Part shown: in pieces, positions 1 to 64,000 of the stretch
Numbering within the stretch: the stretch's first letter is position 1
How the letters are laid out: each line of letters opens with the position of its first letter
Source: Leptolyngbya sp. CCY15150
GTDB taxonomy: Bacteria > Cyanobacteriota > Cyanobacteriia > RECH01
DNA: 64,000 bases
Reading direction: 5' to 3'
Assembly (NCBI RefSeq): GCF_016888135.1
Contig: NZ_JACSWB010000278.1
Location: 248,001-312,000, forward strand
Notes under the pieces: model-generated
Database searches by the model: none
Seen by the model: the letters and a program-made list of their open reading frames with translations, nothing else
Told to the model about the DNA's origin: nothing
Position numbers and translations under genes: made by a program

Positions 1-528
1 TTCTCCTGCACAACAGGACTCTAGGGGAGGCGATGATGGGGCGATCGCGGCAGGAGGTTCAGCAGAAGCGATCGCCCAAAATCGAACGGGATCGCTAGCC
101 TGCTCTTCCAACAATGGTGCAAACTGCGATATTTTGCTCATCACCCGATCGGTCACCCATAGCACCAAGGGCACGGGCGGAGTCCCTGGATAGGTCTGGT
201 ACTCCAGCTCGAAGGCTAGCAAGACGCGGTTGAGAGCAGCGATCGCATCTAATCCTAAGATCATTAACGCGCCGTTGGCCGGATAGGTCATCCCTTGAGA
301 ATGCAGTTCTCCGTAGAGCGATCGCGTTGAGGCAGGTAGCTTAACTGCCTGCAGTGGCAGAGCGCAATGGGCACGCAATTTGCGAATAATGGCTCCATGC
401 CAGCGAACATCGTTACAGCAGGCTAGGATGAGCGATCGCCGCTGCTGGCTCTTGTGCAGTAACGACGACAAGAGCTTCATTGATTGGCGATTGTGAAGGG
501 CGATCGCCCCTGGCGAATAGTTCACCAT
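1..528 (-). CDS. N-terminal part of a large cyanobacterial signalling-type protein (C-terminus off the window)
   Basis: Reading the minus strand from the ATG at 528 gives 176 codons with no stop up to the window edge, so only the N-terminus is present. The start could instead be the internal ATG at residue 17. The sequence alternates hydrophobic strands and helices (LLSSLLHKSQQRRSLILACC near residue 20-38, LMILGLDAIAALNRVL near 93, VPLVLWVTDRVMSKISQ near 126). From memory of the family, this resembles the P-loop-less AAA-like N-terminal region found ahead of TPR or other repeats in cyanobacterial proteins. Codon usage and three or more in-frame HIP1 sites match the neighbours. No catalytic motif is visible. 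The coding call is fairly safe; the family assignment is tentative. Confidence 0.65.
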   Translation of the reverse strand, partial: MVNYSPGAIALHNRQSMKLLSSLLHKSQQRRSLILACCNDVRWHGAIIRKLRAHCALPLQAVKLPASTRSLYGELHSQGMTYPANGALMILGLDAIAALNRVLLAFELEYQTYPGTPPVPLVLWVTDRVMSKISQFAPLLEEQASDPVRFWAIASAEPPAAIAPSSPPLESCCAGE

Positions 529-946
529 AGTGCATGACCTCATCTTAAAATTGGGGGCTGGTCGATGATTGTTGGTTTCAATAGTTTCAATAGTTGGTTT
601 TCAAGGGTATGCGCCACATGAACCCAACCAACAACATCCAACATGGATGGTCAATGAATGCAAAAAGGCGAAACCATTCACCTATGGATCGCCTGGGGTG
701 TGCGATCGCGATGGAATGCTTCGCCTATGACCCGAGCCTTACGGAATAGCTCGACGTCAATTAGTTTTTAGATAGTGGCCAAGATGGCCGCCTCGTCTAA
801 CAATCACCATGATTAGAATGGCAACTTTATGCAAGACGGTCTCTTGGAAAGGAGTCAGGCTTGAGGTCTCAGGTATTCAATCCGTCATGGCATCTAGCAC
901 CTAAGACCTAGCTCCCAAACATGTCTTAACAGACAATGGCAGCTCA
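529..946. other. Intergenic region, 418 bp
   Basis: No ORF with a ribosome site or coding character was found. It holds the 5' flank of the truncated gene at the left edge and the 3' flank of the coiled-coil gene. A perfect 9-bp tandem duplication of TTTCAATAG lies at 576-593. No strong terminator hairpin is evident. Confidence 0.6.
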
Positions 947-1252
947 TTATTTCTCAGAGTTAAAGGCAGTTACAGCCTTGTCAAACGTCACCGTTAAGTC
1001 CTTCCAAACGGTTTCAAGACCGGCCTGAACTTCCTCAACAGCGGACGCACTAGACTCTTGAAACTCAGTCAGTTTAGCCTGCATGGCCTGCTGCTTCGCC
1101 TGCAGTTCTTCCAACTGGTTGTTGTATTCAATCTTAGCATCAGCTTTGGCTTGATCGGCTTTGGCTCGAAGCTCATCAATTCGAGCGCTAAGCTTATCAA
1201 ACTCAGCTTGTACCTTCTCTTGGTAGGCTTCTTTCTGGCTTAGCGTAGTCAT
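947..1252 (-). CDS. Small coiled-coil protein, conserved-looking cyanobacterial hypothetical
   Basis: A 101-residue protein, almost entirely helical and rich in Ala, Lys, Glu and Gln. A long coiled coil spans roughly residues 5-75, followed by an acidic/aromatic stretch (VWKDLTVTFDKAVTAF) near the C-terminus. The start chosen is the ATG at 1252 because AAGGAG lies 8 nt upstream; an in-frame ATG nine codons earlier has no such site. There is no signal peptide or membrane segment. The layout resembles small cyanobacterial coiled-coil proteins that I know only as hypotheticals, so I assign no function. It stands alone, with long non-coding DNA on both sides. Confidence 0.8.
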   Translation of the reverse strand: MTTLSQKEAYQEKVQAEFDKLSARIDELRAKADQAKADAKIEYNNQLEELQAKQQAMQAKLTEFQESSASAVEEVQAGLETVWKDLTVTFDKAVTAFNSEK

Positions 1253-1789
1253 AGGATTGACTCCTTTTTTCAACATCATGATTGTGAGGTTGCTCGGCTC
1301 ATAACTCGTTCTTAGAAAAGCGATCGCTTTCTGAGGTTATGACCAAGAACCGGACTAATTGCTATAGATGCCCTGTAGCCCTAGTTGCCTTGGCAGAATC
1401 TCAATGAGTTATGTCACGAATGAACCTACTCTGATCTAACGTCAAGACCTATGGGTTTGTAATCTATCTTTTGCTGTATTATCAATCGCTTCATCTCATT
1501 CCTACGGAGGATTTATGGAGGATTTACGAGACAGATCAGGCGCTTGAAGTACAACGTGAGGAATCAAGTAGACACGATAGATCAAGGACTGACAGGAGTC
1601 ATGACATTGGCTGATCCAAGACATGATCCCATTGCCTAAAGCCTCTAGTGCCTCTAGTACTCTGAGGCGGACGTAACCCGCCTAGTTGCTAAGGCAGGAA
1701 ACCTTGTGCGTCCTGGATTCCTTTTCGTTGTTATGTCTTCGTTCTTCTACCTTGCGGCACTAGTCTCAAGCGATCGCCCTTTCGATTCA
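1253..1789. other. Intergenic region, 537 bp, containing a dispersed repeat
   Basis: No credible gene. It contains a 9-bp tandem duplication (1641-1658) and copy A of a 110-bp dispersed repeat (1655-1763) whose other copy is at 49366-49475. A 72-codon open frame on the plus strand at 1706-1924 is produced by the repeat and the complement of the next gene, and I do not regard it as coding. Confidence 0.6.
1655..1763 (+). repeat. Dispersed ~110-bp repeat, copy A
   Basis: From TAGTACTCTGAGGCGG to GGCACTAG this segment aligns almost end to end with 49366-49475 on the same strand, with scattered substitutions and very few indels. Both copies carry the same blocks: TAACCCGC, a CTAAGG core and a pyrimidine-rich GTCTTCGTTCTTCTA stretch. 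It encodes nothing obvious and has no clear terminal inverted repeats. It lies 26 nt beyond the stop codon of the minus-strand gene at 1790. Confidence 0.8.
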
Positions 1790-1993
1790 CTAGCTCTGCC
1801 GATCGGTCAACAAATCACTCAATTGACTAACATCAATTCCCATATCCCGACAGGTATCTTGAAGCACGCGACCAAATTGATCGGTATTTTCTCCATAGCC
1901 ACATTGCTGGGCTGCCACCTTTAATCCAAGCCTCGCATTGGCTTGAGCACAGGAAATTAAATCAACACCTTGAAGAGGTTTTAATGCTGCCAT
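1790..1993 (-). CDS. Small hypothetical protein, 67 residues
   Basis: The start is the ATG at 1993, which has TAGGAG 9 nt upstream; the ATG at 2002 would overlap that ribosome site. The protein reads MAALKPLQGVDLISCAQANA and continues with two more cysteines (AAQQCGYGEN, LQDTCRDMGIDV) and a C-terminal QLSDLLTDRQ. It has the feel of a short soluble helical protein conserved in cyanobacteria, with three cysteines that might bind metal or form disulfides; this is recollection of similar sequences and not a database result. No membrane segment. A dispersed repeat follows its stop codon. Confidence 0.65.
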   Translation of the reverse strand: MAALKPLQGVDLISCAQANARLGLKVAAQQCGYGENTDQFGRVLQDTCRDMGIDVSQLSDLLTDRQS

Positions 1994-3079
1994 CGGTAGC
2001 ATCTCCTAAACGAACATCAAATCATATACATTTCATCTACAAGCACATCTATAGGCAAGGCAAAAGCTGTGCCCAATCTTGGCTGCTTTTTGCTAAGAGG
2101 TTGCTAATAGTTGCTAACAGATTAAGTGAATTTCTTTCCCCTAACCTTAAACGATGCCTTCCAATCCTTCATCCACCCATAGGTTGAGGCACCTACGAAC
2201 AGGGAGGTGATGAAGACCATGGAAATGAAGACCATGACAGCAATTCTCATGGTGACCAGTACTTGTCCAAGCCGCCCAATCCTGAACGAAACCATGAGCT
2301 TGTCCAACTCATCTAGTCATCCTGCTTTCAACAAGCTCGGGCAAGCGATATTGTTTCTGCGCTGAGCGTGGGAATGCTCTAGGTGTCGCTCCTGTCCCAG
2401 ATCTAGCCGCAGGAGCGACAGAGATGGGTGTCACACGGGAGTGCTGGCACCATGCGATGACTGATCTCAACACGCTTGGGAAAGGTGTTCAACCTGAGAA
2501 TGGCTGAGACTATGAAGCTGAGACTATGAAGTATGGAGAAGTATGGAATTGAGAGGCAGCCAGAAAAGAGCTAGGCTCATTGCTTAGATAGCCTCTAGCC
2601 CACAGCCCCTACGATCCGATGTGAGGCAGTCCGATGTGAGGATTAATACGTCGAGGGGCAAGACCCCTCACCCCGATGAACTCATAGAGCGCTAGCTTAT
2701 ATTCGTTAGGCGTTGGGCTAAACAGCCTTTTTCCATGCACTCTTCACGGTCATACCCGCTATCATGATAGAAGTAACCGCTTTGACTGTTTGGTTAGCCT
2801 ATCTCGTTATCCTTCCGAACGTGTCTCGCTCACGCTAGCGTGGTGGACTACGTTCCCCATCGACCATCAACTCCGTTGTCTTGACAGTATTGATGCACAA
2901 GGCTTGTCTGCACCCTCATCACGCCGCTAGCCGTTGCAGTCTCACCCCTCACGTACGTCATAAGCGATCGCTTCTCCTCCAGCTAGAAAAAAGATTTGAC
3001 ATGAGCTGACTAATTTCAGTAAGATTAGGATTTGTTGAATCGCAATTACCAACCCTAATAGGACTGCTTCCAATCACTC
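1994..3079. other. Long non-coding stretch upstream of the str operon, 1086 bp
   Basis: I see no convincing gene. The region holds three short tandem duplications (14-bp unit at 2503-2530, 10-bp unit at 2528-2547, 12-bp unit twice at 2615-2641), a GAGGGG/CCCCTC hairpin (2653-2669), and the palindrome CACGCTAGCGTG near 2832-2843. The last few hundred bases must contain the rpsL promoter and 5' leader, but I cannot fix a -35/-10 pair. An open frame on the minus strand at 2122-2307 with one hydrophobic stretch lacks a ribosome site. Confidence 0.55.
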
Positions 3080-3457
3080 ATGCCGACTATTCAGCAACTC
3101 ATTCGCAGCGAACGCCAAAAGGCTGTAAAGAAGACGAAGTCACCTGCCCTCAAGAGCTGCCCTCAGCGTCGAGGCGTTTGTACGCGCGTTTACACAACAA
3201 CTCCTAAGAAGCCTAACTCAGCTCTGCGTAAAGTTGCGAGGGTTCGCCTAACATCGGGCTTTGAAGTAACTGCTTACATTCCTGGGATTGGGCATAACCT
3301 ACAAGAGCACTCCGTCGTCATGATCCGGGGTGGTCGGGTTAAGGATCTGCCTGGTGTTCGCTATCACATCATTCGCGGCACCCTAGATGCGGCTGGCGTT
3401 AAAGATCGGCTACAGGGGCGCTCGAAGTATGGAACCAAGCGTCCTAAGCAAAAGTAG
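3080..3457 (+). CDS. rpsL: 30S ribosomal protein S12
   Basis: A 125-residue protein of the expected size with the S12 hallmarks: a basic N-terminus, the [20 protein letters not shown] block containing the decoding-centre lysines, and [20 protein letters not shown] followed by the conserved [15 protein letters not shown]. It contacts the decoding site of the small subunit and controls accuracy. It is the first gene of the str operon, followed 338 bp later by rpsG, an unusually wide spacing for this pair. The lysines where streptomycin-resistance changes arise look wild type. Confidence 0.98.
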
Positions 3458-3795
3458 ACAGCCTACCCTTCAGCCTCCCGCACAAACGATGGATGAAGGT
3501 GGTTGATGGCTTTGTGGCTCGCACTTAATATCTAGCTTTTCATGGGTCTAGTCGCTGCTTCATGGGCAGAGCATGGAGACATCCACGGCAGACCTTAATA
3601 GTGCTCCAGTTGATATCTAAGCGTTCTTCATGTCCCTCGCAGGCATCGCAAAGATTTAGAGAAATGAATGGCAGCAGTTTACAATGGCGATCGCCCTAGA
3701 TGGGTTGCCTGCCCTGAATTCATTTTTTGTTAATCATTCACGCCCTCTTCTCTGTTTTAGTTCATTGCCTTCACTCTATATAGGTTGAATTCACA
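3458..3795. other. rpsL-rpsG intergenic region, 338 bp
   Basis: No ORF is supported. The sequence is AT-richer toward rpsG, with TTTTTTGTTAATCATTC near 3723-3740 and TATATAG near 3776, which could be promoter elements for rpsG, but I cannot assign them. No T-tailed hairpin is apparent, so read-through from rpsL remains possible. Confidence 0.45.
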
Positions 3796-4266
3796 ATGTC
3801 TCGTCGCACTGTCATTCAGAAGCGCCCCATTCCGGCTGATCCGGTTCACAACAGCCGTCTTGTCACCATGATGGCTCGGCGCATCATGTCCAGCGGAAAG
3901 AAATCTCTGGCCTACCGCATTATTTATGATGCCTTCCAGCTCATTCAAGAGCGCACCGGCAACGATCCCCTCGAAACCTTCGAAACCGCTGTTCGTAACG
4001 CAACTCCCCTCGTTGAAGTGAAGGCACGCCGGGTGGGTGGAGCTACTTATCAAGTTCCTATGGAAGTTCGTTCAGATCGGGGAACCGCTCTAGCGCTTCG
4101 CTGGCTCTCTCAGTTCTCTCGCCAACGCCCCGGCCGCACCATGGCAGGCAAGCTAGCCAATGAGCTCATGGATGCCGCCAACGAAACTGGGAACGCCATT
4201 CGCAAACGGGAAGAAACACATCGGATGGCCGAAGCGAACAAAGCGTTTGCCCACTATCGTTACTAA
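3796..4266 (+). CDS. rpsG: 30S ribosomal protein S7
   Basis: A 156-residue protein beginning [20 protein letters not shown], followed by the S7 signature region ([20 protein letters not shown]), [20 protein letters not shown], and the C-terminal helix with [13 protein letters not shown]7 nucleates assembly of the 3' domain of 16S rRNA and sits at the tRNA exit site. Second gene of the str operon, 125 bp ahead of fusA. No Shine-Dalgarno sequence is obvious before the ATG, which is common for cyanobacterial genes. Confidence 0.98.
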
Positions 4267-4390
4267 GAGCATGACTCAGTAAAGTTGTGGGATCAGTCCT
4301 ACACTTTGTATAGTTACAAAAGTATAGAATTGAGAGGCTGAACCGTTTACTCAACCAACAAAACCGGGCAGAGAATTTAAGGAGGTAGCT

Positions 4391-6466
4391 GTGGCACGCT
4401 CGTTCCCGCTAGAAAAAATACGAAATATGGGAATTGCCGCACACATTGATGCTGGTAAAACAACGACTACAGAGAGAATTTTGTTCTACTCTGGCGTTGT
4501 CCATAAAATTGGGGAAGTTCATGAAGGCACCGCCGTCACGGACTGGATGGAGCAAGAGCGGGAGCGTGGCATCACCATCACGGCAGCAGCTATCACCACC
4601 CATTGGAACGATCACCAGATCAATATTATTGATACGCCGGGGCACGTTGATTTCACCATCGAAGTTGAACGCTCCATGCGTGTTCTAGATGGAGTTATTG
4701 CCGTCTTTTGCTCGGTAGGTGGAGTTCAGCCTCAGTCAGAAACCGTTTGGCGGCAAGCCGATCGCTATTCTGTGCCGCGCATTGCCTTCGTCAATAAGAT
4801 GGATCGCACCGGCGCAAACTTCTACAAGGTCTACCAGCAAATTACGGATCGACTGCGGGCAAACGCCGTACCTATTCAGCTCCCCATTGGTAGTGAAGGC
4901 GAGTTTCGGGGCATTGTTGACCTCGTAACCATGAAAGCCTATCTTTATGCCAATGATTTAGGCACGGATATTCAGGAAACTGAGATCCCCGCTGAAGTCC
5001 AAGAGCTAGTCGATGAGTACCGAGGCAAGTTGATCGAGTCTGTTGCAGAAACAGACGACCATCTCACCGAAAAGTATTTGGACGGTGAAGACCTTACCCT
5101 AGATGAGATCAAGATGGCCTTGCGTCGGGGAACGATCGCCGGCACTCTGGTTCCAGTCATGTGCGGTTCTGCTTTCAAGAATAAGGGCGTGCAACTGCTG
5201 TTGGATGCTGTGGTGGATTACCTGCCATCGCCTTTGGAAGTTCCTCCGATTCAAGGCTTGCTGCCCGATGGCTCCACCACTGAACGGGTTGCCGATGATG
5301 ATGCTCCCCTGTCTGCTCTTGCCTTCAAGATCATGGCGGATCCCTATGGGCGTTTAACATTCCTGCGGGTCTACTCAGGCGTTTTATCTAAGGGGAGTTA
5401 TGTTTATAATTCTGCTAAGGGTAAGAAAGAGCGCATCTCTCGCTTGATTGTTCTTAAAGCAGACGATCGCATTGAGGTGGATGAGCTGCGTGCCGGAGAT
5501 CTAGGGGCAGCACTGGGTCTCAAGGATACGTTTACTGGGGATACCATCTGCGACGAAGCCTCACCCATTGTTTTGGAATCGCTCTATGTTCCTGAGCCGG
5601 TCATTTCGGTTGCTGTGGAGCCGAAAACCAAACAGGACATGGAGAAGCTATCCAAAGCCCTACAGTCTCTGTCTGAGGAAGATCCGACCTTTCGAGTTGC
5701 GACTAACCCAGAGACTAACCAAACGGTGATTGCAGGCATGGGCGAGCTGCATCTGGAAATCCTAGTGGATCGGATGCTGCGCGAGTTCAAGGTCGAGGCT
5801 CATGTCGGCGCTCCGCAGGTTGCCTACCGCGAGACTATTCGTAAGGCAACCCAAGCAGAGGGCAAGTTCATTCGTCAGAGTGGCGGCAAGGGGCAGTATG
5901 GCCATGTGGTGATCGCCGTTGAGCCTGGTGAAACAGGATCTGGGTTCGAGTTTGTTTCTAAGATTGTCGGTGGTGCAATTCCAAGGGAATATGTTCCTGC
6001 GGCAGAGCAAGGCATCAAGGAAGCTTGCGAATCTGGGATTGTGGCTGGATATCCAGTCATTGATGTGAAGGTTACGCTGTTGGATGGGTCTTACCACGAC
6101 GTGGATTCATCTGAGATGGCCTTCAAAATTGCTGGATCAATGGCGATTAAAGAAGCCGTTATGAAAGCATCTCCTGTGGTTTTAGAACCTATGATGAAGG
6201 TTGAGGTAGAAGTTCCAGACGACTTTTTGGGTACCGTCATTGGCGACCTCATTTCACGTCGTGGACATATCGAAGGGCAAAGCGCAGGAGATGGGCTAGC
6301 CAAGGTCACGGCTAAGGTTCCGTTGGAACGTATGTTTGGATATGCTACAGATATCCGATCCAATACCCAGGGTCGAGGCATATTCTCCATGGAATTTAGC
6401 CGCTACGAGGATGTACCTCAGAGTATTGCTGAGGTCATCATCGCAAAGAACAAAGGGAACGCATAA
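4391..6466 (+). CDS. fusA: Elongation factor G
   Basis: A 691-residue translational GTPase of normal EF-G length. The start is GTG at 4391 with GGAGG 5 nt upstream. G1 is [13 protein letters not shown] near residue 17, switch region [13 protein letters not shown]3 [13 protein letters not shown]4 NKMD, then domain II, and domains III-V ending in a normal EF-G C-terminus. It drives translocation and ribosome recycling. It lies within the str operon, 27 bp before tufA, so the two are surely co-transcribed. Nothing suggests a specialised paralogue. Confidence 0.98.
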
Positions 6467-6493
6467 CTTCAGAGAAAGAGGAATAGAAGACTC

Positions 6494-7723
6494 ATGGCAC
6501 GCGAAAAGTTCGAACGGAAAAAACCCCACGTCAACATCGGCACCATCGGTCACGTTGACCATGGTAAGACCACGTTGACGGCAGCTATCACCATGACCCT
6601 AGCATCCCTAGGTCAGGCGAAGGCTCGTAAGTATGACGAAATCGATGCGGCTCCCGAGGAAAAAGCTCGGGGGATCACCATCAACACCGCCCACGTGGAA
6701 TATGAGACCGAAGAGCGTCACTATGCTCACGTGGACTGCCCAGGACACGCTGACTATGTGAAGAACATGATCACCGGGGCTGCTCAAATGGATGGTGCCA
6801 TTCTGGTGGTATCTGCTGCCGATGGTCCTATGCCCCAAACCCGTGAGCACATCCTGCTAGCCAAGCAGGTGGGTGTACCTAACATCGTCGTGTTCTTGAA
6901 CAAGCAAGACCAGGTTGATGATGAAGAGCTGCTCGAACTCGTTGAACTTGAAGTTCGCGAACTGCTCAGCTCCTACGACTTCCCCGGTGACGATATTCCC
7001 ATCGTTTCTGGCTCGGCGTTGAAGGCTCTAGATGCAGCGATCGCTAACCCAACGGTGAAGAAAGGCGACGATCCTTGGATTGACAAAATCTATGCGCTCA
7101 TGGACGAAGTGGATGCTTACATCCCCACCCCTGAGCGTGATATTGACAAGCCCTTCCTGATGGCGGTGGAAGACGTGTTCTCCATCACCGGTCGGGGTAC
7201 TGTGGCAACCGGTCGGATCGAGCGTGGGAAGGTTAAGGTGGGCGACACCATCGAAATCATTGGTCTTCGCGACACCCGCAGCACCACCGTCACCGGGATC
7301 GAAATGTTCAAGAAGAGCCTAGAAGAAGGGATGGCGGGTGATAACGCCGGTGTTCTTCTCCGGGGGATTCAAAAGGTAGACATCGAGCGCGGTATGGTGC
7401 TGGCTAAGCCGGGTTCCATTACCCCTCACACCCAGTTTGAAGCTGAGGTGTATATCCTCAAGAAAGAAGAAGGTGGTCGTCACACGCCTTTCTTCCCTGG
7501 CTACAAGCCTCAGTTCTTCGTGCGTACCACGGACGTGACCGGGCAAATCAGCTCCTTTACCGCAGATGACGGTAGCGAAGCTGAAATGGTGATGCCGGGC
7601 GATCGCATCAAGATGAATGTTGAGCTGATCAGCCCGATCGCTATTGAGCAAGGGATGCGCTTCGCTATTCGTGAAGGTGGGCGGACTGTGGGTGCTGGCG
7701 TCGTCGCCAAGATCCTTAAGTAG
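6494..7723 (+). CDS. tufA: Elongation factor Tu
   Basis: A 409-residue protein with the cyanobacterial EF-Tu layout: [15 protein letters not shown] (G1, near residue 18), [14 protein letters not shown] (switch I), [13 protein letters not shown] (G3), NKQDQVDD (G4), SGSALKALD (G5) and the C-terminal beta-barrels ending [11 protein letters not shown]. It delivers aminoacyl-tRNA to the ribosome. The length is typical for cyanobacteria and plastids, slightly longer than in enterobacteria. The stop codon starts a pair of interlocking inverted repeats before rpsJ. Confidence 0.98.
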
Positions 7724-7778
7724 CCCTGAGGATGTAATTGAGTAAGCTATCAGTCGCTCAAGGGCTTCTGGTAGCTTA
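7722..7778 (+). promoter_or_regulatory. Interlocking inverted repeats (pseudoknot-compatible) after tufA
   Basis: Stem 1 pairs AGCCCTGAG (7722-7730, beginning in the tufA stop codon) with CTCAAGGGCT (7757-7766), one bulge. Stem 2 pairs TAAGCTATCAG (7743-7753) with CTGGTAGCTTA (7768-7778), one G-U pair. The arms alternate in the order needed for an H-type pseudoknot, or the stems could be mutually exclusive alternatives. No T-run follows, so it is not a standard intrinsic terminator. It may act as an attenuator or an mRNA-stability element between tufA and rpsJ. Confidence 0.5.
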
Positions 7779-7927
7779 TGCTCGGTTGCCCATGATGATC
7801 ACGGTTTCTGCTCCATCAGTCAGAACCTTGACAATACAGCAGCTAGCTTCCAAGGGTTGGGATGTCCTGACCAGGGTTGTTAGCGCACAATCATTCAAAG
7901 TTTGGCGTCCCTTTTAACAGCATTACT

Positions 7928-8245
7928 ATGGCTACTATTCAGCAACAAAAGATTCGCATCCGCCTCAAAGCCTTCGATCGCCGTTTGCTTGATATGTCCT
8001 GCGAACGAATTGTAGACACGGCTAACCGCACCAACGCCACTGCCATTGGTCCGATTCCCCTGCCGACCAAGCGGAGAATTTACTGCGTCTTGCGATCGCC
8101 CCACGTTGACAAAGACTCGCGAGAGCACTTCGAAACCCGCACCCATCGGCGCATCATTGATATTTACCAACCGTCGTCTAAGACGATTGATGCCTTGATG
8201 AAGCTTGATCTACCCGCAGGTGTTGATATTGAAGTGAAGCTCTAA
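7928..8245 (+). CDS. rpsJ: 30S ribosomal protein S10
   Basis: A 105-residue protein starting [20 protein letters not shown]; an upstream in-frame ATG at 7877 would add 17 residues absent from the family. It contains the conserved [20 protein letters not shown] and [20 protein letters not shown] segments. S10 is part of the 30S head and, with NusB, of antitermination complexes. Placement directly behind tufA is the usual cyanobacterial arrangement. A clear intrinsic terminator follows at 8317-8345. Confidence 0.97.
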
Positions 8246-8316
8246 GCTAAGAGTCTAGATTTCCTGAAAAGGTTTTTAGCACTCCCATCAAAAGCCATAA
8301 GCCTTACGTTAGACTG

Positions 8317-8345
8317 AAAGGGACTGAGGTAACTCGTCCCTTTTT
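8317..8345 (+). terminator. Intrinsic terminator of the str operon
   Basis: AAAGGGAC (8317-8324) pairs with GTCCCTTT (8336-8343), with a TGAG/CTC extension inside, and the stem runs into TTTTT. It lies 72 nt beyond the rpsJ stop codon. Confidence 0.85.
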
Positions 8346-8398
8346 AGCTAGGTCGAGTTATGGCCAGCGCACATTGAAGCGGTCTTTAAGTTAGAGCA

Positions 8399-9040
8399 AT
8401 GGCATTTTCATCATCGGTTGCAGTTCGTGAACTTCCATTATTTCCTCTGTCTGAGGTGGTGTTATTTCCAGGCAGACCGCTCCCGCTTCACATTTTTGAA
8501 TTTCGCTATCGGATCATGATGAACACCATCTTGCAAGACGACCGACGGTTTGGCGTCTTGATGGTGGATCCTGCTGATGGCAAAGTTTCTAAGGTGGGCT
8601 GTTGTGCCGAAATTTTACAATGTGAGCGCCTACCTGACGATCGCATGATGGTACGAACTCTTGGGCAACAGCGTTTCCGCATTCTTGACTATGTGCGAGA
8701 GAAGCCCTACTACGTTGGTTTGGTGGAGTGGATTGATGACGAACCCTCTAGCCAGGATCTCAGCGGTCTAGCCATTCAGGTGGATCAAATGCTGCGGGAT
8801 GTGGTCAAGCTATCGGCCAAGCTGATGGGGCAGACGGTGGATTTGCCGGATGATATTCCCACCAGTCCTTTAGAACTCTCCTATTGGATTGCCAGCAATT
8901 TGTATGGCGTAGCACCTGAGCAGCAGGCTCTGCTAGAACTCCAAAACACCATGGCCCGCCTAGAGCGAGAAGTGGAAATTCTCAGCTCCACTCGCAATCA
9001 CTTGGCTGCCCGCACAGCATTAAAGGATGCTTTGGACTAG
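8399..9040 (+). CDS. LON substrate-binding (N-terminal) domain protein
   Basis: A 213-residue protein consisting only of a Lon N-terminal-type domain: ELPLFPLSEVVLFPGRPLPL at the start, then HIFEFRYRIMMNTIL, GCCAEILQCERLPDDRMMV, and a helical C-terminal half. The AAA+ and protease domains of Lon are absent, so it is not itself a protease. Proteins of this kind are widespread in cyanobacteria next to rpsJ, and their role is not established; substrate or protein binding is inferred from the domain. It is separated from rpsJ by a terminator and so likely has its own promoter. Confidence 0.9.
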   Translation: MAFSSSVAVRELPLFPLSEVVLFPGRPLPLHIFEFRYRIMMNTILQDDRRFGVLMVDPADGKVSKVGCCAEILQCERLPDDRMMVRTLGQQRFRILDYVREKPYYVGLVEWIDDEPSSQDLSGLAIQVDQMLRDVVKLSAKLMGQTVDLPDDIPTSPLELSYWIASNLYGVAPEQQALLELQNTMARLEREVEILSSTRNHLAARTALKDALD

Positions 9041-9091
9041 CTATCCCTCCAGTTCTATGGTTCTGAGATTCGACCCGTAAAAAGATCCTAG

Positions 9092-9144
9092 GTTGGTGTC
9101 TCCTGGATGCAGTAGGCGGTAGCCTAGCACTGGTAGACACCAAC
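9092..9144. other. 10-bp perfect inverted repeat upstream of stpA
   Basis: GTTGGTGTCT (9092-9101) and AGACACCAAC (9135-9144) can form a 10-bp stem around a 33-nt loop that itself contains a shorter GGC/GCC stem. No T-run follows on either strand. It lies between the LON-domain gene and stpA, so it could be a weak terminator, an mRNA stabiliser, or a regulatory site for the salt-responsive downstream gene. Confidence 0.55.
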
Positions 9145-9259
9145 TTGGTACCTAGAAGTCTGCCCTCCGAGGTAGTAGATGTCATCATTCTTGCTAGGAT
9201 AAATCGTCCTTGGTGTAAGCTGTTTAGCGTAGAGTCGTTGACCATACGCTCATTAAGCT

Positions 9260-10627
9260 ATGACCCAATCTCCCCACATTTTGCTCCATGAGCCATCCTT
9301 ATCTTTAAATGTTGACAAACTAGCGCAGGTCTTGGTGAATGTCGATAATATTCTGATTATTCAGGATTTGGATGGTGTTTGTATGGGGTTGGTGCAAGAT
9401 CCCTTACGGCGCGTCATCCGTCGAGAATATGTCGAAGCTGCTGCTCTGTTCAGTCCTCATTTTTATGTTCTGACCAATGGTGAGCATATTGGGGCTAGGG
9501 GCGTGAACCGGATTGTAGAGCAAGCCTTTGGCTATGATTCTTACCTTAAGCGCCAAGGGCGCTACCTGCCTGGGTTGGCTGCTGGCGGAGTGCAGTGGCA
9601 GGATCAGTTCGGCCAGGTGGTTCATCCCGGCGTCAGCGATCGCGAACTTGATTTCCTGCACGCTGTTCCTCAGCAGATTGGCGATCGCCTGCATCAGTTT
9701 TTCAAGCATCATCCCGATGAGCTAGAGCCGGAACTGCTCCAGACTTGCATTGAAGCGGCGGTGTTGAACAATATTGCTTCGCCCACCGCGAACCTGAACC
9801 GATTTTATGAAGCCCTGCGCGATCGCCCTCAGGTCTATGCCAAGCTGCAAGCGGAGATGCAGGTGCTGATGACCCAATTGCTTGAACAGGCGCAGCAGCA
9901 GGGGCTAGGCGACTCTTTCTTTGTCCACTATGCTCCCAATTTAGGACGGGATGAGCAGGGGATAGAAATCATGCGTCCGGCGACAGATGATGATTCTGGG
10001 ACAACCGACTTTCAGTTTATGCTGCGGGGTGCCTTGAAAGAGGCGGGCGTTTTGGCTATTTTGAACCATTATTATTACCAACGCACCGGCAGCTATCCAC
10101 TCGGGGAAAGCTTTAATGCCCGTCAGGCTCCCCATCACCTCGATGACTTGGTCGCCTTAGTCAAACAAACCTTCGATCCGCTGCAGATGCCGGTGATGAT
10201 TGGCGTAGGTGACACCGTCAACAGTCAGGTGCGGCAGCAGGATGGCCGTCAGATGGTTAGTCGCGGGGGGAGCGATCGCAATTTCCTATACTTGATCCAG
10301 ACTATTGGCCAGGCGTTTCATCGGGGCAACATCGTCACCTATGTAGATAGCAGTCAAGGTGAGGTGAAAAATCGCCGCGCCGTGCAAGTGCAGCCTGCTT
10401 CCGAAAGTGGCGATCGCCCTGCCAAGGTGTTGCAAGGCCCCTGCGATCCTGAGGATCTGGATGATCCCCTCACCATTGATGTTGTTTTTGCTGAGGGGCA
10501 TGACCAATACACCGCCCTCTTTCAGAAGGCCGCTCACATCCGCCACCATAATCAGAAAACGGCCCGCCAGCACCAGGGCATGGCTCCCAATTATTGGAAC
10601 TGGATGGGCAGTGCTGCCAATGCCTAG
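9260..10627 (+). CDS. stpA: Glucosylglycerol-3-phosphate phosphatase
   Basis: A 455-residue protein matching the cyanobacterial StpA family. The N-terminal segment NILIIQDLDGVCMGLVQDPL carries a HAD-like DxD nucleophile motif, followed by YVLTNGEHIGARGVNRIVEQ and, late in the protein, VMIGVGDTVNSQV and SRGGSDRNFLYLIQ. StpA removes phosphate from glucosylglycerol phosphate, the last step in making the compatible solute glucosylglycerol, so the organism should tolerate moderate salt. The partner synthase (GgpS) is not in this window. The family is slightly shorter in Synechocystis (about 420 residues). Confidence 0.9.
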   Translation: MTQSPHILLHEPSLSLNVDKLAQVLVNVDNILIIQDLDGVCMGLVQDPLRRVIRREYVEAAALFSPHFYVLTNGEHIGARGVNRIVEQAFGYDSYLKRQGRYLPGLAAGGVQWQDQFGQVVHPGVSDRELDFLHAVPQQIGDRLHQFFKHHPDELEPELLQTCIEAAVLNNIASPTANLNRFYEALRDRPQVYAKLQAEMQVLMTQLLEQAQQQGLGDSFFVHYAPNLGRDEQGIEIMRPATDDDSGTTDFQFMLRGALKEAGVLAILNHYYYQRTGSYPLGESFNARQAPHHLDDLVALVKQTFDPLQMPVMIGVGDTVNSQVRQQDGRQMVSRGGSDRNFLYLIQTIGQAFHRGNIVTYVDSSQGEVKNRRAVQVQPASESGDRPAKVLQGPCDPEDLDDPLTIDVVFAEGHDQYTALFQKAAHIRHHNQKTARQHQGMAPNYWNWMGSAANA

Positions 10628-10679
10628 GTTTACTCTGTTCTTAGCTGGGCTCCATGAGGTATGGATTCAGACAAATGGT

Positions 10680-12866
10680 TTACACCGGTGCTGGGGCAAT
10701 GGGCAGAGCTACGGTGACCGTGGTGCCGGACTGGGCCGTGGATTCAATGGTGAGAGAAGCATGATGCGCTTCAATGATCCGCTTGGTGACGGCTAGACCT
10801 AGGCCATTACCTGAGGATTTAGTGGTAAAAAAGGGCTGGGTGAGCTTATCCAGCACCTCTGGCGGAATGGGTGGGCCGCCATTATGGACTTGCAGCCAGA
10901 TGTGGGGCTGGGGCTCTGGAGAGGTGAGTACACAGGTGACGGTTGCTTGGGTATCCACGGCTTCGCAGGCGTTGTTAACCAGATTAATCACAACCTGTTT
11001 CAGCTTATCGCGATCGCCCTCAATCCAGATAGGTTCTGGCGCTGGCTGAAAGATAAGAACGCGATCGCAGACGATGGGTAAGCTACGCATGGAGTCCAGC
11101 ACTTCGGTTAAGAATTGGTTGAGTTCTATGGGTTGGCGATCAAGCTGCTGTTCCTTGGCATAGAGTAAGATTTCATTAAGTAAGCGCTGCAGTCGATCGG
11201 ATTCTTCTAGCGCCAACTGTAGGCGCAGGTGCGATCGCTCCGAGAGTTCATCCTTAGCTAAAGCATTCAAGCCCATCCAAACGGTGGTGAGAGGATTACG
11301 TACCTCATGGACAATCATTGCCGTCAGTTCGCCAATTTCTGCCAGACGGGCGCGGGCGGCCTCGGCCTGCTGACGTTCGGTAATATCTCTAGCTAGGGCA
11401 ACAATGAGGCGGCGATCGCCAAATTCAAATAAACCAATACGCACTTCCACAGGAAAGGTACTGCCATCTTGACGACGATGTACCCCTTGCACCGTAACCG
11501 GATGGCTGGGGGTCAAATTATTCCAAAGCGCCTGCAGTTGCGATAAGGAAAGCGCCACCTGAATATCTGACACTGAGCGGTGTAACAGGTCTTCTCGGGT
11601 ATAGCCGAGGTTATGGCAAGCTTGCTGATTGGCATCCACAATTTGCCCGTTGCGATCGACCACAAAGACCGCATCGGCAGCCTGCTCCACCAAGGCTCGA
11701 AAACGACGCTCACTGTCTCGCAGCGCTTCTTCCGTCTGCTTGCGTTCTGTGATGTCATTCATCACCGATAAAATGCAGTCTACCCCATGAATATCAATAC
11801 GTTCTGCGGAATATAGAACTGTGCGCAACTGTCCTGCTCGCGTCTGCAACTGATACTCTTGGTTACGAATAATTGGGTTAGCCTCAAACAACTGGATCAT
11901 CTGGCGGCGATCGCCCTCATCGCTCCAAACTCCTAAATCTACCGTTGTTTTCCCTAGCACTGCTTCAGCCTCTACATCTAGAAACTGTAGAAAGCTATCG
12001 TTTACCTCCAGCAACTGACCGTCTTCCATGCGGCTGAGCAGCACCGGGTTGGGACTGGAGCGAAAGGCTTTTTCAAATTTTTCTTCAGAAATCCGCAGGG
12101 CAGCCTCCGCCTGTTTTCGTTCAGCGATCGCGTCTAGCACTTGCTGAAACATGACCTCAAAGGCAGATATGACATCCCGCAGTTCGTCTAAATGCTTATA
12201 GGACGTTGATTCAAAGCGAGCCGGGGGGCGATCATCACGAATGGCCGATCCCGCCCTCAGCAAATCTTGACGCAGCCGCAGAATAGGGGAGATTAGGGTG
12301 GCGTCGAGAACAATAATGGTGGCAACGGTGACAAATACCGAAATAATCAGCACTAACCCAGCAATTCGCCAGATAAAGGCATAAATTTCCTGCTCCACCG
12401 TGGTGGTATCGTGGCGAATCATCAGGGCATACTGACCGTTGAACAGCGCCATTGGCCACACGGCATCGTAGCGGCGGAGCGATCGCTCTAGGCGGGCTCC
12501 GCGACCGTCAGCATTGATGGAGTCATAGTCCAACTGGGGCGTTTCTCCAAACTCACCGATTAACGTACCGTCTGCTCGGTAGAGAGCCCCACCCACCACC
12601 ACCGGGTTTTCCTGGATACGGCTGATCTGGGCAAGTACCTGCTGGGGATCGTCGAGGTTGAGCGATCGCTGACGCAGCACCCCCGAGGATTCTGCCAGGG
12701 AAATGGTTTTGAGATAGTCCAAAAGTTCTTGCTCACGGCGGGAAACCGAGGGCACTAGGATGATCGCCTCAATGACGACAATGCTGCCAAACACCCACAG
12801 CACAATACGCCGTGATAGACGGGCTTGGAAGAGAAACCGGAGTCGTTGTAGTCGGTCTGACAGCAT
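10680..12866 (-). CDS. Membrane-bound PAS sensor histidine kinase
   Basis: A 728-residue sensor kinase. Transmembrane helices lie near residues 20-38 and 165-188, flanking a periplasmic sensor region. A HAMP-like linker follows (190-245), then two PAS domains (about 262-375 and 385-498), each ending in DITERKQ/DITERQQ. The dimerisation helix has the phospho-acceptor His520 in MIVHEVRNPLTTV, and the ATPase domain has the N-box NLVNNACEAV (628-637) and GNGLGLAV (686-693). The G1 box reads HNGGPPIPP, as in NtrB-like kinases. No response regulator is adjacent, so it is an orphan kinase; the signal is unknown. Confidence 0.93.
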   Translation of the reverse strand: MLSDRLQRLRFLFQARLSRRIVLWVFGSIVVIEAIILVPSVSRREQELLDYLKTISLAESSGVLRQRSLNLDDPQQVLAQISRIQENPVVVGGALYRADGTLIGEFGETPQLDYDSINADGRGARLERSLRRYDAVWPMALFNGQYALMIRHDTTTVEQEIYAFIWRIAGLVLIISVFVTVATIIVLDATLISPILRLRQDLLRAGSAIRDDRPPARFESTSYKHLDELRDVISAFEVMFQQVLDAIAERKQAEAALRISEEKFEKAFRSSPNPVLLSRMEDGQLLEVNDSFLQFLDVEAEAVLGKTTVDLGVWSDEGDRRQMIQLFEANPIIRNQEYQLQTRAGQLRTVLYSAERIDIHGVDCILSVMNDITERKQTEEALRDSERRFRALVEQAADAVFVVDRNGQIVDANQQACHNLGYTREDLLHRSVSDIQVALSLSQLQALWNNLTPSHPVTVQGVHRRQDGSTFPVEVRIGLFEFGDRRLIVALARDITERQQAEAARARLAEIGELTAMIVHEVRNPLTTVWMGLNALAKDELSERSHLRLQLALEESDRLQRLLNEILLYAKEQQLDRQPIELNQFLTEVLDSMRSLPIVCDRVLIFQPAPEPIWIEGDRDKLKQVVINLVNNACEAVDTQATVTCVLTSPEPQPHIWLQVHNGGPPIPPEVLDKLTQPFFTTKSSGNGLGLAVTKRIIEAHHASLTIESTAQSGTTVTVALPIAPAPV

Positions 12867-13020
12867 AGGAACGTGAACCCATCATGATCATCAGGGGCTT
12901 AGATCGATAATATAGCGGCCTTCTACCCGTGATCAGCTTCCTATGAATCCAGGCATGAATCTATAGGTTTCTTGTCATTCTTGTGGAGGAGCAAGGATTC
13001 CCAGCAACCTCATCATCAAG

Positions 13021-13140
13021 GTAATAGGTGGATCCTAGACTCTAATTGAAGGAATCTAAGGCCGGCTTTCGACGGCGCTCAACCCTCTTCTGATCAAGAT
13101 TTGAGCCTTTCGACGGCGCTCAAGGATTGCTACCTATTAC
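13021..13140. repeat. 120-bp element: terminal inverted repeats enclosing two 17-bp direct repeats
   Basis: GTAATAGGT (13021-13029) is inverted as ACCTATTAC (13132-13140). Inside, CTTTCGACGGCGCTCAA occurs twice (13066-13082 and 13107-13123), 41 bp apart. The direct repeat resembles the CTTCGACnnnGCTCA motif that recurs in intergenic DNA of many bacteria. No coding capacity. Confidence 0.65.
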
Positions 13141-13155
13141 GTCCTCCAACGTAAT

Positions 13156-13178
13156 GGGGGGCGCAGCGATCGCCCCCC
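13156..13178 (-). terminator. Strong GC hairpin after the SDR gene
   Basis: GGGGGGCG (13156-13163) pairs perfectly with CGCCCCCC (13171-13178), loop CAGCGAT, 28 nt past the stop codon of the minus-strand gene at 13207. No T-run follows, so terminator function is likely but not certain. Confidence 0.55.
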
Positions 13179-13206
13179 TAGCGGATGTCTCCCCTGCGAT
13201 CGCCGC

Positions 13207-14172
13207 CTAATCTGGCTTTTGCCGCTTCAACGCCTCTCGTAGGGTATCCTCCACCGATCGCGGATTCCAGCCTAGTTCCTGCCTTGCCTTGGTGGCATCA
13301 ACCCGCACACAGCGATCGTAGATGTAATGCACCCGCTCTCGGCTGATGGGCGGCTGCCAGTTGAGCACACGACCGATGGGATCCAGCAGATAGCCCGCTG
13401 CCCGCACCACCAGCTTGGGCATTTCCACTGGCGGTGCCATGCCCGTTTCTTGACTAAGGAAGTTGAACATCTCCCGAGTCGATAATTCTCCCGCCGAAAT
13501 GATGTAGTGGGCTCCGTTGGGAGCTTGATCCGCCGCCAGCAGCATCGCCGCCACCAGGTCGTCTACATGGACAATCCCCGTGATGCGATCGCCCCCCGCC
13601 CAGACCTTGAGCTTGCCGGCAAGAAACGCATCCATCACCGGCCCAAAGTGAGGATCATCGGCTCCAAAAATGCCCGACGGCATGACGCTCACGGCGTAGA
13701 GCCCCTCGTTCACCGCCCGATCAACAATTTGCTGGGCCTCATACTTCGTGCGATCGTAGGCCGAGGAAAATCCCTCTTGGGTGCGCTTAAAGGTTTCATC
13801 AATCAACTGGCCTTGGGTATCGCCATAGACGCCAATGGTGCTGCAATAGACCAGTTTCACCCCTAGCGCCTTGGCCGTTTCTGCTACTGCCCGCGTGCCA
13901 TCAATATTCACCCGGGCCATCTTGTCCGCATCCACGACCCCCAGTTCCACATAGGCCGCCGTATGGAAGACCACATCCACGCCCGCCATCGCCGTTTTTA
14001 GGGCCCCGCGATCGCCAATATCGCCATAGGCAAACTGCAGCGCACAGCCCTGGAGGCGATCGCAATGACTGGTTTCCCGTACGAAGCCGACGACCGTATC
14101 GCCGCGTTGCTCTAGGGCCTTCACCAAATGGGATCCGGTGAAACCATTTGCGCCCGTTACTAGTGCTTTCAT
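13207..14172 (-). CDS. NAD(P)-dependent epimerase/dehydratase, extended SDR family
   Basis: A 321-residue Rossmann-fold enzyme. The nucleotide-binding motif GANGFTGSHLVKAL is at residues 7-20, a DI dipeptide (GDIGD) follows the second strand, and the catalytic triad is visible as the Ser in YCSTIGVYG and Tyr/Lys in YDRTKYEAQQ. The C-terminal domain carries the substrate-binding part (FNFLSQETGMAPPVEMP). The closest types are dihydroflavonol-reductase-like and HpnA-like sugar epimerases. No hopanoid genes are adjacent, so the substrate cannot be named. It is downstream of and oriented with the GNAT-like gene, 45 bp away, probably one transcript. Confidence 0.88.
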   Translation of the reverse strand: MKALVTGANGFTGSHLVKALEQRGDTVVGFVRETSHCDRLQGCALQFAYGDIGDRGALKTAMAGVDVVFHTAAYVELGVVDADKMARVNIDGTRAVAETAKALGVKLVYCSTIGVYGDTQGQLIDETFKRTQEGFSSAYDRTKYEAQQIVDRAVNEGLYAVSVMPSGIFGADDPHFGPVMDAFLAGKLKVWAGGDRITGIVHVDDLVAAMLLAADQAPNGAHYIISAGELSTREMFNFLSQETGMAPPVEMPKLVVRAAGYLLDPIGRVLNWQPPISRERVHYIYDRCVRVDATKARQELGWNPRSVEDTLREALKRQKPD

Positions 14173-14217
14173 GGGCGATCGCCCTCCTCACAACACAACC
14201 ATCCTAAACGCCTTGAC

Positions 14218-15354
14218 CTAGCCAAGGTGCTTTTCATAGATTCGATAGGTTTTATAGATCTGGCCACCGGTTGCCTCAATCAGCTTCCGAGATGGCATAT
14301 TGTCTTCATAAACCCAAGACAGTTCAGCCTTTTTGTAGGGCTTCCCTTTTTTGAAGCCGCCGGCCATGCCCAAGTATCCCAGTCCCAGAGGCACCATCTT
14401 ACGTCGATACTCGGGCAATGAACAGATGGCAATCACCCGCCCTTGGTCAATCTGACGACGATACCATAGGAATTTGAGGATTCCCAACCAGTTGAGCCGC
14501 CCGTTGACATGCTTGAGAGGGATGTTGTAGTCGGGAAATCCCATGAAAAAGCCCACCATCTCGCCGTTGTACTCCGCAATGGGAAACACATCTGGATCCA
14601 CTAGGGACTGAAGTTCCTTGGCATCATCGAGAAACTCCTCTAGGGTGCGCGGCGTAGAACTCCAATTGTTGGTAAAGGCTTTATTGAACAGGTGATAGAG
14701 CCCCACACAGTCTTCCTTGAAGCCCTCGCCTTTGGTGCGAATAGGACGAAAGGTGACCCCCGACTTGAGCGCCACGCGATAGCCTTTCTCAAAGCCCGCC
14801 GCCAATTGTTCCGGGAAGAACTCGTAGGCGTAGGCATCTTTAGCCTTCTCCCAGCCATCCCGCTCGATGAACTCGGGATAGTAGGCAGGATTGTAGGGCA
14901 TCATCACCTGGGGTGGGGTGTCAAAGCCATCTACCAAAAAGAGACAGTCATTGTGGGTCGAGAGGTTAATGGGCCCCCGCACCCGCGTCATGCCCTGCTG
15001 TCGCAGCCAGTCTTCAGCCGCCCGAAAGAGAGCTTGGGCGATCGCTTCCTCGGGCATACATTCAAAGTAGCCAAAGAGCCCAATCGCTTCGCCCTCCCGT
15101 TCAACTAACCGTTGGTTCACCGCCGCCACAATCCGGCCTACAACATCACCGTTTTGGATGGCAATCAAGGCCTGGAGCGTTCCATAGGTGCGAAAGATAT
15201 AGTCTGGCGCAAGCTGCTTGGCAATGCTGCTGCGGATGGGGGGCACCCAGTTGGGATCGTGGGCGTAGACCTTCGCCGGTAGATCGAGGAAGGCGTCTAG
15301 ATCTGCAGCGGTTTCGACGGGGCGGACGGTGAGATCGGGGGCAGTTTGAACCAT
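14218..15354 (-). CDS. GNAT-superfamily-like acyltransferase, hypothetical
   Basis: A 378-residue soluble protein. The N-terminal half has a GNAT-type pattern (VRPVETAADLDAFLDLPAKV, then ALIAIQNGDVVGRIVAAVNQ and MTRVRGPINLSTHNDCLFLV). The C-terminal half repeats an acetyltransferase-like strand-helix set (FPIAEYNGEMVGFFMGFPDY ... AELSWVYEDNMPSRKLIEATGG). Such double-GNAT proteins are widespread; their substrates are not established, and I infer only an acyl-CoA-dependent transferase. It precedes the SDR gene in the same direction. A MITE copy lies between it and the mscS gene. Confidence 0.8.
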   Translation of the reverse strand: MVQTAPDLTVRPVETAADLDAFLDLPAKVYAHDPNWVPPIRSSIAKQLAPDYIFRTYGTLQALIAIQNGDVVGRIVAAVNQRLVEREGEAIGLFGYFECMPEEAIAQALFRAAEDWLRQQGMTRVRGPINLSTHNDCLFLVDGFDTPPQVMMPYNPAYYPEFIERDGWEKAKDAYAYEFFPEQLAAGFEKGYRVALKSGVTFRPIRTKGEGFKEDCVGLYHLFNKAFTNNWSSTPRTLEEFLDDAKELQSLVDPDVFPIAEYNGEMVGFFMGFPDYNIPLKHVNGRLNWLGILKFLWYRRQIDQGRVIAICSLPEYRRKMVPLGLGYLGMAGGFKKGKPYKKAELSWVYEDNMPSRKLIEATGGQIYKTYRIYEKHLG

Positions 15355-15477
15355 AGGGTTGATAGGAGTTGACAGGGGATGACATAACTATCCGTTCAAA
15401 GCATAGGATAGGCTATGCAGTCCGGGCAACGTCTAGTTGGGTAGATCTAGGGGACGATCATGCCGGATTCAAGGGTA

Positions 15478-15614
15478 ATATCAAATCCGGTTGAAGGTTC
15501 ATAGCTGCACATCCTGCATTCGATCTCCCGCTTCGCTGCCCTCTTGCCAAGGGAGCTACAGACATCTGGGTACCACAGCATTGAATCAATAGTGTGCCTA
15601 ACCAGATTTGATAT
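15478..15614 (+). mobile_element. MITE-like element, copy 1 (137 bp)
   Basis: Terminal inverted repeats are ATATCAAATCCGGTT at the left and AACCAGATTTGATAT at the right (one mismatch). The interior aligns along its whole length with the reverse complement of 62592-62729, sharing blocks GCATTCGATC, GCTGCCC and ACAGACAT. There is no ORF, so it is non-autonomous and would need a transposase in trans. It ends 14 nt beyond the stop codon of the minus-strand mscS gene. Confidence 0.85.
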
Positions 15615-15628
15615 AGCTAGGTTTGATC

Positions 15629-17008
15629 TCACTCTAGAGGGAGATCTCGAAACGTCAGGGTGTAAATCTCCGTGGGCATTTCAATACCAACGGCCTGCAA
15701 TTTATCTTTGATCGCTTGGGCTGCATCAGAGGTAACCTGAAGGAATGATTGTTGCCTTGAATTAACCCAAAATCGCACTTTCAGATTGACAGTACTGGCT
15801 GCTAACTCTTGAACCAGAACTAGAGGAGCTGGCTCTGACTCAATTCCCTGAACCAGCATTAACGCCTCTAGAATTGCCTGTCGCACTGTATTCAGATCAG
15901 CGTCATAATCCACCCCCACCATCACGTCACTGCGCCGCACTGGAGAAGCCGTGTTGTTGATAATAGAGCTTTGAAACACCTGTTGATTGGGAATATAGAC
16001 CAACCGCCCGTCGTAGGTAATCATGGTTGTGGCTCGGAGTTGCACTTGCACAACGGTTCCTTCATAATCACCAATCACCACTTGATCGTTGATGCGAAAG
16101 GGCCGAGCTGCCAGCAGAATGACACCCGACATGTAGTTACTCAACACATCTTTAAGGCTAAAACCAATCGCAACACTGGTGAGCCCCAAGGCTCCGAGTA
16201 AGGCAGCAAAGTCTAATCCCAAAACCCCTAGGGCAATAATACTTCCCAGTACCCAAACCCCGCCGTAGCACAATCGCCCAATTAAAATTTCAGTGCTGCG
16301 ATCGCCCTCGGTTTCTTCTGCCCATAACAATCCTAAGCGTCGCACTCCCCTAGCGACTGTCCAGGTCACGCCAATAATGAAGAATGCTCCCAGCAACGAT
16401 GGCACCAAGTCAATTGTGCGGCGTACCAACTGACGTCCAGTTCCATCCAACCGCTGTAGGGCATCAACGGCTAGGTTAGGCTTTACCAGAACTTGATTCA
16501 GCCGATCGGCCCACTGTTGAGCTAACGTTTCGATGGTGACATCAAAATCCACAGCATCTTGCGACGTGACGGTCATCAGCACCCGGTTGTTGACCTTGAG
16601 CAGGGCCATCTGCCGAGATGGATCAAGCTGCACCGTGACTGGTTCAATTGAGTTAGGCTGATTCAACAGTCCAGCAATGCGGCGGCTAATGACGCGGGCG
16701 CGATCGGCAGCGCTCAACTCCGGCAAGCTGCCTACCTGAAGAACCGGCTGCCCTCGCACCAAGACATCGGCGAAGAATATCCCATCTTCCATCGTCTCGC
16801 TAGAAGGTTCTGTGGTTTCAGGGGATGTTTCAATGGGAAAAGAACTTGTACTCTCCTCCGGTATATCCTGTCCGTAAGTTGGCAGCCCTAAGCCAACGAA
16901 CACTAGGATGAGTAAAATAAGCTGAGCCGCTAAGTTTTCTGTGCCTATGAGGAGAGACACAGCGATAGTTCGCTTCTGATGGGGTGGGCGTTTGTTAGAG
17001 AGGTTCAC
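15629..17008 (-). CDS. MscS-family small-conductance mechanosensitive channel
   Basis: A 459-residue membrane protein with a GTG start. A signal-type hydrophobic segment near residues 25-45 (ending at PTYGQ) is followed by an extracytoplasmic domain of about 150 residues. Three membrane helices follow, the last being the pore helix with Gly/Ala packing (LLGALGLTSVAIGFSLKDVLSNYMSG, near 285-310, quoted in parts), then the MscS beta domain (FRINDQVVIGDYEGTVVQVQ, YIPNQQVF) and an alpha/beta C-terminus. It releases solutes on hypo-osmotic shock, which fits an organism with stpA. The signal peptide and soluble N-domain are typical of cyanobacterial members. Confidence 0.92.
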   Translation of the reverse strand: MNLSNKRPPHQKRTIAVSLLIGTENLAAQLILLILVFVGLGLPTYGQDIPEESTSSFPIETSPETTEPSSETMEDGIFFADVLVRGQPVLQVGSLPELSAADRARVISRRIAGLLNQPNSIEPVTVQLDPSRQMALLKVNNRVLMTVTSQDAVDFDVTIETLAQQWADRLNQVLVKPNLAVDALQRLDGTGRQLVRRTIDLVPSLLGAFFIIGVTWTVARGVRRLGLLWAEETEGDRSTEILIGRLCYGGVWVLGSIIALGVLGLDFAALLGALGLTSVAIGFSLKDVLSNYMSGVILLAARPFRINDQVVIGDYEGTVVQVQLRATTMITYDGRLVYIPNQQVFQSSIINNTASPVRRSDVMVGVDYDADLNTVRQAILEALMLVQGIESEPAPLVLVQELAASTVNLKVRFWVNSRQQSFLQVTSDAAQAIKDKLQAVGIEMPTEIYTLTFRDLPLE

Positions 17009-17182
17009 GAAGGGCGTTTGGGGTCGTCACTGGAGCTTTTGAGGCCAGCAAGGCTCTTTTGCAGTTTATCTCGCTTAGCGGTCAAGGCTGCAAGTTTTCA
17101 TGGATTTGGGGCTCGAATCAATCTCGTGATCTGCTATCCATGGATTTATCAAGTGGGAATGTAGCTAAATGTTGTAGGTGGA

Positions 17183-18121
17183 TCAGGAGGGGCGATCGCT
17201 CCCTGTCCGTTGTTCATCCAGCCAAACTAATCCAGCTCCCCCCGCTTCAGCTAAGATGCTCACCAAGCGATAGATAGCCACGGCGCTGATGATCACAGCC
17301 GGCGGCAGACCGCTGTCGCCTTGGCGCAAAATGGCGATCGCTGTCACCTCAAACACGCCCAATCCTCCTGGCGCACCGGGTACCACCAGTCCCAGCAGCC
17401 AGGCAAAGCCAAAGGCACTGAACAGCAGCGGCACTTGGTAGCCCTGCACTGGCATCAGCACTTGCACCGTCAAGACAAAGCCGATGCCCCGCAGGATCAC
17501 AAAGCCGAGTTCTCCTAGGAAGGGTTTGAGGGGATAGTGGTTGAGACCGAGGGGGGCAGCAGGGGATGCGTCGCGGTTGGTGAGGCGGCCTTTGGTGCGC
17601 TGTAGGTAGAGCAGGGGCGGGTTGAGCACTCGGGGATGGACGATGCCCAGGATCAGGATCAGGCTGAGCAGGGGCAGGATCCAGTTGGGTTGGGGGCTGC
17701 TGAGGAGGGCGATCGCCAAGGCCGCTGCGGCCATCAGCAAGGGTTCCAGCACCACGCTCAAGGTGGAAATCCCTAGGGGTACGCCGGCATTGTGGGTGGC
17801 CCAGACGCGCCCATAGAAATGCCAGACGTTGCCGGGTAGGTATTTGGCGATGTTGGTTTTCAGGTAGGTGGCAATGCTCCAAGCGGCGGTGACCGGCTGG
17901 TTGAGGTCGTGCAAAATCCAGCTCCACACCCAGCCCGACCAAATGTGGGCCATCAGGGTCACGCCGAGGGCGATCGCTCCACTGGCCCAGCCTGCTCCGG
18001 TAATCCGCAGAGCCACCACCTCCCGCCACTGGTCGCGCAGGGCCGCCAGTAGGAAGAGGATCATACCGCCGAGAATCACCCAGCGGAGGTAGGGTTTGAG
18101 GGCCTTAAGTCGCGGAATCAT
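17183..18121 (-). CDS. Flippase-like/lysylphosphatidylglycerol synthase transmembrane-domain protein (UPF0104 type)
   Basis: The start chosen is MIPRLKALKPYLRW at 18121, giving 312 residues; an upstream extension in frame is Pro/Ser/Arg-rich and unlike the family. There are about eight hydrophobic helices, with the diagnostic NIAKYLPGNVWHFYGRVWA in the middle and AWLLGLVVPGAPGGLGVFEV near residue 250. Proteins of this family span the membrane without a fused synthase domain and are thought to move lipids or lipid-linked sugars; the substrate here is unknown. It ends about 170 bp from mscS and starts 44 bp after the NlpC/P60 gene, all on the minus strand. Confidence 0.85.
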   Translation of the reverse strand: MIPRLKALKPYLRWVILGGMILFLLAALRDQWREVVALRITGAGWASGAIALGVTLMAHIWSGWVWSWILHDLNQPVTAAWSIATYLKTNIAKYLPGNVWHFYGRVWATHNAGVPLGISTLSVVLEPLLMAAAALAIALLSSPQPNWILPLLSLILILGIVHPRVLNPPLLYLQRTKGRLTNRDASPAAPLGLNHYPLKPFLGELGFVILRGIGFVLTVQVLMPVQGYQVPLLFSAFGFAWLLGLVVPGAPGGLGVFEVTAIAILRQGDSGLPPAVIISAVAIYRLVSILAEAGGAGLVWLDEQRTGSDRPS

Positions 18122-18164
18122 ACAGGGGCGATCGCTGTGCTTGGATGGTGTCCATGATAGCGAA

Positions 18165-18947
18165 CTAGGGCGATCGCCATTGGGGTTGCCCCGTAGGCTG
18201 GTAGCTTTGGGTAATCCGGCCGGCCCCGCGCAGTTGGGCGTAGTAGGCGGTGCTGATGGAATTTTCGTTGGGCGTGAGGCGATCGATGCCGATGCCGTTG
18301 CGGCCCTGGCTTTCACCGGAGCTATGCAGGTAGTAGCGATCGCCCAGGTAAAAGCCTACATGGGTAATCCGCTCCGGGGTGCCAAAGAAGATCAGATCGC
18401 CCAATTGCAAGGGCTGGAACCAGTCTTCTGAGACTCCTGCTGCTGGAAGTTCAGCTAGCCAGGTTTGGGATAGGGTAGCGCGGGTGAAGTCGGCCTGTTG
18501 GTAGGCATCGCGGGGTAGCCAGATGCCCAAGGTCATAAAGGCTGCCTGCATCAGGCCCGAGCAATCGTAGTTGGGCCCCGCCGTGCCGCCCCAAAGGTAG
18601 CGATTGGGACGATTCATCCAGTTCAGCAAAATAGTCACCACTGCCGGCATCTGGGTTTGGATCGCGGTGGCGCTGGGGGCGATCGCTTCGTAGGGAGTCT
18701 CCACCGACTCTAGCCTGGGAAGATCCTCCAGCGCTAGCCAGCCGGGATAGTCGTCTTCCACCAGGCACACCGGCACCGCGATCGCCTCCGCCCCCTGAGG
18801 GGATGATAAGATACGCAATTGACGACCCGCGATCGCTTGGGTCGCGAGGCTGGTCAGGTCTGGCGAACTATAGAGGTTGAGCGCCGTGCGACATTGGTAG
18901 CCCCAGGGGGCATCGGTCGCCGTCAGCAGGTCAGTCGTAGATACCAT
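18165..18947 (-). CDS. NlpC/P60 cell-wall cysteine peptidase (C40 family)
   Basis: A 260-residue protein from the ATG at 18947; an ATG ten codons earlier would overlap the divergent gene. The N-terminal half is an SH3b-like domain (YQCRTALNLYSSPDLTSLAT). The C-terminal NlpC/P60 domain has the catalytic Cys in GPNYDCSGLMQAAFMTLG, the His in ERITHVGFYLGD, and the following YYLHSSGE. This two-domain layout matches the Anabaena/Nostoc enzymes that cut gamma-D-Glu-diaminopimelate bonds in peptidoglycan stem peptides, probably for cell-wall recycling. There is no clear signal peptide. It is divergently placed 23 nt from a serine hydrolase. Confidence 0.9.
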   Translation of the reverse strand: MVSTTDLLTATDAPWGYQCRTALNLYSSPDLTSLATQAIAGRQLRILSSPQGAEAIAVPVCLVEDDYPGWLALEDLPRLESVETPYEAIAPSATAIQTQMPAVVTILLNWMNRPNRYLWGGTAGPNYDCSGLMQAAFMTLGIWLPRDAYQQADFTRATLSQTWLAELPAAGVSEDWFQPLQLGDLIFFGTPERITHVGFYLGDRYYLHSSGESQGRNGIGIDRLTPNENSISTAYYAQLRGAGRITQSYQPTGQPQWRSP

Positions 18948-18970
18948 AGGCCACAGGATAACGGGAACCC

Positions 18971-19915
18971 ATGCCATTCTTTCATAAAGATGCCGCCCTA
19001 GAGCAGGCGGGCGATCGCATTTTAGACGCCGTTTGGCAAGAATTTCCTACCCTGGCCCGCAATCAGGTGGCCATGACCTGGGTGGTCTATGATCAGCCGG
19101 TGATGGTGAATACGGGCGGGGCCCTCAGTCCTGATGCTTTTTGGGCGCGATCGCCCCGAGGGTTTTCCTATCGCGGCGTGGAGCGCATCTATCCCGCCAG
19201 CGTGGTGAAGCTGTTTTACCTAGTGGCGGTGCATGAATGGATTCAGCAGGACATGATCCAAGCCACGGCGGAGCTAGACCGGGCCGTGCGCGACATGATC
19301 GTAGACTCCAGCAACGATGCCACCAGCCTGGTGATGGACATGCTCAGCGGCACCACCAGCGGCCCCGAACTATCTGCCGGGCCGTTTGAAACCTGGAAAT
19401 ATCAGCGCAATATCGTCAACCGCTACCTGCAGTCCCTCAACTGGGAAGAATTTGCCACCATCAACGCCAACCACAAAACCTGGTGTGATGGTGCCTATGG
19501 GCGCGAACGGGCGTTTTTGGGCGAAGCGATGGAAAACCGCAATATGCTGACCACGGAGGCCACGGCGCGGCTGGTGCATAGCATGGTCGGGGGGGTGGCG
19601 GTGTCGTCGGAGCGATCGCAGGCGATGATGGCGCTAATGAAACGCAGCCTGAATCCGGCGGATCTGGCCGCTGATCCTGAAAATCAGGTGACGGGTTTTC
19701 TGGGCGCAGGAGTGCCCCAGGAGGCCTCGGTGTGGTCGAAGGCGGGGTTAACCAGTAAGGTGCGCCACGATGCGGCCTATATTGAACTACCGAATTGCTT
19801 ACCCTATCAGCTTGTGGTTTTCACGGAAGGTAAGGAACATAGCAATAACGAAGCGATCTTACCGTTCATATCTCACCAAGTTGCCCAAGCCATGCAGGGT
19901 CTTTCTCAATCATGA
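18971..19915 (+). CDS. Class A beta-lactamase-like serine hydrolase
   Basis: A 314-residue protein with the penicillin-recognising fold motifs: the SxxK active site in YPASVVKLFYL (near residue 75), an SxN-like SSNDATSLV, and a KxG motif in WSKAGLTSKVRHDAAYI. There is no signal peptide, so a periplasmic beta-lactamase role is doubtful. It may act on a cytoplasmic or peptide-derived substrate. It overlaps the next gene by 4 bp (ATGA), so the pair is translationally coupled. Its start lies 23 nt from the divergent cell-wall peptidase gene, which hints at a shared cell-wall theme. Confidence 0.85.
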   Translation: MPFFHKDAALEQAGDRILDAVWQEFPTLARNQVAMTWVVYDQPVMVNTGGALSPDAFWARSPRGFSYRGVERIYPASVVKLFYLVAVHEWIQQDMIQATAELDRAVRDMIVDSSNDATSLVMDMLSGTTSGPELSAGPFETWKYQRNIVNRYLQSLNWEEFATINANHKTWCDGAYGRERAFLGEAMENRNMLTTEATARLVHSMVGGVAVSSERSQAMMALMKRSLNPADLAADPENQVTGFLGAGVPQEASVWSKAGLTSKVRHDAAYIELPNCLPYQLVVFTEGKEHSNNEAILPFISHQVAQAMQGLSQS

Positions 19916-21036
19916 CCCAGTATTTTGCCACCGTCGCTCGGGGTCTGGAAGACCTCGCCGCTCAGGAACTAGAGTCCCTCGGCGCGCAGCATGTATCAAC
20001 CACCTTTGCGGGAGTTGGCTTTGAGGGCGATCGCTCCCTTCTCTACCGCATCAACCTCTGGGCACGCCTGCCGTTTCGGATCTTGATGCAGCTCACCACC
20101 TTTTCCTGCGCCAATGATAAGGCTCTCTATCGCGGTATTCAGTCCATCGACTGGTCGCAGTATCTCACCCCCGAGCAAACCTTAGCAGTGCGGGCGACGG
20201 GTAAGAATCCCCAGCTTAACCATACCCATTTCTCTGCCCTGCAGGTTAAAAATGCCATTGTCGATCAGCAACGCCAGACCTTTGGGGAGCGATCGAGCGT
20301 GGATTTAGAAAATCCTGACCTAGCGGTGAATATTCATATCCAGGGTAGTCGCTGTACGGTGAGTTTAGATAGCTCCGGGGGCAGTCTGCATCGGCGCGGC
20401 TATCGTCCTGCGGTGGGGGCAGCACCGCTGAAGGAAACCCTAGCGGCGGCTTTAATCCAACTGAGTGACTGGACGCCGGATCTACCGTTTTTGGATCCCC
20501 TATGCGGGTCGGGCACGTTGCCGATTGAGGCGGCGTTGCGGGGGTTAAATATTGCGCCGGGGCTGTTCCGCGATCGCTTTGGCTTTGAATTTTGGCACGA
20601 TTTTGACGTGGAACTGTGGGATCAGCTACAGCAGGAGGCGGAGGAGCAGGAGTTATCTGATTTGCCGAATTTTATCGGGGGGAGCGATCGCGACCCTGAA
20701 GTTCTAGACCAAGCGCGGCACAATGCCTATAGCTGTGGCTTATCTGAGCAGATTGTATTCCAGCAGCGGGAGTTTGCGGATCTAGAGGCTCCGGCGGATA
20801 GCGGTGTGCTGATGTGTAATCCACCCTATGGCGATCGCTTGGGACGAGACCAGGACTTGGCGGCGTTTTATAAGCTGATGGGAGATATGTTTAAGCAGCG
20901 GTTTAAGGGCTGGACGGCGTTTGTTTTGACGGGGAATTTGGAGTTGGCGAAATGCATTGGCCTACGCCCCAGCCGTCGGTTTGTGGTCTACAACGGCACC
21001 ATCGAATGTCGGTTGCTGAAGTATGAGATGTATTGA
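19912..21036 (+). CDS. THUMP-domain class I SAM-dependent RNA methyltransferase (RlmL N-domain type)
   Basis: A 374-residue enzyme. A THUMP RNA-binding domain covers about residues 50-155 (LLYRINLWARLPFRILMQL, then LAVNIHIQGSRCTVSLDSSG). The methyltransferase domain follows with ASLKETLAA-like start (APLKETLAAALIQL), FLDPLCGSGTLPIEAAL (motif I) and the catalytic NPPYGDRLGRD. This is the family of 23S rRNA m2G methyltransferases; the C-terminal RlmK-like half of E. coli RlmL is missing, as is usual in cyanobacteria. The position methylated is inferred only from the family. A strong terminator follows. Confidence 0.92.
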   Translation: MTQYFATVARGLEDLAAQELESLGAQHVSTTFAGVGFEGDRSLLYRINLWARLPFRILMQLTTFSCANDKALYRGIQSIDWSQYLTPEQTLAVRATGKNPQLNHTHFSALQVKNAIVDQQRQTFGERSSVDLENPDLAVNIHIQGSRCTVSLDSSGGSLHRRGYRPAVGAAPLKETLAAALIQLSDWTPDLPFLDPLCGSGTLPIEAALRGLNIAPGLFRDRFGFEFWHDFDVELWDQLQQEAEEQELSDLPNFIGGSDRDPEVLDQARHNAYSCGLSEQIVFQQREFADLEAPADSGVLMCNPPYGDRLGRDQDLAAFYKLMGDMFKQRFKGWTAFVLTGNLELAKCIGLRPSRRFVVYNGTIECRLLKYEMY

Positions 21037-21064
21037 GGTCAATCTAAGATAAGAGTTGGGCCAC

Positions 21065-21098
21065 AGATCTCCGACTTTTTTGAAAAAGTCGGAGATCT
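21065..21098 (+). terminator. Intrinsic terminator after the RNA methyltransferase
   Basis: AGATCTCCGACTTTTT (21065-21080) and AAAAAGTCGGAGATCT (21083-21098) form a 16-bp perfect stem with a tiny loop, followed by TTCTATC. It lies 28 nt beyond the stop codon. Confidence 0.8.
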
Positions 21099-21221
21099 TT
21101 CTATCACTATCCATTGAAGGCGCGCGATCGCTACGTTTCACTGACAATGAATAGTCCGGACAGGCATGAAAGTTTTTGGTAAACCCCTGTATGGGCTAGT
21201 CGTTATTAAAAGCCAGGTGTT

Positions 21222-24200
21222 ATGGAACCAATGATCTGGAGTGTTCTGCTTGGGTCTACACTAGAAACGATTGTCAGTGGGATTATTGGTAACACGGCTG
21301 ACCGAGTTGCGACTGGTTCGCTTCAATCAGTAGTGAAGTTTTTGAAGCAACGGGTGCAAAACTTAGAGGAGCACCCCATCAACCACCACCTCGAACGGGC
21401 TATCTTACGATCGCTCTTGCTAGCTCAGCAGACAATTGCAGCCGACTGTCTTCAAAGATTGACAGAAGGACGAAAATGGCAAGGACGACCACAGGCTGCT
21501 CATCATCAAGATCAAGCTACGGTGACTTGGCTTGCTCAGTATTGTCTTGACCTTGCACAAAAACTGAATTGCGTAGAAAAAACTGGCTCATTTCAGATCC
21601 CTTCGATATCTGTGGCTGAAATTGGACACCTGGTATCTCTTAATGAGACTGCTATCGTGAACCAGGATGCTATTTGTGAACGACTCTGCCGTTTTGTTAT
21701 CACCGCAGACCAGCCCCAGTGCTATCAAGATGCTGTAGAGCAACTGTTATATCGGCATGTATGTTTTTTCTTTGCTGAGGAACTTCATACCCAGGAAGCT
21801 GTCCGCAATGCATTTCAAGTCCAAATATTAACAAGCGTTAACGAAATTCTTGGTCAGTTTCAGCAAAGTACTGTGGATATAGATGTTGTCTCTTCGCTGT
21901 TAAAGCGTCTTTCTATCCTGCCGGAGCTAGAGAAAAAAATGGAGGCTATTTATGCTGCAATACAAGAGTTGGACACCCGGCTTGAGGTAGGGTTCGCTCA
22001 GTTTGTAAGCCAACTGAACAGTCATGGAGTTACGCTGCAGGAAATAATAGATAAATTCATTAAGGATAAGAACAACTGTCCGGCAAGGTATAGCCATGGG
22101 TTATCAATGCTAGGGACATCGCTGTTTGTAGGACGGCGATCGCAACTGGATGACTTGCACCAAAAGCTATTGGGGCAACCAACTGGGACGACCCAACAGG
22201 TTGCCATTGTGGCAGCGGCGGGTATGGGCGGCGTGGGAAAGACGGCCCTGGCCCGAGCCTACGTGCGAGACCATCAGGCAGATTATCCCGGCGGCATCTG
22301 GTGGCTGCGGGTGAAAGGGGTGGATTTGGTTTCGGAAATTTTGACGGTGGCGGCGGTTTTCGGCTGGGAGGTGCCCGATCTACCCATTGCAGATCCACAG
22401 CAGAAACAGATCCAACAAATTGGCTGGTGTTGGCAACAATGGCAGACCCAATCGCCAGGAATTCGCTTGCTGGTGCTGGATGATGTACCGAAGTACGAAG
22501 ATGTGCGTCATTTCTTGCCGACAGATGCCTCGTTTCGGGTGTTGCTGACGTCGCGCAATCGGTTTGGAACACCTGTGCAGCGGCTGGATTTGGGTGTGAT
22601 GAAACGGGCAGAGGCTTTTCGCACCTTACGTTGCTATGTGGGAGACGATGATCGGATTCGGGCTGATGTACCCACTGCTAAACGGATTCTAGAGTGGTTA
22701 GGCTATCTGCCCTTGGGCATTGAACTGGTGGGTAAATATTTGGAACGTCGCCCCAGCGTCACCTTAGAAAAACTCTGGCAACGGCTTCAAGACAAGCGCC
22801 TAGATGCCAGGGCCATAGCAGATCTGCCTGAGGAACGGGTCTATGAATACAACCTGCGGGCAGCGCTGGACTTGAGTTGGCAAGAGCTTTCACCCATGGC
22901 GCAACAGGTAGCGGGGCTGCTGGCTAGTTTTGCCCTAGCTCCCATTCCTCAGCCATTGATCGGAGCAGCGTTACCGTCAGTGGAGGAGGAAGACCTAGAG
23001 GATGCCCTGGATGGAGAACTGGTGCGCGGCTCGATGGTGCAGGATCTGGGAGCAGGACGCTATCAACTGCATCAACTGGTGAGGGAATATGTGCGTGACC
23101 AGCTTGCCAATAATCTCAAAGATGTGGCTTCAGCCTTACGGCAGGGCATGGTGACCGCCCTTGTGGCCCAAGCCAAAACGGTTAACTACACTGTGACTCT
23201 CAAGGATCTGGCAAGGATGCAAGATGTTGTTCCCCATCTTACCCAGTTGGCCGAAGAATACCCGTCGATGGTGATTGATGAGGACGTGGTGTGGCCCTTC
23301 TTTGCCCTAGCGCGTCTAGCACAAGGACAAAGCCGCTGGCAAGAGGCCGAACGCTGGTACGGTGAATGTCTGACCATGACTGAAACCCGCTTTGGGCAAG
23401 ACCATCCCGATGTCGCCACCAGCCTGAATAATCTGGCCGAACTGTACCGAGCGATGGGACGCTATGGGGAGGCAGAACCGCTGTATGGGCGATCGCTTGC
23501 CATCGACGAGAAGGTGTATGGAACCGACCATCCCGATGTCGCCACCAGCCTGAATAATCTGGCGTTGCTGTACGAATCGATGGGTCGCTATGGGGAGGCA
23601 GAGCCTCTGTATGAGCGATCGCTCGCCATCGCTGAACAGCAGTTGGGAGCCGACCATCCCGATGTCGCCACCAGCCTGAATAATCTGGCCGGGCTGTACG
23701 AATCGATGGGTCGCTATGGGGAAGCGGAACCGCTGTATGAGCGATCGCTCGCCATCGCTGAACAGCAGTTGGGAGCCGACCATCCCGATGTCGCCACCAG
23801 CCTGAATAATCTGGCCGGGCTGTACTATGCGCTGGGTCGCTATGGGGAAGCGGAACCGCTGTATGAGCGATCGCTCTCCATCAGGGAACAGCAGTTGAGA
23901 GCCGACCATCCCGATGTCGCCACCAGCCTGCATGGTCTGGCCGGGCTGTACTATTCGATGGGCCGCTATGGGGAAGTGGAAACGCTCTATCAGCGATCGC
24001 TTTCCATCTATGAACAGCAGTTGGGCCCTGACCATCCCGATGTCGCCACCAGCCTGAATAATCTGGCATTGCTGTACCGATCGATGGGTCGCTATGGGGA
24101 AGCGGAACCGCTGTATGAGCGATCGCTCGCCATCGCTGAACAGCAGTTGGGAGCTGACCATCCCTCTGTCGCCACCAGCCTGAATAATCTGGCCGAGCTG

Positions 24201-24725
24201 TACCGATCGATGGGTCGCTATGGGGAGGCGGAACCGGTCTATGCGCGATCGCTTTCCATATATGAACAGCAGTTGGGAGCCGACCATCCCTCTGTCGCCG
24301 CCAGCCTGAATAATCTGGCCAATCTGTACTACTCGATGGGACGCTATGGGGAAGCGGAACCGCTGGTTGCGCGATCGCTCTCCATCCGAGAACAGCAGTT
24401 GGGAGCCGACCATCCCTCTGTCGCCGCCAGCCTGAATAATCTGGCCGGGCTGTACTCTTCAATGGGTCGCTATGGGGAAGCGGAACCGCTGGTTGCGCGA
24501 TCGCTCTCCATCCGAGAACAGCAGTTGGGAGTCGACCATCCCGATGTTGCCAAGAGCCTGTGGAATATTGCGGCTCTTTACTTGAAGATGCAGCGACTGG
24601 ATGACGCGAAGCCAGCCATTACAAGAGCCGTTCAAATCTTTGAGAAAACCCTAGGACAGGACCATCCCGACACGGTTAGTGCTCTTCACTGGTGGCAAAT
24701 GATTCATAATGGCTCTTATCCGTGA
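21222..24725 (+). CDS. NB-ARC/STAND ATPase with C-terminal kinesin-light-chain-type TPR array
   Basis: An 1167-residue STAND protein. Residues 1-290 are a helical N-terminal domain I cannot assign, probably the effector. The NB-ARC module shows FVGRRSQLDDL (302), Walker A GMGGVGKT (334-341), Walker B LLVLDDV (416-422), LLTSRN (441-446), GYLPLGIELV (494-503) and an MHD-like QLHQLVREYV (615-624). From about residue 691 the rest is TPR: ten 42-residue units (DHPDVATSLNNLA...MGRYGEAEPLY...) and a partial eleventh. STAND proteins switch on ligand binding and oligomerise; many defend against phage or trigger cell death, but no such role is shown here. A HicB-like gene follows 40 nt later. Confidence 0.9.
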   Translation: MEPMIWSVLLGSTLETIVSGIIGNTADRVATGSLQSVVKFLKQRVQNLEEHPINHHLERAILRSLLLAQQTIAADCLQRLTEGRKWQGRPQAAHHQDQATVTWLAQYCLDLAQKLNCVEKTGSFQIPSISVAEIGHLVSLNETAIVNQDAICERLCRFVITADQPQCYQDAVEQLLYRHVCFFFAEELHTQEAVRNAFQVQILTSVNEILGQFQQSTVDIDVVSSLLKRLSILPELEKKMEAIYAAIQELDTRLEVGFAQFVSQLNSHGVTLQEIIDKFIKDKNNCPARYSHGLSMLGTSLFVGRRSQLDDLHQKLLGQPTGTTQQVAIVAAAGMGGVGKTALARAYVRDHQADYPGGIWWLRVKGVDLVSEILTVAAVFGWEVPDLPIADPQQKQIQQIGWCWQQWQTQSPGIRLLVLDDVPKYEDVRHFLPTDASFRVLLTSRNRFGTPVQRLDLGVMKRAEAFRTLRCYVGDDDRIRADVPTAKRILEWLGYLPLGIELVGKYLERRPSVTLEKLWQRLQDKRLDARAIADLPEERVYEYNLRAALDLSWQELSPMAQQVAGLLASFALAPIPQPLIGAALPSVEEEDLEDALDGELVRGSMVQDLGAGRYQLHQLVREYVRDQLANNLKDVASALRQGMVTALVAQAKTVNYTVTLKDLARMQDVVPHLTQLAEEYPSMVIDEDVVWPFFALARLAQGQSRWQEAERWYGECLTMTETRFGQDHPDVATSLNNLAELYRAMGRYGEAEPLYGRSLAIDEKVYGTDHPDVATSLNNLALLYESMGRYGEAEPLYERSLAIAEQQLGADHPDVATSLNNLAGLYESMGRYGEAEPLYERSLAIAEQQLGADHPDVATSLNNLAGLYYALGRYGEAEPLYERSLSIREQQLRADHPDVATSLHGLAGLYYSMGRYGEVETLYQRSLSIYEQQLGPDHPDVATSLNNLALLYRSMGRYGEAEPLYERSLAIAEQQLGADHPSVATSLNNLAELYRSMGRYGEAEPVYARSLSIYEQQLGADHPSVAASLNNLANLYYSMGRYGEAEPLVARSLSIREQQLGADHPSVAASLNNLAGLYSSMGRYGEAEPLVARSLSIREQQLGVDHPDVAKSLWNIAALYLKMQRLDDAKPAITRAVQIFEKTLGQDHPDTVSALHWWQMIHNGSYP
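23400..24700 (+). repeat. 126-bp tandem repeat array encoding TPR units
   Basis: Ten consecutive units of exactly 126 bp, beginning with GACCATCCCGATGTCGCCAC and then AGCCTGAATAATCTGG. Neighbouring units are near-identical, especially the second to fourth. Each of the first nine contains the HIP1 octamer GCGATCGC at the same phase, encoding Arg-Ser-Leu. The array lies wholly inside the STAND gene and stays in frame. Confidence 0.93.
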
Positions 24726-24765
24726 GTGCTAAGAGTTATCCCCGCAAATCGGAGGAGGGAATCCA

Positions 24766-24990
24766 ATGACGAGCCACTATACGATCCTGATTCAGTGGTC
24801 AGAAGAAGACCAATGCTACGTAGTTAGCCTGCCAGAATGGGGCGATTTCTGTCACACTCACGGCACCACCTACGACGAGGCCCTCGCCAACGCTCAGGCC
24901 GTGCTGGAGTTGCTGATCACCTCAGCCCAGGACAAGAATGAACCGCTGCCACCCCCGCACTTGTTTGGTCGTTCCTTGCAAATGGCTTGA
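24766..24990 (+). CDS. HicB-family antitoxin-like protein, no HicA partner
   Basis: A 74-residue protein with a HicB-type RNase H-like fold: YTILIQWSEEDQCYVVSLPE, then the characteristic HTHGTTYDEALANAQAVLEL. A good ribosome site (GGAGGAG) precedes the ATG by 8-9 nt. It lacks a C-terminal helix-turn-helix, and no HicA-like toxin ORF lies on either side, so it is an orphan HicB. Such solitary proteins are common in cyanobacteria and their role is not known. Its position 40 nt behind the STAND gene, in the same direction, makes co-transcription likely. Confidence 0.85.
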   Translation: MTSHYTILIQWSEEDQCYVVSLPEWGDFCHTHGTTYDEALANAQAVLELLITSAQDKNEPLPPPHLFGRSLQMA

Positions 24991-25057
24991 CGGGGATCCC
25001 GTCTGGCAGGATGGGCGGATCAGCTTTCTGATGTCCGCCAGCGAATAGGTTACAGGA

Positions 25058-25912
25058 TTACGACATTGGGGGATTTCTAGTATCGGGGAGCGATCGCTTC
25101 AGGGCATACAGCCACACCAGCCCAACGACGCCCAACGCAATCCCCGTCAAGCTCACCACCTGCGCCACCCTCAGCGGCCCGAGCATCAGGCTATCCAGCC
25201 GCAGCGCTTCAATCCACACCCGACCCAGACTATAGGCCACCGCATAGACCAGAATGATCGTGCCGCGCTTTAGCCGCCCCGGATGGCGCAATCCCCAGAC
25301 AAACAAACCCAACAGGACAGCCAAAACTCCCAGGTTCCACAGAGATTCGTAGAGAAACGTGGGATGGTAGTAGGCCACATCGGCCAGGCCCGGAGGTCGC
25401 TGGGCCGGGGGAATATACAGCCGCCAAGGCACATCCGTGGGTCGTCCAAAGGCCTCGGAGTTGAAAAAATTGCCCCAGCGACCCAAGGCCTGCCCCAAGA
25501 TCAGCGACGGGGCCACCACATCTGCCAATTGCCAAAAGGAGAGCCGATTGCGCCGGGCAAACAACAGAGTGGCGATCGCCCCCCCTAAGATTGCCCCATG
25601 AATGGCAATGCCCCCCTGCCAAATCGCTAGGGCCCGCCACGGGTGTTCTGCATAGCGCGACCACTCAAACGCCACATAGTAAAGCCGCGCCCCCGGAATG
25701 GCTCCGCAGATCAGCCAAATGGCCAATTCGCCAATGTGGTCGGAGGTCAACCCAAACTGTTTACCCAACCGCTGCGCCAACGACATCCCCACCACCAGCG
25801 ATGTGGCAATCAATAGCCCATACCAGCGTATGGCGATCGGCCCCAGCTCAAAGGCAATGGGGCCGGGGGAGGCCAACTGGGCCAGGGTAGGGGATAGCCA
25901 AGGGATGATCAT
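25058..25912 (-). CDS. lgt: Prolipoprotein diacylglyceryl transferase
   Basis: A 284-residue membrane enzyme from the ATG at 25912 ([20 protein letters not shown]); an in-frame upstream extension is not family-like. Seven or so helices carry the Lgt hallmarks: [20 protein letters not shown] with the catalytic His, and the signature [20 protein letters not shown]. It adds diacylglycerol from phosphatidylglycerol to the lipobox Cys of prolipoproteins, so it would modify the lipoprotein encoded at 41482. Its start codon overlaps the stop codon of the bacteriohemerythrin gene by one base (TGATG), so the two are translationally coupled. Confidence 0.95.
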
Positions 25913-26343
25913 CAGGGGTTTAGGGTAGATTGCAACAGGGTTTGGTTCTGCGCTTGAAAGAAGCGAATCATGCTTTGGTCTTCGCCACGAATGTGGTGGG
26001 CGAGCCATTCTGTCAGGCAGGCTGTCACCTCGGAGCCTAGGACAGCTTCGCCTCGCTCCAGGCGGTTGATCAAGCTGTTCACCTTAGCCAACAAATTGTC
26101 ATGCACCTGCTTATGGCGGGCATAACCGGGGTACTGGTGATCTTGCATCAGGGCTTCTTCGTGGCGGAAGTGCTCCACCGTATGGGTCGCCATGGTGGTT
26201 AATAAATCCCGTAGTTCCAAGAGCGGGGCGGATCGTTCTAGGGCATGGTGCAGGTCATTCACCATGTCAAACAAGCTGCGATGTTCGCGATCGATGCGAT
26301 CGTCTCCTGTGCAGTAATCGTTGTGCCAGTGGGCAATGGTCAT
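25912..26343 (-). CDS. Bacteriohemerythrin
   Basis: A 143-residue four-helix protein from the second ATG; an ATG seven codons earlier is possible. Iron ligands of a di-iron hemerythrin are visible: His in [17 protein letters not shown], HxxxE in [13 protein letters not shown], HxxxH in [10 protein letters not shown], and the final HxxxxD in [11 protein letters not shown]. It binds oxygen reversibly and may act in O2 storage, sensing or delivery; the role in cyanobacteria is not established. It is the upstream partner of lgt, an association with no obvious functional logic. Confidence 0.92.
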
Positions 26344-26441
26344 CGTGATTTTCGGTTGATGCAATACGTTAGGTAAGCTTTTGCAGTTTACCGCTGCCGG
26401 CCTACCTCTGAGTGATAAGAGTATTGACGAGATGGATCATC

Positions 26442-28010
26442 CTAAAAGCCTAGATCTACCGCCACCCGATGCCCGCAGGCAAATCCTGAAAATGCCACTG
26501 CGTTCAGCCCCTGTCCTGGGAAGGTGCTATCCCCGACGCAGTACAGCCCCGGAATCGATGTGCGGTTAAACGGCATCCCCAGTAGACCCAGGAGTTTCTT
26601 GGAGGGAATGGGGCCGTAGGTGCCATCGTCTCGCCCCAGGAAGCGACGGTGGGTGCGGGGGGTGCCGATTTCTTGATAGTCTACGGCGGCGGAAAGACCG
26701 GGGAAAATGGTTTCCAAGCGCTGGATCATAGTGGCAGCGATCGCCTTTTTCTTGGCCTCATAGTCACTGGGCGATAGCCCTTGCCAATCTTCAATCCAGC
26801 AGGGGGTGAAGCTATGGAAAATGTGATGCCCCGGTGGTGCTAGGTCGGGATCCAGCAAGGTCGGGATCGATAAGAATAGTGTGCCGTAGGCGTCTTCCAT
26901 CTGTTGCCAGTCGTCCACAATAATGTGATGGCAGTCGGCATCGGCGGGCACGGCCTCGGCCCTGACGCCTAGGTGCAAACTCAGGAAGCTGGGGGATTTG
27001 CGATAGCGCTGTTGCCAGCGGGCTTCTTTGGGCGGCAGGGGAGTGGCGGGCATCAGTTTTTCGAAGGTGTCCCAGCGGGTGGCGTTGGAGACGATGCGCT
27101 TCGCCCGCAGCACCTCTCCTGAGGCTAGGCGTACACCTACGGCTCGGCCCTGCTCCACAACAATTTCGTTGACCCTGGCGCGATAAAGAATGTGGCTGCC
27201 GGCTTTCTCTAGTCCTTCTACTAATTTCTCGGCAATTTTGCCCACGCCGCCCTTGGGATAGTTGATGCCGCCGTAGTGGCGATCGCTAAACACCATGCCC
27301 GCGTTGATCATCGGCGTTAGATCGGCGGGTACGACTGACCAGCAGTAGCATTCAATGTCGATGAACTTCAGCAGCGCTGGATCGCTAATGTAGCGGCGGG
27401 CAATATCGCCCACATTTTGGGGCAAGTACTTCACCAAGCCCAGGCAGGCGAAGGGATGCTGGAAAAAGACGCGGGTGAGGTAGCCCAGTTCTTCCAGGGA
27501 CAGCAGCTCCATGGCGTTGAGGCAGTTGAACACCGCCCAGCACTCATCGTAGAAGCGGCGAATCCCCTGAGCTTCGTGGGGAAAGGCCTGGGTGAGTTCT
27601 TGGATGAAGGCTTCGTAGTCGCGGTGGACGCGGATCTTGAGCTGGTCGGGCAGATGGTAGTGGATCTGCACCGGGTCGGGAATGGTTTCTAGGCTCATGC
27701 CCACGGCTTCTAGGGCGCGGGTGAGCAGGTTGGTGGTGCCGCGATCGCCAAAGCCGAAAATCATCGATGCGCCGACGTCAAACCGATAGCCCTGGCGTTC
27801 AAAATAGCCGGCACTGCCGCCGGGAATCAGGTAGCGCTCTAGCACCAGCACCTTTGCGCCCTTGGCTGCCAACTGGGTCGCCGTCACCAAGCCGCCAATC
27901 CCAGAGCCCACCACAATCACATCAAAGGCTTCCTGGGCGATCGCCTCCAGAGACAGACCGGCTTCAAGGGCATCGGAGGGGGGCTGAACCGCATCTGACA
28001 TGACCGACAT
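26442..28010 (-). CDS. crtH: Carotenoid isomerase (prolycopene isomerase)
   Basis: A 522-residue flavoprotein. The dinucleotide-binding motif [20 protein letters not shown] and the following [20 protein letters not shown] are at residues 25-65, and the C-terminus has [20 protein letters not shown]. The [16 protein letters not shown] and [12 protein letters not shown] segments are those of CrtISO/CrtH and distinguish it from the CrtI/PDS desaturases. It converts poly-cis lycopene from the zeta-carotene desaturation route to the all-trans form in the dark. The start is uncertain among three ATGs between 28001 and 28094; no Shine-Dalgarno sequence decides. Confidence 0.92.
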
Positions 28011-28110
28011 AAAACCAATTCCCGCAATGTTTATAGACTCACCCAATCTAGTGTATCGGGGATTGATGGCGGGGATAGCGGTCGTCCTACCCAAAACTAG
28101 GCAAAAAAAT

Positions 28111-28138
28111 GTGGGACTAGCCTGCTAACTAATCCCAC
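28111..28138. other. GTGGGA/TCCCAC hairpin
   Basis: GTGGGA (28111-28116) pairs with TCCCAC (28133-28138), preceded by AAAAAAAT on the plus strand. On the minus strand this would read as a hairpin followed by TTTTTTT, a terminator for a transcript running left, although crtH begins in that direction just beyond. It may limit read-in to crtH. Confidence 0.5.
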
Positions 28139-28153
28139 CTGCCGATTCCTCGA

Positions 28154-28178
28154 GAGGAGAACACTATGAAATTACTAT
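28154..28178 (+). CDS. Four-codon mini-ORF (Met-Lys-Leu-Leu) with a strong ribosome site
   Basis: AGAGGAG is followed after 6 nt by ATG AAA TTA CTA TAG (the coding part ends at 28179 or one base either side by my count). A 12-bp stem (28190-28222) follows immediately. It is either a leader peptide for something downstream or the 5' stump of a deleted gene. Coding status is inferred only from the ribosome site. Confidence 0.3.
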
Positions 28179-28189
28179 AGAGCTTGTTG

Positions 28190-28222
28190 AAAATAATTGT
28201 CAATACTAAAGACGATTATTTT
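28190..28222. other. AT-rich 12-bp hairpin
   Basis: AAAATAATTGTC (28190-28201) pairs with GACGATTATTTT (28211-28222), one G-U pair, loop of 9 nt, followed by TTG. It lies 12 nt after the mini-ORF stop codon and some 350 nt upstream of upp. Confidence 0.6.
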
Positions 28223-28568
28223 TGAAAACCTTGGGTGGGGCGGTTGCTGATGATTGTCAATGCCGTTCCAGCTTGCTGATCATACCGCCTTTGGTTACCA
28301 GAGCTACAGGTTTTCTCAGAAGATAGCTGGGATGGTTCTCTGTGGAAGACTGGGCAACTGGGAGGCGGCAGGCGATCGCTCTCGACTCTGCTAGACCATA
28401 GCTATTAAAATCTTCTCTCAATAACTTCCTAGGTGAACAGGCTGCCGAAACCTGAGGTGTCTGAACCATCTGGAAGGGGAACGGGGTATGATATGGCAGA
28501 TTTCCGACCTGCCTAGGGGCGATCGGGATTGTGATCTAGACTCCATCTCCACGCCGATCCAAGACGCT

Positions 28569-29222
28569 ATGACTCTGCAACTCCGGGTTTATGTTCCCCC
28601 CCATCCCTTAATTCAGCATTGGCTAGCGGTGGCCCGCGATCAGGGTACGCCGTCGATGCTATTCCGCAGCGCTATGACCGAGTTGGGGCGCTGGCTCACC
28701 TATGAGGCGATCCGCGATTGGCTGCCGACCCTCGATGCTCAGGTGCAAACGCCGTTGGCGGCTTGTCCGGCCACGTTTATCAATCCCGAGGTGCCCGTGG
28801 CGGTCATCCCCATTTTGCGGGCGGGGCTGTCGATGCTGGATGGGGCTCAGTCCCTCTTGCCCTTGGCGTCGATCTACCACATTGGTTTGGCGCGCAACGA
28901 AGAAACCCTCGAACCCAGTTGGTATCTCAACAAATTGCCGGAGCGGTTTGATCCCAATACCCGCGTGTTGATTCCAGAGCCCATGCTGGCGACCGGCGGC
29001 ACGAGTATGACGGTGATGGCAGAACTGGTGAAGCGAGGCGTGAATCCTGAATGGGTGCGGTTTATTTCTGTGGTGGTTTCCCCCACGGCGCTGCAAAAGC
29101 TGAGTGCGGAATATGCTTCCTTAAAGATTTTTACCGCCGCCATTGATGAGCGTCTGAATGACTACGGGTTTATTGTTCCAGGGCTAGGCGATGCGGGCGA
29201 TCGCACCTTTGGAACGGAGTAG
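28569..29222 (+). CDS. upp: Uracil phosphoribosyltransferase
   Basis: A 217-residue protein when started at MTLQLRVYVPPHPLIQHWLA (28569), the normal length; an ATG at 28488 would add 27 residues outside the family. It contains the PRTase pattern VAVIPILRAGLSMLDGAQSL, the PRPP-binding loop EPMLATGGTSMTVM and the C-terminal uracil-binding VPGLGDAGDRTFGTE. It salvages uracil to UMP with PRPP. It stands alone between crtH and a small membrane protein. Confidence 0.95.
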   Translation: MTLQLRVYVPPHPLIQHWLAVARDQGTPSMLFRSAMTELGRWLTYEAIRDWLPTLDAQVQTPLAACPATFINPEVPVAVIPILRAGLSMLDGAQSLLPLASIYHIGLARNEETLEPSWYLNKLPERFDPNTRVLIPEPMLATGGTSMTVMAELVKRGVNPEWVRFISVVVSPTALQKLSAEYASLKIFTAAIDERLNDYGFIVPGLGDAGDRTFGTE

Positions 29223-29339
29223 GCACCATAGGCAGCGGGAACACCCTGTTCTACGATAGGGCTAGCTGCTGGGTCAGTTCCGTCACGTCTTGTTTTGACC
29301 CAACCGTCATCTCTAGGAGTTGCCATATAGGAGTTTACG

Positions 29340-29669
29340 ATGAGTCAGTCTGATAATTTTTTGGGTGGATTTTTGCTGGGGACGGTCCTCGGCGGGGTTG
29401 TGGGTGGAGTGCTGGGCGTGGTGGTTGCCTCGCGTCTCTCCAGCAATGAGGCTGAGGACAAGAAGTTCAAAGCTCTGGATGACAAAGGACGTAAACGCCG
29501 CTTGGCTGCTCCCACGGAGGAAAGTATTGAGATGGCACGGCGCGGGCTAGAAGACAAAATTGCTCAGCTCAATGATGCCATTGATGATGTACGTCAACAG
29601 TTGAGCAGTGTGGATGGCAATGGCCAGGCCGATGCTCCTGACAATGCGATCGCGTCCGATTCTAACTAA
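29340..29669 (+). CDS. Small membrane-anchored coiled-coil protein, conserved-looking hypothetical
   Basis: A 109-residue protein with AGGAG 6 nt before the ATG. One glycine-rich transmembrane segment spans residues 8-30 (FLLGTVLGGVVGGVLGVVVA), followed by a charged region (KFKALDDKGRKRRLAAP) and a short coiled coil (about 55-90). The glycine-zipper helix plus coiled coil resembles YtxH-like proteins. No function is known to me. It may be independent of upp, whose stop codon is 117 bp upstream. Confidence 0.75.
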   Translation: MSQSDNFLGGFLLGTVLGGVVGGVLGVVVASRLSSNEAEDKKFKALDDKGRKRRLAAPTEESIEMARRGLEDKIAQLNDAIDDVRQQLSSVDGNGQADAPDNAIASDSN

Positions 29670-29883
29670 CGGGTGCCAGCTAACGGGCTTGGCTCTGTCG
29701 GGAATCTATTCGTCTCAAACGGCAGGGGCTAGTCAACCGTTGTCTTGGCAGGCTTGTTCGATCACGCTTGTTGGATAACAGATGGTCACCGCTTCATGGT
29801 CTAACGCCGCAGTCGCTCTATCTTCCGTTAAACTAGAAGACATCCGTAGTCACAACGTTTCCATTACGTAAGCATAAAGAGAT

Positions 29884-30156
29884 ATGAGTCAACTAATCGC
29901 CACGTCTCTAATTAATTTTCTAAACTTCTACACCGCACTTCTATTCATCCGTATTCTGCTAACTTGGTTCCCCACCATAGACTGGAGCAACCCGCTGTTG
30001 GCGGCCTTGCAGCAGATCACCGATCCGTTTCTCAATGTTTTTCGCTCTTTCATTCCGCCCCTAGGCATGATTGACATCTCGCCCATGTTGGCGATTCTGG
30101 CGCTGCAGCTTTTGCGCGGTCTGTTCATTTCCTATGCCGGCCCAGCCATGCTGTAG
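29884..30156 (+). CDS. YggT-family membrane protein (Ycf19 type)
   Basis: A 90-residue protein with two transmembrane helices (about 6-28 and 60-82) and the family core YTALLFIRILLTWFP and NPLLAALQQITDPFLNVFRS followed by IPPLGMIDISPMLAIL. In cyanobacteria and chloroplasts this family has been linked to thylakoid or nucleoid organisation and to division, but the molecular role is unsettled. It lies alone, 214 bp after the preceding gene and convergent with an EAL-domain gene. Confidence 0.9.
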   Translation: MSQLIATSLINFLNFYTALLFIRILLTWFPTIDWSNPLLAALQQITDPFLNVFRSFIPPLGMIDISPMLAILALQLLRGLFISYAGPAML

Positions 30157-30224
30157 GTCACGGTTGACCTAGTGATGCTGAGTTGAGACCAGATGCGTTG
30201 GGGGCGATCGCTTTCCAGATCTCC

Positions 30225-31319
30225 CTAAAGATGGTTTGCCTGCTGGCATTTCTTCAAAAACTTGCCCATCTCTGATGCTTCCAGGGGTTCCGAGAACAGG
30301 AACCCCTGACCGTAAGTGCAGCGTAGGGATTTTAGCTGGGCAAGCTGCATAGGGGTTTCGATCCCCTCGGCGATGGTGTCTAGTCCAAGATTCCAAGCCA
30401 GCATCAGGATGGTGCGCACCAGTTCCACCTGCTCGCCATCCACGTCGATGTGGTTGAGAAAAGAGCGATCAATTTTCAGAGTATCCATCGGAAAGCGATA
30501 CAGGTAGCTCAAGGATGAGTAGCCTGTGCCAAAGTCATCAATAGATAGCTTGACGCCCATTTGATTAAGCTGCTCCAGCAACTCTACAGCAAGCTGAGCA
30601 TCCTTCATCAGGGTGGTTTCGGTGACTTCTAGCTTGAGGCTTTTCGCGGGTAGTCCGGTGCGATCCAAAATGGATTTGACCCACGTGACCAGGTTGGGCT
30701 GGCAAAACTGTTGACCGGATAGATTGACGCTGACCACCAGCGATCGGGCGATCGGGTAGTGCTGCTGCCACCATTTCATCTGCCGACAGGCTTCTTCCAA
30801 TACCCAGGCATCAATGACGGCGGTGAGATCGGTGGTTTCTACCAGGGGCATAAACTGCACCGGCGATCGCTCCCCGTGAATCGGATGTCGCCATCGAATC
30901 AAGGCTTCAAATCCCACCAGGTCTTCACTACTCAGCAGCACAATGGGCTGGTAGCAGAGGCGAAATTCTTGGCGCTGAATGGCTTGCTGCAACTCTGCAT
31001 AGAGCTGGGCATCATGGGGATTGACCTGGGACGCCACGTGAGCTTCTGGTGCCGATTGCTCATCAGAGTCATCCTGGGCAGGAGCTGCGACCACCAGCTG
31101 TATAGAGAAGGGGCGATCGCGTCTCGCCAGCCAGATGATATAGAGGCAACTGAAGCCAATCCAGCTCAGATCGGTCACTAGGGGCACGAAGCCATGACGG
31201 TTGGACTGGTGCAGTAGCTCGGCAATCAGGCGATCGCTGCCGAGCAACCAAGCACTGCTGGCGATCGCATAGAGCACAACTAACGCAAAGAGGGAGAAAC
31301 GTGATCTATCGTGGTGCAT
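30225..31319 (-). CDS. Membrane-anchored EAL cyclic-di-GMP phosphodiesterase
   Basis: A 364-residue protein. Two transmembrane segments at the N-terminus (about 8-28 with SSAWLLGSDRL, and 45-65) form a short membrane anchor, then a linker leads to the EAL domain (about 115-355). The catalytic residues look intact: EAL in LVGFEALIRWRHP, Asn in SVNLSGQQF, the Glu in LEVTETTLM, DDFGTGYSSLSYL, the Lys in LKIDRSFL, and EGIETPMQL. It should hydrolyse cyclic-di-GMP. There is no GGDEF domain, so it is a dedicated phosphodiesterase, perhaps controlling motility or aggregation. Confidence 0.93.
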   Translation of the reverse strand: MHHDRSRFSLFALVVLYAIASSAWLLGSDRLIAELLHQSNRHGFVPLVTDLSWIGFSCLYIIWLARRDRPFSIQLVVAAPAQDDSDEQSAPEAHVASQVNPHDAQLYAELQQAIQRQEFRLCYQPIVLLSSEDLVGFEALIRWRHPIHGERSPVQFMPLVETTDLTAVIDAWVLEEACRQMKWWQQHYPIARSLVVSVNLSGQQFCQPNLVTWVKSILDRTGLPAKSLKLEVTETTLMKDAQLAVELLEQLNQMGVKLSIDDFGTGYSSLSYLYRFPMDTLKIDRSFLNHIDVDGEQVELVRTILMLAWNLGLDTIAEGIETPMQLAQLKSLRCTYGQGFLFSEPLEASEMGKFLKKCQQANHL

Positions 31320-31556
31320 CTAGTTGAAGAACGTCCAGCGGTAAGCACAGGAACCAGGGACTAGGCCTTGCTTCCATCATGAACTACAAGAATACCTGGG
31401 TAGAAACCGGGGAGTTATGGGAGCATTCCCATGTCTGTTTCCTTCCCCTTGCCGTCCACACCTTCCACCTTACAAAGGGTCGACTTTCAGCATGTCTACA
31501 TCCCCAAAAGCCCACCACATCTGCTTGCAGACTACGCTCAACATAACAAACTTCCA

Positions 31557-31922
31557 TCACGATTGACCGACGGCAGGCTCATAAAACCGACAGCCATAAC
31601 AGGGGCCAGATGGATATACGGCGCAACGCACGAGTTCTGAGCCGGCATGAAAGCGGCAGGTGGCATCACCTAGCGTCCAGCGACCGTTCACCCAAGATTT
31701 TTCATCGGGGCGAGGGCTAGCTTGAACGGATAGGACAATGGTGTGAAGCTGATATCGCCCATCTCGAAGCTGGTAGCGATGCCGTCGCTCTAATACGGTG
31801 TAGGTTTTCCCCGCTAGCTCTAGGTATGAGCCAGGCTGAGGATGCCCCTCTAACATCACGCGATCTAGGGTTTCGTGGGAATGACTCAGAATGATCTCTG
31901 TGGGCAGAGAGTCTTGCTCCAT
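31557..31922 (-). CDS. DUF6464-family cyanobacterial protein
   Basis: A 121-residue protein starting MEQDSLPTEIILSHSHETLD (an ATG ten codons earlier is also in frame, with no ribosome site at either). The middle has GSYLELAGKTYTVLERRHRY and the end carries a cysteine pattern, CRFHAGSELVRCAV then PSGPCYGCRFYE, which may bind metal. I recognise the family as a cyanobacterial domain of unknown function. It lies downstream of nothing obvious on its strand, separated from argG by a hairpin. Confidence 0.75.
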   Translation of the reverse strand: MEQDSLPTEIILSHSHETLDRVMLEGHPQPGSYLELAGKTYTVLERRHRYQLRDGRYQLHTIVLSVQASPRPDEKSWVNGRWTLGDATCRFHAGSELVRCAVYPSGPCYGCRFYEPAVGQS

Positions 31923-31976
31923 AGCGATCCATCGCTGCTTACATCTCAGCATCCTAGCGCATTTATAATCTACAGC

Positions 31977-32006
31977 CCCAGCGCTCAGTGGCTACCCGGC
32001 GCTGGG
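31977..32006 (-). terminator. Hairpin after argG
   Basis: CCCAGCGC (31977-31984) pairs perfectly with GCGCTGGG (31999-32006). It lies 14 nt beyond the argG stop codon on the minus strand. No T-run follows, so it may be a weak terminator or an mRNA-end stabiliser. Confidence 0.55.
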
Positions 32007-32020
32007 ACTGCGATCGCCCC

Positions 32021-33229
32021 CTAGGGGGTTTGGCGTAGCTTTTGAGACCATACCCGCGTGGGCAGACCCCATACGTAGATAAACCCTTCCGCTGCCTTGT
32101 GATCAAACTGATCATCGGCACCGTAGGTGGCCAGGTCAGGCGTATAGAGGGAGGTTTCGGCTTGGCGAGCCACCACGGTGGCTGTGCCCTTAAACAGCTT
32201 CACCCGCACCTTCCCGGTCACCCGCGTTTGGGTTTGTTGAATGAAGGCATCTAGAGCCAGCTTCAAGGGGCTATACCACAGGCCGTTGTAGACCAATTGG
32301 GAGTAGGTTTCTTCGATGCCGCGCTTGTAGTGGCTAACATCGGCGGTGAGCACTAAGCTTTCGAGATCGCGGTGCGCTTGAATGAGGACAATCAACGCTG
32401 GGGCTTCATAGATTTCCCGCGACTTGATGCCGACGAGGCGGTTTTCGATCATGTCAATCCGACCAACGCCATGGCGACCCACGGTCTCGTTCAGTTGGCT
32501 GATCAGCTCAACCGGTGCGAGGGGGGTGTCGTTAAGCGCTGTGGGCAGACCTTGCTCGAAGCTGATGTTCACATACTCCGGTTCGTCGGGGGTGTTGGCG
32601 ATCGCTTGGGTGAGCAGATAGATTTCTTCGAGGGGCTCGTGCCAAGGATCTTCTAGTGGCCCAGCTTCGATACTGCGACCCAGGAGGTTGCGATCGATGC
32701 TGTAGGGCGATGATTTTTTCACCGGCGATTCAATGCCATAGCGCTCACCGTAGGCAATGGTCTCTTCACGGCTCATGCCCCATTCCCGAGCTGGCGCTAG
32801 CACCTTGATGTCGGGGTTTAGGGCAGCGATCGCCACGTCAAACCGCACTTGGTCATTGCCCTTACCGGTACAGCCATGGGCGACCGCATCAGCGCCATAC
32901 TCCGCCGCCACTTCCACCAATCGCTTGGCAATTAATGGGCGGGCTAGTGCGGTCGATAACGGATAGCGATTTTCATAGAGGGCATTGGCTTGAATAGAGG
33001 GAAAGGCATAATTTTCAATAAATTCTGTCGTGAGATCCGCCACGATGGATTCGTTGGCCCCAGACTTGAGCGCTTTCACCCGAATTGGCTCTAGCTCATC
33101 TCCCTGACCTAGATCGGCTGCTAGGGTAATGACTTCCTCAACCCCCCACTCATGTTTGAGGTAGGGAATACATACGGAGGTATCAACCCCACCCGAATAG
33201 GCCAGTACAACTTTTTTGGCGCGCCCCAT
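32021..33229 (-). CDS. argG: Argininosuccinate synthase
   Basis: A 402-residue protein of normal length. The PP-loop [18 protein letters not shown] is at the N-terminus, followed by [40 protein letters not shown], and [20 protein letters not shown]. It joins citrulline and aspartate in arginine synthesis and the urea-type part of cyanobacterial nitrogen metabolism. It is transcribed alone, with a divergent promoter region shared with pdxJ. Confidence 0.97.
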
Positions 33230-33571
33230 GATTTTTACGGTATTGAACGACTAAACCTCTATTATGCGGGTACGGAATGGCTTTTCTCACGACTCTCCCC
33301 GGAAAACTTAGTCGTGAAACCCTGATGTTTGCCGTCCTGTTTGCTGGAATATTGGATGACGAACGCCAACCTATCGGATTCTCCGTGGGTCTGTGGGGCG
33401 TATCGCCTTGAAAATAGGTCGAACAACCCCCTGCTGAGTCGGGTAAGATGGCAAATGTGCAGTTTATCCAAGTCCTAGGCTTCAAATCCTAGACAGGGCA
33501 GACCTCAAGGATTGTGGTCATACCTACCCATGGATGTTCTGCACTCACTCTACGCAATTAGGAGGACTATC
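33230..33571. other. argG-pdxJ divergent intergenic region, 342 bp
   Basis: It holds the 5' regions of both genes. No ORF is supported. A short stem-loop CTAGG-CTTCAAAT-CCTAG near 33472-33490 resembles a T-arm but lacks the rest of a tRNA. A perfect AGGAGG at 33560-33565 marks the pdxJ start. Confidence 0.55.
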
Positions 33572-34294
33572 TTGCCTACCTTGGGGGTCAACATCGACCA
33601 TATTGCTACCCTTCGTCAAGCGCGACGAACGGTCGAGCCTGATCCAGTGGCGGCGGCGGTGCTGGCGGAACTGGCCGGGGCCGATGGCATTACGGTTCAT
33701 CTTCGGGAAGATCGGAGACATATTCAAGATCGGGATGTGCGTCTGCTGCGGCAAACGGTGAGAACCCATCTGAACTTGGAGATGGCCGCCACAGAGGAGA
33801 TGGTGGCGATCGCTCTAGACATCCAGCCCGATTATGTCACCCTGGTTCCCGAACGGCGGCAAGAGGTGACTACCGAAGGCGGGCTAGATATTGCTGGGCA
33901 GCGCGATCGCATGGCGCAGGTCGTTGCCACCCTACAGCAGGCAGGTATTCCCGTCAGTCTCTTTATTGATGCGGATCCAGCCCAAATCGATGCTTCAGCA
34001 GCGGTGCAGGCGCAGTTTATCGAACTCCATACGGGGCGCTATGCTGAGGCTCACCAAGAGGCGGAACGAGCCCAGGAGCTGGCCCTGCTGGCGGCAGGGT
34101 GTCAGCGGGCGATCGCGGCGGGGCTGCGGGTGAATGCCGGTCATGGGCTCACTTACTGGAACACCTATCCCGTGGCCTGTCTGGAGGGGATGGAGGAACT
34201 CAATATTGGGCATACCATCATCAGCCGGGCTGCCTTGGTGGGTCTAGAGCGGGCGGTGCGCGAAATGAAGCAGGTGATGCGCGGTGACTTCTAG
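33572..34294 (+). CDS. pdxJ: Pyridoxine 5'-phosphate synthase
   Basis: The start is TTG at 33572, 6 nt after a full AGGAGG, giving 240 residues beginning [20 protein letters not shown], as the family does; an ATG 20 codons upstream would add a non-conserved leader. The protein has the PdxJ barrel motifs [43 protein letters not shown] and the C-terminal HGLTYWN and [14 protein letters not shown]. It condenses 1-deoxyxylulose 5-phosphate with 3-amino-1-hydroxyacetone phosphate for vitamin B6. Confidence 0.96.
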
Positions 34295-34414
34295 ATCTAG
34301 TCGGTCTAGTCGGGGGCGATCGCTCTCATAGCTAGGCTTCGTTTTACCCCTTGGCGTCGGGCGTTAATCTTTGTCTGTGCATGTTCAAACCACGTTAAAT
34401 TCACATCTAAATCC

Positions 34415-34744
34415 ATGGAAACCTACTACTTTGTTTTAGCAAGCGAAAAATTTTTGACCGAAGAAGAACCGTTGGATGAAGTGCTCAAGGAGCGTCATCG
34501 CTACTATCAGGAGCAGGAGCGCGAGGTCGATTTTTGGTTGGTGCATCAACCTGCCTTTTTAGATGCGCCAGAGTTGGCCACCGTGAAAGCAGCCTGTCCC
34601 CAGCCTGCGGCCGCTGTCGTATCGACCAATAAGTCGTTTATTGTCTGGCTGAAGCTGCGCCTTGAGTTTGTGCTGACGGGTGAATTTCAGGCTCCTTCGG
34701 AGTCCATTCCCAATCCCTTGGCGTCGTTAGTGGCAGCGTCCTAA
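34415..34744 (+). CDS. ycf54: Ycf54, Mg-protoporphyrin IX monomethyl ester cyclase assembly factor
   Basis: A 109-residue protein with the family signature throughout: YYFVLASEKFLTEEEPLDEV, LKERHRYYQEQEREVDFWLV, the PAFLDAPELA block, and VSTNKSFIVWLKLRLEFVLT near the end. Ycf54 binds the AcsF cyclase subunit and is needed for normal chlorophyll ring E formation in Synechocystis. No cyclase gene is nearby. A 14-bp tandem duplication starts at the stop codon (34741-34768). Confidence 0.93.
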   Translation: METYYFVLASEKFLTEEEPLDEVLKERHRYYQEQEREVDFWLVHQPAFLDAPELATVKAACPQPAAAVVSTNKSFIVWLKLRLEFVLTGEFQAPSESIPNPLASLVAAS

Positions 34745-34816
34745 ACGTTGCCCTCTAAACGTTGCCCATAGCAGGCAGCCGGGTGAAACCTACATCCAAT
34801 CGGGAGGACTGATTCC

Positions 34817-35698
34817 ATGGCGATTCGAACAATGGTGCTTCGACAATTGGGGGCAGCGATCGCGATCGCTACGCCCCTGATCATCCAGCCGGGGGCGATC
34901 GCCCAATCCTTAGCAGATTGCCAACCCCCAGCCGATGGAGAATATCTGTTGCTGGTGGTGAATGACTCGGATGCAACCGAGACCCAGCTTCGGCAGACCC
35001 TGCCCCCCAATGCGGAGATCACCCGCTGCCGCTATCTAGAGCAAGATGTGACTCGGGTGGGCGGTTTTACGGAACCGGACACGGCGAATACCTGGGCACA
35101 GTATTTAACCGATATTGGTGGCCTTGATGTCGTTGTTGCCCGTCCATCGGCTGCCGTGGGCAGCGTTGTGGATGAGGTGTCGAGCCCGACGCCTGTCCCT
35201 GAGGTTGTGCCGGATCAGCCTCCACCCGCCTCTGAACCGCCCGCGTCTGAATCGCCCGCGCCTGAACCGACAACCGAGTCTCCTGGTCTGAGCGCTGCGG
35301 ATTTTCCGATGGTGCCGCCAGCCGGATCGACGAGTCCGACACCCAATGCGCCTGCCAGTCCTGCACCTAGTCAGGGAACGGATGCGCCGACAACAGCGGA
35401 ACCTGCTTTAGGTGTAGCTGGATTGGGCTATCGTCCTCAACCTTTAGGGCGGGGCTATGCTGTTTTAGTAGATTATTTTAATGATCCCAATGTGGCGATC
35501 GCCCTTCAAGAGAGCCTAGGATCGTCTGTGGGGCTAGTGGTCTATCAACAACGCCCCTATCTGCTGGCCACGCTCACCTCCGATGCAGCGATCGCCGTTT
35601 CCCTGCTGCAGAGGGCTGGTGATGCTGGATTTACGACGATGGTGGTCAATGGTCAAACGGTAATGTTGTTGACGCCCCAAGTGGCGCTGACGCCCTAA
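34817..35698 (+). CDS. Secreted proline-rich protein with SPOR-like ends, hypothetical
   Basis: A 293-residue protein with a Sec signal peptide (about residues 1-29; cleavage near AIAQSLADC). Residues 35-105 and 215-290 look like two small alpha/beta domains that resemble each other (YLLLVVNDSDATETQLRQTL; YAVLVDYFNDPNVAIALQES), of SPOR-like size. Between them is a disordered Pro/Ser/Thr/Glu-rich linker (about 110-205). That layout suggests a periplasmic or cell-surface protein, perhaps binding peptidoglycan; this is inference. The gene lies 72 bp after ycf54 and converges on the DUF177 gene. Confidence 0.75.
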   Translation: MAIRTMVLRQLGAAIAIATPLIIQPGAIAQSLADCQPPADGEYLLLVVNDSDATETQLRQTLPPNAEITRCRYLEQDVTRVGGFTEPDTANTWAQYLTDIGGLDVVVARPSAAVGSVVDEVSSPTPVPEVVPDQPPPASEPPASESPAPEPTTESPGLSAADFPMVPPAGSTSPTPNAPASPAPSQGTDAPTTAEPALGVAGLGYRPQPLGRGYAVLVDYFNDPNVAIALQESLGSSVGLVVYQQRPYLLATLTSDAAIAVSLLQRAGDAGFTTMVVNGQTVMLLTPQVALTP

Positions 35699-35723
35699 GC
35701 CAGGAATAAATCCAAAAAGAAAA

Positions 35724-35746
35724 CCCCGGAGCCAACGGCTCCGAGG
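35724..35746 (-). terminator. Terminator of the rpmH-DUF177 cluster
   Basis: CCCCGGAGCC (35724-35733) and GGCTCCGAGG (35737-35746) form a stem with one mismatch and an AAC loop. On the minus strand it is followed by TTTTCTTTTTGG, the classic layout of an intrinsic terminator. It lies between convergent genes. Confidence 0.85.
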
Positions 35747-35821
35747 TCTGAATCAGGGTGCATCTACCATTCCTTTCTACGGATCTAGGTGATCCCGTCC
35801 GGACTGTTCCCGAAAAACTCT

Positions 35822-36340
35822 TTAGGTTTGATCCATCTGGGATTTGAGCTGCGCTAGGGATGCCCAGCGATGATCGACTAACGCTGGCGTACTCATGGTT
35901 TCTAAGGGAATGCCCGCGCAGGTTTCATCACAAATCTGACGATGGGGGAAGGCGAGGCAAAGCTGTTCATAGAGCCAAGCGCCCAAGTCAAAGTGCCCTT
36001 GGGGGGAGATCGATTCTACCAAGTCGTCGAGCAACGTCTCTTTTTCGACCAAGTTGCTGGCTTCATCTTCAGATCCATCGGATAACCAGATCAGTTCAGA
36101 GGCATCGACGGTAAGGCGGTGGTTGTATTGCTTGAGGCAGCGATCGCAGGTGAGGGTGACAATCGTCTCAGCTTGGGCCCGCACATCGAGATAGGTGGTG
36201 TTGTGGGTCACTTGGATGACGCCTTGAACCGGCATCAATGTTTCTAGATCCGGTAGGTACTCCTGAACCTGGGTGACATCCGTACGTTCCGGTGCCCGCA
36301 GCAATTGGGGTATGTGAATCGGCTGCAATCGAGTGGCCAT
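35822..36340 (-). CDS. DUF177/YceD-family protein
   Basis: A 172-residue protein with the family's Cys cluster: VTLTCDRCLKQYNHRL near residue 80 and DETCAGI near 140, spaced like a metal site. The N-terminus is hydrophobic/basic (HIPQLLRAPERTDVTQVQEY) and the middle is acidic. The family is required for 23S rRNA and L32 accumulation in plants and bacteria. Usually it pairs with rpmF; here it closes the rpmH-yidC cluster, as in other cyanobacteria. It starts 31 bp after the KhpB-like gene. Confidence 0.88.
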   Translation of the reverse strand: MATRLQPIHIPQLLRAPERTDVTQVQEYLPDLETLMPVQGVIQVTHNTTYLDVRAQAETIVTLTCDRCLKQYNHRLTVDASELIWLSDGSEDEASNLVEKETLLDDLVESISPQGHFDLGAWLYEQLCLAFPHRQICDETCAGIPLETMSTPALVDHRWASLAQLKSQMDQT

Positions 36341-36371
36341 GTGCCCTGCTCCTCACGAAAGTCTGTCTAGA

Positions 36372-36863
36372 TCACGCCTGAGCCTGACGAACCACTAAGC
36401 GGCGATCGGGTTCCCGTCCAACGCTTTCCGTCTCTAGGTCATCAAACTCTTTCAAGAAGGTATGCACTTGGCGGCGTTCTGCCGATGAAAGTCCGGTCAT
36501 CTCCGCAGGCTCACCGGTTTCTTGCACTTGGGCAGCGATCGCTTTTGCCATGTCCTGCAGCTCGGCTTGACGATGGGCGCGATAGCCGTCTAGTTCCACC
36601 GTGTAGGCCTGCTGTTCTGTTTCAGGCTGTCCAAGGTTCAGAATGGTATTAGCTAGATATTGAATGGCATCTAGACCTAAACCCTTCTCTCCCACAAGGG
36701 ATGCTGTTTGCTCGGGCGTAAAGGCTGCTGCATCCATGACCAACCAGCAACTGCCCTCCGATGCTAAGCGATCGCCATCAAGGGTGACGGTTGCCGGTAG
36801 ACCTGCATGGGTCAGCAATGTTTCAAGCCACTGTTGTCCGCGCTGCAGTTGCTGGTCTGTCAT
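36372..36863 (-). CDS. Jag/KhpB-type RNA-binding protein (KH-like plus R3H)
   Basis: A 163-residue protein. The first half is a divergent KH-type domain with the GEKGLGLDAIQYLANTIL helix (near residue 77), and the second half is an R3H domain with a basic helix (DGYRAHRQAELQDMAKAIAA) and the RRQVHTFL ... VGREPDRRLVV end. The Jag N-domain is missing. The family binds many RNAs and is encoded behind yidC in most bacteria; it is 9 bp from yidC here, so surely co-transcribed. Confidence 0.9.
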   Translation of the reverse strand: MTDQQLQRGQQWLETLLTHAGLPATVTLDGDRLASEGSCWLVMDAAAFTPEQTASLVGEKGLGLDAIQYLANTILNLGQPETEQQAYTVELDGYRAHRQAELQDMAKAIAAQVQETGEPAEMTGLSSAERRQVHTFLKEFDDLETESVGREPDRRLVVRQAQA

Positions 36864-36872
36864 ATCTGCCCC

Positions 36873-38102
36873 TTAAGACTTTTTCTTAGACGATCGCTTG
36901 CTGTCACTCTTGGGCGTGGAGCGCGCCTTGGGTGTTTTAGCCGCCTCAGGAGCAGCCTCCTCCTTGTCCTTTTTGCCCCGAGTGCCAGGTTCAAAGGGCA
37001 GCCGCTCTTTCTCTTCTTCCTGCTTTTCCTGAGCATCTACGATTTTCTGCAGATTTTCAGGCAAGGGTTCGCGGGACAGGATGAAGGTTTGAGCTGTTTG
37101 GAAGATATTGGCAATCACCATGTACATCAACACCCCAGCCGGCAGTGGAAAGATCAAAAACATCCCTGAAAATAAAATCGGGGTAGCTTTATTGACCGCC
37201 GCCTGTTGAGGGTTGGCATTGGCACTACTCTGCCCTTGCCCCGATAGCTGTTGGTTGAGGTAGAGGCTAAGCCCAAAGAACAACACCATGCCAACGATAT
37301 CCCAATGGATTTCGCCGCCATCGCCCACGGCACCGATGCGTCCTAGGGCTTTAATAAACAGGAAGCCCTTATTGGCAGCTAAGCCCGTCAATTTGCCTTG
37401 AAGGGTTACTTCGCCAGGGTCAAGGGCTTCAATCGTGCCGTCCTCTTTGAGGATCACATGTTCTTCACCCTTGGTGACCGTCCATACGGGCGTCACTTCA
37501 CTATCGGGCTGTTCCGCCAACAATTCCCGTAGAGGCTTACCTTCCGTCGTTTGGAAATCGACTTTTGTCTTCTCTCCCTCAACCAGGCGATTTCCACCGG
37601 GAATTAAGGCTGTGATGGGCACGTGGTAACCATCAACCACATAAATATTTTGAGGTTTCGTGGCATAGACTTGGGGCTGGATCTGCTCAATTTTTTCCTG
37701 GGGAAAAATTTGCAGGTCTACGGTGTAGGTGATATCGGCAAACGGTGATCCCCGCAGGGTTGCAAACAGCGCAAAGAGGATGGGCATTTGCAAAAGAACT
37801 GGGAAACACCCGGAAAGCGGGTTGCCAAACTCTTTGTACACATCACCCATGGCTTCCCGTTGCTTGACCGGGTCATCCTTGTAGCGCTCTTGCACCTCTT
37901 TGACCCGTTTCTGCATCTCTGGCTGAGCCACTCGCATTCGGCGCATACTGCGAATCGAGCCAGCACTCAATGGGTATAGCGCAAATCGAATGACCAGCGT
38001 CAGAGCCACGATCGCCAGACCGTAACTGGGCACAATCCCGTAGAAAAAATCTAGGATCGGCAGCATTACGTTGTTGGAGAGAAAACCGATACCAAAATCC
38101 AT
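36873..38102 (-). CDS. yidC: Membrane protein insertase YidC
   Basis: A 409-residue insertase. The 60-kDa-type core has helices near residues 25-45, 95-115, 268-285 and 310-340, with the hydrophilic-groove Arg in [10 protein letters not shown] and the loop [21 protein letters not shown] luminal loop of about 130 residues (130-260) contains a segment resembling a bacterial Ig-like (BIG2) domain: [20 protein letters not shown] then [12 protein letters not shown]. The C-terminus is a Lys-rich tail suited to ribosome binding. It inserts thylakoid and plasma-membrane proteins. Confidence 0.95.
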
Positions 38103-38285
38103 GCTTGCTATACCAACCTAAGTTGCTCTGAATCTAGTCTATTTGAAATCTAAGTGTATTGTAGCGAGGCAAGAGGTCATCTCAACCGTACCCATCGAGC
38201 TGTGGTGATGGGAGGTGGATTGAATGGACTACGTTCCCTTAAATATGACGCTTTTTTAGCGAACGGGAAGACGATAGTGGATGGC

Positions 38286-38681
38286 TTATGCAGATTTTGT
38301 TTTCGGTGGCTTCTTATCAGCCTTGGCTGCAATCCGTTCGTTCATGTAGTCGTATAGTTCGCGAAATCGGGGAACCGCCTTCATTTCTAGACGGCTGCCG
38401 TCTTTCAACGTCACCACCATATCGCCCCAGATGCCTAGTGCGCGGGGAACTTTGACAATTTTAGAAACTTGGGAATAGATCACATCGGAGCGATCGCGCC
38501 CTAGCCAGCCTCCGGTAATGGAAATCCGGCGATCGGTAATGCGATAGCGCAACCAAATAGCTCGGACAATCGCCCCCACGGTGAGCGGTAGGCAGATCAC
38601 GGTAAACCCCAGCAGGATGTTGATGATTAGGTCGCCCACATGGGGCCCACCTTCATACTGCACGTCTTCTCGAATGCCCAT
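38286..38681 (-). CDS. PH-domain membrane protein (YdbS/YdbT-like)
   Basis: A 131-residue protein from the ATG at 38681; an ATG five codons earlier is equally open. Two hydrophobic helices lie near residues 16-45 (LIINILLGFTVICLPLTVGA), followed by a bacterial PH-like domain (YRITDRRISITGGWLGRDRS, IWGDMVVTLKDGSRLEMKAV). It overlaps the 3' end of rnpA by 29 bp and lies between rnpA and yidC, the usual cyanobacterial position. Its function is unknown; a role in membrane-protein biogenesis is plausible from context. Confidence 0.85.
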   Translation of the reverse strand: MGIREDVQYEGGPHVGDLIINILLGFTVICLPLTVGAIVRAIWLRYRITDRRISITGGWLGRDRSDVIYSQVSKIVKVPRALGIWGDMVVTLKDGSRLEMKAVPRFRELYDYMNERIAAKADKKPPKTKSA

Positions 38682-39039
38682 CAATGACCTCTGCATGTAT
38701 CAGCAACTCTTCCAATTCTCTCAGAAATTGCTCATAATCGCACTGAAGCGCCGAGGGATTCACCACAATGACGAGCCACCAACCCCTGGCCACATCAGGC
38801 AAAAGATAGCGAAATGCTGCTTTAATTTGACGTTTGATCCGATTCCGGTTGACGGCCCGCTTGCTGACCTTGTGGCTGATGGATACCCCAAGGCGAGAAG
38901 GCTGAGAGCCCTTCTCCGACGTTGCGTCGTGGTGCAGCGCTCTCAGGGTGAGAACGTTGCCCTGACACCGCAGTCCATGCCGATAAACGGTGCTGAAATC
39001 TTTGCGCTGCCGAAGTCGATACTGGGAAGCAAGAGACAC
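38653..39039 (-). CDS. rnpA: Ribonuclease P protein component
   Basis: A 128-residue basic protein with the RNase P protein signature (KVSKRAVNRNRIKRQIKAAF, the RNR motif near residue 66) and LRQRKDFSTVYRHGLRC at the N-terminus. It binds RNase P RNA to process tRNA 5' ends. It is separated from rpmH by a 359-bp gap, so it may have its own promoter. Its 3' end overlaps the PH-domain gene. Confidence 0.95.
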   Translation of the reverse strand: MSLASQYRLRQRKDFSTVYRHGLRCQGNVLTLRALHHDATSEKGSQPSRLGVSISHKVSKRAVNRNRIKRQIKAAFRYLLPDVARGWWLVIVVNPSALQCDYEQFLRELEELLIHAEVIDGHSRRRAV

Positions 39040-39398
39040 AACAGATACTGACCGCAGTTAATAGTACGTTCTGAAGGGCTGAACCACCCTTTAGGAGAGC
39101 TTGATCAGCTTTTCAGGTTTTGCCATACGCTAACCTAATCAGCCGTTAGCCTAGATGTCCTTACCTAGATGCCTAGGGATAGCACATGACGACTCTGGGA
39201 GCCTGATAGGCCCTACCTAAGGCTGCCTTGCCTTTTCTGGAAGCAGGAGAGGGGCAAAACGCGAACTGCTTAGGTCGATCAACTAAAACAAGATAGCGGT
39301 TATGACTACACAAAACTCTCCCCAAACATTGGTTCGGGGAGAAAGTGTATCCATGATCAAACCTGTCATGGCGTCATCAAGGTGTCTATGGTAAAAAC
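39040..39398. other. rpmH-rnpA intergenic region, 359 bp
   Basis: No ORF is supported. It contains the rpmH terminator (39317-39342) and the presumed rnpA promoter region. The rpmH-rnpA gap is wider than in most bacteria. Confidence 0.6.
39317..39342 (-). terminator. rpmH intrinsic terminator
   Basis: TCTCCCC (39317-39323) pairs with GGGGAGA (39336-39342). On the minus strand the stem is followed by GTTTTG, 56 nt after the rpmH stop codon. Confidence 0.8.
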
Positions 39399-39536
39399 CT
39401 AGACACTTAGGCGAGCACGACCTTTATTGCGTCTTGCCTTGATAACCCGTTGTCCATTTTTTGTCCGCATCCGAGCGCGAAAGCCTGATGTTCTCTTGCG
39501 CTTGCGGCTAGTACCGCCGAGAGTACGCTTAGTCAT
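39399..39536 (-). CDS. rpmH: 50S ribosomal protein L34
   Basis: A 45-residue, very basic protein beginning [20 protein letters not shown], then [10 protein letters not shown] and [11 protein letters not shown], the complete L34 consensus. The ATG at 39536 has AGAAG 8 nt upstream on the minus strand. It is the first gene of the rpmH-rnpA-yidC cluster. L34 is a late-assembling 50S protein. Confidence 0.97.
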
Positions 39537-39696
39537 GACGAACCCAACTCTTCTTTAAAATCTGATTATGCCGGAAGCACAGTCTAACACTATATAAGTC
39601 AGGCGTGCTTTCGTCAATAGCGGTAGTCATGACCAGAGCGCTAGATGAGATGGCCTATGCTGACTGTTGCCTTGAGATTAGGGTTGCGATCGCGCC

Positions 39697-40236
39697 CTAG
39701 CCTCCTAGGTTGAGAATCCAGGTGCCGACGTAGCGACCGAGGGGTAAATCTCCTGGAGAATAAATCAGCGCATTGAAGTAGTAAAACCCTGCGCGGGGGT
39801 TACGAATGTTGTCTAGGATGACTTCTACGGAGCTATTGGCGGGCACTTCTGCCTGGGGATAGATATCAATGACGCGATTGTCTACATCCCAGTTGGCTTC
39901 ATCAATAACAACCTCTTCCCCATCAACTTTGACTTCAATATCAACATTATCAATATTGAAATTAATGCGGTAGTTGTCTGGGTAGGTAATGGAAAACCGA
40001 GATACAGCGAATTCCATTTTTTCCGGTGGAATTCTCAATCGATAGCGATCAAAGCGGTTGGAGCGGCCTTGGTTATCTAGGCGATAGCCCAACTCATAGC
40101 CGTCATCAACTCCGCTGAAAATGGTTAGACCTGGCAACCCCTGAGCCATGACTGTGATGGTGGTTCCAGTTAACAAACAGGTGGCGATCGCCGCAGCCGA
40201 GAAGAACCGACGAGTCAAACGCTTTACAAGAGACAT
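39697..40236 (-). CDS. DUF2808-domain secreted protein
   Basis: A 179-residue exported protein from MSLVKRLTRRFF (40236). The signal peptide runs to about residue 30 (ITVMAQ-GLPG). The mature part is a single beta-rich domain with the DUF2808 hallmark (FDRYRLRIPPEKMEFAVSRF, VDIYPQAEVPANSSVEVILD, GFYYFNALIYSPGD). This family is common and often multi-copy in cyanobacteria; a cell-surface role is likely but undefined. It has no close operon partner. Confidence 0.85.
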   Translation of the reverse strand: MSLVKRLTRRFFSAAAIATCLLTGTTITVMAQGLPGLTIFSGVDDGYELGYRLDNQGRSNRFDRYRLRIPPEKMEFAVSRFSITYPDNYRINFNIDNVDIEVKVDGEEVVIDEANWDVDNRVIDIYPQAEVPANSSVEVILDNIRNPRAGFYYFNALIYSPGDLPLGRYVGTWILNLGG

Positions 40237-40443
40237 AAACCTCACCAAACCCTCATAACACTTGAGTAAAAACCGATCTATACATAACGATGAGCCATGC
40301 AGTTTGGCGTTTTAGAACCCAAAACCCTCAGCCAATTGCTAGCTGCATGAACCCTGGTATAGACTCTAGCAGGATCTTGGAAAAACCTGCTGGACAAGTT
40401 TAGAGACTGATAGGTCTGCCGTGGTGTTCCTTGTGTCAGCGAT

Positions 40444-41010
40444 TCACGAACCGCAAAGGACTTGGCGCAGGGTGCGGAGGTTGTTGGGCAAGTCTAGTCG
40501 AATCGCTTGCTGAACCAGCAAACTGGGTACTGGAATCGACGGTGTTGCGCTGACCCCGTAGGTGAGCAAGGTGCCTGAGCCGAAATCTTGTACTTTAAGA
40601 TTGGCGTAGAAATCTGAAAAGCTGCCCTGCTCCATGCAAAACTGCACCTGTTGGTGATCGGCCTGCACAATTTCAAAGACTCGCAGGTAGATTTCAACTT
40701 GCACCTTCAGCAACAGAAATTCTTTGCGGGCTGCTTGATAAAGCCGAATAGATTTTGAGAGGCCTGCTTTGGAAAGAACGGCGCTCTGGGTCAGATTGGG
40801 AAAATACTCCACCCAGCGCGGGTAGTTGGTGAGATGTTGCCAAACCTCATAACGGATCAAAGGCACATAGATTTGGGCTGTGACCGCGCCTCCCCAAGCG
40901 CTGTGCGGTCGCGCTTCTAGAAGCACCTCGCCGTTGAGTAATGCCGTCTTGCTTATGTCTGTCGCTGACGATGAAGGGGCGTCGTTAGCGGTTATCAGAA
41001 ATGCAGTCAT
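40444..41010 (-). CDS. SRPBCC/START-like ligand-binding protein
   Basis: A 188-residue protein whose residues 40-185 fit the SRPBCC fold (coenzyme Q-binding/cyclase-like): VWQHLTNYPRWVEYFPNLTQ, followed by strands VQFCMEQGSFSDFYANLKVQ and LLTYGVSATPSIPVPSLLVQ, and a long C-terminal helix (IRLDLPNNLRTLRQVLCG). The fold binds hydrophobic ligands such as lipids or polyketides; the ligand is unknown. There is no signal peptide. No neighbour suggests a pathway. Confidence 0.85.
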   Translation of the reverse strand: MTAFLITANDAPSSSATDISKTALLNGEVLLEARPHSAWGGAVTAQIYVPLIRYEVWQHLTNYPRWVEYFPNLTQSAVLSKAGLSKSIRLYQAARKEFLLLKVQVEIYLRVFEIVQADHQQVQFCMEQGSFSDFYANLKVQDFGSGTLLTYGVSATPSIPVPSLLVQQAIRLDLPNNLRTLRQVLCGS

Positions 41011-41299
41011 GAATTCTCACTCAGGTGAATGGATTTGGATCAGTCAACCCGAACATACTCCTTCAAGCTTCCCCGATAGTTCCGTTTTACTCGCCACTTC
41101 TTTATAAAAAACTCCGAGAAACTACTAAAACTTAATAACTCTGGGCAAAAATTTATGGTTTTTTCCGGCAAACTACGGACATGTTTGACCGTATGGTGAA
41201 AACCTGGCCGATTTTGCAGGCCGTCTTCCCGTAGTTGCTACGGTGTGAATAGCTCTAGAAGCCATGAGCGCCATAGTAAGAACGCCATAGAAGGTAGAT

Positions 41300-41485
41300 A
41301 TGTTACAAACATTGCGGCTTGAAACCAAGATTTTTTTGGGCTGTTTGGCGAGCACGCTAGTCATTTGGATCCTCCGAGGCGTGGGACTGCTGACGTTTTT
41401 GCCAGGGATTATCCTATCGCTGCTGCTGTTGCTATCGATTGGAACCGGGGTTTTATGGGCTCTGCAAGCGATTCGCCGGTTTTAG
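41300..41485 (+). CDS. Small membrane protein, 61 residues
   Basis: MLQTLRLETKIFLGCLASTL is followed by two closely spaced hydrophobic helices (about 10-30 and 33-55) and a short basic end (AIRRF). AAGGT lies 5-6 nt upstream of the ATG. I recall similar short two-helix proteins in other cyanobacteria, but no function. Its stop codon overlaps that of the convergent lipoprotein gene. Confidence 0.65.
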   Translation: MLQTLRLETKIFLGCLASTLVIWILRGVGLLTFLPGIILSLLLLLSIGTGVLWALQAIRRF

Positions 41486-42375
41486 GGATTCTGCTGATCG
41501 GCATCGGGGCCATCCGGATTGGGCTCGTTCGTGATATCTGGCTCGGAGCGATCGCTCTCCGGGTCATCATTGGGGCGATCGCCCTCTCCTTCCGGCAAGG
41601 GTTCAGGGTCTTCTGGCTCTCGATCGCTAGGTGCTTGCTCCTCAGAGGCTGCATCATTGTCCTCGCTGCCAGGGGACTCGTTCGGCTCTGCTGGGTTGGG
41701 CGCTGCATCGTTGTCCTCACCGTCCGATGCTGCTCCGTTAGGTTCGGGTTCGTCGAGCAGAGATTCGTCGGGCAGAGGCTGGGAGCGTTCTTGGAAGCTA
41801 TTGATCACCCTTTGAAGCTGTTCTCGATGGCTGTCAAACTGTTCCGGGTCTGTCCAAGCTAGGATTTGATAGAAGGCATAGCGAGTTTCGATCGTGGTGT
41901 GCAGGTAGGTGACGGCTACGCTGTCTAGATAGCCTTGTACGTCTACTTGTCGGGCTTGGTAGGAACCAATGCGCCGTATAGCCGTGGGTGGACTGATGGT
42001 GGGTTCCACGAGACGACTGCTGAGGGCATTGAGGGTGAGGATAGCGTGATCGTCAATGGATAGATCGGAGCGATCGCCGCCTGATGCTTTTAGATCCCTC
42101 AAGACAATGATATAAAGCTGTTCAGCTTCATAGGATATTTGCAGCTCGGCATGATCATGAAGATTTTGATCACGCTGCCATCCTTTCGGCAAGGTTAACG
42201 CAATGGTGCCATCCAAACTGGTCACCGTTTCTTGGGGGGCAAGATTCTCCGACGACGATGGGGTAGACCTAACATTCCTAGCTGGAACCATCCCACAGCC
42301 CTGCAGCCCGCTTAGGCTGAACAAGGCCGCACCGCCTGCGGAGGCTATTTTCATCCAACCACCCATAGCGCTCAA
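41482..42375 (-). CDS. Lipoprotein with acidic, proline-rich C-terminal tail
   Basis: A 297-residue protein with a lipoprotein signal peptide: hydrophobic segment to residue 26 and lipobox LQGC (the Cys is near residue 27; the start may be the Met at residue 8). Residues 45-190 form a compact domain (LDGTIALTLPKGWQRDQNLH, YEAEQLYIIVLRDLKASGGD, YLHTTIETRYAFYQILAWTD). From about 200 onward the tail is Asp/Glu/Pro/Asn-rich and surely disordered. The domain looks like the PsbP/MOG1-like single-domain proteins that begin with an LPxGW motif. The function is unknown. Confidence 0.8.
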   Translation of the reverse strand: MSAMGGWMKIASAGGAALFSLSGLQGCGMVPARNVRSTPSSSENLAPQETVTSLDGTIALTLPKGWQRDQNLHDHAELQISYEAEQLYIIVLRDLKASGGDRSDLSIDDHAILTLNALSSRLVEPTISPPTAIRRIGSYQARQVDVQGYLDSVAVTYLHTTIETRYAFYQILAWTDPEQFDSHREQLQRVINSFQERSQPLPDESLLDEPEPNGAASDGEDNDAAPNPAEPNESPGSEDNDAASEEQAPSDREPEDPEPLPEGEGDRPNDDPESDRSEPDITNEPNPDGPDADQQNP

Positions 42376-42532
42376 TCCACTCTGCGATCGCTCTGCGGGT
42401 ATGATGATACGTTACCTGGGGCGATCGCACATCTGCTGAGAGAGCGTAATATTTTGCAATATTTTTCCCTAGACCCAATGCCCTGAGACCCTCGTTCCGG
42501 GCTTACAATGAAAAACTGTTGTCTTATGGTTC

Positions 42533-43066
42533 ATGGAAGGGACAAGGGCCGCTGTGCATCTCACTTCTGATCATGCTGCGATGCTGTTCGACCATGCCCA
42601 GCAGACGTATCCAGACGAATGCTGTGGATTGTTGATTGGCATCACGACTCCAGATGGCCAGCGATCGCTGCTAGAGGTGATTCCCACCCGCAATGCTTGG
42701 GACATGGACGCCGCTGAACAGATGGCGAATGCTCAGCCGTCCCTGGTTGTTGATCGTCAGCAGGACAAGCGATCGCGCCGATATTGGATTGATCCCCGCG
42801 ATTTACTGCAGGCCCAGCGCTATGCCCGCACCCTGACCCATCGGGACGGAACCCCCAATTTAATTGGGATTTACCATTCCCACCCCGACCATCCCGCCCG
42901 TCCGTCAGAATGCGATCGCCTCTGCGCTTGGCCGGACTATTCTTACATCATCGTTTCAGTTCACCACGGCGTTCCCCAAGACCTTTTATGCTGGAAGTTA
43001 GACCCACACCATCAGTTTCAGGCTGAACCAATCGTCATTCAGCACAAGGGGGGCGATCGCTCCTAG
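42533..43066 (+). CDS. M67-family JAMM/Mov34 metallopeptidase
   Basis: A 177-residue protein carrying the JAMM zinc site: Glu in YPDECCGLLIG, and HSHPDHPARPSECDRLCAWP giving H-x-H-x(10)-D. Bacterial members (Mec+ type) clip C-terminal residues from ubiquitin-like sulfur carriers such as CysO or ThiS/MoaD relatives so they can be thiocarboxylated. The gene is followed 79 bp later by the E1-like moeZ gene, the usual pairing. No ubiquitin-like carrier gene is found in the window. Confidence 0.92.
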   Translation: MEGTRAAVHLTSDHAAMLFDHAQQTYPDECCGLLIGITTPDGQRSLLEVIPTRNAWDMDAAEQMANAQPSLVVDRQQDKRSRRYWIDPRDLLQAQRYARTLTHRDGTPNLIGIYHSHPDHPARPSECDRLCAWPDYSYIIVSVHHGVPQDLLCWKLDPHHQFQAEPIVIQHKGGDRS

Positions 43067-43145
43067 CTGAATTCTGGGTTGCCCTATCTCGTTTTCGTCT
43101 CTTGTCGTTTCCCCATACCCACCACTCACTACCGTTAGATTTGCT

Positions 43146-44318
43146 ATGTTGAACCCGAATCTGGACGACATCCAGCTTAGCCGCGATGAATACGATCGCT
43201 ACTCTCGCCACCTCATCTTGCCGGAGGTGGGGTTGGAGGGGCAAAAACGGCTCAAGGCTGCCAGCGTGCTCTGTATTGGCACCGGTGGGCTTGGCTCTCC
43301 CCTGCTGCTCTATCTAGCTGCTGCGGGCGTTGGGCGCATCGGCATCGTTGATTTTGATATTGTCGATCGCTCTAACCTTCAGCGTCAGGTGATCCACGGC
43401 ACCTCTTGGGTGGGCAAGCCCAAAATTGTGTCTGCCAAGGATCGGATTCTTGAGATCAACCCCAATTGCCAGGTGGATCTCTACGAAACCCGCCTCAGTG
43501 CTGACAATGCCCTCGATATCATCCGTCCCTATGACATTGTGGTGGATGGCACCGACAACTTCCCCACCCGCTACCTGGTGAACGATGCCTGTGTGCTGCT
43601 CGACAAGCCCAATGTCTATGGCTCCATCTTCCGCTTTGAAGGGCAGGCCACGGTCTTCAACTATGAGGATGGCCCCAACTACCGCGATCTATATCCCGAA
43701 CCGCCGCCGCCGGGCCTGGTGCCCTCCTGCGCTGAAGGGGGCGTGCTGGGAATTCTGCCGGGGATCATTGGCGTGATTCAGGCAACAGAAACCATCAAGA
43801 TTATTTTGGGCAAAGGCACCACCCTCAGCGGTCGCCTGTTGCTGTACAACTCCTTGGATATGACCTTCCGGGAGCTGAAGCTGCGCCCCAACCCGGTGCG
43901 TCCGGTGATCGACGGCTTGATCGACTACGAAATGTTCTGCGGAATTCCCCAAGCTAAGGCAGAGGAGGCTAAGCAGCAAATGGCGATTCCTGAAATGACG
44001 GTGCAGGAGCTGAAAGCCTTGCTCGATAGCGGTGCGGATGATTTTGTGCTGCTGGATGTGCGCAATCCCAATGAGTACGACATTGCCCAGATTCCGGGAT
44101 CGGTACTGGTGCCGCTGCCGGATATCGAAAATGGTGATGGCATTGCCAAGGTGAAAGAGGTGCTCAATGGACATCGCCTGATTGCCCACTGCAAGATGGG
44201 CGGGCGATCGGCCAAGGCGTTGGCGATCCTGAAAGAATCAGGCATTGAGGGTACCAATGTGAAGGGCGGTATTCAGGCTTGGAGCCGAGAAGTGGATGCA
44301 TCCGTGCCGGAATATTAA
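43146..44318 (+). CDS. moeZ: E1-like adenylyltransferase with rhodanese domain (MoeZ/MoeB type)
   Basis: A 390-residue two-domain protein. The ThiF/MoeB domain (about 1-265) has the ATP-binding LCIGTGGLGSPLLLYLAAAG, VDFDIVDRSNLQRQVIH and the catalytic Cys in GLVPSCAEGGVLGILPG. The C-terminal rhodanese domain (about 285-385) has its active Cys in LIAHCKMGGRSAKAL. It adenylates and sulfurates the C-terminus of MoaD/ThiS/CysO-like carriers. The usual Zn tetrad is missing: the CxxC positions read NYRD and NPVR. It is paired with the M67 peptidase upstream. Confidence 0.93.
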   Translation: MLNPNLDDIQLSRDEYDRYSRHLILPEVGLEGQKRLKAASVLCIGTGGLGSPLLLYLAAAGVGRIGIVDFDIVDRSNLQRQVIHGTSWVGKPKIVSAKDRILEINPNCQVDLYETRLSADNALDIIRPYDIVVDGTDNFPTRYLVNDACVLLDKPNVYGSIFRFEGQATVFNYEDGPNYRDLYPEPPPPGLVPSCAEGGVLGILPGIIGVIQATETIKIILGKGTTLSGRLLLYNSLDMTFRELKLRPNPVRPVIDGLIDYEMFCGIPQAKAEEAKQQMAIPEMTVQELKALLDSGADDFVLLDVRNPNEYDIAQIPGSVLVPLPDIENGDGIAKVKEVLNGHRLIAHCKMGGRSAKALAILKESGIEGTNVKGGIQAWSREVDASVPEY

Positions 44319-44422
44319 GCATTCCTGGGACTGAGTCTTGCAATAGGTGTCGTGGGACTGGCTCTCCATCGCTGCTGCTCGGGCTGACGTTGGCATATCA
44401 ATCCTGTTCGGCACTTTATCCT

Positions 44423-44455
44423 CAAGGGGGAGGTGGGTCATCTGCCTCCCCCTTG
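44423..44455 (+). terminator. Terminator after moeZ
   Basis: CAAGGGGGAGG (44423-44433) pairs perfectly with CCTCCCCCTTG (44445-44455), loop of 11 nt, followed by TCGTTGGGTTG. It lies 105 nt beyond the moeZ stop codon. Confidence 0.8.
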
Positions 44456-44566
44456 TCGTTGGGTTGAACCGTTGTCCGTTGGATTCCCCCGAGCTTGCGG
44501 TTAGATTAGGAAAACAAATCCCGTTGTTTCCCTTCCAAGTCCTTTCTAAATACGTCTGAGAAAGCC

Positions 44567-45754
44567 ATGACCTCTGCTGCCCCCGCCCCGACAATTCTCT
44601 GGCGACAAGTGATTACCCTGGCGACGGTTCAGGCGATCATCTCCTTGATGTGGGTGATCTATGGAGCCTACATGCCTGATTTGTTTGCCCAAATGGGCTT
44701 GCCGGGGGAGGCGATCGCGCTGTTGTTCATGGTGGAAAGTGGGATTGCGATCGCCGTCTATCCCATTGCTGGGAGCCTGTCCGATCGTAGTTTGCATTGG
44801 TTGGGGACGCGTTTTCCGATTATTTCCAGTGGTGTGGTGGCAGCGGCGACGCTGTTTATTCTGATCCCGGCCCTGGCGATCGCTGGTGGAGCAGCCTTTC
44901 GCTGGACCATCATTTTTCTGTTGGTGGCCTGGGCGATCGCCATGACCCTGTTCCACAGCCCGATTGTTTCGCTGCTGTTCATCTATTCCAGCGTGCCCCA
45001 GTTGCCCTTGGTGGCCAGTTGCCTCATTTTTGCCCAGCAGCTCGTAGGTCTAGCCAAACCTTTGGTAGAGCGGGGGCTGCTGGCCCTGGGCCCTTTGGTG
45101 ACTTTCTGGGTGGCATCCATGGTGCTCTTGGGAGCGGCTTTTGTGTTGCGACGGATTACCCCGCCGGCGGCACCGGTGGTGCAGATGCGATCGCCGGGGT
45201 GGCGGCCGCTGACGTTCATTGGTCTGGCCGGGTTGACCATTGGCTGGGGCACGCGATTGGTGATGGGGAATATTCCTAAATTTGTGCTTAGTCTGCAGCC
45301 AGATTTCAATGGCGATCGCTTGATGTTCTTCGTCGCCTTGGGGCTGGCGGCCGCGACGTTGCCTGCGGGCTGGTTGGCGAGAAAAATCGGCAATCGCCCG
45401 ATCCTCATCCTGGGCTTAGCCACCACTATCGCCTTCTCCTTGCTGCTCATGGTGCCGAGTTCAGGACTGCGGCTCCTTTGCGCAGGGTTGCTTCCCCTCA
45501 GCCTCAGCAGCATTTTCAACGGGGCTTTTCCCTTTGCCCTCACCCATGTCCCTGGTGAACGCGCGGGGCTGGGCATCGGCATGTATCTAGCCGGGACAGC
45601 CGCCGCTGCTGTGTCCTTTGGCTGGATCATCCCGACCCCGGAGGCCCTGGCACCGGAGTTCTTGGCAATAGTGGGGGCGATCGCCCTGGGGCTTTGTATT
45701 GGCTGTGTGGTGCTCACCCCCGATCCCCCGCCCCCCTTGGTTGATGCCAAGTAA
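44567..45754 (+). CDS. Major-facilitator-superfamily transporter
   Basis: A 395-residue protein with about twelve hydrophobic helices. The first loop has a partial MFS motif ([12 protein letters not shown]) and the second half has the matching [11 protein letters not shown] loop. A long central loop ([16 protein letters not shown]) separates the two halves. The substrate cannot be predicted. It is not close to sugar or drug exporters I know well. It lies 83 nt upstream of mfd on the same strand. Confidence 0.85.
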
Positions 45755-45837
45755 CCGCAGCCTCCCCCAAGTTGTCTCCCCCTGCCTACAATAAGCAGAG
45801 AAGCTCACCTCACACATGCACGGACGTTTCCCTGGCT

Positions 45838-48800
45838 ATGGCTTTCTCTTCCATTGTGCGGGCTCTGGGGCGATCGCCCCTCACCCAAGAATTTGTCACT
45901 AAACTCCAAAACCATCGCCATCTTTACCTCAACGGTGTAGCGCGATTGCCCAAGGGGTTAGTGGCGTCTGCCCTCGCCCAAGCCCAAAACCAACCGCTTT
46001 TGGTGGTCACCGCGACTCTGGAAGACGCCGGCCGCTGGGCGGTGCAGCTTGAGGCTATGGGCTGGCAAACGATGCATTTCTACCCCAGTTCCGAAGCCTC
46101 GCCCTACGAACCCTTTGATCCCGAGTCGGAAATGACTTGGGGGCAACTGCAGGTGTTGGCGGATCTGGTGGGTCTTAAGCATAAGCCCCAGTCGTCCCTA
46201 GCCATTGTGGCCACGGAGCGATCGCTTCAGCCTCACCTACCTCCCAAAGCGGCCTTCGAGCCGTTTTGCGTCACCCTGCAGCAGGGGATGGACATTAACC
46301 TCAAGGATCTGAGTCATCAACTGACGCGGCTGGGCTACGAGCGGGTGCCGCTGGTGGAAACCGAGGGGCAGTGGAGCCGCCGGGGAGACATTATTGATGT
46401 ATATCCGGTGGCGGCGGAGTTGCCGGTGCGGCTGGAGCTGTTTGGGGATGAGCTAGACAAAATTCGCGAGTTTGATCCCGCCACCCAGCGATCCCTCGAC
46501 AGCATTCCCCAACTGGTGTTGACGGTGACCACCTTTGCCCCCATCGTGTTGGAGCAGTTGCGGCAGTTGGGCAGCGATCAGGAGGTGCTGTCGCCCTACC
46601 TGTCGCCGGATGAGCTGGAGCAGGTAGAAACGGGCCATACCCTAGAAGGGGCGCGCCGGTTTCTGGGGCTGGCGTTCGATCGCCCGGCCTCGCTGCTGGA
46701 TTATCTGCCGGAGACGACCCTGATTGCGGTGGACGAGCCAGATCAGTGCCGTGCCCATAGCGATCGCTGGCTGGATCATGCCGATGATCATTGGCAGGAG
46801 ATGTTTGGCAACCATGCCGCGCCCCTGCCAAAACAGCATCGTTCGTTTGACGAATCTCTGGGGGCGATCGCTGCGTTTCAGCACCTCGATCTCAGTGAAA
46901 TTGCGGAGGAGGGCCAGGGGGTAAACTTAGCCAGCCGTCCGGTGCCCACCCTGCCCCACCAGTTTGGCAAGCTGGCCGACGTGCTGCGTCAGGAACGCGA
47001 TCGCCGCTTTGGCATTTGGCTGGTGTCGGCCCAACCGTCGCGATCGGTGGCATTGCTCCAGGAGCACGACTGCCCAGCCCAGTTTGTGCCCAATCCTCGG
47101 GACTACCTAGCCATTGATAAGCTGCAAACCCAGCACATTCCCGTGGCGGTGAAATATTCCGGCTTGGCGGAGCTAGAGGGCTTCATTTTGCCGACCTTCC
47201 GTCTGGTGCTGGTCACCGATCGGGAGTTTTTTGGTCAGCATACCCTGGCCACCCCCACCTACATCCGCAAACGCCGCCGGGCTGCGTCAAAGCAGGTGGA
47301 TCCCAATGCGCTGCAGACGGGCGATTTTGTGGTGCATAAAAACCATGGCGTGGGGCAGTTTCTCAAGCTAGAAAGCCTGAGCATTAACAACGAGATTCGC
47401 GAATACCTGGTGCTGCAATATGCCGACGGCTTGCTGCGAGTGGCGGCGGATCAGGTGGGATCCCTATCGCGCTATCGTAAGGCCGGTGATGCAGCTCCCC
47501 AGCTCAATAAAATGAGCGGCAAGGCCTGGGAACGCACCAAGAGCAAGGTGCGCAAGGCGATCAAGAAGGTGGCCGTCGATCTACTGAAGCTCTATGCTCA
47601 GCGGGCCGAGATGCAGGGTTTCCCCTTTCCTCTCGATATGCCTTGGCAGGAGGAAATGGAGGACTCGTTCCCCTACCAACCCACGACGGATCAGCTCAAG
47701 GCCACCCAGGATATTAAGCGGGATATGGAAAGTCCGCGCCCCATGGATCGCCTGGTCTGCGGGGATGTGGGCTTTGGCAAAACGGAGGTGGCGATCCGCG
47801 CCATTTTCAAGGCTATTACCGCTGGTAAACAGGTGGCCCTGCTGGCTCCCACCACGATTCTGACCCAACAGCATTACCACACCCTCAAGGAACGGTTTGC
47901 CCCCTACCCCATTCAGGTGGGCCTACTCAACCGTTTTCGCAGTGCCGAGGAACGCAAGGAGATCCAGCGGCGGCTGGCCACCGGCGAACTAGATGTGGTG
48001 ATTGGGACGCACCAACTGCTGGGTAAGGGCGTCACCTTCCGCGACTTGGGATTATTGGTGGTGGACGAAGAACAGCGGTTTGGGGTGAACCAAAAGGAGA
48101 AAATTAAGGCGCTGAAAACCCAGGTGGATGTGCTCACCCTGTCGGCAACACCTATTCCCCGGACGCTCTACATGGCCCTGTCTGGGGTGCGGGAAATGAG
48201 CCTGATTACTACGCCGCCGCCCTCCCGCCGGCCGATTAAGACCCACCTATCGCCCTATAACCCCGAGGTGATGCGCACGGCGATCTGTCAGGAACTAGAT
48301 CGGGGTGGGCAGATTTTCTATGTGGTGCCTCGGGTGGAGGGCATTGAGGAGGTGGCCGGTCGCCTGCGGGAGATGGTGCCTAGCGCTCGGATTGCGATCG
48401 CCCATGGTCAGATGGTGGAAAGCGAACTGGAGGCCACCATGCTGGCCTTTAGCAGCGGCGAAGCAGAAATTCTCGTTTGTACGACCATCATCGAATCGGG
48501 CTTAGATATTCCTCGGGTGAACACGATCTTGATTGAAGATGCCCAGCGCTTTGGTCTATCCCAGCTCTACCAGCTTCGCGGCCGGGTGGGACGGGCGGGC
48601 ATCCAAGCCCATGCCTGGCTGTTTTATCCTAAGCAAAGTCAGCTTACAGAAACGGCCCGCAAGCGCCTGCGCGCCATTCAGGAATTTACCCAGCTTGGCT
48701 CTGGCTACCAATTAGCGGTGCGGGACATGGAAATTCGTGGGGTGGGCAATTTGCTGGGGGCGGAACAGTCGGGGCAGATGGACGCCATTGGGTTTGACCT

Positions 48801-49332
48801 GTATATGGAGATGCTGGAAGAAGCGATCGCTGAAATTCGCGGTCAAGATATTCCTCAAGTGGACGACACCCAAATCGACCTCAACGTCACTGCCTTTGTC
48901 CCCGCCGACTATATTCCCGACCTCGACCAAAAGATGAGCGCCTACCGGGCCGTGGCCGCGGCCCAGTCCCGTCGCGAGCTGACCCAAATTGCCGCCGACT
49001 GGAGCGATCGCTATGGCCCTCTCCCCGGTGCCACCCAGCAGTTGATTCGGGTGATGGAACTCAAGCAAATTGCCAAGGGGCTGGGCTTTGCCCGCATTAA
49101 GCCAGAGGGCAAGCAGCATGTGGTGCTAGAAACCCCCATGGAAGAACCGGCCTGGCGACGGCTGCAGGAAAATCTCCCCGACCATCTGCGATCGCGCTTT
49201 GTCTACAGCAGCGGCAAGGTGACGGTTCGGGGGCTAGGAGCGCTGAAGGCCGAGCAGCAGCTTGAAAATCTGGTGACCTGGCTGTCTAAAATGCAGGGAG
49301 CCTTGCCGGAATTGGCCCTCGTGTCGTCTTAA
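45838..49332 (+). CDS. mfd: Transcription-repair coupling factor
   Basis: An 1164-residue protein from [20 protein letters not shown] (45838); an ATG 22 codons earlier adds a non-conserved leader. Domains are the UvrB-like N-terminus (about 1-320; [20 protein letters not shown]), the RNA polymerase-interacting domain (about 470-570; [20 protein letters not shown]), the RecG-like translocase with Walker [15 protein letters not shown] (near 642) and DEEQRFG (near 743), and the C-terminal UvrA-regulating TRCF domain. It removes stalled RNA polymerase and recruits UvrAB. Confidence 0.97.
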
Positions 49333-49365
49333 TCCCAGGATCTAATCACTATGACCCTAAGTGTT

Positions 49366-49475
49366 TAGTACTCTGAGGCGGAAGTAACCCGCTTAGGAGC
49401 TAAGGTGGAAACCCTTGTGTGCCCTAGACTTCCTTGTCGTTCTTCTGTCTTCGTTCTTCTATCTTGTGGCACTAG
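49366..49475 (+). repeat. Dispersed ~110-bp repeat, copy B
   Basis: This aligns end to end with 1655-1763 (same strand), sharing TAGTACTCTGAGGCGG, GTAACCCGC, a CTAAGG core, GTCTTCGTTCTTCTA and the ending GGCACTAG. The last bases supply the stop codon of the minus-strand EamA gene (49472-49474). It lies between the 3' ends of convergent mfd and EamA genes. Confidence 0.8.
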
Positions 49476-50353
49476 GGGCGATCGCTCTGTCCCGCTAGTT
49501 GACAAAGAAGGGTGGCCGAGAGGATGGCCGCGGCTCCTAGGATGCCCTGAATGCCCAAGCGTTCGTTGATCACCACAAAGGCAAAAATCGATGCCCATAC
49601 GGGCTCTAGGGTGTAGATAATCGAGGCTTGGCTGGCACCCACAAACCGCTGTCCCCAGGTTTGCAGGACGGTGGTGAAGGCGGTGGTAAAAATCCCCAGA
49701 TACATGAGGGCAGGCCAGGGTAGAGTTGGCCAACTGCTGGGCATGAGATACTCAGCTTGTCCTAGGAAAACCCAAAGGAGGGCGATCGCTGTGGTGCCCC
49801 AGAGCTGGGCTGCGGTCAGGGTGAGGGCGTTAAACGAGGGTGTATGAACTTCTAGCCGCCAAATGTAGAGGGTATAGGACAGGGCAGCGCCCAGCGTCCA
49901 TAGATCACCGAGGTTGGGTGGTGTGCCGTCATAGGACAAGAGCCCAACCCCCAGCAAGGCCAGGCCAGCCCCAATCCAAAAAACTCGCCCCACCGATCGC
50001 CCCAGGAGCCAAAACAGGATGGGAATGCCCAGCACATACAAACTAGTGATGAAGGCGCTGCGGTTGACCGTGGTGTAGATCAGACCAATTGCTTGGGTGG
50101 TATAGCCGCCCATGATCCATAGCCCTAGCTCCAGCCCGACGCCGATTAAGCGGCGATCGCGCTTCAAAAAAGGCAAGAAACACAGGGCTGCAATGCCAAA
50201 CCGCACCAGGGTGATTAAACTGGGTGGCACGTCAGCGATCGCTCCCTGTACCACCACAAAGGAGGTGCCCCACAGCAACGTGCCGCTGATCAATGCCAAA
50301 AGCCCCAGCAGGCGCAATCTGGGGCTAACGGGTAAGGTGATGGGTGTGGTCAA
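49472..50353 (-). CDS. EamA-family (DMT) transporter
   Basis: A 293-residue membrane protein with ten predicted helices in two EamA repeats (about 12-145 and 152-285). Typical motifs are LLWGTSFVVVQGAIADVPPS in the first repeat and LGIFTTAFTTVLQTWGQRFV with SIIYTLEPVWASIFAFVVIN in the second. The family exports amino acids or metabolites; the substrate is unknown. The C-terminal residues up to the stop codon lie in a dispersed repeat. It converges on mfd. Confidence 0.9.
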   Translation of the reverse strand: MTTPITLPVSPRLRLLGLLALISGTLLWGTSFVVVQGAIADVPPSLITLVRFGIAALCFLPFLKRDRRLIGVGLELGLWIMGGYTTQAIGLIYTTVNRSAFITSLYVLGIPILFWLLGRSVGRVFWIGAGLALLGVGLLSYDGTPPNLGDLWTLGAALSYTLYIWRLEVHTPSFNALTLTAAQLWGTTAIALLWVFLGQAEYLMPSSWPTLPWPALMYLGIFTTAFTTVLQTWGQRFVGASQASIIYTLEPVWASIFAFVVINERLGIQGILGAAAILSATLLCQLAGQSDRP

Positions 50354-50438
50354 TGTCTTGTCTCAGGTTTTCGTGAAGGACAATCCCGACAAAACAGCAA
50401 AACCTGTAACATCTCTGCACGGGGAGGATCGTATCGGC

Positions 50439-51026
50439 TTACCAACCCCAAACCGACGGCAGCGGTAGGCTAGGGCTAGCCGAGACCTCGGAGGATGCTG
50501 CTGGATCCAAGCGGGTTTCCGCACAAAACGATGCGGTGTTAAACCCACCAAATCGTTTCACGGTGCTGGTGCGAAAGCGGAGGTTGGGGTTGGCAAACCA
50601 AAAGCGTTCGACCGAACTCATGGTCTCGTATTCGGTAATCAAAATTAGCCCATCTGCTTCATCCACCTGATAGCGCCCGACCACCGGCACAATTTCCGCA
50701 TAGCCGCGCTCGCGCAACATCTTGCCCTGGCTCGGATCCTCGGCATCGGGCACAATGGCAAACCCCGTATTGCCTTCGTGGTTTTCGCCTTCTTTATCCC
50801 AGGCCATAGAGCCATGCCACTGCACCGCCGCGCCACCGAGGGCTAGGGCTGGGTCAATATCATGCATCTCGCAGATGGCAATGACCTTGGCATCATCGGC
50901 AGCCAAAGCCTCTGCCTGAATCTCTAGTTCCCCTAGTTCAGTGCGTCGAAAGGGCAGGTGATGGGTGGTGCGCTGCGATCGCCACTGTCCTGCACTCATT
51001 CGAAAAAAATCCATTACGTCCCGCAT
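50439..51026 (-). CDS. cpcS: CpcS/CpeS-type phycobiliprotein lyase
   Basis: A 195-residue protein. The start at 51026 has GGAG 9 nt upstream. The lipocalin-like family core is clear: MDFFRMSAGQWRSQRTTHHL, ELGELEIQAEALAADDAKVI, HGSMAWDKEGENHEGNTGFA, and FWFANPNLRFRTSTVKRFGG. CpcS lyases attach phycocyanobilin to Cys82/84 of beta-phycocyanin and allophycocyanin, complementing CpcE/F on the alpha subunit. It lies 2 kb from cpcB, in the opposite direction. The C-terminal tail (DPAASSEVSASPSLPLPSVW) is unusually Ser/Pro-rich. Confidence 0.88.
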   Translation of the reverse strand: MRDVMDFFRMSAGQWRSQRTTHHLPFRRTELGELEIQAEALAADDAKVIAICEMHDIDPALALGGAAVQWHGSMAWDKEGENHEGNTGFAIVPDAEDPSQGKMLRERGYAEIVPVVGRYQVDEADGLILITEYETMSSVERFWFANPNLRFRTSTVKRFGGFNTASFCAETRLDPAASSEVSASPSLPLPSVWGW

Positions 51027-51148
51027 GAACCGCTGCTCCTTCGATCAACAATACTGGCTGAATCACTGGCCCATGATCCAGGGTAGCAGTTCCAGGCTAG
51101 TGGGTTAAAGCCCTAGGACGAGGATCCTCAGCCCCTGGGCAGCGCGAC

Positions 51149-52174
51149 CTAAAACCCTGATGAACGGGTAAAGGTGCGGGCTTGCCAACGGTTGAGATGG
51201 GACTCGGCTAAGTTAGCTAGGCTGCGTAGTCCGGCCATATCCCGCTGAAGCTGTTCAATGGTGGCTTGGTGTTGACGAGATTCCTGGGCGATCGCTGCAT
51301 AGTCACGCTGGCGTAGAAGACACTCGCTGGTCTTTTCTTGAACCTGGTCTTGCAAGCCTTGCAAATGCTGATTGAGACGAGCGATCGCTTGATTTTGGCG
51401 CTCGACGGTGTGCTGAGTTTGCAGGTGTTCTGCCTGCTGTCGTTCTAATAGATGCTGAAGCTGGCCGACGTGACTGTGGGCATCCGCCAATGCCTGTTGG
51501 TGCTGTTCCACAATGGCTTGTAATTCGTCTCGTGCGGCCGCGATCGCATCCTGCTGTTGCACCTGCTGAGTTAACTCTGCCAAAGCTTGCTCTTGCTGCT
51601 TGACCGTCGCTTGCAGTTGATCCCGTTCCTTGGTGACGGCCTGCTGTTGCTGCAGTTGCTGGGTGAGCTGCCCTATCTGCTCCTGCATTTCGACGATTTG
51701 ATAGTCCTTCGCCGTGAGCTTAGCTTGATGAGCATTCATCTCCGCACCATAGGTTTGGCATTTAGACTGATAGTCGCCAATTTGCTGGTGTAGCCGAGCT
51801 ACCAGGTCTTGCTTCTGCCGGAGCGCCTCCTCAACTGTGGAGGTTGCTGACTGTTGCTCTGCTAAAGCCTGTTCCAGTTCCTGAACCCGCTGGCTCAGAT
51901 CTAATGATGCCGATGCTGCTGATGACGACATCTCTGTATCTGTTGATACGGGCTCAGAGGAGGACGATACAGAGGCGATCGCGGCTGGAGCCACGTCTTG
52001 GTTCTGATCCTCGTCCTGTTTCTTTTCTACCTCGTCCGACCCTACCTCGTTCGATGCCGCAGAGGACTGAGCCACAGGGGGCTGCGATCGCGAACGTTGA
52101 CCTTGTGCTGGTGTCGATGTCCCGGTTGATCCCCGACGATTAGGGTTAGATTTACTTCGCTTCCGCCGTGACAT
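51149..52174 (-). CDS. Coiled-coil protein with basic, Ser/Pro-rich N-terminus, hypothetical
   Basis: A 341-residue protein from MSRRKRSKSNPNRRG (52174), which has GGAGG 7 nt upstream. Residues 1-95 are disordered (basic, then Ser/Ala/Glu-rich) and residues 95-330 form one long coiled coil very rich in Gln (AKLTAKDYQIVEMQEQIGQL ... LHQQIGDYQSKC). No enzymatic motif and no signal peptide. It may be a structural or scaffold protein. It ends 122 nt from cpcS and points away from the cpc operon. Confidence 0.75.
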   Translation of the reverse strand: MSRRKRSKSNPNRRGSTGTSTPAQGQRSRSQPPVAQSSAASNEVGSDEVEKKQDEDQNQDVAPAAIASVSSSSEPVSTDTEMSSSAASASLDLSQRVQELEQALAEQQSATSTVEEALRQKQDLVARLHQQIGDYQSKCQTYGAEMNAHQAKLTAKDYQIVEMQEQIGQLTQQLQQQQAVTKERDQLQATVKQQEQALAELTQQVQQQDAIAAARDELQAIVEQHQQALADAHSHVGQLQHLLERQQAEHLQTQHTVERQNQAIARLNQHLQGLQDQVQEKTSECLLRQRDYAAIAQESRQHQATIEQLQRDMAGLRSLANLAESHLNRWQARTFTRSSGF

Positions 52175-52398
52175 AGCTCGACCTCCAAACTCCAAAACAT
52201 ACCTATTTTGTCTAGGATAGCGGGCAGGATTGCGAATCTGGCAGAGACCTTAGCATTTAGTTAGCATCAGTCTCATGGGTCTAACTCATGGGTCTAGCGA
52301 TCGCCCCTGGTTACCTATCGCTACCCATAGAGCTACCCAGCGATTTCCCAGCGATCATCGCCTAGCCAGCATCCTAGACATGACTCTAATAGTCGTTT

Positions 52399-52410
52399 GA
52401 GAAATTTCTC
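52399..52410. promoter_or_regulatory. 12-bp palindrome upstream of cpcB
   Basis: GAGAAATTTCTC is a perfect palindrome about 575 nt upstream of the cpcB start, set in an AT-rich stretch. It has the form of a dimeric regulator site; no particular regulator is implied. Confidence 0.4.
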
Positions 52411-52642
52411 CTCCGGAAACTTTGTACTTTCTTAAGAATTTGCATTGCCTTAGTTTTAACCCTCAAGATCGCCAATTTTCAGAGATATTTTAGAGACATT
52501 ACTTAATATTTGATTCATGAAGATTTGGTTTTTTCAGGGGAGATGATCGTCTATTCTGTTGTGGAAAACACAGACACGGGCTTTCATGCCGTTAAGAAAT
52601 CAGTCGAATTCACGACAAGTCTTAACAACTTGTAAAGAACAA

Positions 52643-52664
52643 ACACCCTGTAGGGGTGTATAAA
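52643..52664 (+). promoter_or_regulatory. Small hairpin and TATAAA box in the cpc leader
   Basis: ACACCC (52643-52648) can pair with GGGTGT (52654-52659), overlapping TATAAA (52659-52664). The TATAAA could be a -10 element, but no -35 element is at the right distance (a TTGTAA lies about 23 nt upstream), so this is tentative. Confidence 0.35.
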
Positions 52665-52984
52665 GAAGTCTAGAGGGTTACGAAAAGTGGATGAGCACCA
52701 ATCGGAACAACGCTTTCAGGGAGTCATACCGATCTCTCATGAATGCTAAAGTTTTTCTCAGATTTCACAAGATGTGACAGAAGATTATGCCTCACCGGGT
52801 CAGACCACTCGGTTTAGACCATCGGGGTTGATCAAGAAAAAGCGCTTGTGTCTGAGGCTAGATAAGTGCATAACTCAATTTTTTATCCCTCTACAACTAT
52901 GCTGCTCAAACAGCTAGGCTGGTTTTTGTATATCCAGTTTTTTCAAATCAAGCTCAAATCGAGTCAATCTTTAGGAGATTTCTG

Positions 52985-53503
52985 ATGTTTGACGCATTCA
53001 CTAAGGTTGTTTCTCAAGCAGACACCCGTGGCGAATTCCTATCCACCGCACAGCTCGATGCTCTTGGCGCCATGGTTGGCGACAGCTTCAAGCGGATGGA
53101 CTCTGTAAACCGCATCACCAGCAACGCATCCAGCATCGTTTCCGACGCTGCTCGTACCCTCTTTGCTGAACAGCCTCAGCTGATCGCTCCTGGCGGCAAC
53201 GCTTACACCAGCCGTCGTATGGCTGCTTGCTTGCGCGATATGGAAATCATCTTGCGCTACGTGACCTACGCTATCTTCTCTGGTGATGCCAGTGTTCTAG
53301 AAGATCGCTGCTTGAACGGTCTACGCGAAACCTACGTTGCTCTAGGTACCCCTGGTGCTTCCGTGGCTGCTGGCGTGCAAAAAATGAAAGATGCAGCTCT
53401 TGCGATCGCTAACGACCGCGCTGGTATCACCCCTGGCGACTGTAGCGCTCTGATGTCTGAAATCGCTGGTTACTTCGATCGTGCTGCTGCTGCTGTTAGC
53501 TAA
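52985..53503 (+). CDS. cpcB: C-phycocyanin beta subunit
   Basis: A 172-residue phycobiliprotein with AGGAG 9 nt upstream of the ATG. Chromophore cysteines Cys82 ([12 protein letters not shown]) and Cys153 ([12 protein letters not shown]) are present, as is Asn72 (APGGNAYTS), the site of gamma-N-methylation. It binds two phycocyanobilins and forms the rod hexamers with CpcA. First gene of the cpcBACDEF operon; cpcA follows 92 bp later. Confidence 0.99.
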
Positions 53504-53595
53504 TAGCGCCGCTTGCGCTGAGGCTCTTGCAGTCCCAGCGGGTATCCATACACGTTTGTTAGTAGATCTTGCAAAAATTAGGGAGATATTGATCG

Positions 53596-54084
53596 ATGAA
53601 GACCCCTCTAACCGAAGCAGTAGCTGCTGCTGATTCTCAAGGACGTTTCCTGAGCAGCACCGAAATCCAAATCGCTTTTGGTCGTTTCAAGCAAGCCAGC
53701 GCTAGCTTGGAAGCTGCTAAGGCTTTGACCGCTAAGGCTGACCAGCTCACCAGCGGTGCAGCTCAAGCCGTTTACAACAAGTTCCCTTACACCACCCAAA
53801 TGCAAGGGCCCAACTACGCTTCCGATCAGCGTGGTAAGGACAAGTGCGCTCGCGACATCGGCTACTACCTCCGCATGGTCACCTACTGCCTCGTTGCAGG
53901 TGGAACCGGCCCCATGGATGAGTACCTGATCGCTGGTATCGACGAAATCAACCGCACCTTCGAACTATCCCCTAGCTGGTATGTCGAAGCTCTCAAGTAC
54001 ATCAAAGCTAACCATGGCTTGAGCGGTGACCCTTCTGTTGAAGCCAACTCCTACCTTGACTACGCAATCAACGCGCTAAGCTAG
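53596..54084 (+). CDS. cpcA: C-phycocyanin alpha subunit
   Basis: A 162-residue phycobiliprotein with AGGGAG upstream of the ATG. The single chromophore Cys84 is in [14 protein letters not shown], and the N-terminus [20 protein letters not shown] is the alpha-phycocyanin type. CpcE/CpcF, encoded downstream, attach its phycocyanobilin. A 211-bp gap with a hairpin separates it from cpcC. Confidence 0.99.
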
Positions 54085-54096
54085 GCGCTTATGTTT

Positions 54097-54152
54097 GCCC
54101 GGGAAGGCATGCAGTTGTTAGCTCAGGCTGATAATTGTTTGACTTTCCGGGC
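54097..54152 (+). promoter_or_regulatory. Inverted repeat in the cpcA-cpcC gap
   Basis: GCCCGGGAA (54097-54105) pairs with TTCCGGGC (54145-54152) with one base bulged, enclosing about 40 nt, 12 nt after the cpcA stop codon. No T-run follows. In other cyanobacteria structures here cause partial termination or RNA processing, giving more cpcBA than linker mRNA; that role is inferred. Confidence 0.55.
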
Positions 54153-54295
54153 ATTGTTGTATCTAGATCCGTTGAGATCAGGTACACAAGCCGTTGTAGC
54201 ACCGTCCATTGGCGTAGCGTTAAGGTTATCTAGCCCAACCCTTATCGCCATAACTAGTTTTTGGGTGAATTGGTGTTTAATCAGGAGACAACACA

Positions 54296-55168
54296 GTGGC
54301 TATTACAACAGCATCCGGGCGCTTAGGTACGTCCGTATTTGCTTCGACCTCTCCCGTTGAGCTTCGAGCCAACTGGAGCCAAGATGATGCCAAAGCCGTC
54401 GTTCGTGCGGTCTATCGTCATCTTTTGGGGAACGACTATTTGATGAAGTCTGAGCGCCTTACCAGTGCCGAGTCCCTTTTGGTGAATGGATATATCACCG
54501 TTCGGGAATTTGTGCGCTGCGTCGCTAAGTCTGAGCTATATAAAGCGAAGTTTTTCTACTCCAACTTCCAAACTCGTGTGATCGAGTTGAACTACAAGCA
54601 CCTATTGGGACGCGCTCCCTACGATGAGTCTGAAGTAATTGCTCACCTCGATATGTATGAGCAACAAGGCTTTGATGCCGATATCGACTCCTACATTGAC
54701 AGCGAAGAATATCTAGCGAACTTTGGCGAGAACATTGTTCCTTACTACCGTGGGTTCAACACCCAGCGGGGTCAGAAAACAGTCGGGTTTACCCGGATGT
54801 TCCGTCTCTATCGCGGCTATGCCAACAGCGATCGCGCCCAGTTAGAAGGTAACGATTCTCGTTTGGCATCGGAACTAGCGCGCAATTCAGTATCGGCTGT
54901 CGTGGGCCCATCGGGTAGCCACGATGGTTGGGCATACCGCGCCGCCAACTCGGGCGATACCCCCAACAATGCTTTGGGTGGTGGTACTCCCTTTGGCTCC
55001 GCTGATCGGATCTTCCGCATCGAAGTCTCGGGCATGCGTTCACCTGGGTATCCCAGAACTCGTCGGAGCAGCACGGCATTCCTCGTTCCCTACGAGAAAC
55101 TGTCTGCCAAGCTTCAGCAGATCAACAAAATGGGCGGTAAAGTCGCCAGCATTACCCCTGCTAGCTAA
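54296..55168 (+). CDS. cpcC: Phycocyanin rod linker polypeptide (about 32 kDa)
   Basis: A 290-residue linker starting at GTG (54296), with AGGAG 9 nt upstream. The N-terminal PBS-linker domain (about 20-150) has [32 protein letters not shown] and the [16 protein letters not shown]-type core. The C-terminal CpcD-like domain (about 235-287) has [20 protein letters not shown]. It joins phycocyanin hexamers in the rod. Only one cpcC copy is present here. Confidence 0.97.
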
Positions 55169-55185
55169 GCACAACGGGCGTGAAG

Positions 55186-55298
55186 AGTAGGAGAAGCGGC
55201 ATCTGTGGAGTCTAGCGGCCCATTGCTTCGACATCACAAGCGAACCCTGAACCATCGCGGTATCATGGATCCGTTGCTGATGCCGCATTCATCCTACT
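55186..55298 (+). promoter_or_regulatory. Long inverted repeat between cpcC and cpcD
   Basis: AGTAGGAGAAGCGGCATC (55186-55203) pairs with GATGCCGCATTCATCCTACT (55279-55298) through about 18 base pairs with a 2-nt asymmetry. The loop is about 75 nt. No T-run follows. It begins 17 nt after the cpcC stop codon and likely sets RNA processing, stability or partial termination before cpcD. Confidence 0.65.
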
Positions 55299-55463
55299 CC
55301 TATACGTTAACATAGCTTAATACAACTGCCGGTTTTCACCGGATAGCCAGGGCAGGGGTGTCCCTCGCCTAGGCTGGGGTAGGTGCTGTGGTGAATCCCT
55401 TAGCGATCGCGACGCTAGGCAAGCTACGGCAGTGTTACTTAACCAGGAGAGATCTGAATTATC

Positions 55464-55715
55464 ATGCTTACTGCATCCGCAATTGGTGGTTCTAGCACAC
55501 CCTCAGGAAGTCGTGTGTTTGTTTATGAGGTTTCTGGCCTGCGCCAGACCCGTGAGAATGATAAGAACGACTACCCCATTCGCAAGAGTGGCAGTACTTT
55601 TATCAAAGTTCCCTATGCTCGCATGAACGATGAAATGCGTCGGATTGCTCGTATGGGTGGACAGATTGTCAGTATCCGTCCGCTAGACGCTGATGATGCA
55701 TCTACGGACGAATAA
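55464..55715 (+). CDS. cpcD: Phycocyanin rod-capping linker
   Basis: An 83-residue protein made of a single CpcD domain (SRVFVYEVSGLRQTRENDKN, STFIKVPYARMNDEMRRIAR, GGQIVSIRPL). It caps the distal end of phycobilisome rods. The domain closely matches the C-terminal part of CpcC. Its stop codon TAA is directly followed by the cpcE ATG (no gap), so the two are translationally coupled. Confidence 0.97.
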   Translation: MLTASAIGGSSTPSGSRVFVYEVSGLRQTRENDKNDYPIRKSGSTFIKVPYARMNDEMRRIARMGGQIVSIRPLDADDASTDE

Positions 55716-56570
55716 ATGAGTGTCTCTTCAGACCAAGATTCTGGACTCAGGTCTTCGGCTGAAACGGCAGTCGATGCGGGTTCACTCACCATGGAACAGG
55801 CGATCGCTAATCTGCAACAGCGCCAAGATTTGAGCTTGCGCTACTACGCAGCCTGGTGGTTAGGCAAGTTTCGGGTGAGGGAGCCCGCTGCTGTTGATGC
55901 CCTGATGGCAGCTTTAGATGATGAAGACGATCGCGCCCCTGATGGTGGGTTTCCGCTGCGACGCAATGCGGCCCGCGCCTTGGGAAAGTTGGGCGATCGC
56001 CGAGCTGTACCTGGGCTAATCACCTGTCTCCGTTGTGACGATTTTCATGTCCGCGAAGCGGCAGCTCAAGCCTTAGAGCAACTGGGCGATCGGTCTTGCG
56101 TGCCAACCTTGACGGCCCTCCTCACCTCACAGGTCGGCAAGTCGTCTGGGCTAGGTCTCGATCAACCCTACGATTCGATCCTGGAAGCCTTGGGTACCCT
56201 GCAGGCCACCGAGGCGCTGTCAGCCATTCAACCTTTTTTAGATCACGATATTCCCCGGGTGCGCTACGCGGCGGCCCGAGCCATGTATCAGCTAACCCAA
56301 GAGGCGGCCTACGGCGACCTGCTGGTGGCCTCCCTCCAGGGGAGTGACCTACAGTTGCGACGCTCGGCTCTGATGGATCTAGGTGCATCGGGCTATGTGG
56401 CAGCGGCTCCAGCGATCGCCCAGGCCTTGGCGGAAAACAGTCTTAAATTAATCGCGTTGCAGGGATTGCTAGACCATCAGCTCCAGAGCGATCGCTCTCC
56501 GGCAACCCAAGACTTGGCGCTATCGGACACAGCCTGTGAGCTGCTGAGCTTGATGGATACCTTGCTCTAA
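55716..56570 (+). CDS. cpcE: Phycocyanin alpha-subunit phycocyanobilin lyase, CpcE subunit
   Basis: A 284-residue HEAT-like repeat protein with typical repeat motifs (LRYYAAWWLGKFRVREPAAV, NAARALGKLGDRRAVPGLIT, AAAQALEQLGDRSCVPTLTA). With CpcF it forms the heterodimeric lyase that attaches phycocyanobilin to Cys84 of CpcA. It starts right at the cpcD stop codon. A 9-bp tandem duplication covers its own stop codon (56562-56579). Confidence 0.97.
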   Translation: MSVSSDQDSGLRSSAETAVDAGSLTMEQAIANLQQRQDLSLRYYAAWWLGKFRVREPAAVDALMAALDDEDDRAPDGGFPLRRNAARALGKLGDRRAVPGLITCLRCDDFHVREAAAQALEQLGDRSCVPTLTALLTSQVGKSSGLGLDQPYDSILEALGTLQATEALSAIQPFLDHDIPRVRYAAARAMYQLTQEAAYGDLLVASLQGSDLQLRRSALMDLGASGYVAAAPAIAQALAENSLKLIALQGLLDHQLQSDRSPATQDLALSDTACELLSLMDTLL

Positions 56571-56646
56571 TTGCTCTAATCTTCCCCTTTCCACCTAGGC
56601 GGCAGCCCAGCCCTTGGGTATGGTTTTTCCAGGACTTTTTCGTCGT

Positions 56647-57309
56647 ATGACCCTTCCCCTATCTCCTTCCTCCAATGCTCAGGCGCTGATTCAGGCGGTG
56701 GAACAGGCGACATCTCCGGTGGCGCTGCTGCTGGCGGTGCGATCGCTGGCGGAGTTGCGATCGGTTGACGCTATTCCAACTCTGATTCAAGTGTTGGGCT
56801 ATAACAACCCCGGAGCCGCTGTTGCTGCCGTGGATGGGTTGGTGAACCTAGGCGATCTAGCTGCTCCGGTCATCCTGGAACAAATTGACGGCTACAACTA
56901 TGGTGCAAGGGCTTGGGCGATTCGGGCCCTATCGCGCATTGGGCACCCTGACGCTCTCGATACGTTGACCGAAGCTGCCCGTCAAGACTTTTCCCTAAGC
57001 GTCCGCCGGGCGGCGGCCAAGGGGTTGGGTACGCTCCGATGGGCTGTGCTTCCCCCAGACCAACAGCGTCCAGTGCAGATGCAGACCTTGGAGACCTTAA
57101 CGGCGGTCTGTGCCGATGGGGAATGGGTGGTGCGCTATGCGGCGATCGCTGGCCTGCAGGCCCTAGCAACAGTGCTTGATCCCGCCGATTCGGCCGTGGC
57201 TGATATTCGCCGTCTCTTGCAGCAGCAGGCGGCTACCGACGAAACCCTAGCGGTGCAGGCGCGGGCGCTGTGGGCTCTACAGGCGATCGCTCCCGATAGC
57301 AAAGCCTAA
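56647..57309 (+). CDS. cpcF: Phycocyanin alpha-subunit phycocyanobilin lyase, CpcF subunit
   Basis: A 220-residue HEAT-repeat protein starting MTLPLSPSSNAQALIQAVEQ (56647); the ATG at 56614 would add 11 residues outside the family. The core has VRSLAELRSVDAIPTLIQVL, GYNNPGAAVAAVDGLVNLGD and GARAWAIRALSRIGHPDALD. It is the partner of CpcE. It ends the cpc operon. Confidence 0.95.
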   Translation: MTLPLSPSSNAQALIQAVEQATSPVALLLAVRSLAELRSVDAIPTLIQVLGYNNPGAAVAAVDGLVNLGDLAAPVILEQIDGYNYGARAWAIRALSRIGHPDALDTLTEAARQDFSLSVRRAAAKGLGTLRWAVLPPDQQRPVQMQTLETLTAVCADGEWVVRYAAIAGLQALATVLDPADSAVADIRRLLQQQAATDETLAVQARALWALQAIAPDSKA

Positions 57310-57407
57310 TGTTAGGGCTAGGTAACAATCCCATGATCGAGGGACAGCGGTCTAGAGGACGCGCCTCATGTCCAGCCTCAATCAACTATCAACCAACCAA
57401 CAACAAC

Positions 57408-57447
57408 AAACCGCCCCCGCCTGTAGTGATGGCGTGTGGGGCGGTTT
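57408..57447 (-). terminator. Hairpin between cpcF and the convergent hypothetical gene
   Basis: AAACCGCCCC (57408-57417) pairs perfectly with GGGGCGGTTT (57438-57447). On the minus strand it is followed by T/G-rich DNA (TGTTGTTGTTGG), so it could terminate the minus-strand gene at 57506, and perhaps also slow transcripts leaving cpcF. Confidence 0.65.
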
Positions 57448-57505
57448 GTCGATGAACCAGCAGGTGTAGATAGATTCCGCAGACGTGTGTTTGAAAGGCA
57501 GGGGC

Positions 57506-58135
57506 TTAGGAGGGGTTGGACTCTGAGCGAGGCATTTGGGCGATGGAATAGCGGGCGATCGCCAAGCTGAGGCGGGCTTGTTCGATGCCAGATAATTCTG
57601 TCCAAGCGGCACAGCGCATGGTTCGTAGGGCAGCTTCTAGGGAATCAGAGTTGGAGTCCCGCATGGCATAGGCATAGGGACGGGCAAGCACCTGCCAATC
57701 TTCGTTGGCCATGGTGGGCAAACAGTCTTGCACACATTGAATCAGTTGCTCTTCAAGGGCCAGACCGCTAGCCGCGACTCGCTGGGCCACCTGAATAATG
57801 TGATCCACGATTGTCTGGGGGACATCTACAGAAAGGGCTTGGTGGATGCGGCTCTGGAGGGTTTCTGCCATGGAGGGGTTGGCAGTAGACGCCCAGAGCT
57901 GCTCCATCACTTGTCCTAGGGATTCAGCCCGTTGATCCAACTCATCCGACCAGCCGAGAGCGATCGCATCTTGCTCTAGGTGCTCGAAGTAGGCGTCTGA
58001 CTCGGGTGCAGCCGGATTCCAAGGATAGACGGATGCTTCAGCATCTTCTTCGAAGGGAGTCGTCTCTAGGAATAGGGCCAGAAGGTCTAGCTCTGCTTGG
58101 TAATGCATGTTGAGGGATAGGGAATTGCCTGCCAT
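57506..58135 (-). CDS. Conserved-looking helical hypothetical protein
   Basis: A 209-residue protein from MAGNSLSLNMHYQ (58135), which has AGGAG 7 nt upstream. It is largely helical and acidic: MHYQAELDLLALFLETTPFE, LDQRAESLGQVMEQLWASTA, IVDHIIQVAQRVAASGLALE, and a final helix WTELSGIEQARLSLAIARYS. No signal peptide, membrane segment or catalytic motif. Its function is unknown; nearness to the cpc operon is the only clue. It converges on cpcF. Confidence 0.75.
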   Translation of the reverse strand: MAGNSLSLNMHYQAELDLLALFLETTPFEEDAEASVYPWNPAAPESDAYFEHLEQDAIALGWSDELDQRAESLGQVMEQLWASTANPSMAETLQSRIHQALSVDVPQTIVDHIIQVAQRVAASGLALEEQLIQCVQDCLPTMANEDWQVLARPYAYAMRDSNSDSLEAALRTMRCAAWTELSGIEQARLSLAIARYSIAQMPRSESNPS

Positions 58136-58550
58136 GAATCTGCTCCTGCGTGGGTTAGTGGAATCTAACATCGGTATCTACAAGCGCGATCGTGCCCGTT
58201 CCGCACAACCTCGTGAACCGATTAGAATTTTTGATCCAAAAGGCGAGGACAGCCTCTCCCGTAGCGCAGCTCTGCTCAGATTTTACTCCCACCTAGCCCT
58301 AGATGCCTACCTATTTTCTAGGAAACAGCCGGTTGATAAGCAACGAATCATGAACGTTTAGGCAGGATATGTGTTCGATGACCGGATGGCGATGGATGAC
58401 AGGATCCCTTAATTGAGGTCGATATGAGGTCGATACCATGCGGTTGAATGTTCGGATTCCACTCCCGTTCGCTTGCCTCTCATCATGCCTCGACAGGTCA
58501 TCTGCACCCACCATGAATGGTCACATCCTGTCTGTGGCACAACGGGGCAT
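58136..58550. other. Intergenic region, 415 bp
   Basis: No gene is supported. It holds the promoter side of the hypothetical protein gene and the 3' flank of dnaG. A perfect 11-bp tandem duplication of TGAGGTCGATA lies at 58414-58435. Confidence 0.55.
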
Positions 58551-60458
58551 CTAGAGGGACGGTGTTTGCGCTAGATCTTCAAAGCTGGTGCGGCGCTGCT
58601 CCTCTTGCAGTTCTCGAATGCGCTGCTTCTCGGCATACATTTGCCGTTGATAGTCGTAGGCGCGATCGGGTTCTTGGTCGCAGTCGGTTTCTTTCCAGCG
58701 GGTATTGAGATGGCGAAACCGTTTTTCACACATCACCTGCTCGATCGCTGCTGCCGCCCCCCGCACCACTAGGGGCGCACGCAGAACATCGCGCTGCGTC
58801 TTTTCATCCAGTTGAAAAATATGTTGAATGGTTTGCAACTGCCCAGGAATGCTGGCGTAGTGATCATGCACGCGATCTATCAAGGCGGTATCGGCTTCGA
58901 TCGGGTGGGTTTGGAGTTGATGGATCACCTGCCAAAGCTGGCGGTGGTAGCTCATGCCAAAGTCTAGGTCGCGCTCATTCATGGTGGCGATGATCAGCGG
59001 CCGATGGTCTGGAAGATGCAGATAAATCCGTAGGAGTTGGGCTTCTGATTCATCCATGAGGGAGCGATCGCCCGGCCGTTGCCATTTCCGCGATCGCCCG
59101 TGCCAGCGCTGTCCTCGCACTTGGTTGCGCAGGTCGTCTTCCAATCGCACCACCATGCGGGCATCCCCTTGGCTGAGCAGTTCGGCGCAGCGATGAATAT
59201 AGTGGGTGCGCAGGGTAGCATTGGGAAGATTGCCCAGCAGCTTCACCATGCTTTGGGTCGCTTGCTGGAACTGATCGGCTTGATTGAGATCGGCCTCCAG
59301 CAAAGTCTGCTGCAACTGCCAATCGAGCCAGAGGGGGGCTGTGTCTAGGAGGGTCTGATAGTCTTCTGCATGGTGGGTTTTGAGAAACTCATCGGGATCT
59401 TTGCCTTCAGGCATGGTCAACACCCGCAGTTGCACATCCCCCCGATAGGCCAGATCCGCCACCTCACCAATGGCTCGCTCGGCGGCCCGGACGCCCGCCG
59501 TATCGGCATCGAAGTTGAACACCACCTGCTTAGATTCGGTGTAGCGCAGAAGCTGACGAATTTGATCAACGCTCAGGGCGGTTCCCAGGGAGGCCACGGC
59601 ATTCTCGATCCCGGCGGCATGGAGGGCAATCACGTCAAAATAGCCCTCGACGACGACGGCGCAGTCTTGCTTGGCGATCGCTGCTCGGGCTTTATCCAGA
59701 CCAAATAGGGTTTTGCCCTTATCAAAAAGATCCGTTTCGGGAGAATTCAAATACTTCGGTTGATCATCCCCAAAGGCTCGCCCCCCAAAGGCAATCACCC
59801 GCCCCTGAGTATCGTGGATGGGGATCATCAAGCGATCGCGGAAGCGGTCATAGTAGCCATCTTGCCCTTGGCGAGGAATTATCAAGCCAGCCTTTTCCAC
59901 CAGTTCGGCTGGGTAGCGCTTTTGTTCCACCAGATAGCCATAGAGCGTCTGCCAGCCGGCTGGGGCATAGCCCAACTGAAACCGCTGCATGGTGCGATCG
60001 CTGAGATGGCGTGCCGCTTGGAGGTACTGCAGGGCTGCCTCTCCTGAGGACTGATGCAGGGCATGTTCATAGAACCGGGCCGTGAGCGCCACAATTTCAT
60101 AGAGCTGATCCCGCAGGGATAGCTGGCGCTGAAGTTCTTGGCGCTGAGCGGGTTCGAGGGTTTTAACCGGGACTTGATAGCGCTTGGCTAGGTCTAGGAC
60201 AACGTCACTAAAGGAACGCTTGCCCAGCTCCATCAAAAAGGTGAGGGCATTGCCGCCGGCACCGCAGCTAAAGCAATAGTAAAACTGCTTGCTGGGACTG
60301 ACGCTAAAGCTGGGGGATTTATCATCGTGGAACGGACATAGGCCCGTAAAATCTTTACCGCGCTTGCGCAGCACCACGTGGTCGGAGACGATATCGACAA
60401 TATCGGCCCGTTCCTTGACGGCATCAATGGTATCGGGGTGAAGGCGAGGGATGTCCAT
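58551..60458 (-). CDS. dnaG: DNA primase
   Basis: A 635-residue primase. The CHC2 zinc finger is at residues 40-66 (CPFHDDKSPSF with Cys41/His44, and CFSCGAGGN with Cys62/Cys65). The TOPRIM catalytic domain follows, with Glu in VVVEGYFDVIAL and the acidic motif NFDADTAG. A helical C-terminal DnaB-binding domain spans about 450-600 (LLRIYLHLPDHRPLIIATMN). It makes RNA primers at the fork. Confidence 0.96.
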   Translation of the reverse strand: MDIPRLHPDTIDAVKERADIVDIVSDHVVLRKRGKDFTGLCPFHDDKSPSFSVSPSKQFYYCFSCGAGGNALTFLMELGKRSFSDVVLDLAKRYQVPVKTLEPAQRQELQRQLSLRDQLYEIVALTARFYEHALHQSSGEAALQYLQAARHLSDRTMQRFQLGYAPAGWQTLYGYLVEQKRYPAELVEKAGLIIPRQGQDGYYDRFRDRLMIPIHDTQGRVIAFGGRAFGDDQPKYLNSPETDLFDKGKTLFGLDKARAAIAKQDCAVVVEGYFDVIALHAAGIENAVASLGTALSVDQIRQLLRYTESKQVVFNFDADTAGVRAAERAIGEVADLAYRGDVQLRVLTMPEGKDPDEFLKTHHAEDYQTLLDTAPLWLDWQLQQTLLEADLNQADQFQQATQSMVKLLGNLPNATLRTHYIHRCAELLSQGDARMVVRLEDDLRNQVRGQRWHGRSRKWQRPGDRSLMDESEAQLLRIYLHLPDHRPLIIATMNERDLDFGMSYHRQLWQVIHQLQTHPIEADTALIDRVHDHYASIPGQLQTIQHIFQLDEKTQRDVLRAPLVVRGAAAAIEQVMCEKRFRHLNTRWKETDCDQEPDRAYDYQRQMYAEKQRIRELQEEQRRTSFEDLAQTPSL

Positions 60459-61121
60459 GGAGAGCTGGTAGGCAGGGGCGATCGCCCAGGAAGACGAAGG
60501 GGACTGGGAATTCGCAAACGACTACGGTTGGGATGCTGACCGGGAAGCGATCGCTTTCTACAGGCAAACCGTTCTAGAGATATCTATCCTAGCGAAGGGA
60601 TCTGGATTAGGTTGATGAGACGGCTAACGGAAGCCAGTTAGGATAGCGATCGCCTCTAGCCAAGTAACGGGAGGATGCCTGGAGGTACCGATGACGCTGC
60701 CGCTGAATGGGTGGGTACTCTATATCTAGCGCCACTATACGAGAAAATCCTGGGGATCCGCAAGGGCGATCGCCAGCCACAACGTCAGCCTAGGCTTAGC
60801 TCAGGGTTCCTGTGGGGGCAATGACAATAGCGGTACGACGATGGGCATCCCTCCATCAAGATTCATCGACAAGTTCGCCCGAATCTCTACATATGGTAGT
60901 AAGCTAATGGGCACTTCTGACCATACTTTTCGCACCATACTTTTCGCACAGTGCTGATGAGATGGGGCGATCGCCTCTAGACCGTGAGCGCCCTAGGGTG
61001 GTTAAGATGTCTGCGGACTAGGGTACCCTCATGCTCTGGGCGATCGCTAAGCTGCTTGGGGGATCGCACAGGTGATCCACTCAGCCATCTCATCCGTCAA
61101 CAGAACCGTAGAGGACAGCAC
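60459..61121. other. dnaG-amidase divergent intergenic region, 663 bp
   Basis: No ORF is supported on either strand. HIP1 sites occur several times. A perfect 14-bp tandem duplication of CCATACTTTTCGCA lies at 60921-60948. The promoters of dnaG and the amidase gene must be here, but I cannot place them. Confidence 0.55.
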
Positions 61122-62468
61122 ATGGGACGTATTTTTATCTCGGCCGGTCATGGGGGGACAGACAATGAACTGCTCGACCCAGGCGTTGTTGTAGGCGACA
61201 CCACCGAAGCCCAAGAGATGATTCAAATTCGAGATCTGGTGGTTGCAGAGCTGCGATCGCGGGGTTTTGATGTGTTGGCGGTGCCTGATGACCTCGGTCT
61301 TGTGCAGTCGATTGACTGGATCAATGCCCGTGGACGCTTTGGTGATGTGGCGATCGAGATCAATGCCGATGCCTATACCAACCCGGAGGTGCGCGGGGCC
61401 AGCGTCTACCATATTGCCAACAACCAAGAGCGCCGTCGCCATGCCGAGCTGGTGCTGTTTGCCATGCTGCGCCGCTTGCCGGGCTATGTGAGTCGCGGAG
61501 CCCGCCCTGATACCACAACGGCTGTGGGGCGTTTGGCTTTTTGTCGATGGGTGGTCTTGCCCTCGTTGCTCATGCAGGTGGGGTTTCTCACCAATCCTGA
61601 GGATTTGCGCGTGTTGCAAACCCAGCGGAATGATGTGGCGCTGGGCATTGCTGATGGGCTGGCATCGTGGAGCCGCGCCCTCACCCAGGGCAGCACCCCT
61701 GATTCTAGCTATCCGCTCATTGATATTCAGCTCAACGGCTCACCCTACGGCGATCGCGGTATTTTGGTCAACGGTAATTCCTATATCCCGGTGGCGTTGG
61801 TGGATCAACTGGGAATTGACCTGTCGTCTGCTCCCGATGTGCGCCGGATCCAGCATCACAACATTGTGTATATCAAGGCGATTGACCTGCGGGATTTCAA
61901 CATTTCTGTGGGCTGGGAGAAAGAAACACGCACCGTGACCCTACGCTCGATTCTCACCATCTGCCCCGGTGCCTTAGATCGGATCATGGGCCATGGCAAT
62001 GTCCGAGACATGCAGTTGCTGATGTTTCTGAAAGCCAACAATGAAAATGTGGTAGAAACCTTTGCCAACCTGCCCAAATACTACCGAGAAGAGGGCAGCG
62101 TGGAGGGCGTCAACTACGACATCGCCTTTTCCCAAATGTGTCTGGAGACCAACTTTTTGCAGTTTGGCGGCGAGGTGTTGCCAGAGCAATATAATTTTGC
62201 CAGTCTGGCCAGCGCTAATGCTGAAGAGGTGGCGGCAACGTTTCCTAGCCAACGGGTGGGGGTGCGGGCCCATATTCAACACCTCAAGGCCTATGCCAGT
62301 CAGGAACCCTTGGTGTATGAACAGGTTGATCCCCGGTTTACCTTTGTCACTCGGGGGGTCGCTCCGCTGGTGGATCAGTTAAGTGGACGATGGTCGGCGG
62401 ATCCAGGCTATGGCAGCAAAATCATGGCAATTTTGAAGCGTCTCTATGAGTCAGCCGATCTACTTTGA
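61122..62468 (+). CDS. N-acetylmuramoyl-L-alanine amidase with C-terminal lysozyme-like domain (TftA-like)
   Basis: A 448-residue protein from the ATG at 61122 (GAGGA about 6 nt upstream); an upstream in-frame ATG would add a 46-residue leader with no signal. The amidase_3-type domain (about 1-185) has the metal-site region MGRIFISAGHGGTDNELLDP, VAIEINADAY and LLMQVGFLTNPEDLRVLQ. Then comes a copper-amine-oxidase-N-like segment (YIPVALVDQLGIDLSSAPDV) and a glucosaminidase-like end (YDIAFSQMCLETNFLQFGGE). This fusion recalls the cyanobacterial TftA that shapes tapered hormogonium ends; that identity is tentative. Confidence 0.8.
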   Translation: MGRIFISAGHGGTDNELLDPGVVVGDTTEAQEMIQIRDLVVAELRSRGFDVLAVPDDLGLVQSIDWINARGRFGDVAIEINADAYTNPEVRGASVYHIANNQERRRHAELVLFAMLRRLPGYVSRGARPDTTTAVGRLAFCRWVVLPSLLMQVGFLTNPEDLRVLQTQRNDVALGIADGLASWSRALTQGSTPDSSYPLIDIQLNGSPYGDRGILVNGNSYIPVALVDQLGIDLSSAPDVRRIQHHNIVYIKAIDLRDFNISVGWEKETRTVTLRSILTICPGALDRIMGHGNVRDMQLLMFLKANNENVVETFANLPKYYREEGSVEGVNYDIAFSQMCLETNFLQFGGEVLPEQYNFASLASANAEEVAATFPSQRVGVRAHIQHLKAYASQEPLVYEQVDPRFTFVTRGVAPLVDQLSGRWSADPGYGSKIMAILKRLYESADLL

Positions 62469-62591
62469 TGTCTAGTCATAGCAAAGCAGAGAAGTAGCTG
62501 ATCTACTCCTCCGCGTTGTTGGTTCATTGGTTCCCAAGTTATCGAGTCCCAAGACTATCTTGGCCTCGGGATGCGATCGGGACGATGTCAT

Positions 62592-62729
62592 ATATCAAAT
62601 CTGGTTAGATGCGCTGTTCATTCGAGGCCTTGTCAGCACCCGAATGTCTGTAACCCCTTTATGAAGGGGCAGCGCAGCAGGGGATCGAATGCAATCTCCC
62701 ACCATGATTCATCCAACCGGACTTGATAT
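62592..62729 (-). mobile_element. MITE-like element, copy 2 (138 bp)
   Basis: The left end is ATATCAAATCTGGTT and the right end AACCGGACTTGATAT. Its reverse complement aligns along the full length with 15478-15614. It has no coding capacity. The right terminal repeat shares its last base with the stop codon of the minus-strand YbaB/EbfC gene. No clear target-site duplication is evident beyond a possible TA inside the terminal repeats. Confidence 0.85.
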
Positions 62730-63079
62730 TACATTCCGGGCAGGTTTAAGCCGCCGGTGAGTTCTTCCATCCGCTCGCGCATGGTGGTGGTGGATTTCTC
62801 ATAGGCATCTTTCATCGCCGCCAAGACGAGGTCCGAGAGCATCTCTGCACCTTCATTGATGGCTTCAGACGTCACTTCAACCCGACGAGGTTCTTGGTTA
62901 CCGCTGAGGAAGACTTTGACTTGCCCGCCTGCCGAGGTTCCTTCAATTTCTAGCTCTTCTAGCTCTTGCTGCAGCCGTCGAGCGCCTTCTTGCACCTGTT
63001 GGGCTTTTTTGAACGCATCGGCAAGCTCTTTCATTTTGCCAAGACCAAAGCCGCCGCCAAATCCCTGTCCTTGCGTCAT
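62729..63079 (-). CDS. YbaB/EbfC-family nucleoid-associated protein
   Basis: A 116-residue protein from [20 protein letters not shown] (63079). It shows the family pattern: [59 protein letters not shown], and [20 protein letters not shown]. The N-terminal Gly/Gln-rich stretch replaces part of the usual start. The family binds DNA without strict sequence need and forms dimers. The reading frame ends one base inside a MITE terminal repeat. Confidence 0.92.
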
Positions 63080-63392
63080 AGTTCTCTCGTTACCCATTGT
63101 GTTGATCATAGTATGTGTCTCTGTATTGTTCAGGGGAGCGACGTGCTCATCCGAACATTCAGAGCCCTGCAACCCTTGACTTAGGAGTCGATGCTGTCGC
63201 GTCACCAGCTAGGGGCTAGAGGAAGCGATCGCTGCTGCCAACGTCAAGGAGCGGTTGCGGTAAAATTGTACTGCCAGGATCGATCAAAAGCTAACAGCAT
63301 CCCTAGAGACAAACGCTCCAATCGTTGATGCTCTTGGACAGTCCTGCCCTCTTATCTTAGCGGCTGTCGTGATCAATGCCCGCAAAAAACGG
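63080..63392. other. murB-YbaB intergenic region, 313 bp
   Basis: No ORF is supported. It holds the YbaB promoter side and the murB 3' flank. No hairpin with a T-run was found. Confidence 0.5.
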
Positions 63393-64000
63393 TTAGACGG
63401 CCTGGAACTCGCCCAGCAGTCTGACTTCGGGCTCTAGGGTCATAGACCATTGATGGTAAACCGTCTCTTGGACATGATGAATTAAGCGGAGAATGTCGCT
63501 GGCGCTAGCACCACCACAGTTCAAAATAAAATTGGCATGGCGCTCGGCCACTTGGGCCCCGCCAATTTGGTAGCCCTTCAGCCCCGCTTGTTCAATGAGC
63601 CAGCCAGCGCTGTAAGGCTGGGGATTACGAAAGACGCTGCCACAGCTAGGCAGGTGGTAGGGCTGGGTGGTGCGCCGACGCTCTAGGTGCTCGGAGGTTT
63701 GCTCTAGGACAAACTGGGCATCGGCTCCAGGCTTGAGCTGCAGAGTGGCTTGGGTGACTAAGCGGCGATCGCCCTGGAGGTTGGAGGTGCGATAGGCATA
63801 GCCCAAGGCCGATGGAGCAAGCTGGTTGAGGCTATGGTCGGGCGACAGCACCAAGACAGACACCAGGATATCTTCCATGGTTAGCCCATGGGCTCCAGCA
63901 TTCATGACCACCGATCCTCCCAAGCTGCCGGGAATGCCAACGGCCCACTCTAGCCCTTGTAAGCCTCGATGGGCGGCCTGCCAAGCCAGTTTAGCCATCG
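63393..64000 (-). CDS. murB: UDP-N-acetylmuramate dehydrogenase, C-terminal part (N-terminus off the window)
   Basis: The frame is open to the right edge, so the first 90-100 residues are missing. What remains begins at [20 protein letters not shown] (FAD-binding region), then [20 protein letters not shown], the catalytic Ser segment [20 protein letters not shown], and [20 protein letters not shown] with [20 protein letters not shown]. It reduces enolpyruvyl-UDP-GlcNAc to UDP-MurNAc in peptidoglycan synthesis. murC would be expected next upstream, beyond the window. Confidence 0.95.

Follow-up and report, generated by a model that had tools for sequence, protein, structure and literature searches.

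The window analysed here, a 64-kb stretch of the genome of Leptolyngbya sp. CCY15150 (G000), contains two copies of a short element in opposite orientation. Copy 1 lies between a GNAT acetyltransferase gene (14218-15354, minus strand) and an MscS-type channel gene (15629-17008, minus strand), and copy 2 between the stop codon of ybaB/ebfC and the end of a tftA-model gene (60984-62468, plus strand). The latter gene scores 742 bits against the NCBIfam model TftA (hormogonium tapered terminus morphoprotein). Elsewhere in the window, positions 35716-35769 on the minus strand match the Rfam family NsiR1, nitrogen stress-induced small RNA (51.6 bits; cut-off 39). No third copy of the element was found within the 64-kb window; the contig holds a further one (G000:C278:236907-237045) some 11 kb beyond the window.

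Table 1 Features of the two element copies in the window
Feature	Position	Strand	Basis or remark
MITE copy 1, 135 bp	15479..15613	+	Alignment and genome searches; TATC...GATA
Left terminal inverted repeat of copy 1, TATCAAATCCGGTT	15479..15492	+	Pattern search, 0 mismatches
Right terminal inverted repeat of copy 1, TATCAAATCTGGTT on the minus strand	15600..15613	-	Pattern search, 1 mismatch
Left flank of copy 1, TAA, probable target duplication (TNA)	15476..15478	.	Sequence; TNA rule from other elements
Right flank of copy 1, TAG, probable decayed TNA partner	15614..15616	.	Inferred; duplication not intact
MITE copy 2, 136 bp, reverse orientation	62593..62728	-	Alignment and genome searches
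Terminal inverted repeat of copy 2, TATCAAATCTGGTT on the plus strand	62593..62606	+	Pattern search
Terminal inverted repeat of copy 2, TATCAAGTCCGGTT on the minus strand	62715..62728	-	Pattern search
Target duplication of copy 2, TTA (plus strand)	62729..62731	-	Also the TAA stop codon of ybaB/ebfC (62729-63205, minus strand)
Second duplication of copy 2, decayed to ATA here	62590..62592	.	Comparison with a congener, G002, which has TTA

Ends and interiors of the two copies

The first-pass annotation gave correct positions for both copies and described them as matching along their whole length. A global alignment bears this out, with 103 of 141 columns identical (134 ungapped). Without their terminal 15 bp, the interiors still align with a score of 69, compared with a shuffle mean of -23 (sd 9.4; maximum 9 in 500 shuffles). 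The end-to-end match of the copies is thus far beyond chance. Their divergence, about a quarter to a third, agrees with the earlier estimate that perhaps a third of the interior bases differ. The statement that the element has no ORF is a fair one, since copy 1 is spanned only by a mechanical 61-codon frame (15447-15632) without any support.

The ends had been read as 15-bp terminal inverted repeats. The ends are present, but the repeats are really 14 bp, as the outermost A/T belongs to a flanking TNA target duplication. They are inverted as proposed but imperfect: their form is TATCAARTCCGGTT, the two ends of one copy differ, and the right end of copy 1 reads TATCAAATCTGGTT.

Internal blocks shared by the two copies had been suggested to be preserved signals, and this suggestion was not supported. 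The blocks are part of a master sequence common to all copies in the genus, covariation is slight, and in other cyanobacteria these ends surround interiors that are wholly different. In Oscillatoria sp. SIO1A7, for example, they flank palindromic repeats that are quite unlike those of the genus, and many of these belong to the GTAGGGGC...GCCCCTAC type. This 9.1-Mb genome (G390; L137-L171) has 349 exact TATCAARTCCGGTT ends, against none for the backwards control. Conversely, the 40-bp interior core of the genus (GATCCCCCGCT-TCGCTGCCCCCTTGNCAAGGGGGCT) recurs in a distant family within elements that have other ends (GTATCTGTTTAGCG...), and sometimes without those ends. That MITE-like family, distinct from the present one and with GTATCTGTTTAGCG ends and only the 40-bp core in common, was seen in G014 (L033, L037, L041, L045, L049, L056) and relatives. 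The simplest reading would be that other dispersed repeats have time and again come to lie between transposon ends. Because the same ends enclose unrelated interiors, the comparison suggests that the predicted transposase-binding ends are what spreads and that the cargo may be interchangeable.

Dispersed copies and their target sites

To count copies we used a profile built from 14 of them. At E<=0.01 it detects about 34 in G000 and, in the congeners G001 and G002, 38 and 77; G003, the nearest genome outside the genus, has none. The further copies that the earlier note had asked for are thus present. When copy 1 is used as a DNA query against its own genome, 22 places including copy 1 are returned at E<0.01 and 29 places at E up to 1, and the genome-wide numbers for this genome rest on such searches. 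Matches to the end pattern exceed those to its backwards control (55 vs 11, 47 vs 5 and 89 vs 5). The copies in G002 are nearest to the consensus, up to 92-93%, and the latest activity of the family was therefore probably in G002. Nested within one G002 copy (L060:5476-5711) is a second small palindromic element, GTTGCTGAAT...TTCAGCAAC, and a GTTGCTGAAT-like start also stands beside copies in L059 and L068. All 17 own-genome copies tested fall outside reading frames of more than 109 codons, so the copies look intergenic.

The target duplication was analyzed in a paired-end scan of the genome collection at the element's spacing, which yielded 35 stretches from Oscillatoria sp. SIO1A7, Okeania, UBA11153 and DLM2.Bin15. 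Among these near-exact-ended elements, 29 of 35 have identical 3-bp flanks outside TATC...GATA, and all 29 are TNA (18 TAA, 8 TTA, 2 TGA and 1 TCA). Shuffling the right flanks gives identity in a mean of 13.2 elements and a maximum of 23, and a fourth flanking base is repeated in none of the 35. Several copies in the window's genus still keep the duplication (tca, taa, tga), and neither window copy retains a perfect one today. The 3-bp TNA duplication itself is well supported. A copy elsewhere in the window's genome (L039:1501-1639) is flanked by a 4-bp CTAG direct repeat, which is not TNA. The duplication abuts a stop codon in 3 of the 35 elements and in window copy 2, too few to claim a preference.

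Orthologous loci provide an empty site. At the position of copy 2, the G001 sequence is GCATTACATC, with TTA unduplicated, and the interruption falls at the terminal repeats, as expected for an insertion; the element is also absent from the more distant G003. In G002 the site is occupied and flanked by TTA on both sides, and in the window one TTA is intact. The sharing of copy 2 with this congener and the decay of one duplication from TTA to ATA uphold the view that the insertions are old. Since the intact TTA is its stop codon (TAA on the minus strand), ybaB/ebfC was left whole by the insertion. We rejected a TA duplication, with the element starting from TCAA, because it predicts TNATATNA as the empty site and a single TTA is observed.

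At the position of copy 1, the element is absent from G001, where the flanks are too diverged for a base-exact junction. G002 was rejected as an empty site for copy 1, as it carries a different insertion there, with a 638-codon histidine-kinase-like frame. Close to the right border of that frame (L254:356-2269) we noted an IS630-type-like end, TATCAAGCCCAATTAAG.

IS630-type transposons with the same ends

Full-length transposons with these ends, another of the checks proposed earlier, were found in other cyanobacteria, and the own genome has broken copies only. Across cyanobacteria, IS630-family elements of about 0.9-1.2 kb possess the same ends and TNA flanks. A representative on the Stanieria plasmid AP017376 (L111:556-1703) is 1,148 bp long, with ends TATTAAATCCGTTTAATTGCCCATGATA and TATCAAATCCGTTTGAATACCCATAATTA and TAA on both sides. 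When multi-copy elements from six genomes were intercompared, likeness stopped at ends starting TATC, TACG or TACC. An automatic end search resolved 22 elements, with TNA on both sides in 22/22 and identical flanks in 16/22, a number slightly favoured by the settling of ties for identical flanks. Inverted matches in L201 and L207, which lack these ends, were set aside as chance.

The partner proteins contain Pfam DDE_3 and winged-HTH domains. Their C-terminal ORF matches NF033545 (IS630) with 113 bits (cut-off 100) and the N-terminal ORF with 93 bits, which by sequence places the partner transposase in the IS630 family.

The window's genome itself contains a 259-bp internally deleted element (L094:3002-3260), with ends TATCAAGTCGGGTTGAATGCACATGAT and TATCAAGTCGGAATGAATAACCATGAT, that retains the C-terminus of an IS630-type transposase. 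At E<=1e-6, 46 of 390 cyanobacterial genomes, this one among them, contain relatives of this C-terminus. Other broken copies in the own genome stop at contig edges, and every end of that group examined there is TNA-flanked. The own genome yielded no intact transposase with these ends, and in G002, with the youngest-looking MITEs, not even a broken one was found; the draft assemblies may hide one in either case. An end located before an IS630 gene in G000:C244 (L089:1083-1096) was rejected, as it is the coding end of a neighbouring large gene. In G000, G002 and Oscillatoria SIO1A7, the long elements delimited by paired ends contain no transposase in the pairs examined. Okeania SIO3I5 and Oscillatoria SIO1A7 have same-ended MITEs, and in both genomes a distance of about 30 bp separates IS630 remnants from a matching end. 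The similarity of the MITE to any single IS is limited to the ends.

Probable mobilization by an IS630-type transposase and alternative explanations

The element is short, within the roughly 50-500 bp usual for MITEs, and lacks a transposase gene; it has terminal inverted repeats, dispersed copies, a TNA duplication with an empty site, and ends common to an autonomous transposon. The further copies, the same-ended full-length transposons and the empty site with its 3-bp duplication agree with the first-pass proposal of a non-autonomous transposon derivative. We consider it very probable that the element is a geneless, non-autonomous DNA transposon (MITE) of about 135-140 bp, moved by an IS630-family subgroup with a 3-bp TNA duplication.

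Other explanations were weighed against the same data. Seen from the window alone, with just two copies in opposite orientation, the pair might reflect duplication of a chromosomal segment and not transposition. However, similarity ends at the terminal repeats, the roughly 34 copies are dispersed, and the empty site with its target duplication refutes this reading, whose probability is negligible. A functional role as a conserved structured RNA or regulatory element, incidentally repeated and only secondarily mobile, is also highly improbable. The element does form long base-paired folds, best in copy 2 (z -5.8), and has a central hairpin, CCCCTTGNCAAGGGG. However, the plus strand of copy 1 folds barely better than its shuffles (z -1.0), there is no Rfam match at the element, the element is absent from orthologous sites, and same-ended elements elsewhere have unrelated interiors. 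A consensus fold of 14 copies comprises 19 pairs, many of them broken, with an unfavourable covariation term of +0.67 kcal/mol, and selection for RNA structure was rejected on covariation.

The mover could instead be a transposase of the IS5 family, IS1031 subgroup, with the likeness to IS630 ends incidental. Members of this subgroup have 3-bp TNA duplications as a hallmark. The duplication found here is of this kind, while TA is reported for IS630 (PMC2170065) and a Thermus survey gives a 2-bp duplication for the IS630-family ISTth6 (PMC6352166). However, the partner elements do not encode an IS5-type transposase: the proteins of the intact multi-copy elements that share these ends and the TNA flanks are of the IS630 family, and broken own-genome transposons with these ends carry an IS630-type C-terminus. 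An IS1031-type mover is thus largely refuted already, and we regard it as very unlikely. The 2-bp TA duplication that defines the IS630 family was not found either, as the MITEs, the full-length partners and the empty site all have TNA. The TNA duplication in company with IS630-family proteins marks a divergent subgroup rather than plain membership.

The MITE family described here is new, and its kind is well known. Its counterparts include MITEs whose proposed movers are IS630-family transposases, for example the pneumococcal RUP with IS630-Spn1 (PMC3049150). Like the present element, such MITEs are short, non-coding and multi-copy, with IS630-type-like terminal inverted repeats. They differ in their TA duplication, where the element here has 3-bp TNA, as well as in sequence family and host. 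Nezha of Anabaena variabilis (Zhou et al. 2008) is a cyanobacterial MITE whose proposed movers are ISNpu3-like elements (PMC3049150, PMC10969869), and by its description it resembles the present element in its proposed mobilisation by an IS via common ends. The genome scan returned no Anabaena or Nostoc records with the element's ends. Cyanobacteria also have very small mobile repeated elements (Elhai et al. 2008), which are multi-copy dispersed repeats (PMC3733652); compared by description only, the element here differs in having transposon ends and a target duplication. ISY100 of Synechocystis, in IS630/Tc1/mariner, shares with the partner elements an IS630-family transposase, imperfect terminal repeats of about 24 bp and a cyanobacterial host. 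In contrast to the duplicated TNA that flanks the partner elements, it inserts at TA and duplicates TA (PMC2170065).

We then propose a model for the spread of this MITE. A transposase of the IS630 subgroup would recognise TATCAARTCCGGTT together with some adjoining bases, such as TGAATGnnCATG on one side, and would mobilise the MITE in trans. By analogy with the chemistry of ISY100 and Tc1/mariner, the route would be cut-and-paste: the transposase would excise the element and join it to a TNA target site, which would be duplicated to 3 bp. The MITE itself may have originated when such a transposon underwent internal deletion and captured a different dispersed repeat. The family would have arisen from one master copy present in the genus ancestor, and its spread would have continued in at least one sister species. 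Most own-genome copies would now be old, with the matching transposon surviving here only as broken copies.

Because TA is reported for IS630 (PMC2170065), the TNA duplication is the least ordinary feature of this MITE family. Whether such a duplication is undescribed for IS630 is uncertain: we found no report of it in the literature, ISfinder lay outside the search, and novelty is not claimed. It is possible, though we lean slightly against it, that a widespread cyanobacterial IS630-family subgroup and its MITEs generate a 3-bp TNA duplication in place of the 2-bp TA that defines IS630/Tc1/mariner; if true, a transposase of the IS630 fold would cut with a different stagger. For this repeat family, which numbers tens of copies per genome in the genus, the analysis provides a sequence for the ends, a rule for the target and a probable mover, and the same ends occur by the hundreds in Oscillatoria SIO1A7. 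If TNA is indeed undescribed for an IS630-type group, target cutting in the IS630/Tc1/mariner superfamily would become directly testable.
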